Source: Nitrospira sp. (GTDB lineage Bacteria > Nitrospirota > Nitrospiria > Nitrospirales > Nitrospiraceae). Taken from it: a stretch of 64,000 nt of DNA. A program made the position numbers and the translations under genes. The first letter of the stretch is position 1. Each line of letters opens with the position of its first letter. The stretch is from the NCBI GenBank assembly GCA_016873435.1, contig VGXF01000001.1, positions 62,001 to 126,000 of the forward strand, read 5' to 3'. Shown here piece by piece: positions 1 through 64,000 of this stretch. The notes under the pieces are model-generated. The model was not told the DNA's origin. It did no database searches and saw only the letters and a program-made list of their open reading frames with translations.

Positions 1-94
1 GCCAGCAGCACACAGATGCTCACTACCCCTGCGATTTGAATGTGCCCGCGTCTTTGCCGCTCGCCGCTTGCCACGCGCCCCTTGCCCTCTTGGT

Positions 95-691
95 TTATTT
101 CACCTTCACCACGAGATGGCCGCGCCGGTTCTTTTGATAGCAGTCTTCATTTTGTTCGCGGCAGAACGGCCGGTCCTTGCCGAACGATGCCACGGACAAC
201 CGCTTGGCTTCCACGCCTAGATCCACCAGATAATTGCGTACGGCCTTGGCCCGCTTCTCACCCAACACCAGATTGTAGGCCTGCGTGCCGCGCTCATCGC
301 AGTGCCCCTCGATCGTAAGCGCCCTGGCCCCATTTGCCTTCAACCACTGGGCATCCGTACCCAACGATTTCTTGGCGTCGTTCGTGATTGCCCAGCTGTC
401 AAACGTGAAGAACGCGTCCTGGAGGCCGGAGCCGGCCGTCGCCGCCGCCTCCTGCTCCATTTCCTGCATCCGCCGTACGTCCGAGGACGGTTCGGCTTTT
501 GCCACGGCAACGTTGTCCCTGACTCGCTCCTCCCCCGGAAGCGTCAGCGGCGCCGGGAGCGCCGGTTTCGCCTCGGCTGTGGTTTTCGAGCCCGACGTCC
601 CCTCGATTGTTTTACTGCACCCCTGCGCAAACAGCACGAGGCATCCCACCATCATCATCGCGCAAATGGATCGACTCATTATAATCACCAT
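95..691 (-). CDS. pal: Pal, peptidoglycan-associated lipoprotein
   Basis: Outer-membrane lipoprotein that ties the membrane to peptidoglycan and works with TolB in the Tol-Pal complex. Counted from the start chosen here (198 aa), a hydrophobic signal of about 24 residues ends in the lipobox FAQGC, with the lipidated Cys at about 25. A linker follows, then an OmpA-type peptidoglycan-binding domain (about 95 to 198) carrying the family motif GHCDERGT. It lies 23 bp after tolB as the last Tol gene seen. The start is uncertain: ATG at 691 follows a G-rich run, while another in-frame ATG at 679 also leaves an intact lipoprotein signal. The family assignment is firm. Confidence 0.95.
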   Translation of the reverse strand: MVIIMSRSICAMMMVGCLVLFAQGCSKTIEGTSGSKTTAEAKPALPAPLTLPGEERVRDNVAVAKAEPSSDVRRMQEMEQEAAATAGSGLQDAFFTFDSWAITNDAKKSLGTDAQWLKANGARALTIEGHCDERGTQAYNLVLGEKRAKAVRNYLVDLGVEAKRLSVASFGKDRPFCREQNEDCYQKNRRGHLVVKVK

Positions 692-714
692 TCCCCCCCC
701 TGAATCGGACATGA

Positions 715-2082
715 TTATCGCTTTTCCGCAGCTGGCCCCACCCTGGCGATCTCGACGGGCGACCAGGCGGGCATACTATCGCGGCCGCTAGCGGAGGTCA
801 ATTGCTCCTGTTCCTTGCCATCACTGTTGATCATGTAGAGATGGGTCTTCCCTCCACCTGTCGAGCTGAACACCAGATGCCGCCCGTCCGGAGACCAGGA
901 CGGCGAGTCGTCGACTCCCGCACCCGATGTTAATTGCTGCCGTTTCTGCCCATCCGGACTGATCAAGCAGATTTTGTACTGCCGCTGCTCGTTCCGGCAC
1001 ACGTAGGCAATCCAGTTGCCGCGCGGCGACCAGGCCGGTGCCGCATTGTAATCGCCGTCGAAGGTCAGCCGGCGGACATTGGAGCCATCGGCGCTCATCA
1101 AGTAGATCTGGGGCCTGCCGCCCCGATCGGACGTGAAGGCCAGCTCCTGCCCGGTCGGCGCCCACGCGGGCGACAGATCGCCCGCCGAGTGGACCGTGAG
1201 CCTCGTCAGCGCCTTGCTCTGCATGTCCATTGTGTAGAGTTCTGAATTGCCGTCCTGGCTGGTGGCAAATGCCAGCTTCGTACCATCCGGCGAAAGTGCC
1301 GGCGTGATATTCAATCCGGCCAGTGACACCAGCGATGACCGCTTACCGGTCGCCAAATCCAGCATTTCGATAGTCTGCCGCGTCCGGCTCTGATAGGACG
1401 TGAAGACAAGATACTTGCGGTCCGGCGACCACTGCGGCGTGATATTCAGAAATCCGTCGGCCGTCAACTGCCGAGCTCCGTGCCCGTCATATTCCATGAC
1501 AAACAGTTCCTTGGCACCCTTGTGCTCCGATACATAGACGATGCGCGTCTGCGCGATGCCCGGCTCGCCGGTGTAGCGGGCGACCAGCTCGTCTGCCAAC
1601 CGGTGCGTCATCTGCCGCAACAAGGGCCTCGATCCGACATACCGCTTGGCCGCGCCGATCTCTTCGCTGCCGTCGTCATAGACAAACCGATCAAGCAAAT
1701 AATCGGGCTCGCGTACGCCGATCACGCCCCAGACCAGCACCTTGATGCCGGCGCCGACCGCCTGGGTGAGTTTGGATTTATCCGGTTCCCCGGTCGCCGG
1801 GAGCCCCACGCCCAGTCTGCCCGTCTCGGCCACGGCGAAGACCTGCGAGCGGCGCAGATCGGCCGCCAGCACGGCGGCGGCGTCCTGTCCCGGATGCGCG
1901 GGCACCGTGCCATCCTGAAAGCCCAGTACGCCGATCGGGATCTTTTGAAAATCCGGACGCGTGGCTTCAAGATAGACGTCCGCAGCATCGGATTCCAACA
2001 ACGCTCCGGCCAGTCCGACTCCTGCCAGACCTAGCATGCAGCTCGCCAGCATCCTGGCTGCACGACTCCGTAGCATCATCAT
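715..2082 (-). CDS. tolB: TolB, Tol-Pal translocation protein
   Basis: Periplasmic beta-propeller protein that links TolA to Pal. The 455-residue product has an N-terminal signal peptide (about 1 to 33), an alpha/beta N-terminal domain (about 38 to 180), and then at least five WD40-like PD40 blades with recurring W-S-P-D-G/R motifs (for example WSPDRKYLVF, LSPDGTKLAF, WSPDGRHLVF). Length and order match the family. Its start overlaps the end of the tolA-like gene by 4 bp (ATGA arrangement), so translation is probably coupled within the tolQRAB-pal operon. Confidence 0.95.
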   Translation of the reverse strand: MMMLRSRAARMLASCMLGLAGVGLAGALLESDAADVYLEATRPDFQKIPIGVLGFQDGTVPAHPGQDAAAVLAADLRRSQVFAVAETGRLGVGLPATGEPDKSKLTQAVGAGIKVLVWGVIGVREPDYLLDRFVYDDGSEEIGAAKRYVGSRPLLRQMTHRLADELVARYTGEPGIAQTRIVYVSEHKGAKELFVMEYDGHGARQLTADGFLNITPQWSPDRKYLVFTSYQSRTRQTIEMLDLATGKRSSLVSLAGLNITPALSPDGTKLAFATSQDGNSELYTMDMQSKALTRLTVHSAGDLSPAWAPTGQELAFTSDRGGRPQIYLMSADGSNVRRLTFDGDYNAAPAWSPRGNWIAYVCRNEQRQYKICLISPDGQKRQQLTSGAGVDDSPSWSPDGRHLVFSSTGGGKTHLYMINSDGKEQEQLTSASGRDSMPAWSPVEIARVGPAAEKR

Positions 2083-3020
2083 CCGACCTCTTCGGCCACG
2101 ATAAAAGTAAAATGCGTCTCCAAGATGTCCTCTGTCACGGACGGCGGAAAGGCCGGCAACTGCCCGACTGACTGGACCGCCCGCTTGCCCGCATCGTCGT
2201 AGTACCCGTTTCCTGACGCGCGCTCAATTTCCACGTCGCTGATCCTGCCGGACCGATGCAGGCGAAACTTGATCACGACCTGATGGGATTTCCCCGTCAA
2301 ATTGACCGGCGGCGCCACCCACTGCTCGCTGATCCTGGCCTGTACCAGGCTCAGATACCGGCCCAGCCCCGACGGATCACCCGTCGCCTGAATGGCCGTG
2401 ACCGGTTTCAGCGACGCCTTTGGTTTCGATGCGACAACCGGTTGCTGGTGCGGCTGCTTCAGCGCGTCCAATTCCCTGGCCACGTCGGACAGTGACGGCG
2501 GTTTCTCCCGCAACTTCGTATCCACTGGCACGTCAGGCAGCTTGTTGAGTACGCTGCGCGAGCCCGGCTGGACCGGCTTGTAGTCACCCAGTCGCGGTGC
2601 CGCCGGCGCCTGCTCGATCCCCTTGAGCGCAGCCCGCAATTTGCTGTCCGCCGCTTTTGCCGCGATCGTCTCCTTGAACGACGGCAACACCGGCGTCTTT
2701 GACGCGATCGGCGCACTGGCCCGCGCCCTTGGCTCCGCCTGCTTCGGGGTCGGCGGGGGAGCGGCTGGCGGCGCAGCCTGGGGAGACGGCGCGACCGGGG
2801 CCTCGGGCTGAGGTTCCGGCTGGGGCAGCGCGACCAGTGTCACGTGCGTGGCCGTCATTCGTTCCACTTTGGGCGGCAAATGGAACCCCGCCACAGCCGC
2901 CAGCACTGCCAGATGCAGCGCCAGCGACACGATGACCATACGCCGCAGCGGCGCCACCGAGACATCGGGCTTTTCTGCCTCGCTCCATGCCGGCCATCCT
3001 GAAGGCAGTGCCGCCGTCAT
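2079..3020 (-). CDS. tolA: TolA-like protein with TonB C-terminal domain
   Basis: Inner-membrane anchored protein that spans the periplasm and passes force from TolQR to TolB/Pal. One transmembrane helix lies at about 28-46. A proline/alanine-rich stretch (about 68-105) and a charged helical region follow, then a TonB/TolA C-terminal domain from about 225 to the end (313 aa). The ATG at 3020 has a good Shine-Dalgarno (GGAGCAGG). By sequence alone the C-domain could be called TonB. The position between tolR and tolB, and a separate tonB at 54.4 kb, favour a TolA role. Confidence 0.85.
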   Translation of the reverse strand: MTAALPSGWPAWSEAEKPDVSVAPLRRMVIVSLALHLAVLAAVAGFHLPPKVERMTATHVTLVALPQPEPQPEAPVAPSPQAAPPAAPPPTPKQAEPRARASAPIASKTPVLPSFKETIAAKAADSKLRAALKGIEQAPAAPRLGDYKPVQPGSRSVLNKLPDVPVDTKLREKPPSLSDVARELDALKQPHQQPVVASKPKASLKPVTAIQATGDPSGLGRYLSLVQARISEQWVAPPVNLTGKSHQVVIKFRLHRSGRISDVEIERASGNGYYDDAGKRAVQSVGQLPAFPPSVTEDILETHFTFIVAEEVG

Positions 3021-3036
3021 CGTTCCTGCTCCAGTC

Positions 3037-3468
3037 CTATTGGATCCGCTCAGCCGTCGCCTGCGCGCCAGGCACGGGATCCGTCACCATCCCGAGTTTT
3101 TCGATACCCGCCCGCTTGACCTCGTCCATCACCTGCACCACAGTCCCATAGGGCACGGCCCGGTCCGCCCGCAAGTAAATCGAGACGTCCGCGTTCTGCC
3201 GCTTGGCCTGCTTCAGTTTGAAGCCAAGTTGATCAAGATTCACCGGATCCTTGTCCAGGAACACTTTTTGATTGCGTTCAATCGTCAGGACAAGCCGCTC
3301 CTCCGCCTTGATCGTGTTGCTTTTGGAAGTCGGCAGATTGAGATCCATCCCGCGGTAGAGCATTGGTGCCGTGACCATGAAGATGATCAGTAGCACCAGG
3401 ACCACGTCCACGAGGGGAATGATATTGATCTCAGCAAGAAACCGGCGCCGCCGCGTATCGAACATCAT
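3037..3468 (-). CDS. tolR: TolR/ExbD-family proton-channel subunit
   Basis: Small inner-membrane protein (143 aa) with one transmembrane helix (about 17-37, INIIPLVDVVLVLLIIFMV). The helix holds the family's proton-relay Asp in PLVDV. A periplasmic domain follows. With TolQ it converts proton-motive force into movement of TolA. Its start overlaps the tolQ stop by 4 bp and it precedes the tolA-like gene by 16 bp. The paralogous exbD at 54.0 kb sits with tonB, so this copy belongs to Tol. Confidence 0.93.
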   Translation of the reverse strand: MMFDTRRRRFLAEINIIPLVDVVLVLLIIFMVTAPMLYRGMDLNLPTSKSNTIKAEERLVLTIERNQKVFLDKDPVNLDQLGFKLKQAKRQNADVSIYLRADRAVPYGTVVQVMDEVKRAGIEKLGMVTDPVPGAQATAERIQ

Positions 3469-4142
3469 GGAACGCGGGTTTCCACTTTCGTCCGCGTCGG
3501 TAGCGCATTTAACAATTCGATGCTAAACGACTCCGCGCGAAAGACCGATTTCCGGATTCGGGTTAGAAAATAATTGTAGGCGATCACGGCAGGGATAGCT
3601 GTCAGCAGGCCGGCCGCGGTGGCCACCAGCGCCTCCGCCACGCCGGGCGCCACAGTGGAAATACTGGCCGTGCCCATCCTGCCGATCTCCTGAAAGGCAT
3701 CGATGATCCCAAGCACCGTGCCCAGCAGCCCGATAAATGGCGTGATGTTGCCCGTCGTCGCCAGAAACGGCAGAAACGATTCCTGCCTCGAAATCTGGCC
3801 CTCCATAACGTGCCTGACGACGCGCTCCAGGTACTGGCGGTCCGGCGTGTCCTCCGCGTGACGCGCGTCATGCCCAGGGGCAATGCGATCCATAATACTC
3901 AGAAACACGGCCGCGCTGGGGCTCACCGTTATACGGCGGGCCTGCTTCCGCAGATCATCTCGATCCTTCGTGTCCGTGTAGGCATTGAGGAACCGCTGCT
4001 CTTCGCGGTCCGCCGCACGGAAGCCCCGCCATTTTGCGATGATGATCGCCCAGGAAACGACCGAGAAGATGAGAAGAACGAGCAGGACCAGCTTGGAAAC
4101 GATTCCCAGCGATGCCATCGTGCCCACGGCGCTGGTCGGCAT
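3465..4142 (-). CDS. tolQ: TolQ/ExbB-family proton-channel subunit
   Basis: Inner-membrane protein of 225 aa from the chosen ATG. There is a first transmembrane helix near residues 8-32, a cytoplasmic region, and two more helices in the MotA/TolQ/ExbB domain with the signature GLLGTVLGIIDAF. ATG 4142 is preferred because TAGGGAGCC lies just upstream. The longer frame to 4190 would run into a 13-bp hairpin and almost reach tRNA-Asp. It is the first tol gene and no separate promoter was seen for it, so reading through from the tRNA promoter at about 4.5 kb is possible. Confidence 0.93.
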   Translation of the reverse strand: MPTSAVGTMASLGIVSKLVLLVLLIFSVVSWAIIIAKWRGFRAADREEQRFLNAYTDTKDRDDLRKQARRITVSPSAAVFLSIMDRIAPGHDARHAEDTPDRQYLERVVRHVMEGQISRQESFLPFLATTGNITPFIGLLGTVLGIIDAFQEIGRMGTASISTVAPGVAEALVATAAGLLTAIPAVIAYNYFLTRIRKSVFRAESFSIELLNALPTRTKVETRVP

Positions 4143-4155
4143 AAGGCTCCCTACA

Positions 4156-4187
4156 GTCACTGCGCCGCACAGGGGCGGCGCAGTGAC
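4156..4187. repeat. Perfect 13-bp inverted repeat between tRNA-Asp and tolQ
   Basis: The arms GTCACTGCGCCGC and its exact complement flank a 6-nt loop. On the minus strand the hairpin lies after tRNA-Asp and ends about 13 nt before the tolQ ATG, next to the ribosome site. Neither side has a T-tract, so it is not a standard intrinsic terminator. It could be a processing or stabilising structure, a translational control element or a protein site. Confidence 0.8.
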
Positions 4188-4214
4188 CAATCAGAACATC
4201 TGGAACCAGAAAAT

Positions 4215-4292
4215 TGGCGGGGCCGACGGGATTTGAACCCGCGACTTCCAGATTGACAATCTGGCGTCCTAACCAGGCTGAACGACGGCCCC
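4215..4292 (-). tRNA. tRNA-Asp (GTC)
   Basis: The cloverleaf is readable on the minus strand. The acceptor GGGGCCG pairs with CGGCCCC, the anticodon stem CCAGA/TCTGG encloses loop TTGTCAA with anticodon GTC, and the T-arm contains GGTTCAAATCC. The discriminator is G and a 3' CCA is encoded (4215-4217). It lies downstream of tRNA-Val and upstream of tolQ. Confidence 0.96.
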
Positions 4293-4408
4293 GTTAACAA
4301 ATATGAGACGGATATAGGCTGAAGATCAACGAAGGGGAAAAGGCCGTAAAAAATATATGGCCCACGTTCGCCTGCGTACTCTGCGTCCCCGCTTTTTCTC
4401 TCCCCTGT

Positions 4409-4484
4409 TGGTAGGCGGAACAGGGATCGAACCTGTGACCTCTGCCTTGTAAGGGCAGCGCTCTACCAACTGAGCTATCCGCCC
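4409..4484 (-). tRNA. tRNA-Val (TAC)
   Basis: The minus-strand cloverleaf has acceptor GGGCGGA with TCCGCCT (one G-U pair at 1:72), a D-arm containing AGCTCAGTTGGTAGAGC, anticodon stem CTGCC/GGCAG around CTTACAA (anticodon TAC) and a T-arm with GGTTCGATCCC. CCA is encoded. The 116 bp between the two tRNAs hold no gene that I can see. Confidence 0.96.
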
Positions 4485-4513
4485 GAATATTTAAAATTGC
4501 CAAATAATCGGCG

Positions 4514-4542
4514 ATGGTATCAAGGCCTTTACGGGATGTCAA
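4514..4542 (-). promoter_or_regulatory. Sigma-70-type promoter for tRNA-Val/tRNA-Asp
   Basis: On the minus strand TTGACA and TACCAT are separated by 17 bp. The -10 ends 29 bp before the 5' end of tRNA-Val. It is the only strong promoter seen upstream of the tRNA pair and the tol operon. The rest of the spacer up to xerD (4543-4652) shows nothing further. Confidence 0.65.
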
Positions 4543-4652
4543 CCGCACTAAATCGTCATCGGTAATGACTGCACCGTGGCGAGCAACCACGAGGCTCGTC
4601 CCCTTCCATACGCTGCCCCCCCGCACAACGCATCACCTGGGACTGGCCCCCT

Positions 4653-5567
4653 TCACTTCTTCAGCATGCGACGTGTCTTCCGCGGGAACCGGTCCCGGTG
4701 GAGTTGTTTGAGCCGCGCGCGCTCCACATGCGTGTAGATTTGCGTGGTCGCGATGTCCGCGTGTCCCAACATCGCCTGGACGGAGCGCAGATCCGCGCCA
4801 TGATCCAGCAGATGCGTCGCAAAGGAATGTCGCAGCATGTGCGGCGAGACCGGCTTCGTAATCTGCGCCTGCCGCACCCGCGCGCGTAGCAGCTTCCAGA
4901 ATCCCTGCCGCGTCAGTCTGCCACCGCGCCGCGTGACGAAAACATGGGGAGAGGTCCGTTTCTTCAACAAGACCGGCCGTACTGCCTCAAGATAGGCATC
5001 GAGTTTGCGCCGGGCGGGCTCACCCATAGGCACAACCCGCTGCTTGCTCCCCTTACCCTGCACCAGCACATAGCCGACCGTCAAATTCACCTGCGCCTGC
5101 TCAAGCCCAACCAGTTCCGACACGCGCAACCCGGTGGCATACAGCAATTCGAGCATCGCCGCATCGCGGACGTCCTCCGGTGTGTTGCTGGCTGCCACCC
5201 GAAGTAGCCGGTCGACTTCATCCGCCGTCAACGTCTTAGGCAGGCGCAGCCAGCGGCGTGGCACCGTGACGTCGGTGACCGGGCTGAGTCGGATCAGCCG
5301 CTCCCGGGACAGAAACCCGAACAATCCGCGCACGGCGGAAAGGCAGCGGCCCGTGGAGGCCGGCGAGAGCTTGTCTTGCGTCAGACTTCCGACGAAGTCC
5401 GTGATGAGTTGGCGTGAGACCCGAGCCGGATCGCTGATACGACGGGCTTTGAGAAAGAGGTGCAGCTTCCGCAAATCATTCCGGTAGCTTTCGAGCGTGT
5501 TGCGCGCGACTCCGCCTTCGATGCGCAAGGTGCCGAGATACCGGTCGATAAGCCCCTGCATGTCCAT
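4653..5567 (-). CDS. xerD: XerD-type tyrosine recombinase
   Basis: Site-specific recombinase that resolves chromosome dimers at dif with a XerC partner. The 304 residues comprise an N-terminal SAM-like DNA-binding domain (about 4-88) and a catalytic domain (about 108-290). Catalytic residues visible are Arg148 (ATGLRVSEL), Lys172 (GKGSKQR), His243 and Arg246 (HMLRHSFATH), His269 (LGHA) and the nucleophile Tyr278 (TQIYTHV). Length is typical, and no integron or phage genes adjoin it. XerC and XerD are hard to tell apart by eye; XerD is preferred from overall pattern. A promoter sits only 11 bp from the ATG. Confidence 0.88.
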   Translation of the reverse strand: MDMQGLIDRYLGTLRIEGGVARNTLESYRNDLRKLHLFLKARRISDPARVSRQLITDFVGSLTQDKLSPASTGRCLSAVRGLFGFLSRERLIRLSPVTDVTVPRRWLRLPKTLTADEVDRLLRVAASNTPEDVRDAAMLELLYATGLRVSELVGLEQAQVNLTVGYVLVQGKGSKQRVVPMGEPARRKLDAYLEAVRPVLLKKRTSPHVFVTRRGGRLTRQGFWKLLRARVRQAQITKPVSPHMLRHSFATHLLDHGADLRSVQAMLGHADIATTQIYTHVERARLKQLHRDRFPRKTRRMLKK

Positions 5568-5578
5568 GGAATGGCTCG

Positions 5579-5607
5579 ACTATAGCGAAGCCTCCGCGCG
5601 AAGACAA
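5579..5607 (-). promoter_or_regulatory. Promoter of xerD
   Basis: TTGTCT and TATAGT on the minus strand are 17 bp apart. The -10 ends 11 bp before the xerD ATG, so the expected transcript has a leader of only a few bases. Confidence 0.6.
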
Positions 5608-5633
5608 TCACGCAACACGCACCCTGCATTGCC

Positions 5634-5663
5634 TTGACACCCTTGCGCGCGCCTCCGTATAGT
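5634..5663 (+). promoter_or_regulatory. Promoter of the PBP-activator-like gene
   Basis: TTGACA and TATAGT are 18 bp apart. Predicted transcription starts near 5670. This rules out any protein start at 5634 and fixes the ATG at 5688. Confidence 0.7.
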
Positions 5664-5687
5664 CGGATCAACATCCAATACCCCCTG

Positions 5688-7619
5688 ATGCAAATTTCTG
5701 CTGGCCGCACACGATCCCACGCCCTGCTTCTGTTGGCCGTCATGCTTCTCGCAGCCCTTTCGGACGACGCCGCCATCGCGCAAACGGCGACACCCGGCCC
5801 GCCGAGCGAGCGGGCCGCGGAGATCATGATTGAACAGGCACGGGGGCTAATCGAAACGCACCAGGACGACGCCGCCGTGGCCACGCTCAAGACTTTTCTC
5901 TCTGCCTATCCCAATTCGGGGTTCGCGGGCGACGCCCACCTGCTGCTGAGCACGGCGCTGCTTCACAACAAACAGCCCACCGAAGCCTTGTTTTACCTCG
6001 AACAGCTCATAACGGAATATCCGACGTCTCCGCTGATCGACCGCGCCCGCCTGCTTCTGGCAACGGCCCATGCCGACCTCGGCAATCTGGACCAGGCCCT
6101 GGCCTATCTTGCGGAAGCTCGCAGCCTCAATGATTCAGCGGACACCAAGCGCGAGGCGCTCAAGCTTAGCGGGGAGACCCTGATCACCAAGGGCGATTTC
6201 CCGCACGCCATCCAGGTCTGGCTGGACGAATTAAATCTATCCCCTGAGGAGGAACGCCCCGCCGTGCGCGAGCGCATCCGGACGCTCATTCAGGACAAAA
6301 TGGACCGCAAGGGGCTCCTTCGCCTGCGGGATGCGTACCCGACCACCTTCCCCGGCGACCTCGCGCTGATTCGCCTGATCGAGCTGTACACCGCACGCGG
6401 CGAGGACCACCAGGTCGAACGGAATCTCAGAGTCTTTCTGAATCGGTTTCCCTCACACAACTATGCTAAGACCGCTTCGGAAAATCTGCAGGTATTGAAG
6501 GGCCGGCTCAAGGCCAGCCAGCATGTCCTTGTCGCCCTGCTGCCGACCTCCGGACGGCAGAGTCCCTACGGCACCGAGGTCTATAATGGGATCAAGCTGG
6601 CGCTCGAAAAAGGCCGGGACACGCTCGGCCTGACGTCGGTTGGCTTGATCGTCGTCGACAGCGAGACCGACCGCAATCTGCTGAAGTTTCAACTCTGGGA
6701 CGTGCTCAACGAGTACAAACCGCTGGCCGTCATCGGACCGCTCTATTCAAAGGACCTGCCGCTTGCGGCGGAACTGGCCGAGAAAACCAATACGCCGTTC
6801 ATCACACCGACCGCCGCGCTGGCCGACGTCCGCCGCGTGGGCGGCTATCTGTTCAACACGGCGACAAGCTTTTCACAGCAAGCCCGCCGGCTCGCCGACT
6901 ATGCCATTCAGTATCTCGGCTACAAGCGATTTTGCATCCTGCACGCCGACACGGCCTACGGACAGGAGCTGGCTCGCCTGTTTGGCCAGGAGACGAAACA
7001 ATTTGGAGGGGAAATCATCGCCGTCGAGTCCTACAAAGAAACGGACATGGACGTCGGCGCTCAGATCAAGCGTCTGAAAGCCGAGGACCTCAAGAAGCAC
7101 GGCCACGCGAAGACCGTCCCCATGAGCAAGGGCGGCACACGCGTCGTGTACGAGCCGGGCTTCGACGCGGTGTTTCTGCCCGGCCGATCCGCGCAGATCG
7201 GCCTCATCACTGCGCAACTGCTCTTTCACGATGTGAAAGTTGGGTTTCTCGGCAACAGCACATGGAACTCGCCGGATCTGCTGCGCTATGCCGACCGCAC
7301 GATCGAGGGGGATGTCTTCGTGGACGGCTTCTTCGCGGACAGCCCCGATACGACCGTACATGATTTCGTTGTCCGCTACCGCCTGCGCCACCAGACGGAC
7401 CCGACAAGTTTCGCTGCGCAAGCCTACGATGCTACACGGCTTGCGCTTGAGGCGATCAAGCGCGGTGCCACGACCGGTCGCGCGGTTCGCGAGGTACTCG
7501 CCAACGCCCCTGACCTGCCTGCGCTCAGCGGCACGGCGGCCTTCGGCGCCAATGGCACGCTCAACCGACGGCTCTATGTGATCGAGATCAAAAAAGGGAA
7601 GTTCGTCCAGGTCGATTGA
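5688..7619 (+). CDS. Penicillin-binding-protein-activator-like protein (TPR plus periplasmic-binding domain)
   Basis: Exported protein of 643 aa. A signal peptide (about 1 to 32, ending in AAIAQ-like sequence without a lipobox Cys) is followed by TPR-like helical repeats (about 35-270). A type I periplasmic-binding fold of the LppC/Peripla_BP_6 kind (about 285-640) comes next, with segments such as LPTSGRQSPYG and AVIGPLYSKD. This order matches LpoA, which activates a penicillin-binding protein from the periplasm, though LpoA is a lipoprotein. A ligand-binding role like amino-acid ABC receptors cannot be excluded, but no ABC permease adjoins. It is followed by the M50 protease with overlapping stop and start. 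Confidence 0.75.
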   Translation: MQISAGRTRSHALLLLAVMLLAALSDDAAIAQTATPGPPSERAAEIMIEQARGLIETHQDDAAVATLKTFLSAYPNSGFAGDAHLLLSTALLHNKQPTEALFYLEQLITEYPTSPLIDRARLLLATAHADLGNLDQALAYLAEARSLNDSADTKREALKLSGETLITKGDFPHAIQVWLDELNLSPEEERPAVRERIRTLIQDKMDRKGLLRLRDAYPTTFPGDLALIRLIELYTARGEDHQVERNLRVFLNRFPSHNYAKTASENLQVLKGRLKASQHVLVALLPTSGRQSPYGTEVYNGIKLALEKGRDTLGLTSVGLIVVDSETDRNLLKFQLWDVLNEYKPLAVIGPLYSKDLPLAAELAEKTNTPFITPTAALADVRRVGGYLFNTATSFSQQARRLADYAIQYLGYKRFCILHADTAYGQELARLFGQETKQFGGEIIAVESYKETDMDVGAQIKRLKAEDLKKHGHAKTVPMSKGGTRVVYEPGFDAVFLPGRSAQIGLITAQLLFHDVKVGFLGNSTWNSPDLLRYADRTIEGDVFVDGFFADSPDTTVHDFVVRYRLRHQTDPTSFAAQAYDATRLALEAIKRGATTGRAVREVLANAPDLPALSGTAAFGANGTLNRRLYVIEIKKGKFVQVD

Positions 7620-8347
7620 TGAACTCGCTGCCGCAAATCCTCCAGACGATTTCCTACATGGCGCTACCGCTGCTGCTAGCCATGGTGCTTCACGAGTACG
7701 CGCACGGCTGGGTCGCCGACCGCTACGGCGACTCCACCGCAAGGATGGACGGGCGCCTGACGATGAACCCGCTGGCGCACATCGATCCCTTTGGCACGGT
7801 GATCCTGCCGCTGCTCTGTCTGATCCTGCCTGGCGGTTTTTTTCTCGGCTGGGCTAAGCCGGTCCCGGTCAATCCAGGACGGCTACGCAATCCGCGCCGC
7901 GACATGGCGTTGGTCGCTGCGGCCGGCCCCGGCATGAATTTGTTATTGGCCATTGCGAGCGGACTCCTGCTAAGCGGGCTGCTGGCAATCGATCCGACCC
8001 TCATGGCCTCCTGGCCGCCGCAGCCCGGGCAGTCCCCGCGCCGCGATCTCCTTGGCATGCTGCTGCTGCCGATCGCCGCCATGGCGCTCTACTCCGTCTT
8101 TATTAATGTCCTACTGATGGCGTTCAACCTCATTCCCATCCCGCCGCTCGACGGGGGACGCATTCTGGTGAGCCTGCTGCCGGCCGGCCCTGCCCTCACC
8201 TTGAGTCGACTCGAGCCCTATGGCATGCTGCTGATCGTGGCTCTGATCATGTTCGATCCACAGATCCACTTTATTCGTCTCATCACTGGCACGCTCGTCA
8301 GGGCGATGGCCGGCACCATTCTCTCCACCACAGGGGTGATCGAGTGA
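7619..8347 (+). CDS. Site-2-protease family (M50) membrane metalloprotease
   Basis: Polytopic membrane zinc protease, 242 aa. The zinc motif HEYAH is at residues 25-29 within the first hydrophobic segment. The third ligand is expected at Asp178 in NLIPIPPLDGG. These are the two hallmarks of the S2P/M50B family. There is no PDZ domain, which is typical of the short YwhC-like branch. The ATG overlaps the stop of the preceding gene by 1 bp, and the 3' end overlaps trpS by 4 bp, so it is translated in an operon. The substrate is unknown. Confidence 0.9.
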   Translation: MNSLPQILQTISYMALPLLLAMVLHEYAHGWVADRYGDSTARMDGRLTMNPLAHIDPFGTVILPLLCLILPGGFFLGWAKPVPVNPGRLRNPRRDMALVAAAGPGMNLLLAIASGLLLSGLLAIDPTLMASWPPQPGQSPRRDLLGMLLLPIAAMALYSVFINVLLMAFNLIPIPPLDGGRILVSLLPAGPALTLSRLEPYGMLLIVALIMFDPQIHFIRLITGTLVRAMAGTILSTTGVIE

Positions 8348-9357
8348 GCGCGCCGATGGCCGGCAAACCGCGCGTCCTCAGCGGCATGCAGCCGAGCGGG
8401 CTGCTACACCTAGGGAATCTGCTGGGCGCCCTGGAGAACTGGAAGGATCTTCAGGAAACGCACGAGTGCTTCTTCTTTGTCGCGGACTGGCACGCGCTCT
8501 CGACTAATTATGAAAACACATCACGCATCAAGGAATTCAACCGCGAACTGCTGATCGACTGGCTCGCAGCCGGCATCGATCCGAACCGCTCCACGGTGTT
8601 TCTCCAATCTCGCGTGCCCGAGCACGCGATTCTTCACTTGCTGTTATCCATGATGGTGCCTATCCCCTGGCTGGAGCGGAATCCCACATATAAGGAAAAG
8701 CAGCAGGAAATCGCGGAGCGCGATCTCTCGACCTACGGGTTTCTCGGCTACCCCGTCCTGCAGGCGGCCGACATTCTCCTGTATAAGCCGGACGTCGTGC
8801 CGGTCGGCAAGGACCAGTTGCCTCATTTGGAACTTACACGCGAAATTGCCCGCCGGTTCAACATGCTCTACAAGCCGGTCTTCACGGAACCGAAGGAGCA
8901 CCTCACAAAGTTTCCCAAGGTGATGGGTACCGACGGCCGGAAGATGAGCAAGAGCTACGGCAATACAATCAATCTCTCCGACGCCGAACCGGTCGTGCGC
9001 CAGAAACTAAAAACGATGGTCACGGACCCCGCGCGCGTGAAACGGACTGATCCGGGCAACCCGGACGTCTGTCCTGTCTTCGAATTTCACAAGGTCTTCT
9101 CGCCCCAGGCAACCATTGACCAGGTCACCCGTGACTGCCGGACTGCCGCCATCGGCTGTATTGATTGCAAAAAGATGGTCGCGGATGCGATGGTAGCACG
9201 CATGGCGCCCATCTGGGAGGGCCGGACGAAGATGAACGCGAAACCGGGCCAGGTGGAGGAAATCGTGCAGGATGGCAGCGCGCGCGCCGCCGCGGTGGCG
9301 CATCGGACGCTGGAGGAAGTCAACGACGCGATGAATACGGGGCAAGGCGGACTATGA
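8344..9357 (+). CDS. trpS: Tryptophanyl-tRNA synthetase
   Basis: Class I aminoacyl-tRNA synthetase charging tRNA-Trp. Near the N-terminus GMQPSGLLHLGNLLGAL carries the HIGH-type signature, and KMSKSYGN is the KMSKS loop. The 337 aa match the short bacterial form. The GTG at 8344 overlaps the previous stop (GTGA); an ATG at 8356 is an alternative start. A promoter and terminator-like hairpin follow before gap. Confidence 0.96.
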   Translation: MSAPMAGKPRVLSGMQPSGLLHLGNLLGALENWKDLQETHECFFFVADWHALSTNYENTSRIKEFNRELLIDWLAAGIDPNRSTVFLQSRVPEHAILHLLLSMMVPIPWLERNPTYKEKQQEIAERDLSTYGFLGYPVLQAADILLYKPDVVPVGKDQLPHLELTREIARRFNMLYKPVFTEPKEHLTKFPKVMGTDGRKMSKSYGNTINLSDAEPVVRQKLKTMVTDPARVKRTDPGNPDVCPVFEFHKVFSPQATIDQVTRDCRTAAIGCIDCKKMVADAMVARMAPIWEGRTKMNAKPGQVEEIVQDGSARAAAVAHRTLEEVNDAMNTGQGGL

Positions 9358-9368
9358 GGGCCCGGTCA

Positions 9369-10480
<1,112 letters not shown>

Positions 10481-10507
10481 TTGGATCCCAATCGCAACCG
10501 CACGGCT

Positions 10508-11707
10508 ATGACGACACGTAAGCAAACAATCGAAGACGTCGTACTGCGCAACAAACGCGTGCTGATCCGGACCGACTTCAACGTCCCACTCGACCACGCG
10601 CTGCAGATCGCCGACGACACCCGCATCCGCTCCACGCTCCCGACCATCAACCGCGCAGTGGACGAAGGCGCTAAGGTCATCCTCTGCTCGCACCTGGGAC
10701 GCCCTACAAGCCAGACCGACACGAAATACAGTCTGGCGCCCGTCGCCAAACGGCTCCAGCGGCTCCTTGGTAAGGAGGTCACCTTCGCGCCGGACTGCAT
10801 CGGGCCTTCGGCGGAAAGGCTCGTCGGCAAGATGAGCCCGGGTGACGTCCTGCTGCTGGAAAACCTGCGGTTTCACGCTGGCGAGGAAAAAAATGACGAG
10901 GCCTTCGCGAAATCCCTAGCGGCCTTGGCCGATGTCTACATCAACGACGCCTTCGGTGCGGCGCATCGCGCCCACGCGTCCATTGTCGGCATCACTAAAT
11001 TCGTCAAGACCGCCGCCTGCGGCTACCTATTGAAAAAGGAAATCGAATACCTGGAGGGCGCAGTCGCTAATCCGATGCGCCCCTTTGTCGCGATTCTCGG
11101 TGGTGCCAAGGTGTCCGGAAAAATCGGCGTCATTGAAAATCTCGGCAAGCGCGTAGACAAGGTTATCATTGGCGGCGGCATGGCCTTTACCTTCATCAAA
11201 GCCATGGGCATGGAAATCGGCAGCTCGCTGGTCGAGGACGGCATGCTCGACTTCGCGCGCGGCGTGCAGGAGCACGCGCTGGCGCGCGGCGTGAAGTTCT
11301 ACCTGCCGGTCGACTGTGTCGTGGCCGCCAGCCGCGAGCCAGGTGCCGAGACGAAAATCGTTCCCGTGCAGGAAATCCCCAAGGGCTGGTATGGGCTGGA
11401 TATCGGACCGGCCTCCGTTAAACTCTTTGGCGAGGCGGTGCAAAACGCCAAGACGATTCTCTGGAACGGTCCTATGGGTTTATTTGAGAACGACGCCTAT
11501 GCGCGCGGCACACAGGCAATGGCTCACTCGGTCGCCAATGCCTATGCGCTCACGATTATCGGCGGCGGCGACACGGCCCTGGCCGTCCATCTCGCCGGCG
11601 AAACTGAAAACATGTCCTTTATTTCTACCGGAGGCGGCGCCGCGCTCGGACTGCTGGAGGGCAAGGAACTTCCCGGGCTGGCTGCGCTGCCGGCCATCAC
11701 CGCGTGA
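10508..11707 (+). CDS. pgk: Phosphoglycerate kinase
   Basis: Transfers phosphate from 1,3-bisphosphoglycerate to ADP. The 399 residues contain the N-terminal signature RVLIRTDFNVPLD, the substrate-binding SHLGRP segment and the C-terminal nucleotide loop STGGGAALGLLEG. ATG 10508 is preferred to an upstream in-frame TTG at 10481 that lies directly on the gap stop. The gene is 27 bp from gap and 46 bp from tpiA. Confidence 0.97.
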   Translation: MTTRKQTIEDVVLRNKRVLIRTDFNVPLDHALQIADDTRIRSTLPTINRAVDEGAKVILCSHLGRPTSQTDTKYSLAPVAKRLQRLLGKEVTFAPDCIGPSAERLVGKMSPGDVLLLENLRFHAGEEKNDEAFAKSLAALADVYINDAFGAAHRAHASIVGITKFVKTAACGYLLKKEIEYLEGAVANPMRPFVAILGGAKVSGKIGVIENLGKRVDKVIIGGGMAFTFIKAMGMEIGSSLVEDGMLDFARGVQEHALARGVKFYLPVDCVVAASREPGAETKIVPVQEIPKGWYGLDIGPASVKLFGEAVQNAKTILWNGPMGLFENDAYARGTQAMAHSVANAYALTIIGGGDTALAVHLAGETENMSFISTGGGAALGLLEGKELPGLAALPAITA

Positions 11708-11753
11708 GCACCGCGCCCTGCCGCATCAGACACGCCACTCCCCACGAGGTCCC

Positions 11754-12503
11754 GTGCGCCGCCACCTGATCGTCGCCAACTGGAAAATGCACAAAACGGC
11801 TGTGGAAGCCGCCGCCTACGTTCGCCGACTCGCGCCGCTTGTCCGTCAGGCTGCGCACACTGAAATCGTCTTGGCGCCGCCGTTTACCGCCCTCTCCGTC
11901 GCATCGGTGCCGGCGGGCCGCCGGTTTGCCTTCGCCGCGCAGAACCTTCATTGGGAAGACGCCGGGGCGTTCACAGGAGAAGTGTCGGCACGGATGCTTG
12001 TAGCGCTGGGCTGCACCTACGTCATCGTCGGGCACTCGGAACGCCGGCGGCTGTGCGGCGAAGACGATTCGGTCATCAATAAAAAAATCCTGGCCGCCAC
12101 CGGACACGGTCTCCGTCCGATTCTCTGCATCGGCGAATCGCCGGCTGAAAGGCGGCAGGGACAGACGACCCGCGTGGTGACCCGTCAGCTTCAGAAGGGC
12201 TTGCGCGGGATTACGTCGCAGGACGCGCGGCTGCTCACGATCGCCTATGAGCCGGTCTGGGCCATCGGCACCGGCATCGCAGCGTCGCCCGAGCACATCC
12301 ACGCCGTGCACCTGACGATCCGGGCCTGCCTCGTGAAAAAATGGGGCGCGCGCGTAGCCAACCGCATGCGGATTCTCTACGGCGGCAGCGTCAATCCGGA
12401 CAATGTCGTGGCGTTTGTGCAATCACCAGAAGTGGATGGCGTACTTGTCGGCGGCGCTTGTCTTGACCCGCGGACCTTTGCTAAGATCGCGCGCCGGTGT
12501 TAA
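11754..12503 (+). CDS. tpiA: Triose-phosphate isomerase
   Basis: Interconverts dihydroxyacetone phosphate and glyceraldehyde 3-phosphate. The N-terminus carries VANWKMHKT with the catalytic Lys. GHSERR holds the catalytic His, AYEPVWAIGTG the catalytic Glu, and YGGSVNPDN the phosphate-binding loop. The only sensible start is GTG at 11754, preceded by ACGAGGT; this gives 249 aa, the normal length. Confidence 0.96.
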   Translation: MRRHLIVANWKMHKTAVEAAAYVRRLAPLVRQAAHTEIVLAPPFTALSVASVPAGRRFAFAAQNLHWEDAGAFTGEVSARMLVALGCTYVIVGHSERRRLCGEDDSVINKKILAATGHGLRPILCIGESPAERRQGQTTRVVTRQLQKGLRGITSQDARLLTIAYEPVWAIGTGIAASPEHIHAVHLTIRACLVKKWGARVANRMRILYGGSVNPDNVVAFVQSPEVDGVLVGGACLDPRTFAKIARRC

Positions 12504-12530
12504 TCGCCTAACCGACCCCAAAAGGAGCCC

Positions 12531-12887
12531 ATGTATACCCTGGCCGTCATCATTCACGTGCTGGTCTGTTTTCTAATGATTGCGTCCATCCTGCTGCAAT
12601 CCGGCAAGGGTGCGGAGATCGGCGCGGCCTTCGGCGGCTCCAGCCAGACGGTCTTCGGGAGCCGCGGCCCGGGCACATTTCTTAGCAAGGTCACCATCGC
12701 AGCCGCCATCATTTTCATGTTGACCTCCATCAGCCTGGCCATCCTGTCCAAAGAGCGGACCTTCTCCTCGACCGTGATCGACCTCAACAAGCCGGCTCCC
12801 GCTGCCCCGGCCCATCAGGACGGCGCCACACACGACGTCCCGGCGACCGGCACAGCGACGCCTTCGGCCTCAGAACCGACCAAGTAA
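12531..12887 (+). CDS. secG: SecG, preprotein translocase subunit
   Basis: Small membrane subunit of the SecYEG channel, 118 aa. Two transmembrane helices lie at about 3-23 and 55-75. Between them is the family's conserved loop LLQSGKGAEIGAAFGGSSQ. The C-terminal tail is Ala/Pro-rich and poorly conserved. A strong Shine-Dalgarno (AAAAGGAG) precedes the ATG. A tpiA-secG order is common in bacteria. Confidence 0.95.
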   Translation: MYTLAVIIHVLVCFLMIASILLQSGKGAEIGAAFGGSSQTVFGSRGPGTFLSKVTIAAAIIFMLTSISLAILSKERTFSSTVIDLNKPAPAAPAHQDGATHDVPATGTATPSASEPTK

Positions 12888-12893
12888 CAAAAA

Positions 12894-13082
12894 GCTAAGC
12901 GCATGGCTTATAGCGAACGGCTATGCGCAGATGTGCCGTTGGCAGAATTTCCCGGCAGGTCTCATCTCGGCTGTTCAATGGGTCTCTGCGCAAGACCGCA
13001 GGAAACCTGACGACTGCGGCCTACGCTTTTCGGGATGTCGCAAGGAAGCAGGCGACTGAGCGCGCGGCTAGGAGCCTTTAGC
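12894..13082 (+). ncRNA. Candidate structured RNA, 6S-like in overall shape
   Basis: This spacer between convergent secG and ilvE has no credible ORF but folds end to end. GCTAA at 12894 pairs with TTAGC at 13078. GGCT (12905) pairs with AGCC (13073), TAGC (12911) with GCTA (13067), and CCCG (12951) with CGGG (13031). Shorter inner hairpins include GGTCT/AGACC and CCGCAG/CTGCGG. A rod of about 190 nt with internal bubbles is what 6S RNA looks like, but I cannot confirm the 6S consensus. The strand is uncertain because such a rod folds on either strand. A fragment of signal-recognition-particle-like text (AAGGAAGCAG) lacks its partner motif. Confidence 0.35.
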
Positions 13083-13090
13083 AACCGACG

Positions 13091-14005
13091 TCAGACGCGG
13101 GTGAGCCACGCGGAGTGAGCCTTGTCCTCTCCGCGCACAATCTCGAAGAAAGTTTTTTGTAGTGACTTCGTGATGGGCCCTGGCTTTCCATTGCCAATCG
13201 TGCGCCCGTCCAACTCGCGCACTGGCGTCAGTTCTGCCGCAGTGCCAGTGACAAACACCTCATCGGCCACGTACATGGCGTCACGCGTGAACCGCTCTTC
13301 CGCCACGGGAATGTTCCGCTCCCTTGCCAGTTGCATGACGGCGTTGCGGGTGATGCCTTCAAGAATCGAGGTCAGCGGCGTCGTGATCAGCCGGCCACCG
13401 CGCACGATAAACACATTCTCCCCCGTCCCCTCAGCCACATAGCCGTCCGGGTCGAGCAGGATCGCCTCTTCGTAGCCGTCCGCCTTGGCCTCGCACTTGG
13501 CCATAATCGAATTGACGTAGTAGCCCGACACCTTGGCCCGCGTCAGGGACACATTGACATGATGACGGGTAAAGGACGAGATTTTCCCTCGAATGCCCTT
13601 CTCCAGCCCTTCGTCGCCCAGGTAGCTGCCCCATTTCCAGGCCGCGATGGCCACCTTGATCGGATTGTCGCCCGGAAAGAGCCCCATGGCGCCGTAGCCG
13701 ATATAGACCAGCGGACGGATGTAGCAGGCGTCCAGCTTGTTGACCCGCACGGTTTCCACGATCGCGTCGGAGATCTCCTTCCGGTCAAACGGCATCGTCA
13801 TCAGGCAGATGTGCGCCGATTCGAACAGCCGGTCCACGTGCTCAGGCAAGCGAAAGATGGCAGAGCCGCTCTTGCCCTTGTAGCAACGGATGCCTTCAAA
13901 GGCTGCGAGTCCGTAATGGAGAGAATGGGTCAGAATGTGGACGTTGGCGTCCGCCCATTTCACGAACTTCCCATCCATCCAGATTTTTTCACTTGGCTCC
14001 AGCAT
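13091..14005 (-). CDS. ilvE: Branched-chain amino acid aminotransferase
   Basis: PLP enzyme for the last step of Val, Leu and Ile synthesis. The 304 residues show the class IV fold. The N-terminal IWMDGKFVKW and THSLHYG motifs are typical of IlvE, and the PLP Lys is at about 158 in TRAKVSGYY. The ATG at 14005 matches family N-termini, and the promoter's -10 box ends only 7 bp upstream, implying a leaderless mRNA. D-amino-acid transaminase is a related alternative, but the motifs favour IlvE. Confidence 0.95.
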   Translation of the reverse strand: MLEPSEKIWMDGKFVKWADANVHILTHSLHYGLAAFEGIRCYKGKSGSAIFRLPEHVDRLFESAHICLMTMPFDRKEISDAIVETVRVNKLDACYIRPLVYIGYGAMGLFPGDNPIKVAIAAWKWGSYLGDEGLEKGIRGKISSFTRHHVNVSLTRAKVSGYYVNSIMAKCEAKADGYEEAILLDPDGYVAEGTGENVFIVRGGRLITTPLTSILEGITRNAVMQLARERNIPVAEERFTRDAMYVADEVFVTGTAAELTPVRELDGRTIGNGKPGPITKSLQKTFFEIVRGEDKAHSAWLTRV

Positions 14006-14012
14006 CGCGCGA

Positions 14013-14042
14013 ACTATAACAGCGGCTGCGAAGAAGCGTCAA
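14013..14042 (-). promoter_or_regulatory. Promoter of ilvE, leaderless arrangement
   Basis: Minus-strand TTGACG and TATAGT with an 18-bp spacer. Only 7 bp separate the -10 box from the ATG, so transcription should start at or within a base of the start codon. Confidence 0.65.
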
Positions 14043-14111
14043 GCATTCGGCCGGAGTGATATGCGGGTTGATTCGCGGAAACAGCATCGCACTGCCGCGC
14101 CGCGCGTGTCA

Positions 14112-14555
14112 CTATTTTTTGTCGAGTACGCACCACATTCGCCGCGTCTGCGATTTCTGGTCAGAAATTATCTGTCCCGTAAAGAAGCTCACATAGTAGG
14201 CCAGGATGTGATCGGACGGGTGCGGCGTTGAGGACCAGAAAATGTCCGACCGGATGTTCGAGAAGGGATGTCCGTCCGGCAGCGACGGATCGTTACGGCC
14301 AAGCTCAATGAGCATGGCTAGTTCGTCCTTGGTCGGCGCGCGCCAGCCTGTCTGACCGCCAACTGTCTTCGTCTTGCACCGCGTGACCGACGCGCTCCAG
14401 ACATCAAACTCCTTGTCCGGCGCCTGTTCCCAAATCAGGCCGGTCTTGCTGTCCTTGACCGCCTCGCCATTTAACAGCGGCGTGAACCGGTCAGCAGCAG
14501 TCGCCACGCTGCCCACCTCCAACAGTATTGCGAAAACAATCACCCCACCGCGCAC
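14112..14555 (-). CDS. Secreted DUF1566 (Lcl C-terminal-like) protein
   Basis: Predicted exported protein of 147 aa and unknown function. After a signal peptide (about 1-22) comes a DUF1566 domain with the recognisable pieces DSKTGLIWEQAP, GWRAPTKDELAMLIE, FWSSTPHP and a terminal RRMWCVL. The start is GTG 14555, preceded by AAGGAG (14565-14570). A promoter ending at 14583 excludes longer versions. It is on the same strand as ilvE, 106 bp upstream, with its own promoter. Confidence 0.8.
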   Translation of the reverse strand: MRGGVIVFAILLEVGSVATAADRFTPLLNGEAVKDSKTGLIWEQAPDKEFDVWSASVTRCKTKTVGGQTGWRAPTKDELAMLIELGRNDPSLPDGHPFSNIRSDIFWSSTPHPSDHILAYYVSFFTGQIISDQKSQTRRMWCVLDKK

Positions 14556-14582
14556 GAAGATTCTCTCCTTAAATGTGGTCGC

Positions 14583-14611
14583 ATCATACGCCTCCGCCCG
14601 ACCTCTGTGAA
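14583..14611 (-). promoter_or_regulatory. Promoter of the DUF1566 gene
   Basis: TTCACA and TATGAT on the minus strand are separated by 17 bp, followed by AAGGAG and the GTG start. The stretch 14612-14753 beyond it shows no further feature. Confidence 0.5.
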
Positions 14612-14753
14612 GCTGTCCCAAAGAGTCAAAATGAAAGCCGCCTGCGCTTGACACTCTGAAAGACCTCATGTTACAAACGAGGTCGCTCACGGACTAGTGA
14701 AGTCATCTTTAGGCCCACCAGTTGCCGTAAGCACTGAAACCGTTCTCAGTTTG

Positions 14754-14875
14754 AGGATGTTCAAAAAGGCCGACCCGCGCGAGTGCAGTGCGCGAAAAGC
14801 CGAGGTGTACTGCGTCTAAGTACGTTGGGGCGGGACGCAAGCGAGAACACCGCTGGCGGGGATTTTCACCATCCT
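14754..14875. repeat. Candidate MITE/REP-like element upstream of rplU
   Basis: An element of about 120 bp bounded by imperfect inverted ends: AGGATGTTCAAAAA on the left and ATTTTCACCATCCT on the right match at 11 of 14 positions when one is reversed. The interior is GC-rich with short self-complementary parts. I recall similar elements, starting with GGATGTTCAAAAAGG and ending in a matching CATCCTGC, as dispersed in Nitrospira-like genomes; that is memory, not a search. No second copy was found in this window. It lies 15 bp before the rplU ATG and may carry its promoter or leader. Confidence 0.45.
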
Positions 14876-14890
14876 GCAAGAAGGCATAAG

Positions 14891-15202
14891 ATGTACGCAA
14901 TTGTTCAAACAGGTGGGAAGCAGTATCGGGTTCAGCCCGGCGAAGTGCTCCAGGTTGAGTCCCTTCCGGGTAACGCCGGCGATACGGTCGAGTTGAAACA
15001 GGTTTGCTTAATCAACGGCGACAAGGGGCTTCAAGTAGGCACGCCCTGGGTGGACAGGGCCTCAGTGAAAGCGGAAATCGTCCGTCAGGGCCGCACCCGC
15101 TCGATCATGATTTTCAAGAAGCAGCGGCGGAAAAACTACCGGCGAACCAAGGGACACCGGCAGGGTTTCACGCAGCTTCGCATCACGGCAATTTCAGCGT
15201 AG
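14891..15202 (+). CDS. rplU: 50S ribosomal protein L21
   Basis: Large-subunit ribosomal protein. The 103 residues begin MYAIVQTGGKQYRVQPGE, the L21 hallmark, and end with the basic KKQRRKNYRRTKGHRQ region. ATG 14891 is the family start, with AAGAAGG upstream. It is followed by rpmA, the universal L21-L27 pair, across a spacer made of 7-nt repeats. Confidence 0.98.
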   Translation: MYAIVQTGGKQYRVQPGEVLQVESLPGNAGDTVELKQVCLINGDKGLQVGTPWVDRASVKAEIVRQGRTRSIMIFKKQRRKNYRRTKGHRQGFTQLRITAISA

Positions 15203-15240
15203 CGAAACCGGGACGCGCCGGTCGTGAAGCGTCAAGCCCA

Positions 15241-15282
15241 ACACTAAACGAAATCTGCTTCACGAAATACGAGGAACGTAAA
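15241..15282. repeat. Degenerate heptanucleotide tandem repeat before rpmA
   Basis: Six consecutive 7-mers: ACACTAA, ACGAAAT, CTGCTTC, ACGAAAT, ACGAGGA, ACGTAAA, ending two bases before the rpmA ATG. The fifth unit supplies the likely Shine-Dalgarno GAGGA. Confidence 0.6.
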
Positions 15283-15284
15283 CC

Positions 15285-15542
15285 ATGGCAACAAATAAAG
15301 GCGGCGGATCTACCAGAAACGGCCGTGACAGCAATCCCCAGTATCTCGGCGTGAAAGCGTACGGCGGTCAGACGGTACCCGCCGGCACGATCATCGTCCG
15401 CCAACGCGGCACTAAGTTTTTTCCCGGATTCAACGTGGGCGTTGGCAGGGACCACACGATCTTTGCCCGCATCGCTGGCGTCGTTAAGTTCGAAGGGGAA
15501 CGCGCTCGTCGGCGGGTTAGCGTCTACCCGTCTGAGTCCTAA
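15285..15542 (+). CDS. rpmA: 50S ribosomal protein L27
   Basis: Ribosomal protein of 85 aa. It has the family N-terminus with [17 protein letters not shown] and the [16 protein letters not shown] core. The N-terminus begins MATNKGGG directly, so there is no Firmicutes-type cleaved extension. It lies between rplU and obgE in the usual order. Confidence 0.98.
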
Positions 15543-15638
15543 CCACGCCTTTCTCGCGGCTTCTTCCAGAATCTCGCTAAATCCGCTATCCTCTCCCCAG
15601 CCGCGTTCAGGCGGCTGGGTCGCGCTATTGGAATTTCT

Positions 15639-16658
15639 ATGTTTGTTGATGAAGTCAAAGTTTTCGTGAAAGCCGGGTGCGGCGGCAACGGCGTGTGCAG
15701 TTTCCGACGGGAGAAGTTCGTCCCGCGCGGCGGACCTGACGGCGGCGACGGCGGCAACGGCGGCAACGTTATTATGGTCGCCTCACGGCGGCTGACGACA
15801 CTACTCGACCTTCGCTACCAGCAGCAGTACGAAGCCGGGAACGGCGGCAACGGCGGCGGCTCCCGCTCGCACGGAAAAACCGCGCCCGACGTTGTCATTC
15901 CGGTTCCATTGGGCACGATCATCAAGGACGGGCAGACCGCCGAAATCCTGGCTGACCTGACGGCGGAGGGCCAGCGCCACGTCGTCGCACGCGGGGGGCG
16001 CGGCGGGCGTGGCAACTCGCACTTCGCGACGTCGACCGTGCAGGTCCCCACGCGCGCCGACCCCGGCACACCTGGCGAGGAACGTTGGCTGCATCTCGAA
16101 TTGAAACTGCTGGCCGATGTCGGCCTCGTCGGATTTCCCAACGTGGGCAAGTCCACGCTGATCGCGGCGATTTCAGCCGCACGGCCCAAAATCGCCAACT
16201 ACCCGTTCACCACACTCGTGCCGAACCTTGGCGTTGTGGCAGTGGACGACGAACAGAGCTTCGTTATCGCTGATATTCCGGGCCTCATCGAGGGCGCGCA
16301 TGAGGGGAAAGGCCTTGGTACGCAGTTTCTCCGGCACATCGAGCGAACGACGTTTCTGCTTCACCTCGTGGACATCTCTGAGTGGGCCGATGATCCGGTT
16401 GAGAGCTTCGAGACACTGCGCCGCGAACTGACCGCCTACGATCCCTCGCTCAAAACGCGGCCCTTCGCAATCGTCGGTACCAAACTGGATCTCAAGGGTA
16501 AGGGTACGCGGCTTGACGAATTGAAGGCTTTTTGCAAAAAGCGGCGGTTCAAATTTTTTGCGGTATCGTCCGCCACGCGCGAGAGTCTGGATCAGTTAGT
16601 CCAGTACATAGGCCGGCGCGTCGCCACGCTGAGGGCTGAATGCGAGACCGTCTCTTAA
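15639..16658 (+). CDS. obgE: Obg/CgtA GTPase
   Basis: Ribosome-associated GTPase of 339 aa. The N-terminal Gly-rich Obg fold (about 1-158) has the repeated GGNGG-type loops. The GTPase domain follows, with P-loop GFPNVGKST, switch II DIPGLIEGAHEG and the TKLD base-specificity motif. There is no long C-terminal extension, as in many short Obg proteins. Its last 19 bp overlap proB. Confidence 0.96.
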   Translation: MFVDEVKVFVKAGCGGNGVCSFRREKFVPRGGPDGGDGGNGGNVIMVASRRLTTLLDLRYQQQYEAGNGGNGGGSRSHGKTAPDVVIPVPLGTIIKDGQTAEILADLTAEGQRHVVARGGRGGRGNSHFATSTVQVPTRADPGTPGEERWLHLELKLLADVGLVGFPNVGKSTLIAAISAARPKIANYPFTTLVPNLGVVAVDDEQSFVIADIPGLIEGAHEGKGLGTQFLRHIERTTFLLHLVDISEWADDPVESFETLRRELTAYDPSLKTRPFAIVGTKLDLKGKGTRLDELKAFCKKRRFKFFAVSSATRESLDQLVQYIGRRVATLRAECETVS

Positions 16659-17761
16659 AAGACGCGACACGTGTCATCGTGAAGATTGGCAGCAGCCTCG
16701 TGGCGTCCAAGGGTATCGGTTTGCGTCCGGAGCGGATCGAGCAGCTCGCCGCTGACATTGCCGCACTCAAGAAAAGCGGCCGCGACGTGCTGGTCGTCTC
16801 GTCCGGCGCCATTGTCTCCGGCATCCGCAAACTCGGCCTCACGGCCTACCCAAAGAACCTGCCGGAGAAGCAGGCCGCCGCCGCCGTCGGCCAGAGCCGG
16901 CTCATGTGGGCCTATGAGAAAGCCTTCGAAGCGCTCGGGCAGAAGGTCGCGCAGGTTCTGCTGACGCAGCAGGACCTGGCGGATCGTAAGCGGTTCATGA
17001 ACGCCCGGAACACGCTCACCGCCCTTCTCGAATTCGGTGTGATCCCGATCATCAACGAAAATGACACGGTCGCCGTGGAGGAAATCCGCTTCGGCGACAA
17101 CGACAACCTGGCCGCGCTCGTCGCACATCTTATTGACGCAGACCTACTGGTGATTCTTTCCGACGTGGCCGGACTCTACACGGAGGACCCACGCACGAAC
17201 AACCAGGCTACGCTGATTCCGGTGGTCGCCGACATCACGAAAGATATCGAGCGGCGGGCTGGTGCTACGCAGAGCTTCGAAGGCACTGGCGGCATGGCTA
17301 CCAAGATTCAGGCGGCCAAGAAAGTCGCTGAATACGGTGGCGCCACGCTCATTCTGAGCGGCGAGCCGTCCGGACTCCTACCATCCATTTTCGACGGGGC
17401 TGAAGCCGGCACGATCTTTCTGCCGAAGGGCAAGCGGCTGACCAGCCGGAAGCACTGGATCGCCTTCACGCTCAAAGCCAAGGGCCAGCTCACGCTCGAC
17501 GACGGCGCGATTGACGCCCTCGTCAAGCGGGGCAAGAGCCTGCTGCCCTCCGGCATCACGGCCGTGAGCGGCGAGTTCAACGCCTGCGATGCCGTGGCCT
17601 GCGTGGACCGCCATAAAAAAGAAGTCGCTAAGGGGCTGGTGAATTTTTCTTCGGACGCACTGAAGCGGATCAAAGGCATGAAAACCGCCGAGATTCAGAA
17701 AGTCCTTGGCACACAGGAATACGATGAAGCGATCCACCGCGACAACCTCGTGATCCTCTGA
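16640..17761 (+). CDS. proB: Glutamate 5-kinase
   Basis: First enzyme of proline synthesis, phosphorylating glutamate. The amino-acid kinase domain (about 1-265) begins VIVKIGSSLVASK and includes the FGDNDNLAALVA loop and GTGGMATKIQAA. A PUA domain occupies about 280-373. The start overlaps obgE by 19 bp, suggesting coupling. The partner proA, often the next gene in such clusters, is absent; nadD follows after a 71-bp spacer. Confidence 0.96.
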   Translation: MRDRLLKDATRVIVKIGSSLVASKGIGLRPERIEQLAADIAALKKSGRDVLVVSSGAIVSGIRKLGLTAYPKNLPEKQAAAAVGQSRLMWAYEKAFEALGQKVAQVLLTQQDLADRKRFMNARNTLTALLEFGVIPIINENDTVAVEEIRFGDNDNLAALVAHLIDADLLVILSDVAGLYTEDPRTNNQATLIPVVADITKDIERRAGATQSFEGTGGMATKIQAAKKVAEYGGATLILSGEPSGLLPSIFDGAEAGTIFLPKGKRLTSRKHWIAFTLKAKGQLTLDDGAIDALVKRGKSLLPSGITAVSGEFNACDAVACVDRHKKEVAKGLVNFSSDALKRIKGMKTAEIQKVLGTQEYDEAIHRDNLVIL

Positions 17762-17832
17762 AGGTCGAGGGTGAGGCTGCGTACGGAGATGAAAAAACTA
17801 TCCTCGTTTCACCCTTAACCTTAACCTGCCCT

Positions 17833-18519
17833 ATGCGCATTGGCTTATTTGGCGGCACATTCAATCCCATCCATAACTGCCACCTGACAATTGCGACACA
17901 AGTTCGCACCCGCTTTGCTCTTGATCAAGTTCTGCTCATTCCCGTCGGGGATCCGCCGCACCGATCGAACCGTGATCTGGCGCCGGCTGCGCACCGCCTT
18001 GAAATGGTCCGGCTGGCTATTGCCGGCAACCCGACCCTTGCCGTTTCCGATGTTGAAATCCGTCGTCCCGAAAAATCCTATTCGATCGATACCGTCCGGA
18101 TTCTGCGCCATCAGTATGGTGCCGGGGTAGACCTCTATTTCATTCTCGGCCTTGACGCCTTTCTTGAATTCCCCAGCTGGCGGCAGGCCCCGGAGTTATT
18201 GGCGCTCTGCCATTTCGTCGTCGTGTCCCGCATGGGCGTCTCTTTCGTGCCGCTGGCAGACCGCCTGCCCCTGCCGAAGCTCTCCCGCCAGGCGCTCGAA
18301 GACCTGGATCGTCGAGTGACCGACCGACTCGACGTCCCGGTCCCCGGCGGCACGAGCCTAGCCCTGCTGTGTCTGCCACCCTGCGATATTTCAGCCTCGG
18401 ACATTCGGCAGCGGATTCACAGCCGGTCCGACGTCGCCTTATTGTTGCCGGCCTCTGTCAAATCTTATATAATGGAGCATAACCTTTTTCAGGAGGAGCT
18501 CAATCGTCCCGGATTCTAA
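17833..18519 (+). CDS. nadD: Nicotinate-nucleotide adenylyltransferase
   Basis: Adenylates nicotinate mononucleotide in NAD synthesis. The 228 residues start with the nucleotidyltransferase motif IGLFGGTFNPIHNCHL, where the TxxH variant of the HxGH box is visible. The C-terminal ISASDIRQRI motif is typical. The spacer before it contains short CCTTAAC-like repetition. Its last 17 bp overlap the reconstructed rsfS. Confidence 0.95.
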   Translation: MRIGLFGGTFNPIHNCHLTIATQVRTRFALDQVLLIPVGDPPHRSNRDLAPAAHRLEMVRLAIAGNPTLAVSDVEIRRPEKSYSIDTVRILRHQYGAGVDLYFILGLDAFLEFPSWRQAPELLALCHFVVVSRMGVSFVPLADRLPLPKLSRQALEDLDRRVTDRLDVPVPGGTSLALLCLPPCDISASDIRQRIHSRSDVALLLPASVKSYIMEHNLFQEELNRPGF

Positions 18520-18928
18520 GGCTAGGGCCCTCGCTATCGCGCACGCGTCGCTCGAGAAAAAAGCTGACGACGTCGTGGTCCTTGATGTTGGGAAGCTCAC
18601 CTCCGTAGCCGATTATTTGGTAGTCTGTTCGGGCGGGTCGGACCGCCAGGTTCGCGCCATCGCGGATCACATCGATGGCAGCCTTGCCCAGCAACAGATC
18701 TCCCCCCTCAGCATTGAAGGCCTCTCCTCGTCGCAGTGGGTGTTGCTGGACTATGGGGATGTGATTGTGCACATCTTCCGCGCTGATATCCGCCATCACT
18801 ACGCGCTCGAACGCCTCTGGAGCGACGCAGCACAGACGCGCGTCACTGATACAGAACCTGCGTCGGCTCTGGCCGCCGCAACGGCGCCCGCACGCGCCGG
18901 ATGGTCCCGCACACGGGAGCATCGCTAG
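18503..18928 (+). CDS. rsfS: Ribosomal silencing factor RsfS, apparent ATC start
   Basis: RsfS binds L14 and blocks subunit joining under poor nutrition. The conserved body (DVVVLDVGKLTSVADYLVVC, HYALERLW) is clear. The only standard start codon near the N-terminus is GTG 18575, which would delete the first helix, including the recognisable SKARALAIAHASLEKK, about 24 residues. The frame stays open back to a stop at 18470 with no ATG, GTG, TTG or CTG. A full AGGAGG at 18491-18496 is six bases before ATC at 18503. I therefore annotate ATC as the start (141 aa). A sequencing error or a recent mutation from ATG is the alternative. Confidence 0.85.
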   Translation: MVPDSKARALAIAHASLEKKADDVVVLDVGKLTSVADYLVVCSGGSDRQVRAIADHIDGSLAQQQISPLSIEGLSSSQWVLLDYGDVIVHIFRADIRHHYALERLWSDAAQTRVTDTEPASALAAATAPARAGWSRTREHR

Positions 18929-18931
18929 GTT

Positions 18932-20332
18932 ATGCTGCGCCTGCTGCTCACCGTCTTCGTCGTGATCGTGGCCGTTGTGCTGGCCTTTCGATTCCACGAA
19001 CTCAACCCAAACTCCGTGACGCTCCGCTTGAGCGCTGGCGCCGGATACGAACTTAGCCTCGCCTCGCTGGTCCTGCTGTCCATTGCCATCGGCGCTGGAC
19101 TGGCCTCGTTGCTCGTCGGCATTCGCGAAACGATTCACGCCATCATGAACTTGCGCGGCGACCGGCTGCTCCGGCGTAAAAGCAAGGTCGCGACCCTGCA
19201 CCGCGAAGGGACCAATGCATTTCTCTCGAAGCGGACGGCGGAGGCCATCGGCCTCTTCCAGAAGTGCCTCTCACTCGACCCCAACCATGTGGACTCCCTG
19301 CTGTGGCTGGGCAACATCTACCGGACGGAAAAGAATTACACTGAAGCTATCCGGCTCCATCGCAAGGCGCGCAGCATCGAGGAGGGCAACATCGCAGTGT
19401 TGCTGACCCTGGTCAAGGACCTCGAAGACGCCAAACGGTTTGAGGAGGCCCTCCAAGTCCTTCGTGACATTCTCAAGCTGGACTCCGCCAACCTGACGGC
19501 GCTGATGAGCAAACGCGACCTGCTTATTCGCCTGGAATCGTGGCACGAGGCACTGGAGATCCAGCACCGCCTGATGAAGGCGCACCTGACGGAAGCCGGC
19601 CAGCAACGGGAACGTACCGAGCTCGTCGGCCTGACCTATGAGGTCGGCCGGCACCTGCTCGAGCGTGGCAAGCCAGACAAGGCCCGCCACTATTTCCGTG
19701 CGGCCATCAAGCGGGACAAGCAGTTCCTGCCGGCCTACATCGGCCTTGGCGAGATCCTGGTGCAGGAAGGCAAAACGAAGAACGCCGCAGAAATTTTCGA
19801 AAAAATCTATACCAAAACGGGCAATATGGTTCTCCTGCACCGTCTGGAAGAACTCTATCTGGAGATGGGCGAGCCCGGTGAGATTATCCGCGTCTACCAG
19901 CAGGCCATCCAGCGGGATCCCCGCAGTCCAGCGCTCAAGTTTTATTTGGGCAAGCTGTTCTACCGCTTGGAGATGGTGGACGAAGCCTACGATCTGCTCT
20001 CCGGTCTGGAGGGACCATCGGACCAGATGGCCGACTACCACAAAATCATGGCTAATTTGTATCTGCGCAAGCAGCAGATGGATCTGGCCATAGACGAATT
20101 GAAGAAGGCCCTTGGCTTCAGGAAAAGGGTCGTCGTGCCCTACCGCTGCACCCAGTGCCAGCATGAGTCCGCCGACTGGTCGGGCCGCTGCAGCCGCTGC
20201 GGTGCGTGGAATTCGTTCGTGGCGTTGCCCTGGGTGGACGCCTCCAGCGGGGCCACGCAGGCCGACGAACGCCAGAGCGAACCCCGGTCCATCGCCTACC
20301 GCGGCATTGGAACGCCCTACGAAACCTTATGA
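18932..20332 (+). CDS. lapB: LapA-LapB fusion: membrane domain, TPR array and rubredoxin-like zinc domain
   Basis: Single protein of 466 aa. Residues 1 to about 68 look like LapA (DUF1049): two hydrophobic helices around a short periplasmic segment with FHELNPNSVTL. TPR repeats follow (about 85-390). A rubredoxin-like knuckle closes the core (CTQC then CSRC in YRCTQCQHESADWSGRCSRC, about 403-422), with a short tail. In E. coli LapA and LapB (YciM) are separate proteins in one operon, and LapB promotes LpxC turnover by FtsH to tune LPS synthesis. The same role here is inference. It follows rsfS by 3 bp. Confidence 0.85.
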   Translation: MLRLLLTVFVVIVAVVLAFRFHELNPNSVTLRLSAGAGYELSLASLVLLSIAIGAGLASLLVGIRETIHAIMNLRGDRLLRRKSKVATLHREGTNAFLSKRTAEAIGLFQKCLSLDPNHVDSLLWLGNIYRTEKNYTEAIRLHRKARSIEEGNIAVLLTLVKDLEDAKRFEEALQVLRDILKLDSANLTALMSKRDLLIRLESWHEALEIQHRLMKAHLTEAGQQRERTELVGLTYEVGRHLLERGKPDKARHYFRAAIKRDKQFLPAYIGLGEILVQEGKTKNAAEIFEKIYTKTGNMVLLHRLEELYLEMGEPGEIIRVYQQAIQRDPRSPALKFYLGKLFYRLEMVDEAYDLLSGLEGPSDQMADYHKIMANLYLRKQQMDLAIDELKKALGFRKRVVVPYRCTQCQHESADWSGRCSRCGAWNSFVALPWVDASSGATQADERQSEPRSIAYRGIGTPYETL

Positions 20333-20346
20333 AAGGAACCGCGCCG

Positions 20347-21339
20347 ATGACTGCGTACCAGACCTATGCTGAGAAAGCGCTCCGCGACGAAGTCCTGACG
20401 CGTACTGAGTGTCGGGACGTGCTGGCGACGCCGGATGCCCGCGTGATGGATCTGCTGTCAGCCGCCTTCACAGTGCGCGAACGCTATTTTGGCAGGAAAG
20501 TCCGCCTCCAGATGCTGCTCAACGCCAAGAGCGGCGCTTGCCAGGAGGACTGCGGCTATTGCTCCCAATCATCCGCGTCCACTGCTGACATTGAACGGTA
20601 CGGGCTGGTTTCAAAGGAGTCGATGCTGGACGGCGCGCGCCGCGCCGCTGCCTCCAAGGCGCAGCGCTACTGCGTCGTCATCAGCGGGCGCGGCCCGAGC
20701 GACCGGGAGATCGAAGCCATCGCGGACGCAGTTCGCGCCGTCAAGCGGGAGATTCCCATCCAGGTCTGCTGTTCCATGGGATTGTTGAACGAGTCCCAGG
20801 CCCGTGCGCTGAAGGCAGCCGGCGTGGATCGCATTAATCACAACCTCAACACCAGCGAGGCCTACCATCCGTCCATCTGCACGACGCACACCTACAAGGA
20901 CCGCCTCGACACGATCGAGCATGCCCGCGCTGCTGGACTGGAAATCTGCTCCGGCGGCATCATCGGCATGGGCGAGCAGGACGAGGACCTGATCGATCTG
21001 GCGCTAGCGCTGCGCGAGGTCCGACCGGATTCCATCCCCTTAAATATGCTGCACCCGGTTGAGGGAACGCCACTGCAAAACTGCAAACACCTGACGCCGC
21101 AACGCTGTCTGAAAATTTTCAGCCTCTTCCGATTCCTGCACCCGCGCACAGAACTGCGCGTGGCGGGTGGGCGCGAGTTCAACCTCCGCTCGCTCCAACC
21201 GATGGCCCTCTACGCCGCCGACTCCCTCTTCGTGAACGGTTACCTAACCACTCCGGGCCAGCTCGCGCCAGATGCCTGGAAGATGATCACCGACCTGGGC
21301 TTTGAAATCGAAGTGGACTACGCTTCGCAGAAGTGCTGA
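20347..21339 (+). CDS. bioB: Biotin synthase
   Basis: Radical-SAM enzyme inserting sulfur into dethiobiotin. The 330 residues carry the radical-SAM cluster motif C65-x3-C69-x2-C72 (CQEDCGYC). Further conserved Cys for the auxiliary cluster lie in VCCSMG and in EICSGGIIGMGE, and NHNLNTSEAY is typical of BioB. ATG 20347 is chosen because AAAGGAA lies 8 bp upstream; ATG 20329 is an alternative. No other bio gene is nearby. Confidence 0.96.
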   Translation: MTAYQTYAEKALRDEVLTRTECRDVLATPDARVMDLLSAAFTVRERYFGRKVRLQMLLNAKSGACQEDCGYCSQSSASTADIERYGLVSKESMLDGARRAAASKAQRYCVVISGRGPSDREIEAIADAVRAVKREIPIQVCCSMGLLNESQARALKAAGVDRINHNLNTSEAYHPSICTTHTYKDRLDTIEHARAAGLEICSGGIIGMGEQDEDLIDLALALREVRPDSIPLNMLHPVEGTPLQNCKHLTPQRCLKIFSLFRFLHPRTELRVAGGREFNLRSLQPMALYAADSLFVNGYLTTPGQLAPDAWKMITDLGFEIEVDYASQKC

Positions 21340-21397
21340 AATCAGCCCTCAGCCCGATAAATGGAAGCCGCCCGCTCCCCCATTCATAGTTCTACGC

Positions 21398-23989
21398 TCA
21401 CTCGTACCTAAGCCCGTTCACAACCGATTGGTTTGACGCCCACACGGCCGGCAGATAACTGGCCACCAACGCCACGCCGACCGCCAATACGACGCCCTCA
21501 AGCACCAGCCAGGCGGGAAACTGGAACTGGATGGTCCAGCCAAAGGATTGCTTGTTAACCACGTGAATCAGCACCAGGGACATCAAGACCCCGCCGGCCA
21601 CGCCCAGAGCAGCGCCTAACGCACCGAGATAGAGACCTTCCCAGAGAATCAACCGCCGAATCTGCCTGGCGCTGGCGCCGATTGCCCGCAGCGTGGCCAG
21701 TTCGCGCTGCCGCTCCAGCACCGATGTCAGCAGCGTATTAACGATACCCAGCAGCGCGATTGCCACCGCGATGCACTCTAACGCATAGGTTACCCGGAAG
21801 GTCCGATCAAAGATCGCAAGAATTTCACGCCTGATCTCCGCATTGGAAATCGTCACACTCTGTCCGACCTGTCCCATGACCTCGTCCACCCGCCTCCGCA
21901 CCGTGGCGGCATTAGCGCCCGGCATTAGATAGACCGCAATGACCGTCGTCGTGTCGTCATCCCACAGCGACCGATAAAGCGAGCGATCCATGACCAGCTT
22001 GCCACCATCAGTCGCGTAATCGTAGAACACGCCCATTACGGGAAATGACCGCTCGCCTTTAGGTGTCCTGAGTGCGATCGCCCCACCAACCTGCACGCCC
22101 AGTTTGCCGGCCAGCACCTCCGACACCACGACGCCCTGCTCCGATACGGCCCGGTGCAACCGCTCCGTCGAGTCGCCCTCCAGAAACAGATAGCGGCTCC
22201 TTTCAGCGTGCACCCGCAGGTCCCGCGCGACCAGCGAAACGGGCCGGCCATCAATCTCGACGGACACGTCCCGGTACGTGTCCACGGCTGCCACGCCGGG
22301 GACGGCAGCCGCCAATTCGCGCCAGGCGAGCGGCAGCCTCTTGGTCCGCGTGCCGTTGTCTTCACCTGCCAGCCAGTCGGGAGACGCCACGACCAAATCG
22401 GCCATCACCGTCTGATTGATCCAGGCCTCGACCGTCTGGCGAAAACTCTGGATCATGATCCCGACGCCCAGCATGATCGCAATACCCACCATCAATGCCG
22501 ACACGGTGATCGCATTGCGCCCGGGCGCGCGCACGATCTGCCCGGCCGCGATGAGCCCCAGGACGCCCAGCTCGCCCGAGCGCGCCGTCTGCACGCGCGT
22601 CGCCAACACGCCGCCACGTTGCACCAACAACGGTGCCAGACAGGAGAGACCCAGCAACAGGCACAAGGCTGCCGTGTAGCCAAAGACCGGCATGCCGTGG
22701 ACCGGGCCCGGGATCGCCAGTACGCCGGCTAGCGCCAGACACCCGACACCAAACCAGGCGAATACACTCAGGTGAACGGTTTGCGTCTGTTCGTATTCGC
22801 CTGGCGCCAGGGCCCGGGCCGGCGCGGTGCGGGCCGCGTTCCAACTCGGCGCCAATGCCCCCAACACGGCGACTGCCGCACCGATGAGTCCGCCTTCGCA
22901 CAGCAGCGCCAGCGTGAGCGGCATGGTTACGTCCACGGCCCCCACCGGCGCATAGAGATCCGATACGGTGCGCCCCATCAACAAGACCAATCGCTGCGCC
23001 AACAGCACGCCCCCTCCGCTGCCTAGCATCCCGCCAATCACACCCATCACCGCCGCTTCGACGGCGAACAGCACACCAATGTCGGCACGTGAGCAGCCTA
23101 CGGCACACAGAATACCAATCTCACGTCGGTGCCGGACGACCGAATAGTCAACCGTGTTGTAGATAAGAAACAAGCCAATCAGCAGACCAACGCCGCTGAG
23201 CGTCGCCAGATTGAGCTGGAAGGATCGTACCATCCGTTCCACTTGCTCATTGCGACGTGCTGGGCGCTGGACGGTCAGCGGCGGCGGGAGCGCGGCGGCA
23301 ATGGCCGCCGCCACGTCAGATGTCGAACGGGCAGGATCCGTCACCAGATCGATCCGGTCCAGTTTGCCGAGCGATCCAAACAGCGATTGTGCGGCGGCAA
23401 TGTCCATCACCGCCAGGCGTTCCCACGCCATGTGGATCCCCGCCTCTGACTCCACCACGCCGCGTACCACGAGTCGGTGCACTGACGTTCCAATGCGCAC
23501 ATCGAGCGCATCGCCTGCCGCAAGCTCCCAGTCAGACGCCAATTGCGCGCCGATGAAGACCGCGTTCGGCTCCAGCAGCGGATCAAGGGTCAGCGCCGCC
23601 CCCTCTCTGGTCCGGATCCGGAACGATCGGAGGTCTGCCGTTTCGAGCAGATCAAACCCCAGCACCGTGAGCGAGCGTCCCTGCTGCGCCCCCGACGCCA
23701 CGCGCACCCCCTGCTGAAGGACCGGCGAGGCCGAGACAACCCCCGGTATATTCCGCAACAGGCCGATGACCCGCTCGTCCACGCCCAACTCACTGCCGGA
23801 GACCTCAAGCGTGGCTTTTCCGGCCACCGTAAGCACCGTCTCCTGAAACGATCGCAGCACCTCCACATTAGCCGTGCGGATGGCGACCGACACCGCCACG
23901 CCCAGCGCGATGCCGAGCACGGTCATTACCGTGCGGATCGGCCGCTTTACCAAATGGGACCGGGCAATCATCAAAAACGCTGTCAGCAT
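21398..23989 (-). CDS. FtsX-family ABC exporter permease, YbbP-like
   Basis: Large permease of 863 aa. An N-terminal transmembrane helix (about 17-38) is followed by a periplasmic MacB-type domain. A first FtsX block (about 255-380), a middle set of helices, a second periplasmic domain and a second FtsX block at the C-terminus (about 730-855) follow. This double layout is that of YbbP-type permeases, whose exact substrates are not settled. The likely ATPase partner is the gene at 25.3-26.0 kb on the same strand, separated from it by pyrD. Confidence 0.85.
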   Translation of the reverse strand: MLTAFLMIARSHLVKRPIRTVMTVLGIALGVAVSVAIRTANVEVLRSFQETVLTVAGKATLEVSGSELGVDERVIGLLRNIPGVVSASPVLQQGVRVASGAQQGRSLTVLGFDLLETADLRSFRIRTREGAALTLDPLLEPNAVFIGAQLASDWELAAGDALDVRIGTSVHRLVVRGVVESEAGIHMAWERLAVMDIAAAQSLFGSLGKLDRIDLVTDPARSTSDVAAAIAAALPPPLTVQRPARRNEQVERMVRSFQLNLATLSGVGLLIGLFLIYNTVDYSVVRHRREIGILCAVGCSRADIGVLFAVEAAVMGVIGGMLGSGGGVLLAQRLVLLMGRTVSDLYAPVGAVDVTMPLTLALLCEGGLIGAAVAVLGALAPSWNAARTAPARALAPGEYEQTQTVHLSVFAWFGVGCLALAGVLAIPGPVHGMPVFGYTAALCLLLGLSCLAPLLVQRGGVLATRVQTARSGELGVLGLIAAGQIVRAPGRNAITVSALMVGIAIMLGVGIMIQSFRQTVEAWINQTVMADLVVASPDWLAGEDNGTRTKRLPLAWRELAAAVPGVAAVDTYRDVSVEIDGRPVSLVARDLRVHAERSRYLFLEGDSTERLHRAVSEQGVVVSEVLAGKLGVQVGGAIALRTPKGERSFPVMGVFYDYATDGGKLVMDRSLYRSLWDDDTTTVIAVYLMPGANAATVRRRVDEVMGQVGQSVTISNAEIRREILAIFDRTFRVTYALECIAVAIALLGIVNTLLTSVLERQRELATLRAIGASARQIRRLILWEGLYLGALGAALGVAGGVLMSLVLIHVVNKQSFGWTIQFQFPAWLVLEGVVLAVGVALVASYLPAVWASNQSVVNGLRYE

Positions 23990-24353
23990 TTTGTCGCCCC
24001 CAGCCCCTTCAGGAGTCCTACGTATTTACCGATACGGAACGTGTGCTAGATTTTATCTACTGTAATCTTCAGCACCATCCTTGATATGGAGGAAGGGCTC
24101 GGTGCTGTTTGTACAGCGCAAGACGAGGTGTTAGACAGGTTCCAATCAGGCGGCTGCCTCCCGCCCTGACGTCTCGTCACAAGCAAATTCTCTGCCTTGT
24201 AGCCGAAAGACTGACGAATTGTGAAATCGGAAACCGTTGCGGTTCACCGATGCAATCCGATGCAGACGCTGAAAGTCCGGAATGTGGCGCCACGGCTCCA
24301 GCAGGCTCTCGTACTAGGCTGTCGGCCAACTAACTTTCTGTCGTGACGGGCCC
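23990..24353. other. Intergenic spacer with hairpin and decayed HTH
   Basis: A 364-bp stretch between the YbbP-like permease and pyrD. It holds an inverted repeat CAGCACC/GGTGCTG (24070-24107) with a 24-nt inner part, and the LuxR-type remnant listed separately. No promoter or terminator could be assigned with confidence. Confidence 0.5.
24166..24243 (+). pseudogene. Fragment resembling a LuxR-type helix-turn-helix
   Basis: About 26 codons in an open frame resemble the LuxR/FixJ DNA-binding helices: LTSRHKQILCLVAERLTNCE against the usual LTxREkEVLxLvAeGLsNkE pattern, followed by IGNRCG where IA-x-L is expected. The upstream receiver or sensor part is missing and the sequence after the match is unrelated. 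It reads as a decayed regulator on the strand opposite to its neighbours. Chance similarity is possible with so short a match. Confidence 0.35.
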
Positions 24354-25286
24354 TTATAATCCCCTCAATTTTCCGATGCAGGCGTCCGGAGAGGCATAAC
24401 CCTTCTTCTCAAGTACCGCGGCCAGTTCGGCCTGGATACGGCCGAAGACGCCCAGCCCCTCGTCCACCAGCACGGTTCCAATTTGCACGGCCGAAGCGCC
24501 ACAGAGGAGATGTTCGAATACGTCCTGCCCGGACACCACGCCGCCAGTGCCGATGATCGGCAGCTGCCCCTTGAAACGCGTCCAGAAGGCGTGGACATTG
24601 GCGAGCGCTACGGGCTTGATGAGCGGCCCGCCAAGGCCGCCGAATCCACCTTTCGGCTTAATCACCACGGTTTCCGTTGCCGGATCCAGGACTAACCCGT
24701 TACCGACTGAATTGATGAGTGACAGAAAATCCACGCCTGTGCGCCTGAGTACCTGCGCCATGGCATCGTGGTGCGCGGGATCGAAATAGGGCGGCAACTT
24801 CACGCCCATCGGTACGGTGATGACCTTCCGCACCCGTGTGATCAGCCGCTCCGATGCCTCCAGGTCGTAGCCGATCTGCGGCTTTCCCGGAATATTGGGA
24901 CACGACAAATTCACTTCGATCAAGTCCGGCTTGCTGGCGTTGATGGCGGTCGCAATCGTGAAAAAATCGTCCTCGCAGAGGCCGGCCACGCTGGCGATCA
25001 CCGGCTTGCCAAATGATTTGAGTCGCGGAATGAGCTCTGCGTAGGCACGATAGCCCAGATTGGGTAGACCCATCGAATTGATGGAGCCCCCAGGGAAGGC
25101 ATAGTACCGGGGCGTCGGATTGCCCTGCCGCGATTCGACCGTCATGGATTTGGTGACGATCGCCCCGGCTTCAGACCGTCCCAGTGCCTCCAATTCCTCT
25201 CGCGTCACACAGAGGGCACCCGCCGCATTCATCAGGCAGGTAGGAAACCGCACGCCCGCGATGGTGACAGAGAGATTGGGGCTCAC
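24354..25286 (-). CDS. pyrD: Dihydroorotate dehydrogenase, class 1A-like
   Basis: Oxidises dihydroorotate to orotate in pyrimidine synthesis. The 310 residues follow the class 1A enzyme of Lactococcus (PyrDA) closely in memory. The catalytic Cys129 is in NLSCPNIPGKPQ. VKLPPYFD, NSVGNGL, VIKPKGGFGGLGG and FEHLLCGASAVQIG are all class 1A features. Class 1A enzymes are cytosolic and reduce fumarate, whereas the Cys and lack of a membrane helix exclude class 2. No pyrK adjoins, as class 1B would need. It overlaps the upstream ABC ATPase by 4 bp. Confidence 0.9.
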   Translation of the reverse strand: MSPNLSVTIAGVRFPTCLMNAAGALCVTREELEALGRSEAGAIVTKSMTVESRQGNPTPRYYAFPGGSINSMGLPNLGYRAYAELIPRLKSFGKPVIASVAGLCEDDFFTIATAINASKPDLIEVNLSCPNIPGKPQIGYDLEASERLITRVRKVITVPMGVKLPPYFDPAHHDAMAQVLRRTGVDFLSLINSVGNGLVLDPATETVVIKPKGGFGGLGGPLIKPVALANVHAFWTRFKGQLPIIGTGGVVSGQDVFEHLLCGASAVQIGTVLVDEGLGVFGRIQAELAAVLEKKGYASPDACIGKLRGL

Positions 25287-25978
25287 GCGGTCACCTCTAA
25301 TCGGCCGTCCCGCATTCGGCAGATCCGGTCGGCGCTCCGCGCCGCCTCTTGGCTGTGCGTGACGAGCAGAACGGTTTGCTTCAATTCCTTCGACAGGGAC
25401 CGTAGCAGGGCGATGATGCTCTCCCCGCTCTGCGAATCCAGATTGCCCGTTGGCTCGTCGGCCAGAATCAGCCTTGGCTTGTGCACGAGCGCCCGCGCAA
25501 TGGCCACCCGCTGCTGCTCGCCCCCGGACAATTCACCGGGCCGGTGTTGCCCGCGCTGTTCCATACCGACTCGCGTCAGACTATCGGCCACGCGTGTCCG
25601 AACGGTCCCACGGGGAGCGCCCTGGAGCAACAGCGGCAACGCGACATTTTCCTCCGCGGTCAGCGTGGGCAGGAGATGAAAAGACTGGAAGACCATGCCG
25701 ATGAGCGAGCGCCGCAGTTCTGTCCAATCGCCATTCGACAGAGCGCGGGTCGACCGCCCGTCAAGCTGCACCTCCCCCGATGTCGGATGGTCAAGCCCCG
25801 CCACCAGATTGAGCAGCGTGCTCTTGCCGCATCCGCTGGGCCCCATCAGAGCGCAAAACTCGCCGTCTTTCACATGCAAACTGACATCCCGGAGCACCGG
25901 CACATCAGCTTCAGCACGGCGATACGATTTTGAGACATGCTCAAGTCGGATCACGGTGCCGCCTGCGATGACTGCCAT
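25283..25978 (-). CDS. ABC exporter ATPase, LolD/YbbA-like
   Basis: ATP-binding subunit of 231 aa. Walker A is GPSGCGKST, the signature LSGGEQQRVAIA and Walker B LILADEPT, followed by NLDSQSGE. The MacB/LolD-type family pairs with FtsX-like permeases. The best candidate partner is the 863-aa permease at 21.4-24.0 kb. pyrD overlaps this gene's 3' end by 4 bp and lies between them. Confidence 0.92.
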   Translation of the reverse strand: MAVIAGGTVIRLEHVSKSYRRAEADVPVLRDVSLHVKDGEFCALMGPSGCGKSTLLNLVAGLDHPTSGEVQLDGRSTRALSNGDWTELRRSLIGMVFQSFHLLPTLTAEENVALPLLLQGAPRGTVRTRVADSLTRVGMEQRGQHRPGELSGGEQQRVAIARALVHKPRLILADEPTGNLDSQSGESIIALLRSLSKELKQTVLLVTHSQEAARSADRICRMRDGRLEVTA

Positions 25979-26314
25979 GACATTAGTCCCTCATACCATA
26001 CCCGCTCGCGCCCTCACAACCAGATGGATCGGAGTCGTTACGGATCAATGTTGAACGTTCAATTTTTAATTTTCAATTCAATATTCGGCACCCGACAGTG
26101 AAGATTTCATATAAGAGTTTCCACCATGCCACTGTTTTTCTAAGTTATAGATTTTAAAGGATTGCCCCTTGGCGGGGCCAGATGATTTAAACCTCGGACT
26201 CCTGAGCCAAGAATACGGCAGAACACGCTGCGAGGCCGGGGCCACGGAGGTTTACGTCGGCGCCCTCGCGAAAACGGTTTGCCCGATCTCCCAACGATAC
26301 GCACGGCCCGCCAG
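25979..26314. other. Intergenic region upstream of the HTH-mraZ genes
   Basis: Gene-free between divergent units. It includes the heptad repeat at 26050-26084, an AT-rich tract near 26095-26165 and a GCCCC/GGGGC hairpin at about 26166-26180 without a T-tract. I see no ORF or RNA gene. Confidence 0.5.
26050..26084. repeat. Degenerate heptanucleotide tandem repeat
   Basis: Five 7-mers in a row: GTTGAAC, GTTCAAT, TTTTAAT, TTTCAAT, TCAATAT. The first four share TT in positions 2-3 and AA in positions 5-6. Confidence 0.55.
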
Positions 26315-26369
26315 TGTCATGTATTGTCATGCGGAATAGCTTGACATTTTTCTGACCTGCTTCTATCGT
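26315..26369 (+). promoter_or_regulatory. Promoter with direct repeats upstream of HTH-mraZ
   Basis: TTGACA (26341-26346) and TATCGT (26364-26369) are 17 bp apart. Just upstream are two exact TGTCATG copies at 26315 and 26325, one helical turn (10 bp) apart. This spacing is like the direct repeats MraZ binds at its own promoter in other bacteria, though the sequence differs from the TGGG-type boxes. Confidence 0.6.
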
Positions 26370-26405
26370 CAGTTCTTGGTGTTTAGGATCCGGACAAGCA
26401 CGACG

Positions 26406-26606
26406 ATGGCCGCATCCACACAGAACGATTTACTGACAGCGGCGGAAACCTGCCGCCACCTCAAGGTCACGCCGCGCACGCTCTATCGGTACATCCAGAA
26501 CCGCCACATGCCGGCCTTTAAGCTGGGCAAGGAGTGGCGGGTCGTGCGCTCCGATCTGGACCAGTGGTTGTGCAGCCAGCCCCCTGCACAACATCGTTCA
26601 GTCTGA
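26406..26606 (+). CDS. Small excisionase-family helix-turn-helix protein
   Basis: DNA-binding protein of 66 aa with a MerR/excisionase-type winged helix: LLTAAETCRHLKVTPRTLYR, then YIQNRHMPAFKLGKEWRV and RSDLDQWL. Such domains occur in phage excisionases and in chromosomal regulators. The ATG at 26406 is favoured over a TTG at 26376. It is 16 bp from mraZ on the same strand, so the two are likely co-transcribed. Confidence 0.85.
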   Translation: MAASTQNDLLTAAETCRHLKVTPRTLYRYIQNRHMPAFKLGKEWRVVRSDLDQWLCSQPPAQHRSV

Positions 26607-26622
26607 AAGGACGTTCGCGCGA

Positions 26623-27063
26623 ATGTTTTCCGGCGAGTACAGTTGCAAATTGGACGAGAAAGGTCGCTTCCTTGTACCGACCCTCCTGCGCGAACAGCTC
26701 GAAGCCGAGGGCAACGGCGTCGTGTTTCTCAAGGGACCGGAACGCGCGCTTTGGGCCTACTCGCCGGCCGAATGGGACAAGGTGCTGGAACGGACGCGCG
26801 CGAAGCTCGACGAAGACCAGAGCCGGCTGTTCATGCACTTCGTCGTCGCGGAAGCCGGGACGTCCGACGTAGACAAGGCCGGGCGCATTCTCATCCCCGG
26901 CAAACTTCGCAAACTGATCCCCGTGGAAGACGATCAAGAAATCGTGATCATTGGCCTCTACAACCATCTCGAAATCTGGAACCCCTCCGAGTGGCGGCGC
27001 TATGTCAGCACCTCGGAAGACAAGCACGAACAGAACCTGAACAAGATTCTGAATCTTCTGTAA
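26623..27063 (+). CDS. mraZ: MraZ transcriptional regulator
   Basis: AbrB-fold DNA-binding protein, 146 aa, with two SpoVT/MraZ repeats: MFSGEYSCKLDEKGRFLVP at the N-terminus and DVDKAGRILIPGKLR in the second. In most bacteria it heads the division and cell-wall cluster and represses it. Here it is not followed by rsmH, ftsL or any mur gene but by a RusA-like nuclease. Its regulon and even its role in division are therefore open in this organism. Confidence 0.93.
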   Translation: MFSGEYSCKLDEKGRFLVPTLLREQLEAEGNGVVFLKGPERALWAYSPAEWDKVLERTRAKLDEDQSRLFMHFVVAEAGTSDVDKAGRILIPGKLRKLIPVEDDQEIVIIGLYNHLEIWNPSEWRRYVSTSEDKHEQNLNKILNLL

Positions 27064-27067
27064 TCCT

Positions 27068-27655
27068 TTGCCGCGACGCGCACTCAGACGCCTCAGCCAT
27101 CCCGCGCCAGTGCCCGTGCGCCTGACCTCCTATCGAACCGGCGCGGCAGCCTCCTCCGCGCGCCCGATCATTCCCGTTGCCATACCGCGCACGAAGCGGA
27201 TACACCCGGCGCTGGCGGGTCTCCCGACGCAGGCAAAGCACAGAGCCGTAGCCTTTCACGCAGCCGTCGCACCGGACCGACTGACGATCACGTTGCCGGT
27301 ACCGCCCAGCATCAATCATCAATATGCGACTGTGAACAATCGGCGGCTTCTATCCGCGGAAGGGCGCGGGTACAAGTCAGAGGTCGGACACCATGTGCTG
27401 GTGGCCCTGGCCAAATCCCCGCACCGCGAGACGCTGCGGCACACACTGCAGACGAACTATCTATCTCTGGCTGTCCGGTTCTATTTCGCCTCGCCGCTCC
27501 GGCGTGACGTGGACAGCGGCCTGAAGATCACCCAAGACGCCCTCTGCGAGGCCTTGGGCATCAACGACAACCGAGTCCTGGAAATCCACCTTTACAAAGC
27601 CCTGGACACCACCTATCCCCGCATCGAACTGGCCCTGACTACGATTACCCGATAG
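27068..27655 (+). CDS. RusA-like Holliday junction resolvase
   Basis: The C-terminal 120 or so residues match RusA endonuclease: LPVPPSINHQYATV, the acidic RRDVDSGLKITQDAL and the later NDNRVLEIHLYK, holding the Asp residues expected to bind metal. RusA enzymes cut Holliday junctions and usually come from prophages. The N-terminal 75 residues are basic and low in similarity. The start is uncertain: TTG 27068 gives 195 aa, an in-frame GTG at 27116 gives 179, and later starts are possible. It lies 4 bp after mraZ. Confidence 0.7.
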   Translation: MPRRALRRLSHPAPVPVRLTSYRTGAAASSARPIIPVAIPRTKRIHPALAGLPTQAKHRAVAFHAAVAPDRLTITLPVPPSINHQYATVNNRRLLSAEGRGYKSEVGHHVLVALAKSPHRETLRHTLQTNYLSLAVRFYFASPLRRDVDSGLKITQDALCEALGINDNRVLEIHLYKALDTTYPRIELALTTITR

Positions 27656-27667
27656 TCCAGGTCCATT

Positions 27668-28903
27668 TCACTCGTATCTCAACGCATCAATCGGATTCAA
27701 TCGTGACGCTTTGTTGGCCGGGTACAGCCCAAAGAACAGACCAACGACAAGCGAGAAGGCGAAGGCAGAGACGATGGATTCGACCGAGATGATCGTCGGC
27801 CATCCGGCAATCGCCGTCGTCATACGCGCCGACAGCACACCCATCACGATCCCCAGCAGCCCGCCGAAGAGACTCAATGTCATAGCCTCGATCAGAAACT
27901 GCAAAAGAATATGACGCCGCTTGGCGCCTACGGCCATCCGCACGCCAATCTCGCGCGTCCGCTCCGTCACGGACACTAAGAGAATATTCATGATGCCGAT
28001 GCCGCCAACGAGCAACGAGATGGAGGCGATGGCAAACATCATGACCGTAAGCGTCTGCCCCGTCCCCTCCTGCACCGAGGCGATGTCGACCTGCGTGCGG
28101 ATGGTAAAATCATCCGCCTGCTCGGGCTGGAGCCTGTGCCGCGCCCGCAGCACCTCGCGGATCTGCGCGTCGGCCTCCGGCAGATCTTCCGTCCGGTCAG
28201 TGGAGGCGAAGATGGCCCCGATGGAGCCAAGGAACTGTGTCCCCAGCACTTTCCGCTCTGCTGTGGTAAAGGGGATGAAAACAATGTCGTCTTGATCCGT
28301 CCCCTGCGCTGACTGGCCTTTGGGAGACAACACACCGATCACCGTGAAGGGCACATTCTTGAGCCGGATAGTCGCCCCCACCGGCTCCTCGCCTGGTTCG
28401 AACAGATTGCCTACGACCGTCTGCCCCACCAGCGCCACGCGTGCGGCCACGTCCATGTCCATCTGCGTAAAGGGCACCCCGCTCGCAAACAACCAATCCC
28501 GCACCATCAGATAGCTGGGAGAAATCCCATTGACCGGCGCATTCCAGTTCTTGTTGCCGTAGACAATCTGCATCACGTCCCGCTTACCCCAAGCTGTATC
28601 GGTCAGTAGCGGGACCCGTTTTTTCAAGTCCAGCGCGTCGGCCACGGTGAGCGTCACTCCGCTACCCTGCCCGCCGCGCACGCCGCCCGTCGTCGTGGCG
28701 CCGGGCAGGATGATGATGACGTTGGTCCCCATGCTGGCCACCTGCGAGCGCACGACGGCCTTGGCGCCTTCGCCGATGCTGGTCATGGCGATGACCGCGC
28801 CGACGCCGATCACGATACCCAACACCGTGAGGCCAGCGCGCAGGCGATTACGTCCGAGAATACGAAAGGCCGTGGTGACGGTGAGCAGAATGAACGCGCC
28901 CAT
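27668..28903 (-). CDS. MacB-type ABC permease
   Basis: Exporter permease of 411 aa. A first transmembrane helix (about 17-45) is followed by a large periplasmic MacB core domain and three C-terminal helices forming the FtsX domain (about 290-400), with the familiar ending RLNPIDALRYE. It is fed by the ATPase at 29.0-29.7 kb and the membrane-fusion protein at 29.8-31.0 kb, giving a MacAB-type tripartite exporter with the permease and ATPase on separate chains. Confidence 0.92.
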   Translation of the reverse strand: MGAFILLTVTTAFRILGRNRLRAGLTVLGIVIGVGAVIAMTSIGEGAKAVVRSQVASMGTNVIIILPGATTTGGVRGGQGSGVTLTVADALDLKKRVPLLTDTAWGKRDVMQIVYGNKNWNAPVNGISPSYLMVRDWLFASGVPFTQMDMDVAARVALVGQTVVGNLFEPGEEPVGATIRLKNVPFTVIGVLSPKGQSAQGTDQDDIVFIPFTTAERKVLGTQFLGSIGAIFASTDRTEDLPEADAQIREVLRARHRLQPEQADDFTIRTQVDIASVQEGTGQTLTVMMFAIASISLLVGGIGIMNILLVSVTERTREIGVRMAVGAKRRHILLQFLIEAMTLSLFGGLLGIVMGVLSARMTTAIAGWPTIISVESIVSAFAFSLVVGLFFGLYPANKASRLNPIDALRYE

Positions 28904-28917
28904 CTGGAGCCCCCATC

Positions 28918-28945
28918 AGTCGAGAAGCGAAAATCGTGAAATGTC
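28918..28945. repeat. Degenerate heptanucleotide tandem repeat
   Basis: AGTCGAG, AAGCGAA, AATCGTG, AAATGTC: four 7-mers in the spacer between the ATPase and the permease. The unit start A is constant and CG recurs in the same phase. Confidence 0.45.
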
Positions 28946-28981
28946 AGAAGCTGGAATCATGTCCCCGGCCTCCCCATGCGT

Positions 28982-29695
28982 CTACCGCTTCACGCTAAAC
29001 GTCTCATGCATCTTCACCCAATCTTCCTGCACCTGCCCGTCCTTGATGACGATTTTGCGAGCGGCATAGGCCGCGATGTCCGGCTCGTGCGTCACGACCA
29101 GCACGGTCATGCCGTCCTGCCGATTGAGACTTTCGAGGACAGCCATAATCTCGCGACTAGATTCAGTGTCGAGGTTACCGGTCGGCTCATCGGCAAGCAG
29201 GAGTGTGGGCATGGTCACCAGCGCCCGGGCGATGGCCACTCGCTGCTGCTGACCGCCGGAAAGCTGCGCTGGATAGTGGTGCTCGCGTCCAGACAATCCC
29301 ACGCGCGCCAGCGCCTCCACCGCCTTGGCCCGCTGCTCGCGCAGCGAGAGCCCGCGATAGAACAGCGGCAACTGTACGTTCTCCAGCGCGCTAGTTCTTG
29401 GAATTAGATTGAAATTTTGGAAGACGAAACCGATCCGATGGTTGCGGAGCTCGGCCAGCTCATCGGTCTCCATCCGCCCGACGTCGATCTCGCCCATCCG
29501 GTAGCTGCCACGGGTGGGCGTGTCAAGGCACCCGACGATGTTCATGAAGGTAGATTTGCCGGAGCCGGACGAGCCCATGATCGCCACGAACTCGCCCTGG
29601 TCAATGGAGACGGTGAGGCCGCGCAGCGCCTGCACTTCCAGGTCGCCAAGCCGGTAGATTTTCCAGACGTCCTGACAGTCGATTAAGGACGCCAC
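28982..29695 (-). CDS. MacB-type ABC ATPase
   Basis: ATP-binding subunit of 237 aa with Walker A GSSGSGKST, Q-loop FQNFNLIPRTSALENVQLP, signature LSGGQQQRVAIA and Walker B LLLADEPT. It belongs to the MacB/LolD family and sits between the adaptor and the permease on the same strand. The start is GTG 29695, with GAGGT about 7 bp upstream, inside the 7-nt repeat tract. Confidence 0.93.
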   Translation of the reverse strand: MASLIDCQDVWKIYRLGDLEVQALRGLTVSIDQGEFVAIMGSSGSGKSTFMNIVGCLDTPTRGSYRMGEIDVGRMETDELAELRNHRIGFVFQNFNLIPRTSALENVQLPLFYRGLSLREQRAKAVEALARVGLSGREHHYPAQLSGGQQQRVAIARALVTMPTLLLADEPTGNLDTESSREIMAVLESLNRQDGMTVLVVTHEPDIAAYAARKIVIKDGQVQEDWVKMHETFSVKR

Positions 29696-29780
29696 GTGCG
29701 TACCTCGTTGTGCGTGAAGCGTGGCGCGAGGGCAGGACCACGTGGATGCACAACTAAGAACGAGCGACGCTTCACGGGGT
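29696..29780. repeat. Two heptanucleotide repeat tracts between macA and its ATPase
   Basis: Tract one (29696-29730): GTGCGTA, CCTCGTT, GTGCGTG, AAGCGTG, GCGCGAG. Tract two (29746-29780): ATGCACA, ACTAAGA, ACGAGCG, ACGCTTC, ACGGGGT. Together they fill nearly the entire spacer between the adaptor stop codon and the ATPase start codon. Confidence 0.6.
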
Positions 29781-31039
29781 CACAACCCGCGATCCCGTCC
29801 GCCTGGCCGCCGCGGTTGATGCGGCCCCCCGCCACCGAACCCCGGAGGTAGATTATTCGACCGCGTGGACTTCAGCGCTTCCAATCCGACGATGATGGAA
29901 TCGCCCTCCTTGAGGTCCCCACTGGTGATTTCGGTGACCAGTCCATCAGAAATCCCAGTCTGCACCGCCACCGGCTTCGGATCACCGGACGCATTCATTT
30001 TCCAGACTGTCTTCGCTCCGCTCCGCTCTTTGAGCGGCGCCGCCCCCGGATGGCCAGATGACCCGCCCGCGCCCTCGGTCATTTTGGGCGGCACAAAGCG
30101 CAGCGCGGAGTTCGGCACTTTCAATGTGTCGTCCTTGCGCGCGACGACAATGGAGACGTTCGCCGTCATGCCTGGCTTCAACTGCAGGCCCGTATTATCC
30201 ACGTCGACGACAACGTCGTAGGTCACCACGTTCTGCACGCTGATCGGCGAGTTGCGTACCTGGCGGATCTTGCCCTGGAACCGCTGGCCCGGATAGGCGT
30301 CCACCGTGAACGCAACCTCCTTCCCTTCCGTGATGCCGCCGATGTCGGCCTCGCTCACGTTCGCGTTCACCTGCATCTTCGTCAAATCCTGAGCGATCAT
30401 GAACACCACAGGGATGGACATGCTGGCATTTATCCGCTGCCCGACTTCGACCAGACGCGAGATGACGATGCCGTCGATGGGTGCCTTGATGACGGTATAG
30501 GTCAGGTCGAGCTCGGCCGCCTCCAGCGCCGCTTGTGCCTGCTTGACCGCGGCTTCCGCCACGGCCAGTTGCGCCATCGCGCCTTCGTGAGCGGTCACAG
30601 CCACGTCTACATCGTTCTGCGAAACAAACTGCTGTGTGATGAGGGACTGCACCCGGTCAAGCTCGCGCTTGCGTTGCAGGAGATCGGCCTTGGACTTGAG
30701 CACTGCCGCCTTAGCGTTGGCCAGATTCGCCGACGCCTGGTCGCGCCGCGCACGGTACGGGAAGGGGTCGATGCGGGCGACCACGTCGTTCTTCTTCACG
30801 ACGGAATTGAAGTCCGCGTGAAGGCTTTCTACCATGCCCGTCACCTGGCTGCCGACCTGGACCATTGTCACAGGATTAATCGTACCGGTCGCATTGACGA
30901 CCGACACGATCGCGCCCCACTCGACCGGCACGGTCTTGTAGCGGACAGGAATCTTCCGCTCGCCGCTAAAAAATACGTAGCCCCCTATGGCCACGCCCAC
31001 CGCGAGAATGCCAGCGATCCAAATCACTTTCCGTGTCAT
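29780..31039 (-). CDS. macA: MacA-like periplasmic adaptor (membrane-fusion protein)
   Basis: Adaptor of 419 aa that bridges an inner-membrane exporter and an outer-membrane channel. It has an N-terminal transmembrane anchor (about 5-24) and a lipoyl half-domain with QVTGMVESLHADFNSVVKKN. A long helical hairpin with Ala/Lys-rich heptads (about 90-180), the second lipoyl half, and a beta-barrel domain follow. The C-terminus is Gly/Arg/Pro-rich. The start is ATG 31039. It precedes the ATPase and permease in one minus-strand operon. No TolC-like gene is nearby. The MacA name rests on context and architecture. Confidence 0.85.
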   Translation of the reverse strand: MTRKVIWIAGILAVGVAIGGYVFFSGERKIPVRYKTVPVEWGAIVSVVNATGTINPVTMVQVGSQVTGMVESLHADFNSVVKKNDVVARIDPFPYRARRDQASANLANAKAAVLKSKADLLQRKRELDRVQSLITQQFVSQNDVDVAVTAHEGAMAQLAVAEAAVKQAQAALEAAELDLTYTVIKAPIDGIVISRLVEVGQRINASMSIPVVFMIAQDLTKMQVNANVSEADIGGITEGKEVAFTVDAYPGQRFQGKIRQVRNSPISVQNVVTYDVVVDVDNTGLQLKPGMTANVSIVVARKDDTLKVPNSALRFVPPKMTEGAGGSSGHPGAAPLKERSGAKTVWKMNASGDPKPVAVQTGISDGLVTEITSGDLKEGDSIIVGLEALKSTRSNNLPPGFGGGGPHQPRRPGGRDRGL

Positions 31040-31178
31040 GCTGTGGTATCCATACACACTGTGCTTGCACTCATTGTGCAGCCAAACCGGCTCAAACGCA
31101 ACAGGCCATCCGCCGGGTGGAGAATGGCCTGCGCAGCGCTGCGACCGCGGCGCCTATACGCCGCGAGAGTCCCCGTTG

Positions 31179-31862
31179 TTACTGGGAAGCAGTGATCCGA
31201 TCCTTGATGGCGTCAAGCTTCGGCTTTGGCAATATGCCTCGCAAGACGAGTTCCTGTTTCACCTTGTAGGGCCGTCCGGCGACCACCTTGGCCGCCTCCT
31301 CCTGGGTGAGCCCGAGCATTTCGAGCTGCTTCGACAAGGCGGTATTGACGTTCACAAGCCCGGCAGCAGCCGGATCCGCAGGCGCAGAGGTCGGCACCGG
31401 CGCCACGGGAGCAGCGGGCGGCATCGGCACGGCCATCGGAGAGGCCGGCGGTTCCTTGATCGCCCTCTGGTACTTGGTCACCGTGGCTTTGAGCGAATCA
31501 TTCTGCTTCTTCAGGGAGTCATTGACCTGTTTGAGCGCGCGGTTCTGCGCGGCGAGATCGCGCGAGCGCTGATCCAGATCACGCATGCGGGAATCCTTGC
31601 CGCCTCGTTCTTTGTCCAGACTGTCGTTTAGACGCTGCAACTCGGCGGAGGCTAGTTCGGCATCCGCCGTTAGTTTGCTCTTCTGATCCCGAAGACTTTT
31701 GACCTCGTCTTCGAGAGCCTTCTTTTGCAGCTGCACCCGCTCGGCCTTCTCTTTCGCCTCCTGGGTATCCGCCATCGCCTGCTCGTACTTACTCGAACTC
31801 ACGCAGCCACTTGCGACCATCGCCGCTAGCGCCAGCACACCCATCACTGCTCCGCTTTTCAT
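31179..31862 (-). CDS. Lipoprotein with coiled coil and C-terminal helix-hairpin-helix
   Basis: Predicted lipoprotein of 227 aa. The signal ends in the lipobox VASGC (Cys about 20). A long charged coiled coil runs from about 28 to 135, rich in Lys, Glu, Gln and Leu. A Pro/Ala linker (about 140-168) and a C-terminal ComEA-like domain follow, with VNVNTALSKQLEMLGLTQEE and the GRPYKVKQELVLRG motif of HhH_3 proteins. GGAGGAAGAC precedes the ATG. Function unknown; a DNA-binding motif on a lipoprotein is odd, but this fold can also bind protein. Confidence 0.8.
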   Translation of the reverse strand: MKSGAVMGVLALAAMVASGCVSSSKYEQAMADTQEAKEKAERVQLQKKALEDEVKSLRDQKSKLTADAELASAELQRLNDSLDKERGGKDSRMRDLDQRSRDLAAQNRALKQVNDSLKKQNDSLKATVTKYQRAIKEPPASPMAVPMPPAAPVAPVPTSAPADPAAAGLVNVNTALSKQLEMLGLTQEEAAKVVAGRPYKVKQELVLRGILPKPKLDAIKDRITASQ

Positions 31863-31908
31863 GTCTTCCTCCACCACCGACCAGAAAAAACTCCAAAACT
31901 TACGACTC

Positions 31909-31937
31909 TGTGTAGTGCATCCCATGAAATTTGTCAA
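31909..31937 (-). promoter_or_regulatory. Promoter of the HhH lipoprotein gene
   Basis: TTGACA and TACACA on the minus strand with 17-bp spacing, about 46 bp before the ATG. The -35 is perfect and the -10 weak. Confidence 0.5.
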
Positions 31938-32108
31938 CCGAAACAATGATTTATCGTGTTTTCGGCTTCCGTGGCTGATGGGTCGCCCACTCGACAGGCC
32001 GGACAGACACAATACCGCTCAGCATCAGCCCTAAGCCCATCCCGCTTGGAAGGCCGGGCATTCGAAGAGTTGACGCCGCCCAACAACTCTGTGAAGATGC
32101 GCGCCGCC

Positions 32109-32975
32109 ATGAATGTGTGGGGGCCGGAACTGGCTGTCATTCTCGGGATTGTTGAAGGACTCACCGAATTCCTGCCGATTTCTTCCACCGGCCATTTGAT
32201 TCTCATCGGGCACTGGCTGGGTTTTACCGGCGAGACCGCGGCGAGCGTCGCGATTTCCATCCAACTGGGCGCAATCCTGGCCGTGGTCGTCTACGAGCGA
32301 CAGAAACTGTCCGCTTTTTTCTCGCAGGCCCTAACGGAGCAGGCGTCGCTCAGAGCATCGTGCGGGACGACCGGTTGGATGGACGCGCTCACACAATCAA
32401 TGACCCAGCACCGGAACCTCTGGTTTCTGATCGGCCTCTTCGTGGCCTTTCTCCCCGCAGCCGTCCTCGGTCTGCTAAGCCACCACTGGATTGAGACCCA
32501 TCTGTTTAATCCGCGCACCGTTGCCATCGCCTCCATCATAGGCGGGGGCATCATCATGGGCGTGGAGGCGCTGAAACTCAACCCGCGCGTAACCCAGTTG
32601 GGGCAGGTCGGCGTGCGGACGGCTTTCTGGGTCGGCGTGGCCCAGTGCGTCGCCCTGATCCCTGGCGCCTCCCGTTCCGGCGCCACGATCATCGGCGCCC
32701 TGCTGCAAGGCATGGACCGCAAGACCGCAACGGAATACTCCTTTTTTCTGGCCCTACCGACATTGATCGCCGCAACCGGCTACAAGCTGTTGAAATCGGC
32801 AGCCACGTTTTCCTCGCACGACCTGATGGCGCTTGGGCTGGGCATGATCGTCGCGTTCTTCGTGGCTTGGGCGGTCATCGCCGGCTTCCTGACCTTTGTC
32901 CAGCGGCACAGCTTGATGGTCTTTGCCTATTACCGCATCGCCATGGGCGCACTAGTACTCTGGATCATTCCGTAG
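32109..32975 (+). CDS. uppP: Undecaprenyl-diphosphatase UppP/BacA
   Basis: Membrane phosphatase that recycles the undecaprenyl carrier for peptidoglycan. The product (288 aa) has about seven to eight hydrophobic helices. It carries the motifs EGLTEFLPISSTGHLIL near the N-terminus and PGASRSGATII in the second half, both diagnostic. ATG 32109 (MNVWGPEL) matches family N-termini, but no clear Shine-Dalgarno precedes it; ATG 32097 is an alternative. Confidence 0.94.
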   Translation: MNVWGPELAVILGIVEGLTEFLPISSTGHLILIGHWLGFTGETAASVAISIQLGAILAVVVYERQKLSAFFSQALTEQASLRASCGTTGWMDALTQSMTQHRNLWFLIGLFVAFLPAAVLGLLSHHWIETHLFNPRTVAIASIIGGGIIMGVEALKLNPRVTQLGQVGVRTAFWVGVAQCVALIPGASRSGATIIGALLQGMDRKTATEYSFFLALPTLIAATGYKLLKSAATFSSHDLMALGLGMIVAFFVAWAVIAGFLTFVQRHSLMVFAYYRIAMGALVLWIIP

Positions 32976-33001
32976 AGAGGAACTGTTGGGCTGCTGCTAC
33001 C

Positions 33002-33246
33002 ATGAAAGCCTACGCCCCCTGAGCGGCGGACAACAAAGACACGCTTCACTCCGACGTGATGAGGACCGATAAAGCGCCAGCGCTGCAACTGGCGAAGGGA
33101 TACCTGCCCAGCTAAGCGAGGCCGATACGGCGGTCACAACCAAAGACGATCAGTACTGCTACACCCAGCCGATATTATTTTTCTCAACCGAAAAGCAGAA
33201 ACAGTTCTACGCAAAGAGCGGATCTATCCTGCCGCTTTCCGCTTAA
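33002..33246 (+). pseudogene. Probable decayed small gene between uppP and lspA
   Basis: Protein-like text survives in broken frames. From 33002 the frame reads MKAYAP, a stop, then a run ending KAPALQLAKGYLPS and another stop. After a shift it continues LSEADTAVTTKDDQYCY and PILFFSTEKQKQFYAKSG to a stop at 33244. The second part is amphipathic with plausible codon use. I do not recognise the family. The spacer from 32976 to 33253 holds nothing else. Confidence 0.35.
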
Positions 33247-33253
33247 ACTTTAG

Positions 33254-33772
33254 CTAATTCTTCAACTGTTGTGGCGCGGGCTCTGCTTCGTGCTTCTCGA
33301 AAGCCAAATGATAGACCAGGAAGCAGACGCCGGCACTGATGGCCGCATCGGCCACATTGAAGGCCGGCCAGTGATACGCACCAAGGTAGATATCCAGAAA
33401 GTCGATCACTTCGCCGAACCGCACACGGTCCAATAAATTTCCAATCGCCCCTCCGAAGACCGCCGCCACGCTGAGCTGCCCGATCCAATGCGTGGGCTTT
33501 AGCCGTACGAAGATCGTGCTCAATAAAACCAGCGCAAGGATGGACGTCACCCCAAAAAAGGCCAGCCGAAACCCGCTGCTGCTGGACGCCAGAATGCCAA
33601 AGGCCGCGCCGGGGTTGCGGATGTAGGTGATGCTGAAGAAATCTGGCACCACCGGAATGGACTCGTGCAGCCGCATGGACTGCGTGATCTGGAGTTTCGT
33701 CGCCTGATCGAGCAACACGGTGATGACGCTGACCAACCCCAGCAGCACGTAACGGGCCGTCGGCTTACTCAC
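33254..33772 (-). CDS. lspA: Signal peptidase II
   Basis: Aspartic membrane protease that removes lipoprotein signal peptides. The 172 residues have four hydrophobic helices. The conserved LLDQATK is near the N-terminus, NPGAAFGIL follows, and the two catalytic Asp lie in [14 protein letters not shown] and [12 protein letters not shown] 33772 is chosen because GGAGGTAAT lies just upstream; it overlaps the ileS stop by 4 bp (GTGA), so translation is coupled. Confidence 0.96.
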
Positions 33773-36594
33773 TGGATTACCTCCACGCAGCGGTCGCAGA
33801 GGGTCGGATGATCCATGAACGTCCCAACCGCCGGCCGGTAGTTCCAGCAGCGCTCGCATTTGCTGCCTTTAGCCTTAATGATTGTGACAGCAAAGTCTGG
33901 CTTGAGTGGCAGATTTGTGACTGGCTTCAGATTAACCTGTGACACAATGAACAAACTCGGGAGAATATCTTTATGACGGTCCAGAAGTTTAAATTTGTCT
34001 GGATTAGCTTCAATCAGCACTTCCGCTTCCAGTGAGGACCCAATAGTTTTGTCCTTGCGTTGGATTTCCAATTTGGCCTGTACGTCAACTCGAACTTCCA
34101 ACAGTTTCTCCCACTGCGCTGCAAGTTCCTTGGCTGGCTTACCATCTGTCCATTTCGGAGAGGCCTCCGGGAACGATGCCAAATGCACGCTGGCCGCCTC
34201 CTTGCGTGCCGCCTCTGGCAACATCTGCCAGATTTCATCTGCCGTGAAGCTCAGCACTGGTGCCATGAGCTTCGTTAGCGCCACCACCACATCATACAAG
34301 ACGGTCTGCGAGCTACGCCGCTCGTGCGCGTCCTTGCGGAAGGTGTAGAGCCGGTCTTTCAGAATATCGAGATAGACGGCACTCAAATCTACCGCGCAGA
34401 AATTATTCAGCGTGTGGAAGATGGTGTGGAATTCATAAGCGTCGTAGGCCGTTTGGACTTTTGGAATCAGTTCGCCCAGTCGCAGTAGTGCCCAGCGATC
34501 TAATTCCGGAAGCTTCTCGTAGGCCACCCGGTCCCGAGCCGGATCAAAGTCGTAGAGATTGCTCAGCAGAAACCGGCAGGTATTGCGGATCTTGCGATAG
34601 GCCTCAACGAGATGGCCTAGGATCTCCTGTGAGATGCGGAGGTCTTCCCGGTAATCCTGCGCGGCGACCCAGAGCCGGAGAATTTCCGCTCCGGATTGCT
34701 TGATGACGTCCTGTGGTGCCACCACGTTACCGACCGACTTGGACATTTTCTTTCCCGCTCCATCCACGACAAAACCGTGGGTGAGCACCGCTTTGTAGGG
34801 CGGCTGACCGTCCGTCGTCATGCCGGCGAGTAGCGTGCTGTGGAACCAGCCGCGATGCTGATCCGAGCCTTCCAGATAGAGGCCCGCTGGCCACCACTGA
34901 TGTGGTTTGAGCACGGCCGCAAAGCTCACACCCGACTCGAACCAGACATCGAGAATGTCTTTCTCCTTTTCAAACTCCTTTCCCCCACACGAACAGACCG
35001 TTCCAGCAGGCAGCAGTTCAGCCGCTGTTTTCTGGAACCAGACATCTGCGCCCTGCTGCTCAACCAAGCCGGCCACATGCTCGATCAGTCTTTGATCAGC
35101 CAAAACTTTTTTGCAGGCTTTGCATGTGAATCCAGGAATCGGTACGCCCCAGGACCGCTGACGCGAGAGGCACCAGTCTGGCCGGTTCTCGATCATGCCG
35201 AAAATGCGATCGCGCCCCCAGGGCGGAATCCAGCCCCTGCGCGCGGCCATCTCATCAATGACGCCAAGGGTCTTTTTCCGAAGATCGTTTTTCTCCATCG
35301 AAACGAACCACTGCTCCGTCGCACGGAAGATCACCGGCTGCTTGCATCGCCAACAATGTGGATAGGAATGGCTCAGGCTGTCCGATCCCAGCAGTACGCC
35401 TTTCGACTTGAGCGTTTCAACAATCGCAGGATTGGCCTTAAAAACATGCTGGCCCGTGAAGTCGTTTACGCGCGCAGTAAAGCGTCCCGCGTTGTCGACC
35501 GGTGCAAGGATTTCCAACTGCTCCGCCTTTGGCGCGACGGCGTTATGCTCCAGCACAAGGATATAGTCCTCCATGCCGTGCCCGGGCGCGATGTGCACAC
35601 AGCCGGTGCCTTGCTCCAAAGTGACGAAGTTGCCAAGCAGCACCGGTGAAATGCCATCCGTCAGCGGACGCTTTGCTCCGAGCCCCTGAAATACCTGTCC
35701 CTTTTTTGCCCCCAACACCGTGAAATCCGACACCGCACAGGCCTTGGCAAATGCATCCACCAGTGGCTTGGCGATGACGTAGGCCTCGCTGCCAACCTTT
35801 ACCACGGCATAGTCGAACTCCGGATGGAGACAGACGGCCTGATTAGCAGGAAGCGTCCAGGGCGTGGTGGTCCAGATGACCACGGAGAGTGTGTTGACGC
35901 CGGAGAGTGCAACGCCGATCTTTTTTTCGACAGTTGCCGGGCCATCCACGAGCGGAAACTTCACATAAACCGACGGCGAGGTGTGATTCTCGTACTCCAC
36001 TTCCGCTTCCGCCAGCGCGGTCTGGTCCTGTGTACACCAGAGAACTGGCTTGAGGCCCTTGTACACACAGCCCTTTGCGACAAACTTGCCGAACTCGCGC
36101 AAAATTGTCGCCTCGTAGCCCGGGTTCATCGTCAAATAGGGATGGCCCCAGTCGCCCAGCACACCCAGACGCTTGAACTCGTCGCGCTGGATCGCGACAT
36201 ATTTCTCAGCGTAGTCGTGGCAGAGCTTGCGGATCGCCGTGGCATCCAGGTCTTTTTTCTTGTCGCCTAACTCTTTCAGCACTTGATGTTCGATCGGTAG
36301 ACCGTGGCAGTCCCAGCCCGGGACATAGGGCACGTGGAAACCAGCCATTGTTTTCGACTTGATGATGATGTCTTTGAGGATTTTGTTCAGCGCATGGCCG
36401 ATATGAATACGGCCGTTCGCGTAGGGTGGCCCGTCGTGCAGTACAAACAGCGGACGGCCTTTCCCCGCATGCTGAATCTTCTCGTAGAGCCGCTCCTCCT
36501 CCCAACGCGCGAGCATCTCGGGTTCCCGCTGCGGCAGGTTCGCCTTCATCGGGAAGTCAGTCTTGGGCAGGTTGAGGGTCGCTTTATAGTCCAT
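33769..36594 (-). CDS. ileS: Isoleucyl-tRNA synthetase
   Basis: Class Ia synthetase of 941 aa. It shows the HIGH motif at about 64-67 ([11 protein letters not shown]), an editing domain, KKMSKSVGN in the catalytic C-half, the anticodon-binding helices and a C-terminal zinc finger with CERCW and CDRC. This is the bacterial zinc-bearing type. The ileS-lspA order is widespread. I looked for a T-box leader upstream and found none; the 96-bp spacer is mostly 7-nt repeats. Confidence 0.97.
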
Positions 36595-36599
36595 TGTTT

Positions 36600-36689
36600 C
36601 GAATTAAGAACGGTGAATGATGAATTGTGAAGTGCACGGGTGGTTGAATCCGAAATTCAACCTTCGGCTTTCACAATTCGAAATTTCCA
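36600..36689. repeat. Heptanucleotide repeat tracts in the nadA-ileS spacer
   Basis: Tract one (36600-36634): CGAATTA, AGAACGG, TGAATGA, TGAATTG, TGAAGTG. Tract two (36655-36689): ATTCAAC, CTTCGGC, TTTCACA, ATTCGAA, ATTTCCA. Between them is a small hairpin GGTTGAAT/ATTCAACC (36642-36662). The two tracts are roughly complementary in composition. Confidence 0.6.
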
Positions 36690-36690
36690 G

Positions 36691-37794
36691 TTAGCTAATC
36701 GCCATCATGCGGTCAAGCGCAACCTTGGCCCAGCGTTTCTCGTCATCCGGCACCACGATGGAATTGGCGACATGCCCGCTGGCCAGGTTTTCCATCGCCC
36801 AGCAGAGGTGAGGCGCATCGATGCGGAACATGGTAGCGCACTGGCAGACTGTGGAAGAGAGGAAGTAGACGTGCTTGTCGGGCTGCTCTTTCTTGAGTCG
36901 GTTGACCAGGTTCAATTCCGTCCCGACCGCCCAGGCGGTGCCAGCCGGCGCAGCCGTGACTGTGCGGATGATAAACTCCGTCGAGCCAACCTGATCAGCC
37001 TTGTTGACGACATCTTCGTGGCATTCCGGGTGTACGATCACCTTGATGCCAGGATATTGTTTACGGAAATAGTCCACGTGCGCCGGCTGGAACATCTGGT
37101 GCACGCTGCAATGCCCCTTCCAGAGAATGAGCTTCGCGCGCCTGATCGCCTCCACGCTGTTGCCGCCGCGGGGCTGGAACGGATCCCACACAATCATCTC
37201 CTCGCGCGGTAGGCCCATCTTATTGGCCGTGTTGCGGCCAAGATGTTCATCGGGAAAGAACAAAATCTTTTCGCGGCGCGCCCAGGCCCACTCGATCACC
37301 GCGCGCGCATTAGATGACGTGCAGGTGATACCGCCGTGCTCGCCACAGAACGCCTTAAGCACTGCCGCAGAATTCACATAGACCGCCGGCAGGACGGTCT
37401 CTTCGACCGGAATCACGCGGCCGAGTTCGTCCCAACACTGGTCTACCTGCTCGATTGCCGCCATATCGGCCATGGAGCAGCCGGCAGCCATGTCCGGCAG
37501 GATCACGGTTTGATTGGAGCGGCTGAGAATATCAGCCGTTTCGGCCATGAAATGGACGCCGCAGAAGACGACGTACGGACGGTCGGATTGCCGCTCGGCG
37601 ATCTGGGCCAGCTTGAGGGAGTCGCCACGAAAATCTGCATGCACAATAACTTCGTCGCGCTGGTAGTTGTGGCCAAGGACCATCACGCGGTCGCCGAGCG
37701 CGCGCTTGGCCTCGGCGGTTCGCTGGAAGAGTTCTTCAGCGGAACGTCCTTGATATTCAGCGATGGTTCGCGGCTCAGAGGTGATGGCCTTCAC
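36691..37794 (-). CDS. nadA: Quinolinate synthase
   Basis: Iron-sulfur enzyme that makes quinolinate from iminoaspartate and dihydroxyacetone phosphate, the second step of de novo NAD synthesis. From GTG 37794 the product is 367 aa. Conserved Cys for the 4Fe-4S cluster are seen in VFCGVHFMAETADIL, in HGGITCTSSNA and near the C-terminus in TVCQCATM. GTG 37794 follows a G-rich ribosome site and fits the promoter at 37851. A longer frame up to 37875 would begin within the promoter. nadB and nadC are not nearby; nadD is at 17.8 kb. Confidence 0.93.
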   Translation of the reverse strand: MKAITSEPRTIAEYQGRSAEELFQRTAEAKRALGDRVMVLGHNYQRDEVIVHADFRGDSLKLAQIAERQSDRPYVVFCGVHFMAETADILSRSNQTVILPDMAAGCSMADMAAIEQVDQCWDELGRVIPVEETVLPAVYVNSAAVLKAFCGEHGGITCTSSNARAVIEWAWARREKILFFPDEHLGRNTANKMGLPREEMIVWDPFQPRGGNSVEAIRRAKLILWKGHCSVHQMFQPAHVDYFRKQYPGIKVIVHPECHEDVVNKADQVGSTEFIIRTVTAAPAGTAWAVGTELNLVNRLKKEQPDKHVYFLSSTVCQCATMFRIDAPHLCWAMENLASGHVANSIVVPDDEKRWAKVALDRMMAIS

Positions 37795-37850
37795 GATCTC
37801 ACTCCCCCCGCCCAACCCCTCAAAACTCCACGGGTTGTGAATGCGTTGCC

Positions 37851-37879
37851 ATTGTACGCGAGGAGTTTCAGACAATCAA
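37851..37879 (-). promoter_or_regulatory. Promoter of nadA
   Basis: TTGATT and TACAAT on the minus strand, 17 bp apart; transcription is predicted near 37844, about 50 bp before the GTG. Confidence 0.6.
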
Positions 37880-38065
37880 TGCTGCCTGCACGGCAGTGAC
37901 CGCCCTACTGCGGGGAACGATGCGCGGCCATCTGCGTCGTGCGGGGCCTGAAAAAATCCTCAATGTGTTCTGCGAATACCCCTCTTGTTTGTTTGGACCT
38001 ACAGCCTAGCGTTTGGCACGCCCTCTTCACCTCATCACGGCCGGCAATGCCGGACAGACTCGTCG

Positions 38066-38095
38066 TTGACATTCCAAAAAAAAGGGGAGTACGAT
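38066..38095 (+). promoter_or_regulatory. Promoter of the TPP riboswitch-thiC-thi4 unit
   Basis: TTGACA and TACGAT with an 18-bp spacer containing an A-tract. The predicted start near 38102 coincides with the 5' edge of the riboswitch. Confidence 0.7.
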
Positions 38096-38101
38096 GCGGC
38101 G

Positions 38102-40189
<2,088 letters not shown>

Positions 40190-40197
40190 GGCAGACC

Positions 40198-41001
40198 ATG
40201 GTCAAAAAACCAACACCCGCCCCATTAAGGGAACGTGACATCACCCGACAGATCGCCCGGGAATACTACAAAGAGTTCGACCAGCTCATCGAGAGCGACG
40301 TCATCATCGTCGGCGCGGGGCCATCGGGCCTCATCTGCGCGCACGATCTCGCCACGATGGGCTTCCGCACACTGATTGTGGAGCAAAGCCTCTCGCTGGG
40401 TGGCGGCTTTTGGTCCGGTGGCTATCTGATGAACAAGGCGACCATCTGCGCGCCTGCCCATGAAATCCTCGAAGAACTCAGCGTCCCCTGCAAGAAGATC
40501 AAGGACTGCGAGGGCATGTACATCGTGGACCCGCCCCATGCCACCGGTGCCCTGATCCACGCCGCCTACAAGGCCGGCGCCAAGCTCATGAACCTGACCC
40601 GCGTAGTGGACCTCATCCTGCGCAAGGATGGGCTACTGGAAGGCGTCGTTGTGAACAACACGACCGCCGAGATGGCCGGCCACGACATTATCCATGTGGA
40701 CCCGATCGCGCTGGAGAGCAAAATCGTCGTGGATGCCACTGGCCACGATGCCGTCGTGGTCCACCTGCTGAATAAGAGGAATCTCTACAAACAGGTGCCG
40801 GGCAACGGTGCCATGTGGGTGTCTCGTTCTGAGCAGGACGTGATGGACCACACGGGGGAAGTCTATCCCAACTGTTTCGTGGTAGGATTGGCCGTGGCCG
40901 CCGTGCACGGCACCCCCCGTATGGGCCCGGCCTTCGGCTCCATGCTCCTATCAGGACGCTACGGCGCAGAGCTCATCAAAAAGAAGCTCAAACAGGAATA
41001 G
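40198..41001 (+). CDS. thi4: Thi4-family thiazole synthase, His-type
   Basis: FAD/NAD-binding-fold enzyme (267 aa) that builds the thiamine thiazole from NAD and glycine. The dinucleotide motif VIIVGAGPSGL is at 35-45, and GHDAV and RMGPAFGSM are family motifs. In yeast and plant Thi4 the sulfur donor is a Cys in the pattern CMDP, used once. Here the same position is His166 in HVDP, as in archaeal enzymes that use free sulfide and iron and turn over repeatedly. It stands beside thiC under one TPP riboswitch, and no thiG or thiH is visible. Confidence 0.92.
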   Translation: MVKKPTPAPLRERDITRQIAREYYKEFDQLIESDVIIVGAGPSGLICAHDLATMGFRTLIVEQSLSLGGGFWSGGYLMNKATICAPAHEILEELSVPCKKIKDCEGMYIVDPPHATGALIHAAYKAGAKLMNLTRVVDLILRKDGLLEGVVVNNTTAEMAGHDIIHVDPIALESKIVVDATGHDAVVVHLLNKRNLYKQVPGNGAMWVSRSEQDVMDHTGEVYPNCFVVGLAVAAVHGTPRMGPAFGSMLLSGRYGAELIKKKLKQE

Positions 41002-41042
41002 CACGCATCATTCAGTACGCGTCAAACGAGGCTTTCTTCTGC

Positions 41043-41084
41043 ACAGTTGACACATGACGGCTAACGACTGACAATTGACCACCC
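41043..41084. repeat. Degenerate heptanucleotide tandem repeat up to a start codon
   Basis: Six 7-mers: ACAGTTG, ACACATG, ACGGCTA, ACGACTG, ACAATTG, ACCACCC. The ATG of the TPR gene follows at once. All units begin AC. Confidence 0.65.
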
Positions 41085-41600
41085 ATGGACGTCCAAGATT
41101 TCCTCATACAAGGCGAAGGCCGAGAAGAAGATAAAAAAGAAGCCTGGCGTTTTTTCCAGCAAGCCTACGAGTACCAGATGAAAGGCGACCTGGAGGAAGC
41201 CGTAGACCTCTACAAGAAATCCATCGCGACCCATCCGACGGCCGAAGCCTATACCTTCCTTGGCTGGACCTACAGTTTTATGGGCCGGCTCGACGACGCC
41301 ATTGAAGAATGCCGCCACGCCATCAAAGTGGACCCGGAGTTTGGGAATCCCTACAACGACATCGGCGCTTACCTGATCGAGCAAGGACAATTCGATGAAG
41401 CCATCCCCTGGTTTCAACAGGCCATGCAGGCCAGACGCTACGAAAGCCCGGCCTTCCCCCACCTAAACCTTGGCCGTGTGTACGAAAAAAAGGGCCAGTG
41501 GGACCGGGCCATGGACTCCTACAAGCAGGCGCTGACGCTCAATCCGCAGTATGCCCTGGCCAAGAAAGCGCTGGGCCGGCTTATCGGAATGCTCAACTGA
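41085..41600 (+). CDS. TPR-repeat protein
   Basis: Soluble protein of 171 aa with about four tetratricopeptide repeats: EYQMKGDLEEAVDLYKKSI, GRLDDAIEECRHAIKVDP, GQFDEAIPWFQQAMQ and GQWDRAMDSYKQALTLNP. There is no signal peptide. Such proteins are interaction scaffolds; no partner can be named. No Shine-Dalgarno precedes the ATG, which abuts a 7-nt repeat tract. Confidence 0.85.
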   Translation: MDVQDFLIQGEGREEDKKEAWRFFQQAYEYQMKGDLEEAVDLYKKSIATHPTAEAYTFLGWTYSFMGRLDDAIEECRHAIKVDPEFGNPYNDIGAYLIEQGQFDEAIPWFQQAMQARRYESPAFPHLNLGRVYEKKGQWDRAMDSYKQALTLNPQYALAKKALGRLIGMLN

Positions 41601-41654
41601 CCTGGCTTCTCCGGCGTATCTCGTTTTTAGGCTTGTTTCGGTGACGTCCGATCC

Positions 41655-41700
41655 GATGAACCAGATGATTTGAACAAACCAGATAAACCCAATGAACCAG
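41655..41700. repeat. ACCAG-word repetitive spacer overlapping a start codon
   Basis: The spacer before the receiver-like gene is composed of recurring ATGAACCAG / GATAAACCCA-like words, with ACCAG occurring three times. The start codon of the next gene (41692) lies inside the last word. The period is about 9-10 rather than 7. Confidence 0.4.
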
Positions 41701-42069
41701 AAAACCGTGCTGATCGCTGTCAACGACATTTTTTTCTACACGAAAGTCCGTGATGCGCTGCTGCCCCACGGCTATGCGCTGGAACGAGCACGCTCGCAGG
41801 AAGAGGTACCGGCCAAGGCCGCCAGTTTCAGCCCCTGCGCTATGATCCTGAACATGAACGACGAGAAGTTGAACGCCTTTGAGGCGCTGGCGCAACTCAA
41901 GGCGCAGGAACAGCTCAAAACTCTCCCCGTGCTGGCCTTTGCCAACCACGAAGAAGTGGACACCTGGAAGCGGGCAAAAGAGCTGGGTGTGACCAAGATT
42001 GTCTCGCGCAATGAATTCTCGTCGCGCACGCGCGACCTGCTTGAGGAAATGTTGAATGTTCGATTGTGA
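41692..42069 (+). CDS. Receiver-like protein lacking the phospho-acceptor Asp
   Basis: Single-domain protein of 125 aa with a CheY-like alternation of strands and helices: KTVLIAVND at the start, a central CAMILNMND strand, and KTLPVLAFANH later. The residue expected to be phosphorylated is Asn54 instead of Asp, and the conserved Lys-Pro is replaced by SRNEF. It should not be phosphorylated in the usual way. No histidine kinase adjoins. Both its start and its stop lie within repetitive spacer sequence. Confidence 0.75.
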   Translation: MNQKTVLIAVNDIFFYTKVRDALLPHGYALERARSQEEVPAKAASFSPCAMILNMNDEKLNAFEALAQLKAQEQLKTLPVLAFANHEEVDTWKRAKELGVTKIVSRNEFSSRTRDLLEEMLNVRL

Positions 42070-42083
42070 ATGTCGATTGCAAC
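42049..42083. repeat. Heptanucleotide repeat running through the stop codon of the receiver-like gene
   Basis: ATGTTGA, ATGTTCG, ATTGTGA, ATGTCGA, TTGCAAC. The first three units encode the last residues and the TGA of the upstream gene. Confidence 0.6.
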
Positions 42084-42111
42084 GTTACCTATCCGCCCTC
42101 TCACAATTTTC

Positions 42112-43203
42112 ATGAAGCGCTCATCTCTACACGACCGGCACACCGCACTTGGGGCCGTCTTCAGCGAGGTTGCCGGCTGGACAATGCCGAAGCACTATGG
42201 CCACTCTGACGCTGAGTACAAGGCCGTGCGAAACAGCGTTGGTATCGCCGACCTGTCGCACCGCGGCCGGCTCAACGTCGTCGGTGACGACCGCGTAAAA
42301 TGGCTGCAGGGAATCATTAGCAACGATCTCCTGCCGTTGAAGCCAGGCCAGGGCCTCTACTCCAGCTTTCTCAACCACAAGGGTCGGATGCTGACCTACT
42401 TCCGCGTGTATTTACTCGCTGAATCGCTGCTCGTTGAAGACGTGGGTGAAATCGGCGAAGTGACGCTGCAGGCATTCAAAAAATTTCTACTCTACGGCAC
42501 CAAAGCCAAGATGGAAAGCTGGGCCGACTCCCGTGGACTCTTACTGGTCAGTGGTTCAAAGGCCGCCGAGCTGATCAAGGCTGCCTTCGGTGCCGACGTA
42601 ACCGGTCTGAAACCGATTTCCTGCCTCCCCTATGAAATCACCGGGCAGCAAGGGCTATTCCTGAGGACAGAAGAAACTGGCGAAATGGATGTGGAACTTT
42701 TGCTGCCGTCAGATGGTTTGGCCGCAGCGTGGGATCAGTTGCTCAAGGCCGGTGCGTCAATGGGCGTGCAGGCCTTTGGAACCGACACACACAACGTCCT
42801 ACGCCTGGAAGCAGGCCTCCCCATGGCCGGTCATGACATCACAGATGAAATTGTCCCGCACGAGGCCAATCTTGAGGGCAAAGCCTTCAGCCTGTCGAAG
42901 GGCTGCTATCCGGGGCAGGAACTGATTGCGCGGATGGATACCTATCACAGCGTACGACGACATCTCGCTGGATTGACGCTGAGCAATGCAGAGATTCCGA
43001 GCAAAGGTGACAGGCTATTCAGCGGCGATCGCGAAGTCGGCTGGATCAGTAGCGCGGTGCAGTCACTGGCGACTGGGAGCGTGATCGCACTAGGATTCCC
43101 CCTGAAAGATTTCTGTGCACCCAACACCGTGCTGGAGGTGGAACACGACGGCCGTCGATATCAGGCGACGGTACACGCACTCCCCTTCTACACCCGCCGC
43201 TGA
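42112..43203 (+). CDS. ygfZ: YgfZ/GcvT-like folate-binding protein
   Basis: Relative of the glycine-cleavage T protein (363 aa) with the YgfZ signature KGCYPGQE (Cys265). That motif marks the tetrahydrofolate-binding proteins that help assemble or repair certain Fe-S enzymes. The N-terminal GcvT-like fold includes VGIADLSHRGRLNVVGDD. No gcvH or gcvP is nearby, which supports YgfZ over GcvT. The start is ATG 42112. It is convergent with the next gene. Confidence 0.85.
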   Translation: MKRSSLHDRHTALGAVFSEVAGWTMPKHYGHSDAEYKAVRNSVGIADLSHRGRLNVVGDDRVKWLQGIISNDLLPLKPGQGLYSSFLNHKGRMLTYFRVYLLAESLLVEDVGEIGEVTLQAFKKFLLYGTKAKMESWADSRGLLLVSGSKAAELIKAAFGADVTGLKPISCLPYEITGQQGLFLRTEETGEMDVELLLPSDGLAAAWDQLLKAGASMGVQAFGTDTHNVLRLEAGLPMAGHDITDEIVPHEANLEGKAFSLSKGCYPGQELIARMDTYHSVRRHLAGLTLSNAEIPSKGDRLFSGDREVGWISSAVQSLATGSVIALGFPLKDFCAPNTVLEVEHDGRRYQATVHALPFYTRR

Positions 43204-43686
43204 TTACTTTTCTGGAGTGCGAGATTCAGAAACCGCTTTGGCGAGCGCCAGCAAGCTCTTGCGCGCGTCATCATCAAGCGCCAGCGCGATGTGGGCTTCT
43301 TCTCCGTGCATCAGACGAAGGCTCAGGAACGGTTCTTCCTGCCGCTTTTCCTTGTTTTCCCAAGCCGCGTCCACGAGCTGCACCTTATCCAGCTCACCAA
43401 CTGAGATAATGTCGTAGCGGAAATAGGAATCGCCGATGACCATGTCGAAGAAAACCTTGCCGCCCGTCAGCAACAGTACGTTGAACCGCCCCTGTTCCTC
43501 ATAGCCTTCCGGCAAAAACTTATTGATGTGCAGCAGCGCGACTTTGCGGTCGCCCAGCGCCGCCTGGACATTGACCTTCAGTGCATCGTAGTCGATCTGC
43601 AACGCCTGCTCGTCTGGGCTTGTCGCATCCGCCGCCGCATCCCTGATTTTCTCGAAGACCTGTCCCGCCGTCATTGCCCCTGCCAT
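43204..43686 (-). CDS. Uncharacterised 160-aa cytoplasmic protein
   Basis: I do not recognise the family. The product is acidic and predicted soluble, with no signal or membrane helix. It begins MAGAMTAGQVFEKIRDAA. Its middle is beta-rich (FNVLLLTGGKVFFDMVIGDS) and the C-terminus helical with LALDDDARKSLLALAKA. The start at 43686 has a good AAGGAGT. It ends within a base of ygfZ on the opposite strand, so the two converge with no spacer. Confidence 0.75.
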   Translation of the reverse strand: MAGAMTAGQVFEKIRDAAADATSPDEQALQIDYDALKVNVQAALGDRKVALLHINKFLPEGYEEQGRFNVLLLTGGKVFFDMVIGDSYFRYDIISVGELDKVQLVDAAWENKEKRQEEPFLSLRLMHGEEAHIALALDDDARKSLLALAKAVSESRTPEK

Positions 43687-43762
43687 GTGTACTCCTTCGT
43701 CAAATTGGATGGCTGCAAACGGATGGCACAGTACCCGATCGCGCTTTCGGATTGCAAGCGAC

Positions 43763-45214
43763 CTACAGGGCTTTGATTGCGTAGGTGAATCGAGTGCGCC
43801 CGGTGTCATCGACGATTTCCAGCCGCAGCTCGGTCTTTTTCACCGTGATCACGCCAAAATTGTAGAAGCCCCCTTCGCTGTGCAGGGTTGCCGGCTTGAA
43901 AGCGGGGTCGGGTGGCAGAGGCAGGCCCGGAGCGGCCGACAGAGGCCCAACGATAAACTCATGGAAATCCGCTGTGCCATCATTGTTTGGATCGTAGGCA
44001 TTGACCTGCGTGTAGTGGACGTCGCCGGCCAGCCAGATGACGTTGCGGACTTGGCGCTTGCTCAGCGCATGGATGATTGCACGGAGTTCCGTGTGAAACC
44101 CTGTTCCGTCCATTGCGCCCACCCAACTGTCGTTGCCCGGGACCTGGACCGTGCCTCCCTTGGGATTCGACAGCGGGACGCTAGTCACGATGAATTTCCA
44201 GGTGGCGGGCGAACGGTCCAGGCTGTCGATTAGCCATTCGCGCTGCGCCGTCCCGAGCATGGTCTTGGCCAGCCCATCCGGCTTGGCGTTCAGATCACGA
44301 TATTGGCGCGTGTCGAGAATAAAGACCTCGGCGTCCGCGCCGCGGCGAAATGATCGATAGAGCCTTGCGGGATCGTCCGCCGGAGTCCCGATGGGCCAAT
44401 ATTCGAGAAACGCCTGGCGGCCGGCCGACATCTGAGGATCCGCGAGACCTGAAAAATTGTTCCGCACCTCATGATCATCCCAGATCGTATAAACTGGAAT
44501 GGCTTCCAAAAATCTCTGCAGCGCCGCCGAGCCCCGCTGATAGCGATGCTTGGTGCGATACTGCTCGAGGGTCGATGCCACAAAGTCCGCGCCCGGCACG
44601 TTCGGCGGCGAGGGGCAGGTGTCGTCGGCATAGATCGTATCACCTAGCATGATGAAGAAATCCGGCTTGACTTGCAGGATGCGGTCAAAAATCGGATAGC
44701 CGCCCCAGAGATCGCGGCAGCGCTTCTGGCCACCCAGATCGCCGCTCCACGCGAACATCACTGGCTCGCTGCGGGTGTCTGCCGGTGCGGTGCGGAACGT
44801 CCCACTCCCCGTCTCTTCCACAATTTGTCCAGTGGACAGCGCAGCGGACCGACGTGCCGTCACGCGATATCGATAGGACGTCGCGGGCTGGAGGTTATCG
44901 ATTGACACAGTAGCGGTGAAGCTCTGTTCCGGAGACGTCGTGAGAGCGCGAGTCCCCGTTAACTCCGCCCCCCTTCCGTCAGGCGCCCACTCGAGCTCAA
45001 CACGCGCGGGGCCGGACGTCCGGAACCAGATGCGGGCCGTGCGGCTAGTCACGTCCCCACTGGCCACACCCTGGGGGAGCGGTACTGTCGTCACCGCCAC
45101 CTTCTCATCGGATGCCGGCGTGGCGACCGGCGGGGCCAACTGCCCGCCCATGCAACCAATCAGAAGGAGCAACACTGGAACTGGTAGACCGATTGTCCGA
45201 AGCAACACAATCAT
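43763..45214 (-). CDS. phoD: PhoD-like alkaline phosphatase/phosphodiesterase, lipoprotein
   Basis: Secreted metallophosphatase of 483 aa. From ATG 45214 a lipoprotein signal ends LLLIGC. An N-terminal fibronectin-like PhoD_N domain (about 45-150) is followed by the metallophosphatase domain with MLGDTIYADD, IWDDHEVRNNF and WLAGDVHYTQV, which hold expected metal ligands. PhoD enzymes release phosphate from diesters and monoesters. It could be tethered to the outer membrane. The promoter lies 9 bp upstream of the chosen ATG. Confidence 0.9.
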   Translation of the reverse strand: MIVLLRTIGLPVPVLLLLIGCMGGQLAPPVATPASDEKVAVTTVPLPQGVASGDVTSRTARIWFRTSGPARVELEWAPDGRGAELTGTRALTTSPEQSFTATVSIDNLQPATSYRYRVTARRSAALSTGQIVEETGSGTFRTAPADTRSEPVMFAWSGDLGGQKRCRDLWGGYPIFDRILQVKPDFFIMLGDTIYADDTCPSPPNVPGADFVASTLEQYRTKHRYQRGSAALQRFLEAIPVYTIWDDHEVRNNFSGLADPQMSAGRQAFLEYWPIGTPADDPARLYRSFRRGADAEVFILDTRQYRDLNAKPDGLAKTMLGTAQREWLIDSLDRSPATWKFIVTSVPLSNPKGGTVQVPGNDSWVGAMDGTGFHTELRAIIHALSKRQVRNVIWLAGDVHYTQVNAYDPNNDGTADFHEFIVGPLSAAPGLPLPPDPAFKPATLHSEGGFYNFGVITVKKTELRLEIVDDTGRTRFTYAIKAL

Positions 45215-45223
45215 GATGCGTCT

Positions 45224-45252
45224 GACATACTGGAATGGCTGGAGTGCGTCAA
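45224..45252 (-). promoter_or_regulatory. Promoter of the PhoD-like gene
   Basis: TTGACG and TATGTC on the minus strand, 17 bp apart, with only 9 bp to the ATG. No Pho box was recognised. Confidence 0.45.
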
Positions 45253-45328
45253 GCTGTGCTTTCGAGCCGCGCGTGCCGCCTTGCAATCCCGCCGGACGCT
45301 CCGGCATACTGCCGTCACGGAATTAGGT

Positions 45329-45541
45329 ATGAGTGACTACGGCACCTGTCTTGTTCCCAACTGTACGCAAAAGCCTTATGCCCCGGCGGGCACCTGCACG
45401 GCTTGCAAGGATCATTTTCTGGAATTCCTGAAGTGGCGGCGGCGGAAGAGCGCGCAGATGTTTCACTCCTATGCCGCAATGACCATGCCGGAGCGAGATG
45501 ACGTGGCGGCGGAATGGCTCAAAACCGTCAAAGTCGAATAA
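45329..45541 (+). CDS. Small Cys-containing protein, possible zinc binder
   Basis: Product of 70 aa that I do not recognise. Four Cys lie near the N-terminus (GTCLVPNC, then GTCTACKDH) with a nearby His. This arrangement could bind zinc. A basic segment KWRRRKSAQMF follows. It is divergent from the PhoD-like gene. The ATG at 45329 is preceded by TTAGGT, a weak ribosome site. Confidence 0.6.
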   Translation: MSDYGTCLVPNCTQKPYAPAGTCTACKDHFLEFLKWRRRKSAQMFHSYAAMTMPERDDVAAEWLKTVKVE

Positions 45542-45544
45542 ACG

Positions 45545-45579
45545 ACACGTTACTCGTCACCCGTTATTCGTCATCTGTT
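45545..45579. repeat. Degenerate heptanucleotide tandem repeat
   Basis: ACACGTT, ACTCGTC, ACCCGTT, ATTCGTC, ATCTGTT: five units with the pattern A-Y-N-Y-G-T-Y. It begins three bases after the small Cys protein's stop codon. Confidence 0.65.
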
Positions 45580-45626
45580 CAAAAAAATGCACCGTTCTCG
45601 TCTACGATTGACGCATGGCGTCTGCG

Positions 45627-46022
45627 CTATCGCATCACTGGCGAGCCGTGGTGATGGATGATTTTCCACTCCTCGCCCACCCGCTCGTAGAGGTTTGTCG
45701 CCAGCACCTGGCTTACCTGCTTTTCGTCTGCTGATTGTTGCGCCGTGATATTCTCCGTGCAGATCACCCAGGCTACATCGCCCGCCACTTGGATCTGAAT
45801 CTCCGTTAGCTCGAACCGCATGGCAAAGGTGTTGTTGAAGATCAGCACCCAGGAATCACGCACCTCCGGCCAGCCGACGCGCAGCGCCCAGCCCGGGTGG
45901 ACACAGGTCACATACTCCTGATGCGCCCAGAGGCGGTCCATCTGCGCGATGTCCAGACTTTCGAAGGCCAAGTAAAACGCCTGATTGACGCGGGTGACTT
46001 CTTCGATTCGTTCTTTAATCAT
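45627..46022 (-). CDS. SnoaL/NTF2-like domain protein
   Basis: Single-domain protein of 131 aa with the cone-shaped NTF2-like fold: an N-terminal helix VNQAFYLAFESLDIAQMDRLW, the HQEYVTCVHPGWA segment and beta strands ending WKIIHHHGSPV. Such proteins include ketosteroid-isomerase-like enzymes and pure binding domains. The substrate is unknown. It lies 22 bp downstream of the MscS gene on the same strand. Confidence 0.85.
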   Translation of the reverse strand: MIKERIEEVTRVNQAFYLAFESLDIAQMDRLWAHQEYVTCVHPGWALRVGWPEVRDSWVLIFNNTFAMRFELTEIQIQVAGDVAWVICTENITAQQSADEKQVSQVLATNLYERVGEEWKIIHHHGSPVMR

Positions 46023-46044
46023 GGGAGTCGTCCACGTATGCCGG

Positions 46045-46875
46045 TCAGGCCGACGCTAACATGCGTACTTCTCGCTGCGGCAACGGCATCTCAATCCGAT
46101 GGGCACGAAACTGCTCGATCACGGTTTGGTAGAGCTCCGCCTGAGCCGTTCCGTAATCGGTGATCTTCACCCAGGGTTGAATCGACAACACGATCGCGGA
46201 ATCGCCAAGTGTTGCAATCCCCACAAGTGGCTCCGGATACTTCAGCACGCGCGGATGGATTGCAACGATCTGCCGCGCCAGCCTGAGCGCATCCGTCAGA
46301 TTGCTTCCATAGGCCACGCCGACCGATAGGTTCAACTGACGCATCACGCCGTAATTGCGTAGGACCTCACCTACGATCTCCCGATTGGGCACCACCACCT
46401 TGGACTGATCCCTATGGCGCAGCACGGTTGAAAATAGGTCGATCGACACCACTTCGCCATGGACGCCGATGATCTCGACGTACTCGCCAACGCTGAAGGG
46501 CTTGGTAATGATAATCGTCAGGCCAGCGACCACGTTGCTCAGGACGCCCTGCAACGCGAGACCGGCACCGAGACCGGCAACGCCGATACCAGCGATCAGC
46601 GGCGCGATCTGCACGCCGAATTTATCGAGCGCTGCAAGAACCGCGAAGGCGAACACGCCGCCCCGCACAACCCGAGCGATGAGACTCCTTACCGGCGGCT
46701 CCATATCCTGGCGGTCCAGCCAGCGCTGCACAGTCCCGCCCGCCCAACGGGCCAGCAGTGCGCCTACCGTCAAGATGGTTAGCGCCCCGAGCACCTGCAA
46801 TCCGTAGCGGAAAGCCAGATTCGTTACAAGATCCATCCAGGACATGACGGCATCCGGTGTCATTTTCACATTCAT
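46045..46875 (-). CDS. MscS-family mechanosensitive channel
   Basis: Membrane channel of 276 aa. Three hydrophobic helices (about 20-45, 65-90, 95-125) are followed by the MscS pore and beta domain with GVAGLGAGLALQGVLSN, PFSVGEYVEI and VVPNREIVGEVLRNY. It releases solutes on hypo-osmotic shock. The ATG at 46875 has AAGGAGG upstream, and its first 4 bp overlap the end of the EamA gene. Confidence 0.93.
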   Translation of the reverse strand: MNVKMTPDAVMSWMDLVTNLAFRYGLQVLGALTILTVGALLARWAGGTVQRWLDRQDMEPPVRSLIARVVRGGVFAFAVLAALDKFGVQIAPLIAGIGVAGLGAGLALQGVLSNVVAGLTIIITKPFSVGEYVEIIGVHGEVVSIDLFSTVLRHRDQSKVVVPNREIVGEVLRNYGVMRQLNLSVGVAYGSNLTDALRLARQIVAIHPRVLKYPEPLVGIATLGDSAIVLSIQPWVKITDYGTAQAELYQTVIEQFRAHRIEMPLPQREVRMLASA

Positions 46876-47786
46876 GAGCGGGCCTCCTTGTAGCGTCCTG
46901 ACTGCCAATTCACAAGCCAGACACCTACGAGAATCAGTACGATACCGGCAATTTTTGGCGCGTCCATTGCCTCACCCAGAATCATGACCGACAGCAACAG
47001 CGCGGACACAGGAATCAGATTGATAAAAATGCCCGCCCGCGACGGCCCCACTCCCTTCACCCCATGAAGCCAGGCCTGCTGGCCGAGGGCTGTCGGAAAC
47101 ACGATGAGAAACATCACTGCCAACCAAGCCGAGGTTGTGACGGAGTCCGTGCCCACAGCCAGCGCTTTTTGATCCGTCCACAGCAATGGAATCTGCGGCA
47201 GCAGCGAAAAGGCCAGCGTCGTCCAGTTGACTGTCAGCGGTGAGAGCCGCTCCATGATATGGCGACCGCCAATCGAGTAGAGTGCCCAGCAGACCTGCGC
47301 CAGCACGACAAGTGTACCACCCAACCATGGATTGGCGCCCGCTCCTCCAGATGCTCCCGCCGTGGATACAAGCGCCACACCGCCGAACGAGACCGTGCAG
47401 CCCAGCACCACGACGCGAAACGGCAGATCACGAAGAATAACAGATGCCAGCAGTGCCGTGATGACCGGCGCGGCCCCGATGATGACGCCGCCCACCGCCG
47501 CCTCCACGTAGCGAAGGCCAAACAGCGTCAGCAGATGGTTACCCAGCACGCCGAGGCTCAACCCCGCCAGCGTGGCCAGGTCGCGCGCCGACAACTTGGT
47601 CGTCGCCCCCTCCTGCCACCACCACAACGGAACCAACAGGGCCAACGCCCCGAACCCGCGCAGCATCGACACTTCGACCACCGACAGGGAGCCAAGGGCC
47701 CACTTCTGCGCGACGATTGAGGCGCCCCACGACACCGCCGCGAAGGTCAGCCCGCCGAAGGCGATCGTTTCGGAAGATTTCATCAT
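46872..47786 (-). CDS. EamA/DMT-family transporter
   Basis: Permease of 304 aa with about ten transmembrane helices arranged as two EamA halves (about 8-140 and 155-300). Recognisable pieces are FAAVSWGASIVAQKWALG and the second-half start WALYSIGGRHIMERLSP. Members export amino acids, nucleotides or other metabolites; the substrate cannot be named. Its 3' end overlaps mscS by 4 bp. Confidence 0.9.
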   Translation of the reverse strand: MMKSSETIAFGGLTFAAVSWGASIVAQKWALGSLSVVEVSMLRGFGALALLVPLWWWQEGATTKLSARDLATLAGLSLGVLGNHLLTLFGLRYVEAAVGGVIIGAAPVITALLASVILRDLPFRVVVLGCTVSFGGVALVSTAGASGGAGANPWLGGTLVVLAQVCWALYSIGGRHIMERLSPLTVNWTTLAFSLLPQIPLLWTDQKALAVGTDSVTTSAWLAVMFLIVFPTALGQQAWLHGVKGVGPSRAGIFINLIPVSALLLSVMILGEAMDAPKIAGIVLILVGVWLVNWQSGRYKEARS

Positions 47787-47837
47787 CGCTCGCATCTCGC
47801 GAAGCGTATCGTAATGTACGTCGAGGAGAAGATTTTC

Positions 47838-47858
47838 TTCACGCTTCACGCTTCAGAT
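47838..47858. repeat. Heptanucleotide repeat forming the end of the O-methyltransferase gene
   Basis: TTCACGC, TTCACGC, TTCAGAT: read on the minus strand these units encode the last six codons and the TGA of the O-methyltransferase. Confidence 0.5.
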
Positions 47859-48498
47859 CTCGTGGCTTGACAACAAGGACGCCATCGCGGATGGTCACAA
47901 GCACAGCGTCCACGGACTGGTCCCCGGCCACAGTCCGGTTTAATTCTCGAATGGCCGCCGTGGAGTCATCCGGCGGAGACTGCTTCAAGACACCCCCGGA
48001 CCACAGGACGTTATCGATAAGAATGAATCCAGATGGTGACAGCAGCTCCTTGGCGCGCCGGTAATAATTGACGTAGTTGACCTTATCCGCGTCGATGAAC
48101 ACAAGATCGAACGGACCGGTCACCGTCCGCATCGTCTCTAGCGCCGGACCCAGCTTGATGTCGATTTTCCCGCCCTGCGGGCTCTTTGCAAAATACTTCC
48201 GGGCAAGCGCGGCCGGTTTCTCGTCGATCTCGCAGGTGATAACTTCGCCGTCGGCCAGCAACGCCTCCGCAAAACAGAGCGCGCTGTACCCAGTGAACAT
48301 CCCGATCTCCAGTACGCGCCGGGCACCGGACACTCGCGTCATCATTTTCAGAAATGCGCCCTCAAGCGGGCCCACGATCATCTGCGGCAGGTCCATTGTA
48401 CGATAGGTTTCCTCGCGAAGCGCCTTACACACCTCAGATTCCGCCCATGAATGGGAAGCGGCGTAGTCGTCGATGTCGGGGTGCCTCAGGTCTTTCAT
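47839..48498 (-). CDS. O-methyltransferase, class I SAM-dependent
   Basis: Methyltransferase of 219 aa in the catechol/caffeoyl-CoA family. The SAM-binding motif is VLEIGMFTGYSALCFAEAL, FDLVFIDADKVNY holds a metal-ligand Asp, and LIDNVLWSG follows. Members methylate small catechols and need Mg. The substrate is unknown. The last residues are encoded by the 7-nt repeat. Its start codon overlaps the stop of the Panacea-like gene by 1 bp. Confidence 0.92.
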   Translation of the reverse strand: MKDLRHPDIDDYAASHSWAESEVCKALREETYRTMDLPQMIVGPLEGAFLKMMTRVSGARRVLEIGMFTGYSALCFAEALLADGEVITCEIDEKPAALARKYFAKSPQGGKIDIKLGPALETMRTVTGPFDLVFIDADKVNYVNYYRRAKELLSPSGFILIDNVLWSGGVLKQSPPDDSTAAIRELNRTVAGDQSVDAVLVTIRDGVLVVKPRDLKREA

Positions 48499-49097
48499 TA
48501 GTAACCCATGGCTGCATTTAACTTTGCCAGGACGACCGGCGGCACGGTGAATTCGTGCGGCACCTCGATCCGGTGTGGCACCAGCAGGATCGTATGAAAC
48601 GAAATATCGCGGATTCCCAACTTGAAGTCTGGCCGCTCGGGCGTGCTCAATTCGACTACCTCCACGGAATTCGTAATCGCGCCCGTGTCCTGCGGGCTGT
48701 AATGCGCAACCACCGCCTCCAGAATATTCAGTGCCTGCGTGTTGGGCTCGATGTCCTTAGAAGCCTCCCGCAGTAGCGGCACGACCGCCTGAGCTTCCTT
48801 CGCCACGTTGAAATTTGCCACCCGCCCCTTGTGTCGCAGGGACATGAGATCGTTGTCCAGATCCTTGCTGAAGGCACCGTAGGCATAGCGGAAGAATTCG
48901 CCGTGAAACCCCTTCACGCCCTTATTGAACATCTGCAGCGCGGAAAGAAACGCCAGCTGCTGGAGCTTGACATCGTTCATGAGCGTAGGCGGCTGGTCAT
49001 CCTGCGCATCATCGCGGGCACGGTCGAGGGATTCCACCTGGCACAGCATATACACGAGCAACGCACGATCTACAGCGATCTGATCCGGCTTGCGCAT
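48498..49097 (-). CDS. Panacea/DUF4065-like protein
   Basis: Product of 199 aa whose centre resembles the Panacea (DUF4065, SocA-like) domain: KLQQLAFLSALQMFNKGVKG, then FFRYAYGAFSKDLDNDLMSL. Panacea domains often act as antitoxins or proteolysis adaptors. No toxin-like gene adjoins, since its neighbours are an O-methyltransferase and fur. The start at 49097 fits a promoter whose -10 box ends 6 bp upstream. Assignment is moderate. Confidence 0.6.
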   Translation of the reverse strand: MRKPDQIAVDRALLVYMLCQVESLDRARDDAQDDQPPTLMNDVKLQQLAFLSALQMFNKGVKGFHGEFFRYAYGAFSKDLDNDLMSLRHKGRVANFNVAKEAQAVVPLLREASKDIEPNTQALNILEAVVAHYSPQDTGAITNSVEVVELSTPERPDFKLGIRDISFHTILLVPHRIEVPHEFTVPPVVLAKLNAAMGY

Positions 49098-49103
49098 GGC
49101 GGG

Positions 49104-49133
49104 ACTATAGTGCGCCATCTGATTCGGGGTCAA
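49104..49133 (-). promoter_or_regulatory. Promoter of the Panacea-like gene, leaderless arrangement
   Basis: Minus-strand TTGACC and TATAGT with an 18-bp spacer. Six bp separate the -10 from the ATG. Confidence 0.6.
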
Positions 49134-49149
49134 TGCGATATTTCCCTGC

Positions 49150-49179
49150 TTGACGCGCTTTGGCCAAATTCGTTTTAAT
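49150..49179 (+). promoter_or_regulatory. Promoter of fur
   Basis: TTGACG and TTTAAT with an 18-bp spacer, 7 bp before the fur ATG at 49187. It is divergent from the Panacea-like promoter. Confidence 0.5.
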
Positions 49180-49186
49180 ACCGCCC

Positions 49187-49636
49187 ATGCCGGTCCGGCC
49201 CCCCACGCACAAGCCGCCCAAAGATATTGGCTTGCTCAAGGACCACTTGGCCAAGCATCAGCTCAAGCTGACACGCCAGCGCGAGGAAGTGCTGGCCGTC
49301 TTCCTGCAAAACGAGCACATCACCGCTGAGCAGATGTACCGCCTGCTCAACAAAAAGGACCCGCATATCGGCCTCGCCACCATCTACCGGACCCTGAACC
49401 TGTTCTGCGAGGCGGGACTGGCCCAGGCCCGCCACTTTGGCGCGCAGACGCAATACGACAACGTCGCCCACAAGGGGCATCACGATCACCTCATCTGCAC
49501 TGGCTGCGCCAGGATCGTCGAATTCGAAAACGAGGAAATCGAGCGTCTCCAGAGCCAGGTCGCGTCCCGCCACGGCTTCACGATCACCAGCCATAAACTC
49601 GAGCTCTACGGGCTGTGCTCCCGCTGCCGTCACTGA
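49187..49636 (+). CDS. fur: Fur-family ferric uptake regulator
   Basis: Metal-dependent repressor of 149 aa. The winged-helix N-domain has KLTRQREEVLAVF and HIGLATIYRTLNLFCEAGL. The dimerisation domain carries HHDHLICTGCARIVEFENEEIE. CTGC and the C-terminal CSRC give the structural zinc site, and HHDH the regulatory metal ligands. The block of iron uptake genes directly downstream argues for Fur rather than PerR or Zur. Confidence 0.93.
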   Translation: MPVRPPTHKPPKDIGLLKDHLAKHQLKLTRQREEVLAVFLQNEHITAEQMYRLLNKKDPHIGLATIYRTLNLFCEAGLAQARHFGAQTQYDNVAHKGHHDHLICTGCARIVEFENEEIERLQSQVASRHGFTITSHKLELYGLCSRCRH

Positions 49637-49674
49637 CGGACACTGAAAAACCGCCTCCTCACATTCATTAAAAA

Positions 49675-49704
49675 TTGACGACTTTCCTGTTTTTTTGGTA
49701 TCGT
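49675..49704 (+). promoter_or_regulatory. Promoter of fbpABC
   Basis: TTGACG and TATCGT with an 18-bp spacer, ending 9 bp before the ATG. A weak palindrome just after it (GATGAATCAATATC) is only a poor Fur-box match. Confidence 0.5.
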
Positions 49705-49713
49705 ATTGAGAAG

Positions 49714-50742
49714 ATGAATCAATATCGTTTTCACAATCTGGCGACGATGCTCGCCTTCTGCGCCTGTCTCGTCGTCGGGGCCGCCGTCCCGGCTGCCGAG
49801 CCAGACACGCTGGTCGTCTATTCGGGCCGCGCCGAGCGGCTGATCAAGCCCGTACTGGACGCGTTCCAAGCCTCGAGCGGCATTCGGGTCGAGCTCCTCT
49901 CCTCCGGTACGACCGAACTGGTGAATCGTCTCCGGGCCGAAGGCTCGCGGACGCCGGCTGACGTCTTCATCACGAATGACGCCGGTAGTCTGGAACGGGC
50001 CCGCGAATTGAAACTGCTGCAGCCGGGCAATCTCTCTGACGTAGACCGCGCCATCCCCGCCCCCTACCGAGCGGCGGACAATAGCTGGATCGGGCTGTCA
50101 GGCCGGCTCTGGGTGATTGTGTACAACAAGAATCTGGCAAAACCATCCGACGTGGCGTCTCTCCTCGATCTGGCCGAGCCCAAATGGAAGGACAAGATCG
50201 CGATTCCCAATGCCGGCAGCGAATATCTTCAGGCCGGCGTCTCTGTCATGAAAGTTGTCCATGGCGAGGCGCGCATCAAGCAGTTTCTACAGGGGTTGAA
50301 GACCAATGCCGGCGCGCAAATCTATGGAAAAAGCTCGCAAATCGTGGAGGCGGTAGCCAAGGGGCAGGTCGTACTGGGTATCGTCAACCACTATTACATC
50401 TACCGCCATCTGGGAACCACGCCCGATGCCCCGATCGCGCTGCTCGTGCCCGATCAGCAGGAAGGGAAAATGGGTGCGATTTTGAACGTCGCTGGAGTCG
50501 GCATCACGGCCCAGACTAGGCATCTTGATGCCGCCAAGCGGCTCGTCGCCTTTCTGGCGTCCGAAGCGGGACAAAAACAATTCGCCGATCTCAACAAGGA
50601 ATACCCGCTCCGGCCTGATGTCACCGCCGACCCGGCGCTGCCGGACCGCGAACAACTCCGCATCGCTGCCGTCCCGTTGACCCGTCTCAGCGAACTGCGC
50701 GAGCCAGCCATGGCACTTATCGAATCGGTCGGCCTTCGGTAA
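49714..50742 (+). CDS. fbpA: Ferric-iron ABC transporter, periplasmic binding protein
   Basis: Exported iron-binding protein of 342 aa. A signal peptide ending VPAAE (about 1-29) is followed by a type II periplasmic-binding fold starting TLVVYSGRAERLIKPVLDAF. Tyr-rich GIVNHYYIY is where FbpA/FutA proteins have their iron-binding Tyr pair. It is followed 4 bp later by the permease. Binding of Fe(III) is inferred from family and context. Confidence 0.93.
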   Translation: MNQYRFHNLATMLAFCACLVVGAAVPAAEPDTLVVYSGRAERLIKPVLDAFQASSGIRVELLSSGTTELVNRLRAEGSRTPADVFITNDAGSLERARELKLLQPGNLSDVDRAIPAPYRAADNSWIGLSGRLWVIVYNKNLAKPSDVASLLDLAEPKWKDKIAIPNAGSEYLQAGVSVMKVVHGEARIKQFLQGLKTNAGAQIYGKSSQIVEAVAKGQVVLGIVNHYYIYRHLGTTPDAPIALLVPDQQEGKMGAILNVAGVGITAQTRHLDAAKRLVAFLASEAGQKQFADLNKEYPLRPDVTADPALPDREQLRIAAVPLTRLSELREPAMALIESVGLR

Positions 50743-50746
50743 TTCC

Positions 50747-52348
50747 ATGTCGGCCCTCACCGCCGTCAGACACACCGCCGGCAGCCCCTTGTCAGTGCTT
50801 GCGCTGACCGTCGCTGCGCTCTTGCTGGCCCCGCTACTCTACGTGGTGACGCTGGCACTCTCAGTCGATCCCGCTGTCTGGCAACGTCTGTGGGCCACAC
50901 GTATTCCAGAACTCCTAACCAACACGGCATGGCTGGCGGCCGGCACCGCTTTGGGGACCTGCCTTCTCGGTCTCTCGCTTGCCTGGATTGTCGTCCGCTA
51001 CGAATTCCCCGGCCGTCAGATCTGGGAATGGGCCCTCGTGTTACCGTTGGCCATGCCGACCTACGTTTTGGCTTATGTCTATGCGCATCTGGCCAGCCTT
51101 GGTGGCCCGCTCGACGACCTGTGGCAGCACTTCGCCGGTCCGCAAAGCCATCTGCCTTCGCCGCAGAGCCTTGGCGGCACCACGCTGGTCATGACGCTGG
51201 CCACCTTTCCCTTCGTGTATCTGCTCACCCGAGTTGCGCTGCTGAACTACAATGTGTCGTTCGACGAAGTGGCCCGTTCGTGCAACGCCTCCCGCCTACG
51301 CCGCCTGTTTGGTGTTACACTGCCGTTGTTGCGGCCGGCCATTGTTGCCGGCTTGTCGCTAGTGATCCTCTATGTCGTGTCAGATTTTGGTGCCGTGTCC
51401 CTACTCCGCTTCCAGACACTGACTTACGCGGTCTATCAGCAGATGACCGGCCGCTATGATACCACCGCCGCCGGTGCCTTGAGCCTACTTCTGGTCATCT
51501 TCGCCCTGCTCTTCTTCGCAGCTGAACGCTGGTTCCGTCAGCGCAGCCGTTTCTACCAATCGAGTGGACGTTTCCGAACATGGGACCGCTGTCGCTGCGG
51601 CACGGGAGGCACGACACTGATCCTGCTTTATCTGGGCCTCGTCCTGGGTGCCGCATTTCTCGTACCGGCCGGCCTGCTCGTCGAATGGAGTCTTTCTGCC
51701 ATTGCACAGCACGCCGTGGATCAGCGCTTTTGGGGCTTTGCCGGAAACAGCATGATGCTGTCTGGACTGGCGGCCACCGTGGCCGTTCTGCTGGGCACCC
51801 CGCTGGCATCGCTCGCCAGCCGAAAACCGTCCCGCGTGAATCTATTCTGTCTGCAGGCGGCTTATGCCGGCTACGTCGTGCCGGGACCGGTCGGCGCACT
51901 CGCGCTGCTCGTGCTGTGTTTGCACTTCGCACCCTGGTGGTACGGCACGGCCGTTGTCGTCGTGCTGGCCTACGTGATCCATTTCCTGCCGGCCGGATTG
52001 CAGTCGCTCGAGCCAGCCTTTCAGCAGATCAACCCGAACATCGAAGAAGCGGCGCGCTCGCTTGGCCTCAATGCCTGGCAAGCCCTGCGCCGCGTTACCC
52101 TGCCGCTGATCAAAAACGGATTTCTGGCCGCCTGGGTGCTGATGTTTTTACAGAGCATGAAGGAATTGCCTGCGACCTTGCTGCTCCGTCCGGTCGGTTT
52201 CGACACGCTGGCCGTGCGGGTCTGGTTGGAAGCGAGCGAGGAATATTACCAACTGGCCGCCCCGGCTGCACTGCTGATCGTCCTGCTGGCACTGCCAGCC
52301 TTGTGGCTACTCGTGGCCAGGGACTGGCGGGCATCGATGCGCACATGA
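50747..52348 (+). CDS. fbpB: Ferric-iron ABC transporter, fused permease
   Basis: Permease of 533 aa with about twelve transmembrane helices in two homologous halves, each carrying an EAA-type loop (FDEVARSCNASRLRRLFGVTL in the first half, IEEAARSLGLNAWQALRRVTL in the second, both near their G-to-L cores). This FbpB/SfuB layout is standard for Fe(III) importers. Its stop overlaps the ATPase start (ATGA). Confidence 0.94.
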   Translation: MSALTAVRHTAGSPLSVLALTVAALLLAPLLYVVTLALSVDPAVWQRLWATRIPELLTNTAWLAAGTALGTCLLGLSLAWIVVRYEFPGRQIWEWALVLPLAMPTYVLAYVYAHLASLGGPLDDLWQHFAGPQSHLPSPQSLGGTTLVMTLATFPFVYLLTRVALLNYNVSFDEVARSCNASRLRRLFGVTLPLLRPAIVAGLSLVILYVVSDFGAVSLLRFQTLTYAVYQQMTGRYDTTAAGALSLLLVIFALLFFAAERWFRQRSRFYQSSGRFRTWDRCRCGTGGTTLILLYLGLVLGAAFLVPAGLLVEWSLSAIAQHAVDQRFWGFAGNSMMLSGLAATVAVLLGTPLASLASRKPSRVNLFCLQAAYAGYVVPGPVGALALLVLCLHFAPWWYGTAVVVVLAYVIHFLPAGLQSLEPAFQQINPNIEEAARSLGLNAWQALRRVTLPLIKNGFLAAWVLMFLQSMKELPATLLLRPVGFDTLAVRVWLEASEEYYQLAAPAALLIVLLALPALWLLVARDWRASMRT

Positions 52349-53457
52349 AACCGACTGTCTCCGCACAACCAGACTATGGTGCCGCTTCACAAACCCACAG
52401 CCGGCGGCCTGTCGTCCTGGACCTCCGTGCCGTGAGCTGCCGGTACGGCAAAGATCGGGCTGCGATCATCGACATTTCGCTCACGGCACAGGAAGGCGAA
52501 ATCCTTTGCCTGCTCGGCCCATCCGGCTGCGGCAAGACGACCACGCTGCGGGCCATCGCCGGATTCGAACCGGTGACGGACGGCGAAATCCGGCTCGGCG
52601 GACAGCTCGTGTCATCGCCGGATATCTGCACGCCACCGGAAACGCGGCGCGTCGGTATGGTCTTTCAGGAATATGCCCTATTCCCCCATCTGCGCGTGGC
52701 CGACAACGTCGCCTTCGGACTGCACGAGCTGCCCCGCGAGGAACGCACCGCTCGCGTACAGCGTATGCTCACGCTGGTCGGCCTGACCGATTTCGCACGC
52801 CGCTTTCCCCATGAGCTCTCCGGCGGCCAGCAGCAGCGCGTGGCGCTGGCACGTGCACTCGTCCAACAGCCGGTCGTGCTGCTATTGGATGAACCATTTA
52901 GCAATCTCGATCCGGACATGGCGAGTAAAATGCGGCAGGATCTGCACGATCTTCTGCGGCAGACAAACACCACAACCGTTCTGGTGACCCACGATCACAA
53001 TGAAGCCTTCGCCATGGCCGACCGCATTGCCGTGCTCAACAACGGGCGTCTGGAGCAGTTCGACACGCCGGAGACGGTTTATCACACGCCGTCCACGCCC
53101 TTTGTCGCAGATTTCGTCGGGCAGGCCGACTTCATTCCGGGCACCATCCACGGTGACCTTGTGGCCACGGAGGTCGGAGAATTCCCGACTTCGTCGGAAT
53201 ACCGGGGCGGTGCCGACGTGGAGGTTATGGTCCGGCCAGACGACATTCACATTCTCCCGCTAGCCACGGCCAAGGCCTATATTCAGGCCCGGCAGTTTCA
53301 CGGCTCCGAAAATCTCTACACGATCAGCCTGCCATCCGGCCGGATCGTGCACAGTAGCGAACCCTCGACCACTGTGTATCCCGTCGGTACGCCGGTGGAG
53401 TTGCACGTCATCGCCACTCACACGGTCCTCTTCGAGCGACACACCAACCGCTCCTGA
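52345..53457 (+). CDS. fbpC: Ferric-iron ABC transporter, ATPase
   Basis: ATP-binding subunit of 370 aa. Walker A is GPSGCGKTT, the signature LSGGQQQRVALA and Walker B VLLLDEPFSNLD. A C-terminal TOBE-type domain (about 255-370) includes VRPDDIHILPL. The ATG at 52345 overlaps the permease stop by 4 bp. With FbpA and FbpB it makes a complete importer. Confidence 0.94.
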   Translation: MKPTVSAQPDYGAASQTHSRRPVVLDLRAVSCRYGKDRAAIIDISLTAQEGEILCLLGPSGCGKTTTLRAIAGFEPVTDGEIRLGGQLVSSPDICTPPETRRVGMVFQEYALFPHLRVADNVAFGLHELPREERTARVQRMLTLVGLTDFARRFPHELSGGQQQRVALARALVQQPVVLLLDEPFSNLDPDMASKMRQDLHDLLRQTNTTTVLVTHDHNEAFAMADRIAVLNNGRLEQFDTPETVYHTPSTPFVADFVGQADFIPGTIHGDLVATEVGEFPTSSEYRGGADVEVMVRPDDIHILPLATAKAYIQARQFHGSENLYTISLPSGRIVHSSEPSTTVYPVGTPVELHVIATHTVLFERHTNRS

Positions 53458-53521
53458 CCGCCGGCAGCGGCCCCTCATGTCGCAAGCCAGGAAGCAGGCA
53501 TCCGGAAGCCCAAATATTGTA

Positions 53522-53563
53522 TTGACAGCATACTGCCATTTTTGTTATTGATACTAATTATCA
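53522..53563 (+). promoter_or_regulatory. Promoter with Fur box upstream of exbB-exbD-tonB
   Basis: A -35 TTGACA lies at 53522-53527. TGATACTAATTATCA (53549-53563) differs at one position from the 7-1-7 Fur consensus TGATAATnATTATCA. It covers the -10 and start region (a candidate -10 TGTTAT is at 53543), the classic position for repression. Confidence 0.8.
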
Positions 53564-53601
53564 AATTCAATTTTTAGCGCTCGCTGCGCAAGGACTGTCG
53601 C

Positions 53602-54027
53602 ATGGAAGGCTTGAAAGAAGCGGTGGATTACGGGGTGATCGGGCTACTCCTGGCGCTCAGCGTCTGGTCAGTAGCCGTGGCCGTCGAGCGCTGGGTGTTC
53701 TACCGCCGCGTGGACGTGCGCCAGTTCCCCTCTCTGCAGGAATGTGAAATTGCCCTGACCCGGCGACTGGTGATCATCGGCACGGTCGCCGCCAACGCCC
53801 CCTATATTGGCCTGCTGGGCACTGTGCTGGGCATTATGCTCACCTTCCATACAATGGGTACCTCCGGCACCATGGCTGTGAGCACGATCATGATCGGCCT
53901 AAGCCTGGCCCTCAAGGCCACGGCGGCCGGGCTACTGGTGGCCATTCCCTGCGTGGTCATGAACAACGTGCTGCGCCGCCGCGTGACGGAATTGATCGCC
54001 CACTACAAGGCCTCGCATGGATCGTGA
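53602..54027 (+). CDS. exbB: ExbB, TonB-system proton channel
   Basis: Inner-membrane protein of 141 aa with three hydrophobic helices (about 12-30, 55-78, 92-118) and the MotA/TolQ/ExbB core NAPYIGLLGTVLGIMLTF. It is shorter than TolQ-type ExbB, like the small ExbB2 forms paired with ExbD. It overlaps exbD by 11 bp and sits under a Fur box. Confidence 0.92.
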   Translation: MEGLKEAVDYGVIGLLLALSVWSVAVAVERWVFYRRVDVRQFPSLQECEIALTRRLVIIGTVAANAPYIGLLGTVLGIMLTFHTMGTSGTMAVSTIMIGLSLALKATAAGLLVAIPCVVMNNVLRRRVTELIAHYKASHGS

Positions 54028-54391
54028 ACTCGACCAGATCAATGTGATCCCGCTTGTGGACGTCATGCTGGTACTGCTGGTCATCGTGCTGACCACCGCC
54101 ACCTTCATCACCACCGGACAGATTCCGGTGGACCTGGCCAAGTCGAAGCAGGCGGGCGACCGGAAAGACGTGTCGTTGATCCTCACGTTGACGAAGGAAG
54201 GCCAGCTTTTTCTGAATGAGCAGTCCGTGACGCGGGAGGGCCTCCAAATCGCGATGGCTTCTCATCCGCGCGAATCGCTGGTTGTTGTGCGCGCCGACCG
54301 CGTGACGCTGCTGGAACGATTTGTCGAGGTCGTGGATGAGGTCCGTGGGCTGGGATTCCGTCAGGTCAGCCTGGAAGTAGTGAAACTGTGA
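54017..54391 (+). CDS. exbD: ExbD, TonB-system proton channel
   Basis: Product of 124 aa with one transmembrane helix. It starts MDRELDQINVIPLVDVMLVL, which places the essential Asp of the family in PLVDV. A periplasmic domain with KEGQLFLNEQ follows. It overlaps exbB by 11 bp and tonB by 4 bp (GTGA). Confidence 0.93.
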   Translation: MDRELDQINVIPLVDVMLVLLVIVLTTATFITTGQIPVDLAKSKQAGDRKDVSLILTLTKEGQLFLNEQSVTREGLQIAMASHPRESLVVVRADRVTLLERFVEVVDEVRGLGFRQVSLEVVKL

Positions 54392-55206
54392 GTACGCTAG
54401 CAATGCCCGACAACCAGCTGATCCATTCCTCTGCGTTCAGCTGGGCTTTTTCGGTCCTGTTCCATGCCGCCGCTGTCGCTGCAGCGGTTGTCGTACTGTC
54501 GGATCTCCGCCTGGCGCCGCAGCCGGAGCCCTTCAAATGGGATGTCTCCGTGGTCGAGCCGATGATGCAGCCCAATACGACGCGCCAGGCACAGCCGACA
54601 CCGCCGCCCCCCCCGCAGCAGGAACCGAGCAGCGAACCGGTGAAACCGCAACCGGTGGTTCAGGCGGTGCAGGCCGTTCAGCGTGTGGTGCAGCAGGAGG
54701 TGCGGACGGTCACGCCGGTCGTGCAGCCAACCCCTCAGCCGATGGAAACTATCGCCAGAACTGCGCAGCCGATCGAGCCGGTTGCTGCGCCGATCCAGCC
54801 AGCCGACGCCCCTGCAGCCCCCGCCGCCGCTCCAGCCGTCAGCTCCGAACCGGCCCCTTCAACCGTCGCCGCCGCGGCGGTGACGCAGATGCCGGTCCGG
54901 TCCGCGCCGGCCCCACAGCGGGACTATGGCTGGCTAGCCGAAACGCTCCGGGACCGGATCGAGGAATTGAAACGCTATCCACCGATGGCCCGGATGAACA
55001 ACTGGCAGGGCAAGGTCGTGCTCAAATTCGTGGTAAAGGAAGACGGGACGGTGGAAAATCTTGAGGTCGTGCAGAGTTCTGGCCATACCGTGCTCGACGA
55101 GGCAGCGATGGATACCATCCGACGCGCCTCCCCCTTGCCCCTGAAGCACGAACTAGGCAAGCCGCGGGTCACCTTCCAGTTCCCGATCAATTACATGTTA
55201 CGTTGA
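54388..55206 (+). CDS. tonB: TonB energy-transducing protein
   Basis: Periplasm-spanning protein of 272 aa. It has an N-terminal transmembrane helix (about 18-38), a long Pro/Gln/Val/Ala-rich rod (about 60-175) with PPPPPQQEPS, and a C-terminal TonB domain (about 185-272) with YPPMARMNNWQGKVVLKF and the closing VTFQFPINYML. It carries energy from ExbBD to outer-membrane receptors. The start may be GTG 54388, overlapping exbD, or ATG 54403. Confidence 0.93.
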   Translation: MSTLAMPDNQLIHSSAFSWAFSVLFHAAAVAAAVVVLSDLRLAPQPEPFKWDVSVVEPMMQPNTTRQAQPTPPPPPQQEPSSEPVKPQPVVQAVQAVQRVVQQEVRTVTPVVQPTPQPMETIARTAQPIEPVAAPIQPADAPAAPAAAPAVSSEPAPSTVAAAAVTQMPVRSAPAPQRDYGWLAETLRDRIEELKRYPPMARMNNWQGKVVLKFVVKEDGTVENLEVVQSSGHTVLDEAAMDTIRRASPLPLKHELGKPRVTFQFPINYMLR

Positions 55207-55218
55207 TCAGGAGGTGTT

Positions 55219-55557
55219 ATGAGTATCCGGTATCGATCACTAGCATTCGTCGTTCTGGCCGGCAGTCTGTACGCAGCCACCATTGGATTGGCCGGTGAAT
55301 TGGCCACCAAGGAACCTGAGGAAGTTGCCGACGAAGAGAAAATTAAATGGGCCCAGGCCGCCAAGATCTCTCTCATAGAGGCAATCAGAACGGCCACGAT
55401 GCACACACCGGGGCAGGTCATCGAAGCGGGACTCCACGCCATCCACGGCCGCCTACTCTATGAAGTCGAGGTGGTAAGCAAAGACAACCGCGTTGTGGAA
55501 CTGCTCGTAGATCCCCAAACCGGCAAACTCATACAGCAGGGAGAACTCAAGAAATGA
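55219..55557 (+). CDS. Exported PepSY-domain protein
   Basis: Periplasmic or secreted protein of 112 aa. A signal peptide (about 1-26) and a short acidic segment are followed by a PepSY domain (about 45-110) with AAKISLIEAIRTA and YEVEVVSKDNRVVELLVDP. PepSY domains inhibit peptidases or occur beside iron-siderophore reductases. AGGAGGTG precedes the ATG. It lies 12 bp after tonB, so it is part of the Fur-boxed operon. Confidence 0.85.
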   Translation: MSIRYRSLAFVVLAGSLYAATIGLAGELATKEPEEVADEEKIKWAQAAKISLIEAIRTATMHTPGQVIEAGLHAIHGRLLYEVEVVSKDNRVVELLVDPQTGKLIQQGELKK

Positions 55558-55997
55558 TTTCGCCAGCCATGAAGCTTGGAATCCCCATCCTGCTTGCCAT
55601 GCTCCTGACTTCCGGTCCGGCCGCTGGGGCGCAGGGCAAGGCGGACAAATCATTCCAGGCTGTCCTGACCGACGCCCAGGGCGTCGAAACAGACGTAAAG
55701 AACGTCATTTTCTATTGGGAGGAAAAGATCAGCGAGGTGGCCTTTGTCCCCCACGAACTCAAGCAGATCCCAGTCAAGCGTGGCACGACAACGGTCAATG
55801 TCAAGTTCGACACGATCAAGATTATTGACGTGAAGCCGTCATCTGACCCCAAGATCCTGCCTACGCTGATGATCACACTGACCAACGGCAAGACCGGCGA
55901 ATTTACGCTGGCGATCGACGGCAAGTTTAAGGGTGAGTCAGACTTCGGTGAAGTTGAACTGCCCGCCAGCGGTTTAAAGAAGGTGGTTTTGAAATGA
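55554..55997 (+). CDS. Uncharacterised exported protein of the tonB operon
   Basis: Product of 147 aa that I do not recognise. A signal peptide (about 1-27, ending AAGAQ) is followed by a beta-rich domain: KSFQAVLTDAQGVETDVKNV, FYWEEKISEVAFVPHELKQI and later LMITLTNGKTGEFTLAIDGK. There are no Cys. The start overlaps the PepSY gene's stop by 4 bp, so the two are translated together. Its place between tonB and a receptor suggests a periplasmic or outer-membrane accessory role in iron uptake; this is inference from position only. Confidence 0.75.
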   Translation: MISPAMKLGIPILLAMLLTSGPAAGAQGKADKSFQAVLTDAQGVETDVKNVIFYWEEKISEVAFVPHELKQIPVKRGTTTVNVKFDTIKIIDVKPSSDPKILPTLMITLTNGKTGEFTLAIDGKFKGESDFGEVELPASGLKKVVLK

Positions 55998-56047
55998 GCC
56001 GCACGACTTCAGTATCAATGGAACTTTTCTGGTTGCCACGCCCCCCG

Positions 56048-56073
56048 ACCACCCATCGCTATGATGGGATGGT
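56048..56073 (+). other. Hairpin upstream of the TonB-dependent receptor
   Basis: CCACCCATC, loop GCTAT, GATGGGATGG form a stem with one bulged A. No run of T follows (TTGTCGTTTCCC), so termination is doubtful. It may modulate expression of the receptor relative to the operon upstream. Confidence 0.45.
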
Positions 56074-56115
56074 TGTCGTTTCCCTGATTTAACCAGCCCT
56101 ACGAAAGGAACGGTC

Positions 56116-58446
56116 ATGCATCCCGATATTGTAAAATTGAGAATGAGAATTATAACTATTCCTGTTGTTTTGCTAGCTCTCACCGCAGGGGCAGGGTCGG
56201 CCTCCTCTGCCCGAGCGGCGGACGCCGATGCGCCGATCGTGCTCGATGAGCCCGTCAAAGCTGAAACCAAGAAGCCAGACGAAAAGGCGATCAGGCTGCC
56301 TCTGACCGAGGTCATCGGCCTTGGCGAACATGCGTTGGAGCACATCCCCGGATCCGGCCGGGTCGTTACGAAGGAGGATCTGGAGCAGAACCACCGCTTT
56401 ACGATCAATGAGGCTCTGCGCGAAGTCCCGGGCGTCAACGTGCGAGACGAGGATGGATTTGGTCTACGGCCGAACATCGGCATCCGCGGCCTCAACCCGA
56501 CTCGGAGCACCAAGATTCATATCATGGAAGACGGCGTGCCCATTATGCTTATGCCCTATGGGGACCCCTCCTCCTATTACTTCCCCCCGCTCTTCCGGTT
56601 TGACCGGATCGAGGTGCTCAAAGGGAGCGGGCAATTGCTCTACGGCCCGCAGAGCGTCGGCGGTGTCATGAACCTGATCACGCGTATGCCACCCGCCACG
56701 CCGGAGGGCCACTTCCAGCTCACTGGCGGCAACCTGAGCTACGTCAACACGCACCTCGACTACGGAGGGATGTGGGGCAAAAGTGGCTATTTTGTGGACT
56801 ATACGCACTACCAGGGCACCTCACCGCGCTTTTTCCAAAACCGGACTAAGGTAGACGACGTGACGTTCAAGAACGTGCAGGAACTGAGCGACCGTACCAC
56901 GATCCTCTCGAAGTTTAACTATTATCGGGAGGATTCCAACATCGGCTACCAGGGCATCACGGAGCAGCAGTGGGGCCAGGACAAACATCATTCGCCGTTT
57001 CATAACGACAACATGGACTTTCGGAGACTCGGATTTCATGTAGCGGTCAATCACATGCACACCGCCAACCTGACTTCCACGACCAACTTTTTTGGACACT
57101 ACATTTCACGGGATTGGGGGCGGCAGATGCAGGATAAGGACGGTGTTTCAGGAGGAACCTGCACACTCTCATCTGGCAGCGTGGGTGGCGACTGTGTCAC
57201 CGGCAACAGTATTAACGCCAGTGCCACCCAGGCGCTGCCAGCCAACGGGCGGTTCGTCAATGCCCGCAAGTACTGGGTTTACGGCGTGGAACCACGGTTC
57301 CACCTGGACCACAAGCTGCTGGGCGTAAACTCAGAATCGGACTTCGGCGTCCGCTATATGCATGAACAGTCGGAGCGCAAGCAGTTCATCAACATCTCTT
57401 CAGGCATCGGGACGACATGCCCGACGACCCAGACTGGCTGTCTGGGCGAGGACACGCTGCGCACCACCAACGCCTATTCGATGTTCTTCCAAAACCGGTT
57501 CCACGTTACCGACAAGGTTACGATCACGCCCGGACTCCGCGTGGAGCACGTGAATTACGATCAGCTCAACAAACGCTCCAATAACGGCGTTGGTGCATTC
57601 GCAAAGAGCCACCTCACCGAGGTGCTGCCGGGCATTGGTATAACCTACTCGCCGGTCAAGCAGTACACAGTGTTCGCCGGCGTCCATAGGGGATTCGCGC
57701 CGCCGCAGATCTCCGATGCCATTCAGTCCGATGTCGTGACGGATCTGAAAGCGGAAAAAAGCATCAACTATGAAGTGGGCCTGCGCGGGCAACCGGTCCA
57801 CTGGCTCGGCTTCGAGACGACCCTATTCCGGATGGACTTTGAGAATCAGATCATTTCGCAGACGGTGGCCGGCGGCTCAGGCTCCACAAATACCAATGCG
57901 GGACGGACAGTCCACCAGGGTATCGAGCTGGGCACCAAGATGGACCTGCTCGATTTGGCGCGGAACCGGCCGGACAAAAACGAGGACATAGTGCTCGATT
58001 TGAATTACACCTGGGTGGGCCAGGCCGAATACAGGGGTGCACGGAACAGCACCATCACGGGCTCCGCACTTCTCACTGGAGAAGCATCGACCTTCAGCGT
58101 CACCGGGAATCGCCTCCCCTATGCGCCGAAGAACATGCTGACCGCGGGACTGGGCTACGCCAACCGTGGCTGGGGCTTCGACGCGCGAGTGGAATCTCAG
58201 TGCATCAGCGACATGTTCGGCGACGACCGGAACACTCACAATCCGACGCCGAACGGCCAGCGCGGCATCATCCGTGGCTGGTGCGTCGTGAACGCCTCGG
58301 CCAACCAGTACGTGAAGGCGATCGACACGACGCTCTTCCTCACTGGGAAAAACCTATTCGATCAGCAGTTCATGGTGGACCGGACTCGGGGCATTTATCC
58401 GGGCCTGCCGCTGCTGGTGCAGGGCGGCGCGAAGTGGACGTTCTAG
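56116..58446 (+). CDS. TonB-dependent receptor, FecA-like
   Basis: Outer-membrane receptor of 776 aa. A signal peptide (about 1-35) is followed by a plug domain (about 75-190) with FTINEALREVPGVNVRDEDG, RPNIGIRGLNPTRS and LKGSGQLLYGPQSVGGVMN. A 22-strand barrel follows, ending in a terminal Phe. The plug is closest in pattern to FecA (ferric dicitrate). The N-terminal signalling domain of FecA is absent, so no FecIR-type regulation is expected. The ligand is a ferric complex by inference. Confidence 0.9.
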   Translation: MHPDIVKLRMRIITIPVVLLALTAGAGSASSARAADADAPIVLDEPVKAETKKPDEKAIRLPLTEVIGLGEHALEHIPGSGRVVTKEDLEQNHRFTINEALREVPGVNVRDEDGFGLRPNIGIRGLNPTRSTKIHIMEDGVPIMLMPYGDPSSYYFPPLFRFDRIEVLKGSGQLLYGPQSVGGVMNLITRMPPATPEGHFQLTGGNLSYVNTHLDYGGMWGKSGYFVDYTHYQGTSPRFFQNRTKVDDVTFKNVQELSDRTTILSKFNYYREDSNIGYQGITEQQWGQDKHHSPFHNDNMDFRRLGFHVAVNHMHTANLTSTTNFFGHYISRDWGRQMQDKDGVSGGTCTLSSGSVGGDCVTGNSINASATQALPANGRFVNARKYWVYGVEPRFHLDHKLLGVNSESDFGVRYMHEQSERKQFINISSGIGTTCPTTQTGCLGEDTLRTTNAYSMFFQNRFHVTDKVTITPGLRVEHVNYDQLNKRSNNGVGAFAKSHLTEVLPGIGITYSPVKQYTVFAGVHRGFAPPQISDAIQSDVVTDLKAEKSINYEVGLRGQPVHWLGFETTLFRMDFENQIISQTVAGGSGSTNTNAGRTVHQGIELGTKMDLLDLARNRPDKNEDIVLDLNYTWVGQAEYRGARNSTITGSALLTGEASTFSVTGNRLPYAPKNMLTAGLGYANRGWGFDARVESQCISDMFGDDRNTHNPTPNGQRGIIRGWCVVNASANQYVKAIDTTLFLTGKNLFDQQFMVDRTRGIYPGLPLLVQGGAKWTF

Positions 58447-58576
58447 CCTTGATGCCAGAGCATCCAGAGACGGAACCGACGTGCGCAACATGGCCACCGC
58501 GACTACCGTCACGGTGGCAGAGCCGGTTCAGTCGGGCACGTATCAGAAAAAACCGGGAACGAGCGGACGGGCCTGA

Positions 58577-60922
58577 TCAGCCGGCTTCCTTGTAGCCGCA
58601 GTCCTGGTTGCGACACTGGATGCTGGTGCCGCTCTGTTTACTAATCTTCTCGACCAGGAACGGCGCCTTGCAGTTGGGGCAGACTTTGTTGACGGGCTTG
58701 TCCCAGAGCGCGAACTCGCAGTTGGGATAGTTGGCGCAGGCGTAGAAGGTGCGGCCCTTCTTGCTGCGTTTCTGGACAAGGTTGCCGCCATCCTGTGGGC
58801 ATTTGACACCGAGCGGAATGGCTTTGGTCGTCTTGCAGTTCGGATAGGCCGAGCAGGCCATGAACTTGCCGAACCGACCGATCTTGATCACCATCGGCGA
58901 GCCGCATTTCTCGCACTTCTCATCAGTGGTCATGTCCTGCTTGGCGATGATCTTCACCGTACCGTCCGGCAGCCGCTCGAAGTTTTGCGTGTTCCGGCAA
59001 GGCGGATCCTCTTTATAGCCCGGGCAGGCAAGAAACTTGCCGTTTCGCCCCCACTTGATTTCCATCATCCGTCCGCACTTTTCGCAAGCGATGTTGGTCG
59101 GCGGCTCGACGATATCCTTGGGGCCCGCAATGTCCTTGGCCTTCTCCATGTCCTTGGCAAAGGGCCCGTAGAAGTCCCGCACGGCCTTCACCCAGGGCTT
59201 CTCCCCTTCCTCCACCTCGTCGAGCTCCTTTTCCATCAGCGAGGTGAAGTCCACGTTCAGAATGTCCGGAAAGCCCTTGATGAGAAAATCGTTGACAGTC
59301 TTGCCCGTCTCGGTCGGGATGAACCGGCCCTCGATCTTCTCGACATACTTGCGGTCCTGGATGGTTGAAATGATCGCTGCGTAAGTCGAGGGGCGACCAA
59401 TGCCCTTCTCCTCCAACTCCTTGATCAGCAGGGCCTCGTTGTAGCGCGGGGGCGGCTGGGTGAAGTGCTGTTTGGGCACGATGCCCGGGACCGTCTGGCC
59501 GTCCTGCTGCATTAGCTTGAGCTTTTCACCTTCGGCCAGTACCGGCAGTTGTCGTTCGGCCTCTTCGTTCTCCTGGTCTGCCTTGCGGCTCTGCTCGGTG
59601 AGCTCGGCGTCCTGGCCTTCCATATAGACCGCGAGATGGCCGGGGAATTTCACCACCGTCCCGTTGGCTCGAAAGACATACCGCTCTTTCGTGGCCTGCG
59701 GCACACAGTCCACCCGCGTCACTTCCATCACGGCCGGCGACATTTGTGACGCGACGAACCGGTTCCAGATTAGCTTGTAGAGCTGATAGTGATCGCGATC
59801 CATGAACTGTTTCACGGATTCGGGATCGCGATGCGCGGAAGTCGGACGGATCGCTTCGTGCGCCTCCTGTGCTGCCTTCTGCGTTTTGTATACGTTGGGC
59901 GTCCCTGGCAGGTACTCAGCCCCAAACCGCTCGCGGATGATCTGCCGCACATCTTCCGTTGCTTCAGCAGAGATGCGGGGCGAGTCGGTACGCATATAAG
60001 TGATCAGCCCAACCGGTCCTTCCTTGCCGATTTCCATCCCTTCATAAAGCTGCTGGGCAAGCGTCATCGTTTTGCGAGCCGTAAACCGAAGCTTGCGCGA
60101 CGCTTCCTGCTGCAGACGGCTGGTGATGAAGGGCGCGACCGGGTTGCGTCGCTTTTCCTTCCGCTCGATGGATTGCACCGCGAAAGTCTTGCCCTGAACG
60201 TCGGCCACGATTTTCTCAGCCACTTCGCGTGACGGGACAACTGCATCCTGGCCGTTGAAGCTGTGCAGGCGCGCGTCAAACGGCGGCGGGTTCTTACCGG
60301 CCAGCGTGGTGGTGATGGACCAGTATTCCTCCGCCCGGAAGGCTTCGCGCTCCAGCTCGCGGTCACAGATCAGCTTCACCGCCACGGACTGGACACGGCC
60401 CATGCTGAGCCCGCGGCGCACCTTCTTCCAGAGCAGCTGGCTGCCTTGATAGCCGACAACGCGATCCAGCACCCGGCGGGCCTGCTGCGCATTGACCAGC
60501 TTCATGTCGATTTCACCAGGCGACTGCAACGCGCGCTTGATGGCGGATTCAGTGATTTCGTTGAAGCGGACACGGAAGATCTTCTGGTCGGCTGGCTTCT
60601 TTTTACCCTTGGGCTTTTTTCCGCCTCCGAGTTCCTCAGCAATGTGCCAGGCAATGGCCTCGCCCTCTCGATCCGGGTCGGGCGCCAGGTAGACTTTGTC
60701 CACTTCCTCAGCTTTTTTCTTGATGTCGGCCAGCACCTTGGCCTTGCCTTTGATAGTGACGTAGTGCGGCTTGAAGTCGTCGTCGAGATCCACGCCGAGC
60801 TTGCTCGTCGGCAGATCCTTCACGTGGCCAACCGAAGCCATGACCGTATAACCGCGCCCCAGATACTTAGTGATGGTCTTGGCTTTCGCCGGGGACTCGA
60901 CAACGATGAGCGACTTTGCCAT
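58577..60922 (-). CDS. topA: DNA topoisomerase I
   Basis: Type IA topoisomerase relaxing negative supercoils. The 781 residues have an N-terminal TOPRIM domain (LIVVESPAKAKTI and DPDREGEAIAWH). The catalytic Tyr is in LITYMRTDSPRIS at about 310. The C-terminus carries several four-Cys zinc ribbons (for example CEKCGRMMEIKWGRNGKF). The last ribbon-like piece ends close to the C-terminus, so the protein looks complete. A promoter is seen upstream. Confidence 0.97.
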   Translation of the reverse strand: MAKSLIVVESPAKAKTITKYLGRGYTVMASVGHVKDLPTSKLGVDLDDDFKPHYVTIKGKAKVLADIKKKAEEVDKVYLAPDPDREGEAIAWHIAEELGGGKKPKGKKKPADQKIFRVRFNEITESAIKRALQSPGEIDMKLVNAQQARRVLDRVVGYQGSQLLWKKVRRGLSMGRVQSVAVKLICDRELEREAFRAEEYWSITTTLAGKNPPPFDARLHSFNGQDAVVPSREVAEKIVADVQGKTFAVQSIERKEKRRNPVAPFITSRLQQEASRKLRFTARKTMTLAQQLYEGMEIGKEGPVGLITYMRTDSPRISAEATEDVRQIIRERFGAEYLPGTPNVYKTQKAAQEAHEAIRPTSAHRDPESVKQFMDRDHYQLYKLIWNRFVASQMSPAVMEVTRVDCVPQATKERYVFRANGTVVKFPGHLAVYMEGQDAELTEQSRKADQENEEAERQLPVLAEGEKLKLMQQDGQTVPGIVPKQHFTQPPPRYNEALLIKELEEKGIGRPSTYAAIISTIQDRKYVEKIEGRFIPTETGKTVNDFLIKGFPDILNVDFTSLMEKELDEVEEGEKPWVKAVRDFYGPFAKDMEKAKDIAGPKDIVEPPTNIACEKCGRMMEIKWGRNGKFLACPGYKEDPPCRNTQNFERLPDGTVKIIAKQDMTTDEKCEKCGSPMVIKIGRFGKFMACSAYPNCKTTKAIPLGVKCPQDGGNLVQKRSKKGRTFYACANYPNCEFALWDKPVNKVCPNCKAPFLVEKISKQSGTSIQCRNQDCGYKEAG

Positions 60923-60973
60923 TTGACAACGATCCTAAACGTGTTGTGAACGAATCAGCACTGCAGGGGCTGA

Positions 60974-61002
60974 GATATATACCCGAGTCGGGCGATTTTC
61001 AA
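60974..61002 (-). promoter_or_regulatory. Promoter of topA with internal palindrome
   Basis: TTGAAA and TATATC on the minus strand with a 17-bp spacer. CCCGACTCGGG, nearly palindromic, lies inside the spacer and could be a protein site. The rest of the rng-topA gap (61003-61098) shows a weak GCTCCA/TGGAGC stem only. Confidence 0.5.
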
Positions 61003-61098
61003 GCTTCTGCACATTTTACCCCCCTGATACAACCAGGCTCCGGCGGTTCACAGATTACGCTTATCAGCTCCAGCCGGGCGTGGAGCCGCACCACTGCA

Positions 61099-62616
61099 TC
61101 AGAGCGCGACGATGTCATATTGCTCTAAATGTAGCAACGGATCGGGCTTGATGACGAACTTGACTCGGTACTCGCGTTGTATGGATTCGACCCCGCCATA
61201 TTCCTCCCCGCTGAGCAACTCGGCTACGGTGGGGTGCACGCCGATGACAATGATCTGATCGTCTGTCGTGCCTTCGAGCCGCTGCAGCTCGCGGAAGACC
61301 TCGTAAACCACTGTCGTCGGCGATTTCGTGTAACCACGCCCGTCGCAATAATGGCAGGGCTGCGACATGGTACGCAGCAGGTCCTCGCGTACGCGCTCTC
61401 GCGAAATCTCGATGAGTCCCAGGTCCGAAATCCGGGAAATGCGCGTGCGCGCCTTATCGCCCGACATAGCGTCCACCAGTGCCTGGTACACGCGTTCGCG
61501 ATTTTTCTCCCGCTCCATGTCGATGAAATCGACGATGATGATGCCGCCGATGCCGCGCAGCTTGATCTGGTATGCAACTTCCTTGACGGCCTCAAGGTTG
61601 TTCTTGAGGATTGTCTCCTCCTGATCACGTTTGCCGACGAACCGGCCGGTGTTGACATCGATAACCGTCATGGCCTCGGTGTGATCGACGACGATGTAGC
61701 CGCCGGACTTGAGCCACACCTTGCGGCTCAAGGCACGAGCGATCTCCATTTCCACACCCAGATGATCAAACAGGCTCTCCTCTCGATTGTAATAGTGAAC
61801 GCGCGAGACCTGATCGGGCAGGAAGCGTTTCACGAAATCACGAACGGCGTCGTATTCCTCCTTCGAATCAATGAGTAGACGATCCACCTTCTTTGAAAAC
61901 AGATCGCGGACGATACGGAAACTCAAGGACAGGTCCGCATGCAACAAAGCGGGGGACGCCCCGCGCTCGCGCTTGCTCAACACATCGTTCCAGAGAGCTT
62001 CGAGAAACTCCACGTCGGAACCCAGCTCCTCCTCCTTCACACCCTCGCTCACCGTCCGCACGATGAACCCGTGGCCCGGCTTGCGCAGGCGCTTGACGAT
62101 CTCCTTGAGGCGGGCCCGCTCCTCGTCGCGGGGAATCCGGCGGGACACACCCACGTGCTCGACGCCCGGCATGAACACCAGATACCGCCCCGGCAGCGAG
62201 ACGTAGGTCGTCACGCGGGGACCTTTTGTCCCGATCGGCCCCTTAGAAATCTGGACCATCAGCTCCTGCCCCTCTTTAATCAATTGTTCGATGGGCTGGC
62301 TCGACTGGCGGCGCTTCGGGACTTCCCCACCCTTGTCGCCATCTTCCTCGTCGCTATCGATCAGCGTGTCGCCCGCCTCCGCGTCAACCGAGAGATCTGA
62401 TACGTGCATGAAAGCTGCCTTGTCCATCCCGATATCGATGAACGCGGCCTGCATGCCGGGCAGCACCTTGACCACCCGGCCCACGTAGATGTTTCCGACA
62501 AAATCCTTCTGTTTGGCGCGATCGATGTACAAATCCGTCATCACGCCGTTATCTAAGACCGCCACGCGGGTTTCCTCCCGCGAGACATTAATCGCAATTT
62601 CTTGTCCCATACTCAC
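61099..62616 (-). CDS. rng: Ribonuclease G/E family endoribonuclease
   Basis: Single-strand-specific RNase of 505 aa acting in rRNA and mRNA processing. An S1 domain (about 38-130) is followed by the RNase E/G catalytic core. The core shows TVIDVNTGRFVGKRDQEETI with catalytic Asp, IIIVDFIDMERE with the second Asp, and the zinc-link motif PCHYCDGRGY. Without a long degradosome-scaffold tail it fits RNase G. It is 159 bp downstream of rodA. Confidence 0.94.
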   Translation of the reverse strand: MSMGQEIAINVSREETRVAVLDNGVMTDLYIDRAKQKDFVGNIYVGRVVKVLPGMQAAFIDIGMDKAAFMHVSDLSVDAEAGDTLIDSDEEDGDKGGEVPKRRQSSQPIEQLIKEGQELMVQISKGPIGTKGPRVTTYVSLPGRYLVFMPGVEHVGVSRRIPRDEERARLKEIVKRLRKPGHGFIVRTVSEGVKEEELGSDVEFLEALWNDVLSKRERGASPALLHADLSLSFRIVRDLFSKKVDRLLIDSKEEYDAVRDFVKRFLPDQVSRVHYYNREESLFDHLGVEMEIARALSRKVWLKSGGYIVVDHTEAMTVIDVNTGRFVGKRDQEETILKNNLEAVKEVAYQIKLRGIGGIIIVDFIDMEREKNRERVYQALVDAMSGDKARTRISRISDLGLIEISRERVREDLLRTMSQPCHYCDGRGYTKSPTTVVYEVFRELQRLEGTTDDQIIVIGVHPTVAELLSGEEYGGVESIQREYRVKFVIKPDPLLHLEQYDIVAL

Positions 62617-62643
62617 CTTCTGCGCCGATCGCCGACGCGCTGA

Positions 62644-62754
62644 TTAATAGAGCAGCGTCAGTCGACGCTGTGTAATGTTGAGCACCCGTCCCAGCGCAGC
62701 CATTATGGCCACGGTCGAACTGCCCTTAATTCATGATGGAAGCGGGATTGCTCC
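62644..62754 (-). pseudogene. Decayed copy of the rodA 3' end
   Basis: Read on the minus strand this 111-bp piece gives GAIPLPS, an in-frame stop, then IKGSSTVAIMAALGRVL and NITQRRLTLLY with a terminal stop. The intact RodA ends GIPLPLMSYGGSSTVATMAA followed by LGLLLNIKRRRLTLFY, so 26 of 36 aligned positions are recognisably alike. It lies directly downstream of rodA in the same orientation and contains no start. It is the remnant of a second RodA/FtsW-type gene or of a tandem duplication. Confidence 0.8.
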
Positions 62755-62774
62755 ATGCCTTCCTGAATTTCATT

Positions 62775-63896
62775 TTAGTAAAAGAGAGTCAGACGCCTCC
62801 GTTTGATGTTCAGCAGCAGGCCTAATGCCGCCATGGTGGCCACGGTGGAACTTCCGCCGTAACTCATCAGGGGAAGCGGGATGCCCACGATAGGGAAAAC
62901 TCCCGCCGTCATACCGACGTTGATGATCAGGCAGAACGACAGCATCGCGATCAGGCCGGCGGCCAGCAGCGTGCCAAGCATATCCTTGGCTTTGACCGCA
63001 ATTTCTAGCGACAACCAGATCAAGCCCGTGAACAGTCCCAGCAGCACCAGCACCCCTAGAAATCCCCATTCTTCCGCATAGACGGAAAACACGAAATCGG
63101 TGTGCCCCTCCGGCAAAAACTTCAACTGGCTCTGCGTCCCGCCGTAGAGGCCTTTCCCCAACACCTCGCCCGACCCGATCGCGATGCGCGACTGCAAGCC
63201 ATGATAGCCCCTCCCACTCGTGTCGTAGGCGGGATTCACGAAGGTCATGATCCGTTCGCGCTGATAATCATGCAGCGATTCCCAGACCGCCTCCCAGGCA
63301 AACGGAAACAGCATCACCGCAAATAGCAATAGCAGCCCCATCGCCTTGGACCGCATGCCGACCACCAGCAACATCGAGAGGTAGACCGAGAAATAACTCA
63401 ACCCGCTGCCCAAATCGGGTTGCTTGACGATCAGCAGCAACCCGGGGAGCATGATCAGCCCCGGCAGCACCACCCGCTGCGTCCAGCCCTGGCGTGGACT
63501 CTTCGCATAATAGGTCGCCAGCGTCAGCACCAGCACCAGTTTGGCAAACTCTGACGGCTGGAACACCAACGGGCCGATGGGAATCCAGCGCTGCGCGCCG
63601 TGGCTGGTCTTGCCAGCCACCAACACGACGGCCAGCAGCACGAGCAACAGCGCATAGAGCACATAGGACATTCGGGCGATCTTGTGGTAGTCCACCATCA
63701 GTGCGACGACAAAGGCCACGCACCCAATCCCGATCCACCCCAATTGTTTGAGATACATCGGCGTCCCCAGCTGCGCGTAGGTCACGCTGTAGATGGACAG
63801 GACACCGAGCGACAGGATCGCCGCGATCAGGCCGAGGAACCGCCAGTCGAACTTGTCGAACGCCAGCGAGTGGTTGTCCAGCATACGGTCAATCAT
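62775..63896 (-). CDS. rodA: RodA, peptidoglycan polymerase of the elongasome
   Basis: SEDS-family glycosyltransferase working with PBP2 in cell-wall elongation. The 373 residues form ten hydrophobic helices. Signature segments include GAQRWIPIGPLVFQPSEFAK, with the region around the catalytic Asp in KQPDLGSGLSYF, and the C-terminal PLPLMSYGGSS. The mrdA gene overlaps its start, the normal mrdA-rodA pair, which supports RodA over FtsW. Confidence 0.95.
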   Translation of the reverse strand: MIDRMLDNHSLAFDKFDWRFLGLIAAILSLGVLSIYSVTYAQLGTPMYLKQLGWIGIGCVAFVVALMVDYHKIARMSYVLYALLLVLLAVVLVAGKTSHGAQRWIPIGPLVFQPSEFAKLVLVLTLATYYAKSPRQGWTQRVVLPGLIMLPGLLLIVKQPDLGSGLSYFSVYLSMLLVVGMRSKAMGLLLLFAVMLFPFAWEAVWESLHDYQRERIMTFVNPAYDTSGRGYHGLQSRIAIGSGEVLGKGLYGGTQSQLKFLPEGHTDFVFSVYAEEWGFLGVLVLLGLFTGLIWLSLEIAVKAKDMLGTLLAAGLIAMLSFCLIINVGMTAGVFPIVGIPLPLMSYGGSSTVATMAALGLLLNIKRRRLTLFY

Positions 63897-64000
63897 GATG
63901 GCTCCGCATCGCGACTGCCACGCGCGGCGCGTCTCTCGTCACCGACTCCATCGGCTTTGATTTGATATAGGCTTCGATCACCTGCCGGGCCAGCGGTGCC
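63889..64000 (-). CDS. mrdA: MrdA (PBP2), C-terminal end only
   Basis: The last 36 codons of a gene that continues beyond the window. The frame reads APLARQVIEAYIKSKPMESV followed by a basic tail ending RSHHD and a stop at 63889. APLARQVIEAY resembles the end of penicillin-binding protein 2, and the stop overlaps the rodA start by 8 bp, as in other mrdA-rodA operons. Identification rests mostly on context. Confidence 0.65.
   Translation of the reverse strand, partial: APLARQVIEAYIKSKPMESVTRDAPRVAVAMRSHHD

Follow-up and report, generated by a model that had tools for sequence, protein, structure and literature searches.

The question raised by this locus is where translation of rsfS begins. 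We analysed a 64,000-nt window (the whole stretch of DNA studied) from a 1.72-Mb draft genome, in which rsfS lies in the order obg, proB, nadD, rsfS and a gene for a TPR protein, the first two being named from their sequences. From position 18470 the codons of the rsfS frame read TAA TGG AGC ATA ACC TTT TTC AGG AGG AGC TCA ATC, and from 18503 they read ATC GTC CCG GAT TCT AAG GCT AGG, continuing to GTC GTG, with this GTG at 18575. Re-reading the codons bore out two claims of an earlier sequence-only reading, namely that the frame holds no ATG, GTG, TTG or CTG between the stop at 18470 and GTG 18575, and that AGGAGG is placed six bases ahead of ATC 18503. The product matched the curated RsfS profiles over its full length and above their cut-offs (TIGR00090, 117.1 bits against 56.9; PF02410, 111.9 bits against 21.6), which identifies it as RsfS, and homology to solved RsfS chains predicts that it binds uL14 on the 50S subunit and hinders subunit joining. 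The nadD 3′ end and rsfS share 17 nt, read in different frames, with the nadD stop TAA at 18517, and the in-frame TAA at 18470–18472 sits within a putative −10 element (Table 1).

Table 1 Features of the nadD–rsfS region (window coordinates) and of the infC start in the source genome.
Feature	Position	Strand	Basis
nadD, nicotinate-nucleotide adenylyltransferase	17833..18519	+	ORF list; NF000840.1, 190 bits
−35 element TTGCCG of the putative promoter embedded in nadD	18445..18450	+	Promoter scan; TTG Leu codon conservation
−10 element TATAAT, 17 bases past the −35	18468..18473	+	Promoter scan; ATA Ile codon conservation
Shine-Dalgarno AGGAGG of rsfS	18491..18496	+	Sequence; column conservation
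rsfS start codon AUC (nearly certain)	18503..18505	+	Conservation in family loci; parsimony steps
rsfS, 141 codons plus stop	18503..18928	+	TIGR00090, PF02410; solved homologues 9q40, 2o5a, 4wcw
GTG, Val 25, first canonical codon in the rsfS frame, not the start	18575..18577	+	PF02410; relatives
infC start region, L206	C4:83701-83715	−	AUC start

We compared the start region across 73 members of the Nitrospira family, representing 22 genera plus two loci without genus assignment. ATC occupied the rsfS start codon in 63 of the 73 loci, and none of the 73 had ATG, ATT or ATA there. Because ATC is kept at the same codon in 62 further assemblies, including the single-contig genomes L018, L022, L025, L170 and L200, we ruled out chance and sequencing error. 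Upstream, columns −10 to −7 of the Shine-Dalgarno region were nearly invariant. This conservation in relatives strongly supports the earlier proposal that rsfS starts at ATC behind a perfect Shine-Dalgarno sequence, and we regard AUC 18503 as nearly certainly the start on these comparative grounds. The remaining ten loci all belonged to genus g18, of which an eleventh member retains ATC, and carried GTG one codon upstream instead. In these ten (L021, L028, L114, L115, L117, L118, L122, L123, L183 and L184) only three bases separate GGAGG from GTG, and ATC is replaced by AGC.

Parsimony counts, made on a tree built from the family sequences themselves, gave 0, 1 and 0 steps for the three ATC columns and a mean of 16.6 for rsfS third codon positions. 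Within codons 9–15, third positions took 10–26 steps and first and second positions mostly 0–8, codon 14 excepted; early rsfS codons vary mostly at third positions and are therefore translated. The stability of the 5′ leader RNA was not above that of shuffled sequences (z 1.2). An in-frame ATG occurs at rsfS codon 15 in L022, L023, L025, L026, L030–L033 and most g6 and g9 loci; it will likely mislead gene finders into a shortened RsfS, and genera g2, g6, g9 and g16 could make a shorter form of the protein from it.

Constraint on the overlapping NadD was considered as the cause of the ATC letters and excluded. The nadD codon overlapping the AT of ATC has the form NAT, and each of the four bases occurs at its first position (GAT, AAT, CAT, TAT); where it specifies Asp it is GAT in 46 of 46 cases, although nadD has 296 GAT vs. 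368 GAC. Since the first base is free and Asp is always GAT even though GAC is the commoner codon, the constraint acts on AUC and not on NadD. As a control, start codons of neighbouring genes in the same loci were canonical, with ATG in 46/46 for the downstream gene and ATG, GTG or TTG in 43/46 for nadD; in the other three (L025, L113, L121), nadD has none of these codons near its expected start. AUG is one mutation away from AUC and yet is absent at the rsfS start, suggesting that a weak start is favored by selection, such that AUC has likely been kept for its weakness.

A promoter scan found TTGCCG-17-TATAAT in the nadD 3′ end (18445–18473), which matches a sigma-70-like motif whose phylum-wide form is TTGCCN-17-TATAAT/TATACT. 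All 61 family loci had TTG as the Leu codon in the −35 element and ATA as the Ile codon in the −10 element, whereas in the rest of nadD these codons make up 9% and 2.6%, respectively. The same two codons were found in all 84 other Nitrospirota loci bearing the motif, and TTG occurred in only 5 of 23 loci in the set from other phyla, a few of which, such as L040 and L047, are in fact Nitrospirota. Rare codons fixed at a 17-base spacing indicate an embedded promoter, and rsfS is probably driven by this sigma-70-like element within nadD, which would place the mRNA 5′ end about 22 bases ahead of AUC.

The sequence-only reading had likened rsfS to infC, the gene for IF3, and in the Nitrospira family the analogy turned out to be literal, as the infC start codon is likewise AUC, preceded by GAGGTG, in 28/28 loci. 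In other families the infC start was AUC in 7/7 (f2) and 3/3 (f4), AUG in 12/12 (f3), and AUA in nearly all of 30 loci from Thermodesulfovibrionia (L335–L364). Mixed pairs also occur, with AUU for rsfS and AUG for infC in g24 (f3) and GTG for rsfS and AUC for infC in g18; because of these, the two starts are not locked together and coupling between them is not obligatory.

Outgroup rsfS genes mostly had other non-standard start codons. Sister family f2 had AUA behind a Shine-Dalgarno sequence (six loci; one AUC), and sister family f3 had AUU in genus g24 and AUG or GUG in its other genera. In Thermodesulfovibrionia, the codon at the Met position of MDSK proteins was UUA, AUA, AUC, AUU or AUG, and the starts are apparently AUA or UUA. 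UUA stood behind a Shine-Dalgarno sequence in 32 Thermodesulfovibrionia loci, of which a few also have a canonical codon close by; its position follows the Shine-Dalgarno sequence and not the protein core, and TTA makes up only 15% of other Leu codons in those genes. The putative UUA start follows GGGAGG or GGAGG, often as CCTTTA, in loci including L162–L164, L189, L192, L195, L286, L289, L297, L311, L316, L322 and L327–L329. Pairing of AAAGG with CCTTT could mask the Shine-Dalgarno sequence in such genes. No description of UUA as a natural bacterial start was found in the literature searched, the coverage of which was partial.

By a strict count, which required the frame to be free of ATG, GTG and TTG as far as codon +7, beginning at either the preceding stop or codon −15, rsfS was without a canonical start in 120/184 Nitrospirota loci vs. 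10/68 from other phyla, with some assignments hinging on alignment at the edges and with the other-phyla loci being an uneven sample collected by similarity to the RsfS of the window. Outside Nitrospirota, rsfS looks CUG-started in Chloroflexi and AUA- or UUA-started in anammox Planctomycetes and one Omnitrophota genome (odd starts in L106, L111, L082, L091, L054, L057 and L101). Family f9 rsfS genes (L151, L155, L156, L158, L159) are without an evident start and have a conserved ACG/ACA GTC after GGAG; just one member has TTG.

RsfS keeps the 50S subunit, and IF3 the 30S subunit, from joining. The explanation that we favor, with a probability of roughly 0.8, is that a strong promoter and Shine-Dalgarno sequence feed a weak, IF3-discriminated AUC that rsfS shares with infC. 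The AUC start, the avoidance of AUG, the codon shared with infC and the conserved −35/−10 pair are read directly from the aligned sequences, and the remaining steps would be as follows. Most rsfS mRNA would come from the sigma-70-type promoter within nadD, and RsfS would be initiated with fMet at the near-cognate AUC. The near-perfect Shine-Dalgarno sequence would recruit ribosomes well, but initiation would nonetheless be rare owing to the mismatch of the third-position C with the initiator anticodon, and low efficiency at this codon is likely. IF3 would eject the mismatched initiation complexes, such that abundant IF3 would lower RsfS output and a shortage of free IF3 would raise it, following the same logic as infC autocontrol; for this dependence of rsfS on IF3, by which its expression would be tied to initiation fidelity, we put the chances at about even. 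Both the 30S and the 50S anti-association factor would thereby come under one translational valve, with the shared AUC raising RsfS and IF3 together when IF3 runs short, a physiological coupling that we suggest somewhat more tentatively. Weak starts gave about 10% of the expression from AUG in Staphylococcus aureus reporters (PMC13009471). Rejection by IF3 of starts mismatched at the third position is described for infC and pcnB in work cited by PMC13009471 and PMC1780047, the latter also citing autocontrol through the infC AUU and the case of pcnB. IF3 and RsfS jointly oppose premature subunit joining in Escherichia coli recovering from arrest (PMC13246957).

A different role for the weak codon would follow if ribosomes finishing nadD at TAA 18517 backed up and reinitiated at AUC, with the codon merely barring independent initiation. 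The overlap of nadD and rsfS, conserved in the window and in most of the family, leaves room for such translational coupling, but overlap did not accompany the weak start everywhere, as non-standard starts persist in Thermodesulfovibrionia loci in which the nadD motif ends at least 100 bases upstream (L162–L164, L189). The embedded promoter would moreover yield mRNA without nadD, and the Shine-Dalgarno sequence is strong enough for direct initiation; we consider coupling unlikely. The same overlap places rsfS in the +1 frame of nadD behind an SD-like AGGAGG, an arrangement reminiscent of prfB, in which an SD-like element at short spacing lies upstream of a +1 frameshift. A NadD–RsfS fusion made by frameshifting was nevertheless rejected, given that no slippery codon is conserved; the Shine-Dalgarno spacing suits initiation and not the short spacing of prfB, the bases flanking ATC vary freely, and there are lineages without overlap, leaving this the least probable of the readings considered.

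Canonical codons farther into the frame (GTG 18575 in the window and the codon-15 ATG that is common in g2, g6, g9 and g16) could in principle serve as the start, with the upstream part not being protein. A start at GTG 18575 would drop PF02410 model positions 3–16, however, and relatives have no conserved start-type codon at this position, while many genera have no canonical codon at all within the first 30 codons. The third-position signature of codons 4–15 is that of coding sequence, and conservation of the Shine-Dalgarno sequence and ATC would be left without a reason. We therefore rejected a downstream start as highly improbable. Use of AUC by infC as well might instead mean that it is an ordinary start, read by a special initiator tRNA or tolerated because start selection is relaxed, and that it has no role in regulation. 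A pattern search of the source genome detected only a single tRNA-Met(CAU) of the normal type and no second or special initiator, which led us to reject the special tRNA; ATC mismatches the normal initiator at the third position only. Neighboring genes use ATG, GTG or TTG, and among 47 sites matching GAGG-N5-7-ATCGT across the source genome, nearly all of which were inspected, rsfS and infC alone look like real starts, such that an ordinary AUC is also very improbable. One pattern site (L256) heads an 85-codon frame without a canonical start, whose translation resembles no protein that we recognize.

Few genes are experimentally known to have starts that IF3 rejects, infC being the textbook case. 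Autocontrol by IF3, weak starts and RsfS itself have all been described before, whereas we found no report of the rsfS AUC, its conservation or the codon shared with infC in the part of the literature searched. Like rsfS, infC (AUU, AUC or AUA) combines a near-cognate start with a strong Shine-Dalgarno sequence and a subunit anti-association product, and the codon is the identical AUC in the Nitrospira family; unlike infC, whose product acts on the 30S subunit, rsfS encodes a different factor, predicted to act on the 50S subunit, and its dependence on IF3 is a proposal. The genes pcnB (AUU, E. coli) and, in Staphylococcus, ccpN (AUA) and cvfC1 (AUU) likewise have conserved weak starts that limit expression and extended Shine-Dalgarno sequences (PMC13009471), but they encode unrelated proteins, and none is kept as AUC or has been shown in a group of comparable breadth. 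E. coli rsfS itself has a minor start codon, UUG (PMC10917681), which is accepted, whereas AUC is a third-position mismatch of the kind that IF3 discriminates against.

These results indicate that automated annotation will overlook rsfS or call it too short throughout Nitrospirota. More broadly, and tentatively, rsfS across this phylum may be held on weak starts (AUC, AUA, AUU, UUA), usually behind a nadD-embedded promoter, and be paired with infC under gating by IF3, the two together setting how many ribosomal subunits can join. rsfS would be a second translation-control gene to keep such a codon over the age of a bacterial family, in genomes whose infC has the identical codon, and, if the proposed mechanism is true, discrimination by IF3 would extend beyond the private feedback of infC to shared control of both anti-association factors.
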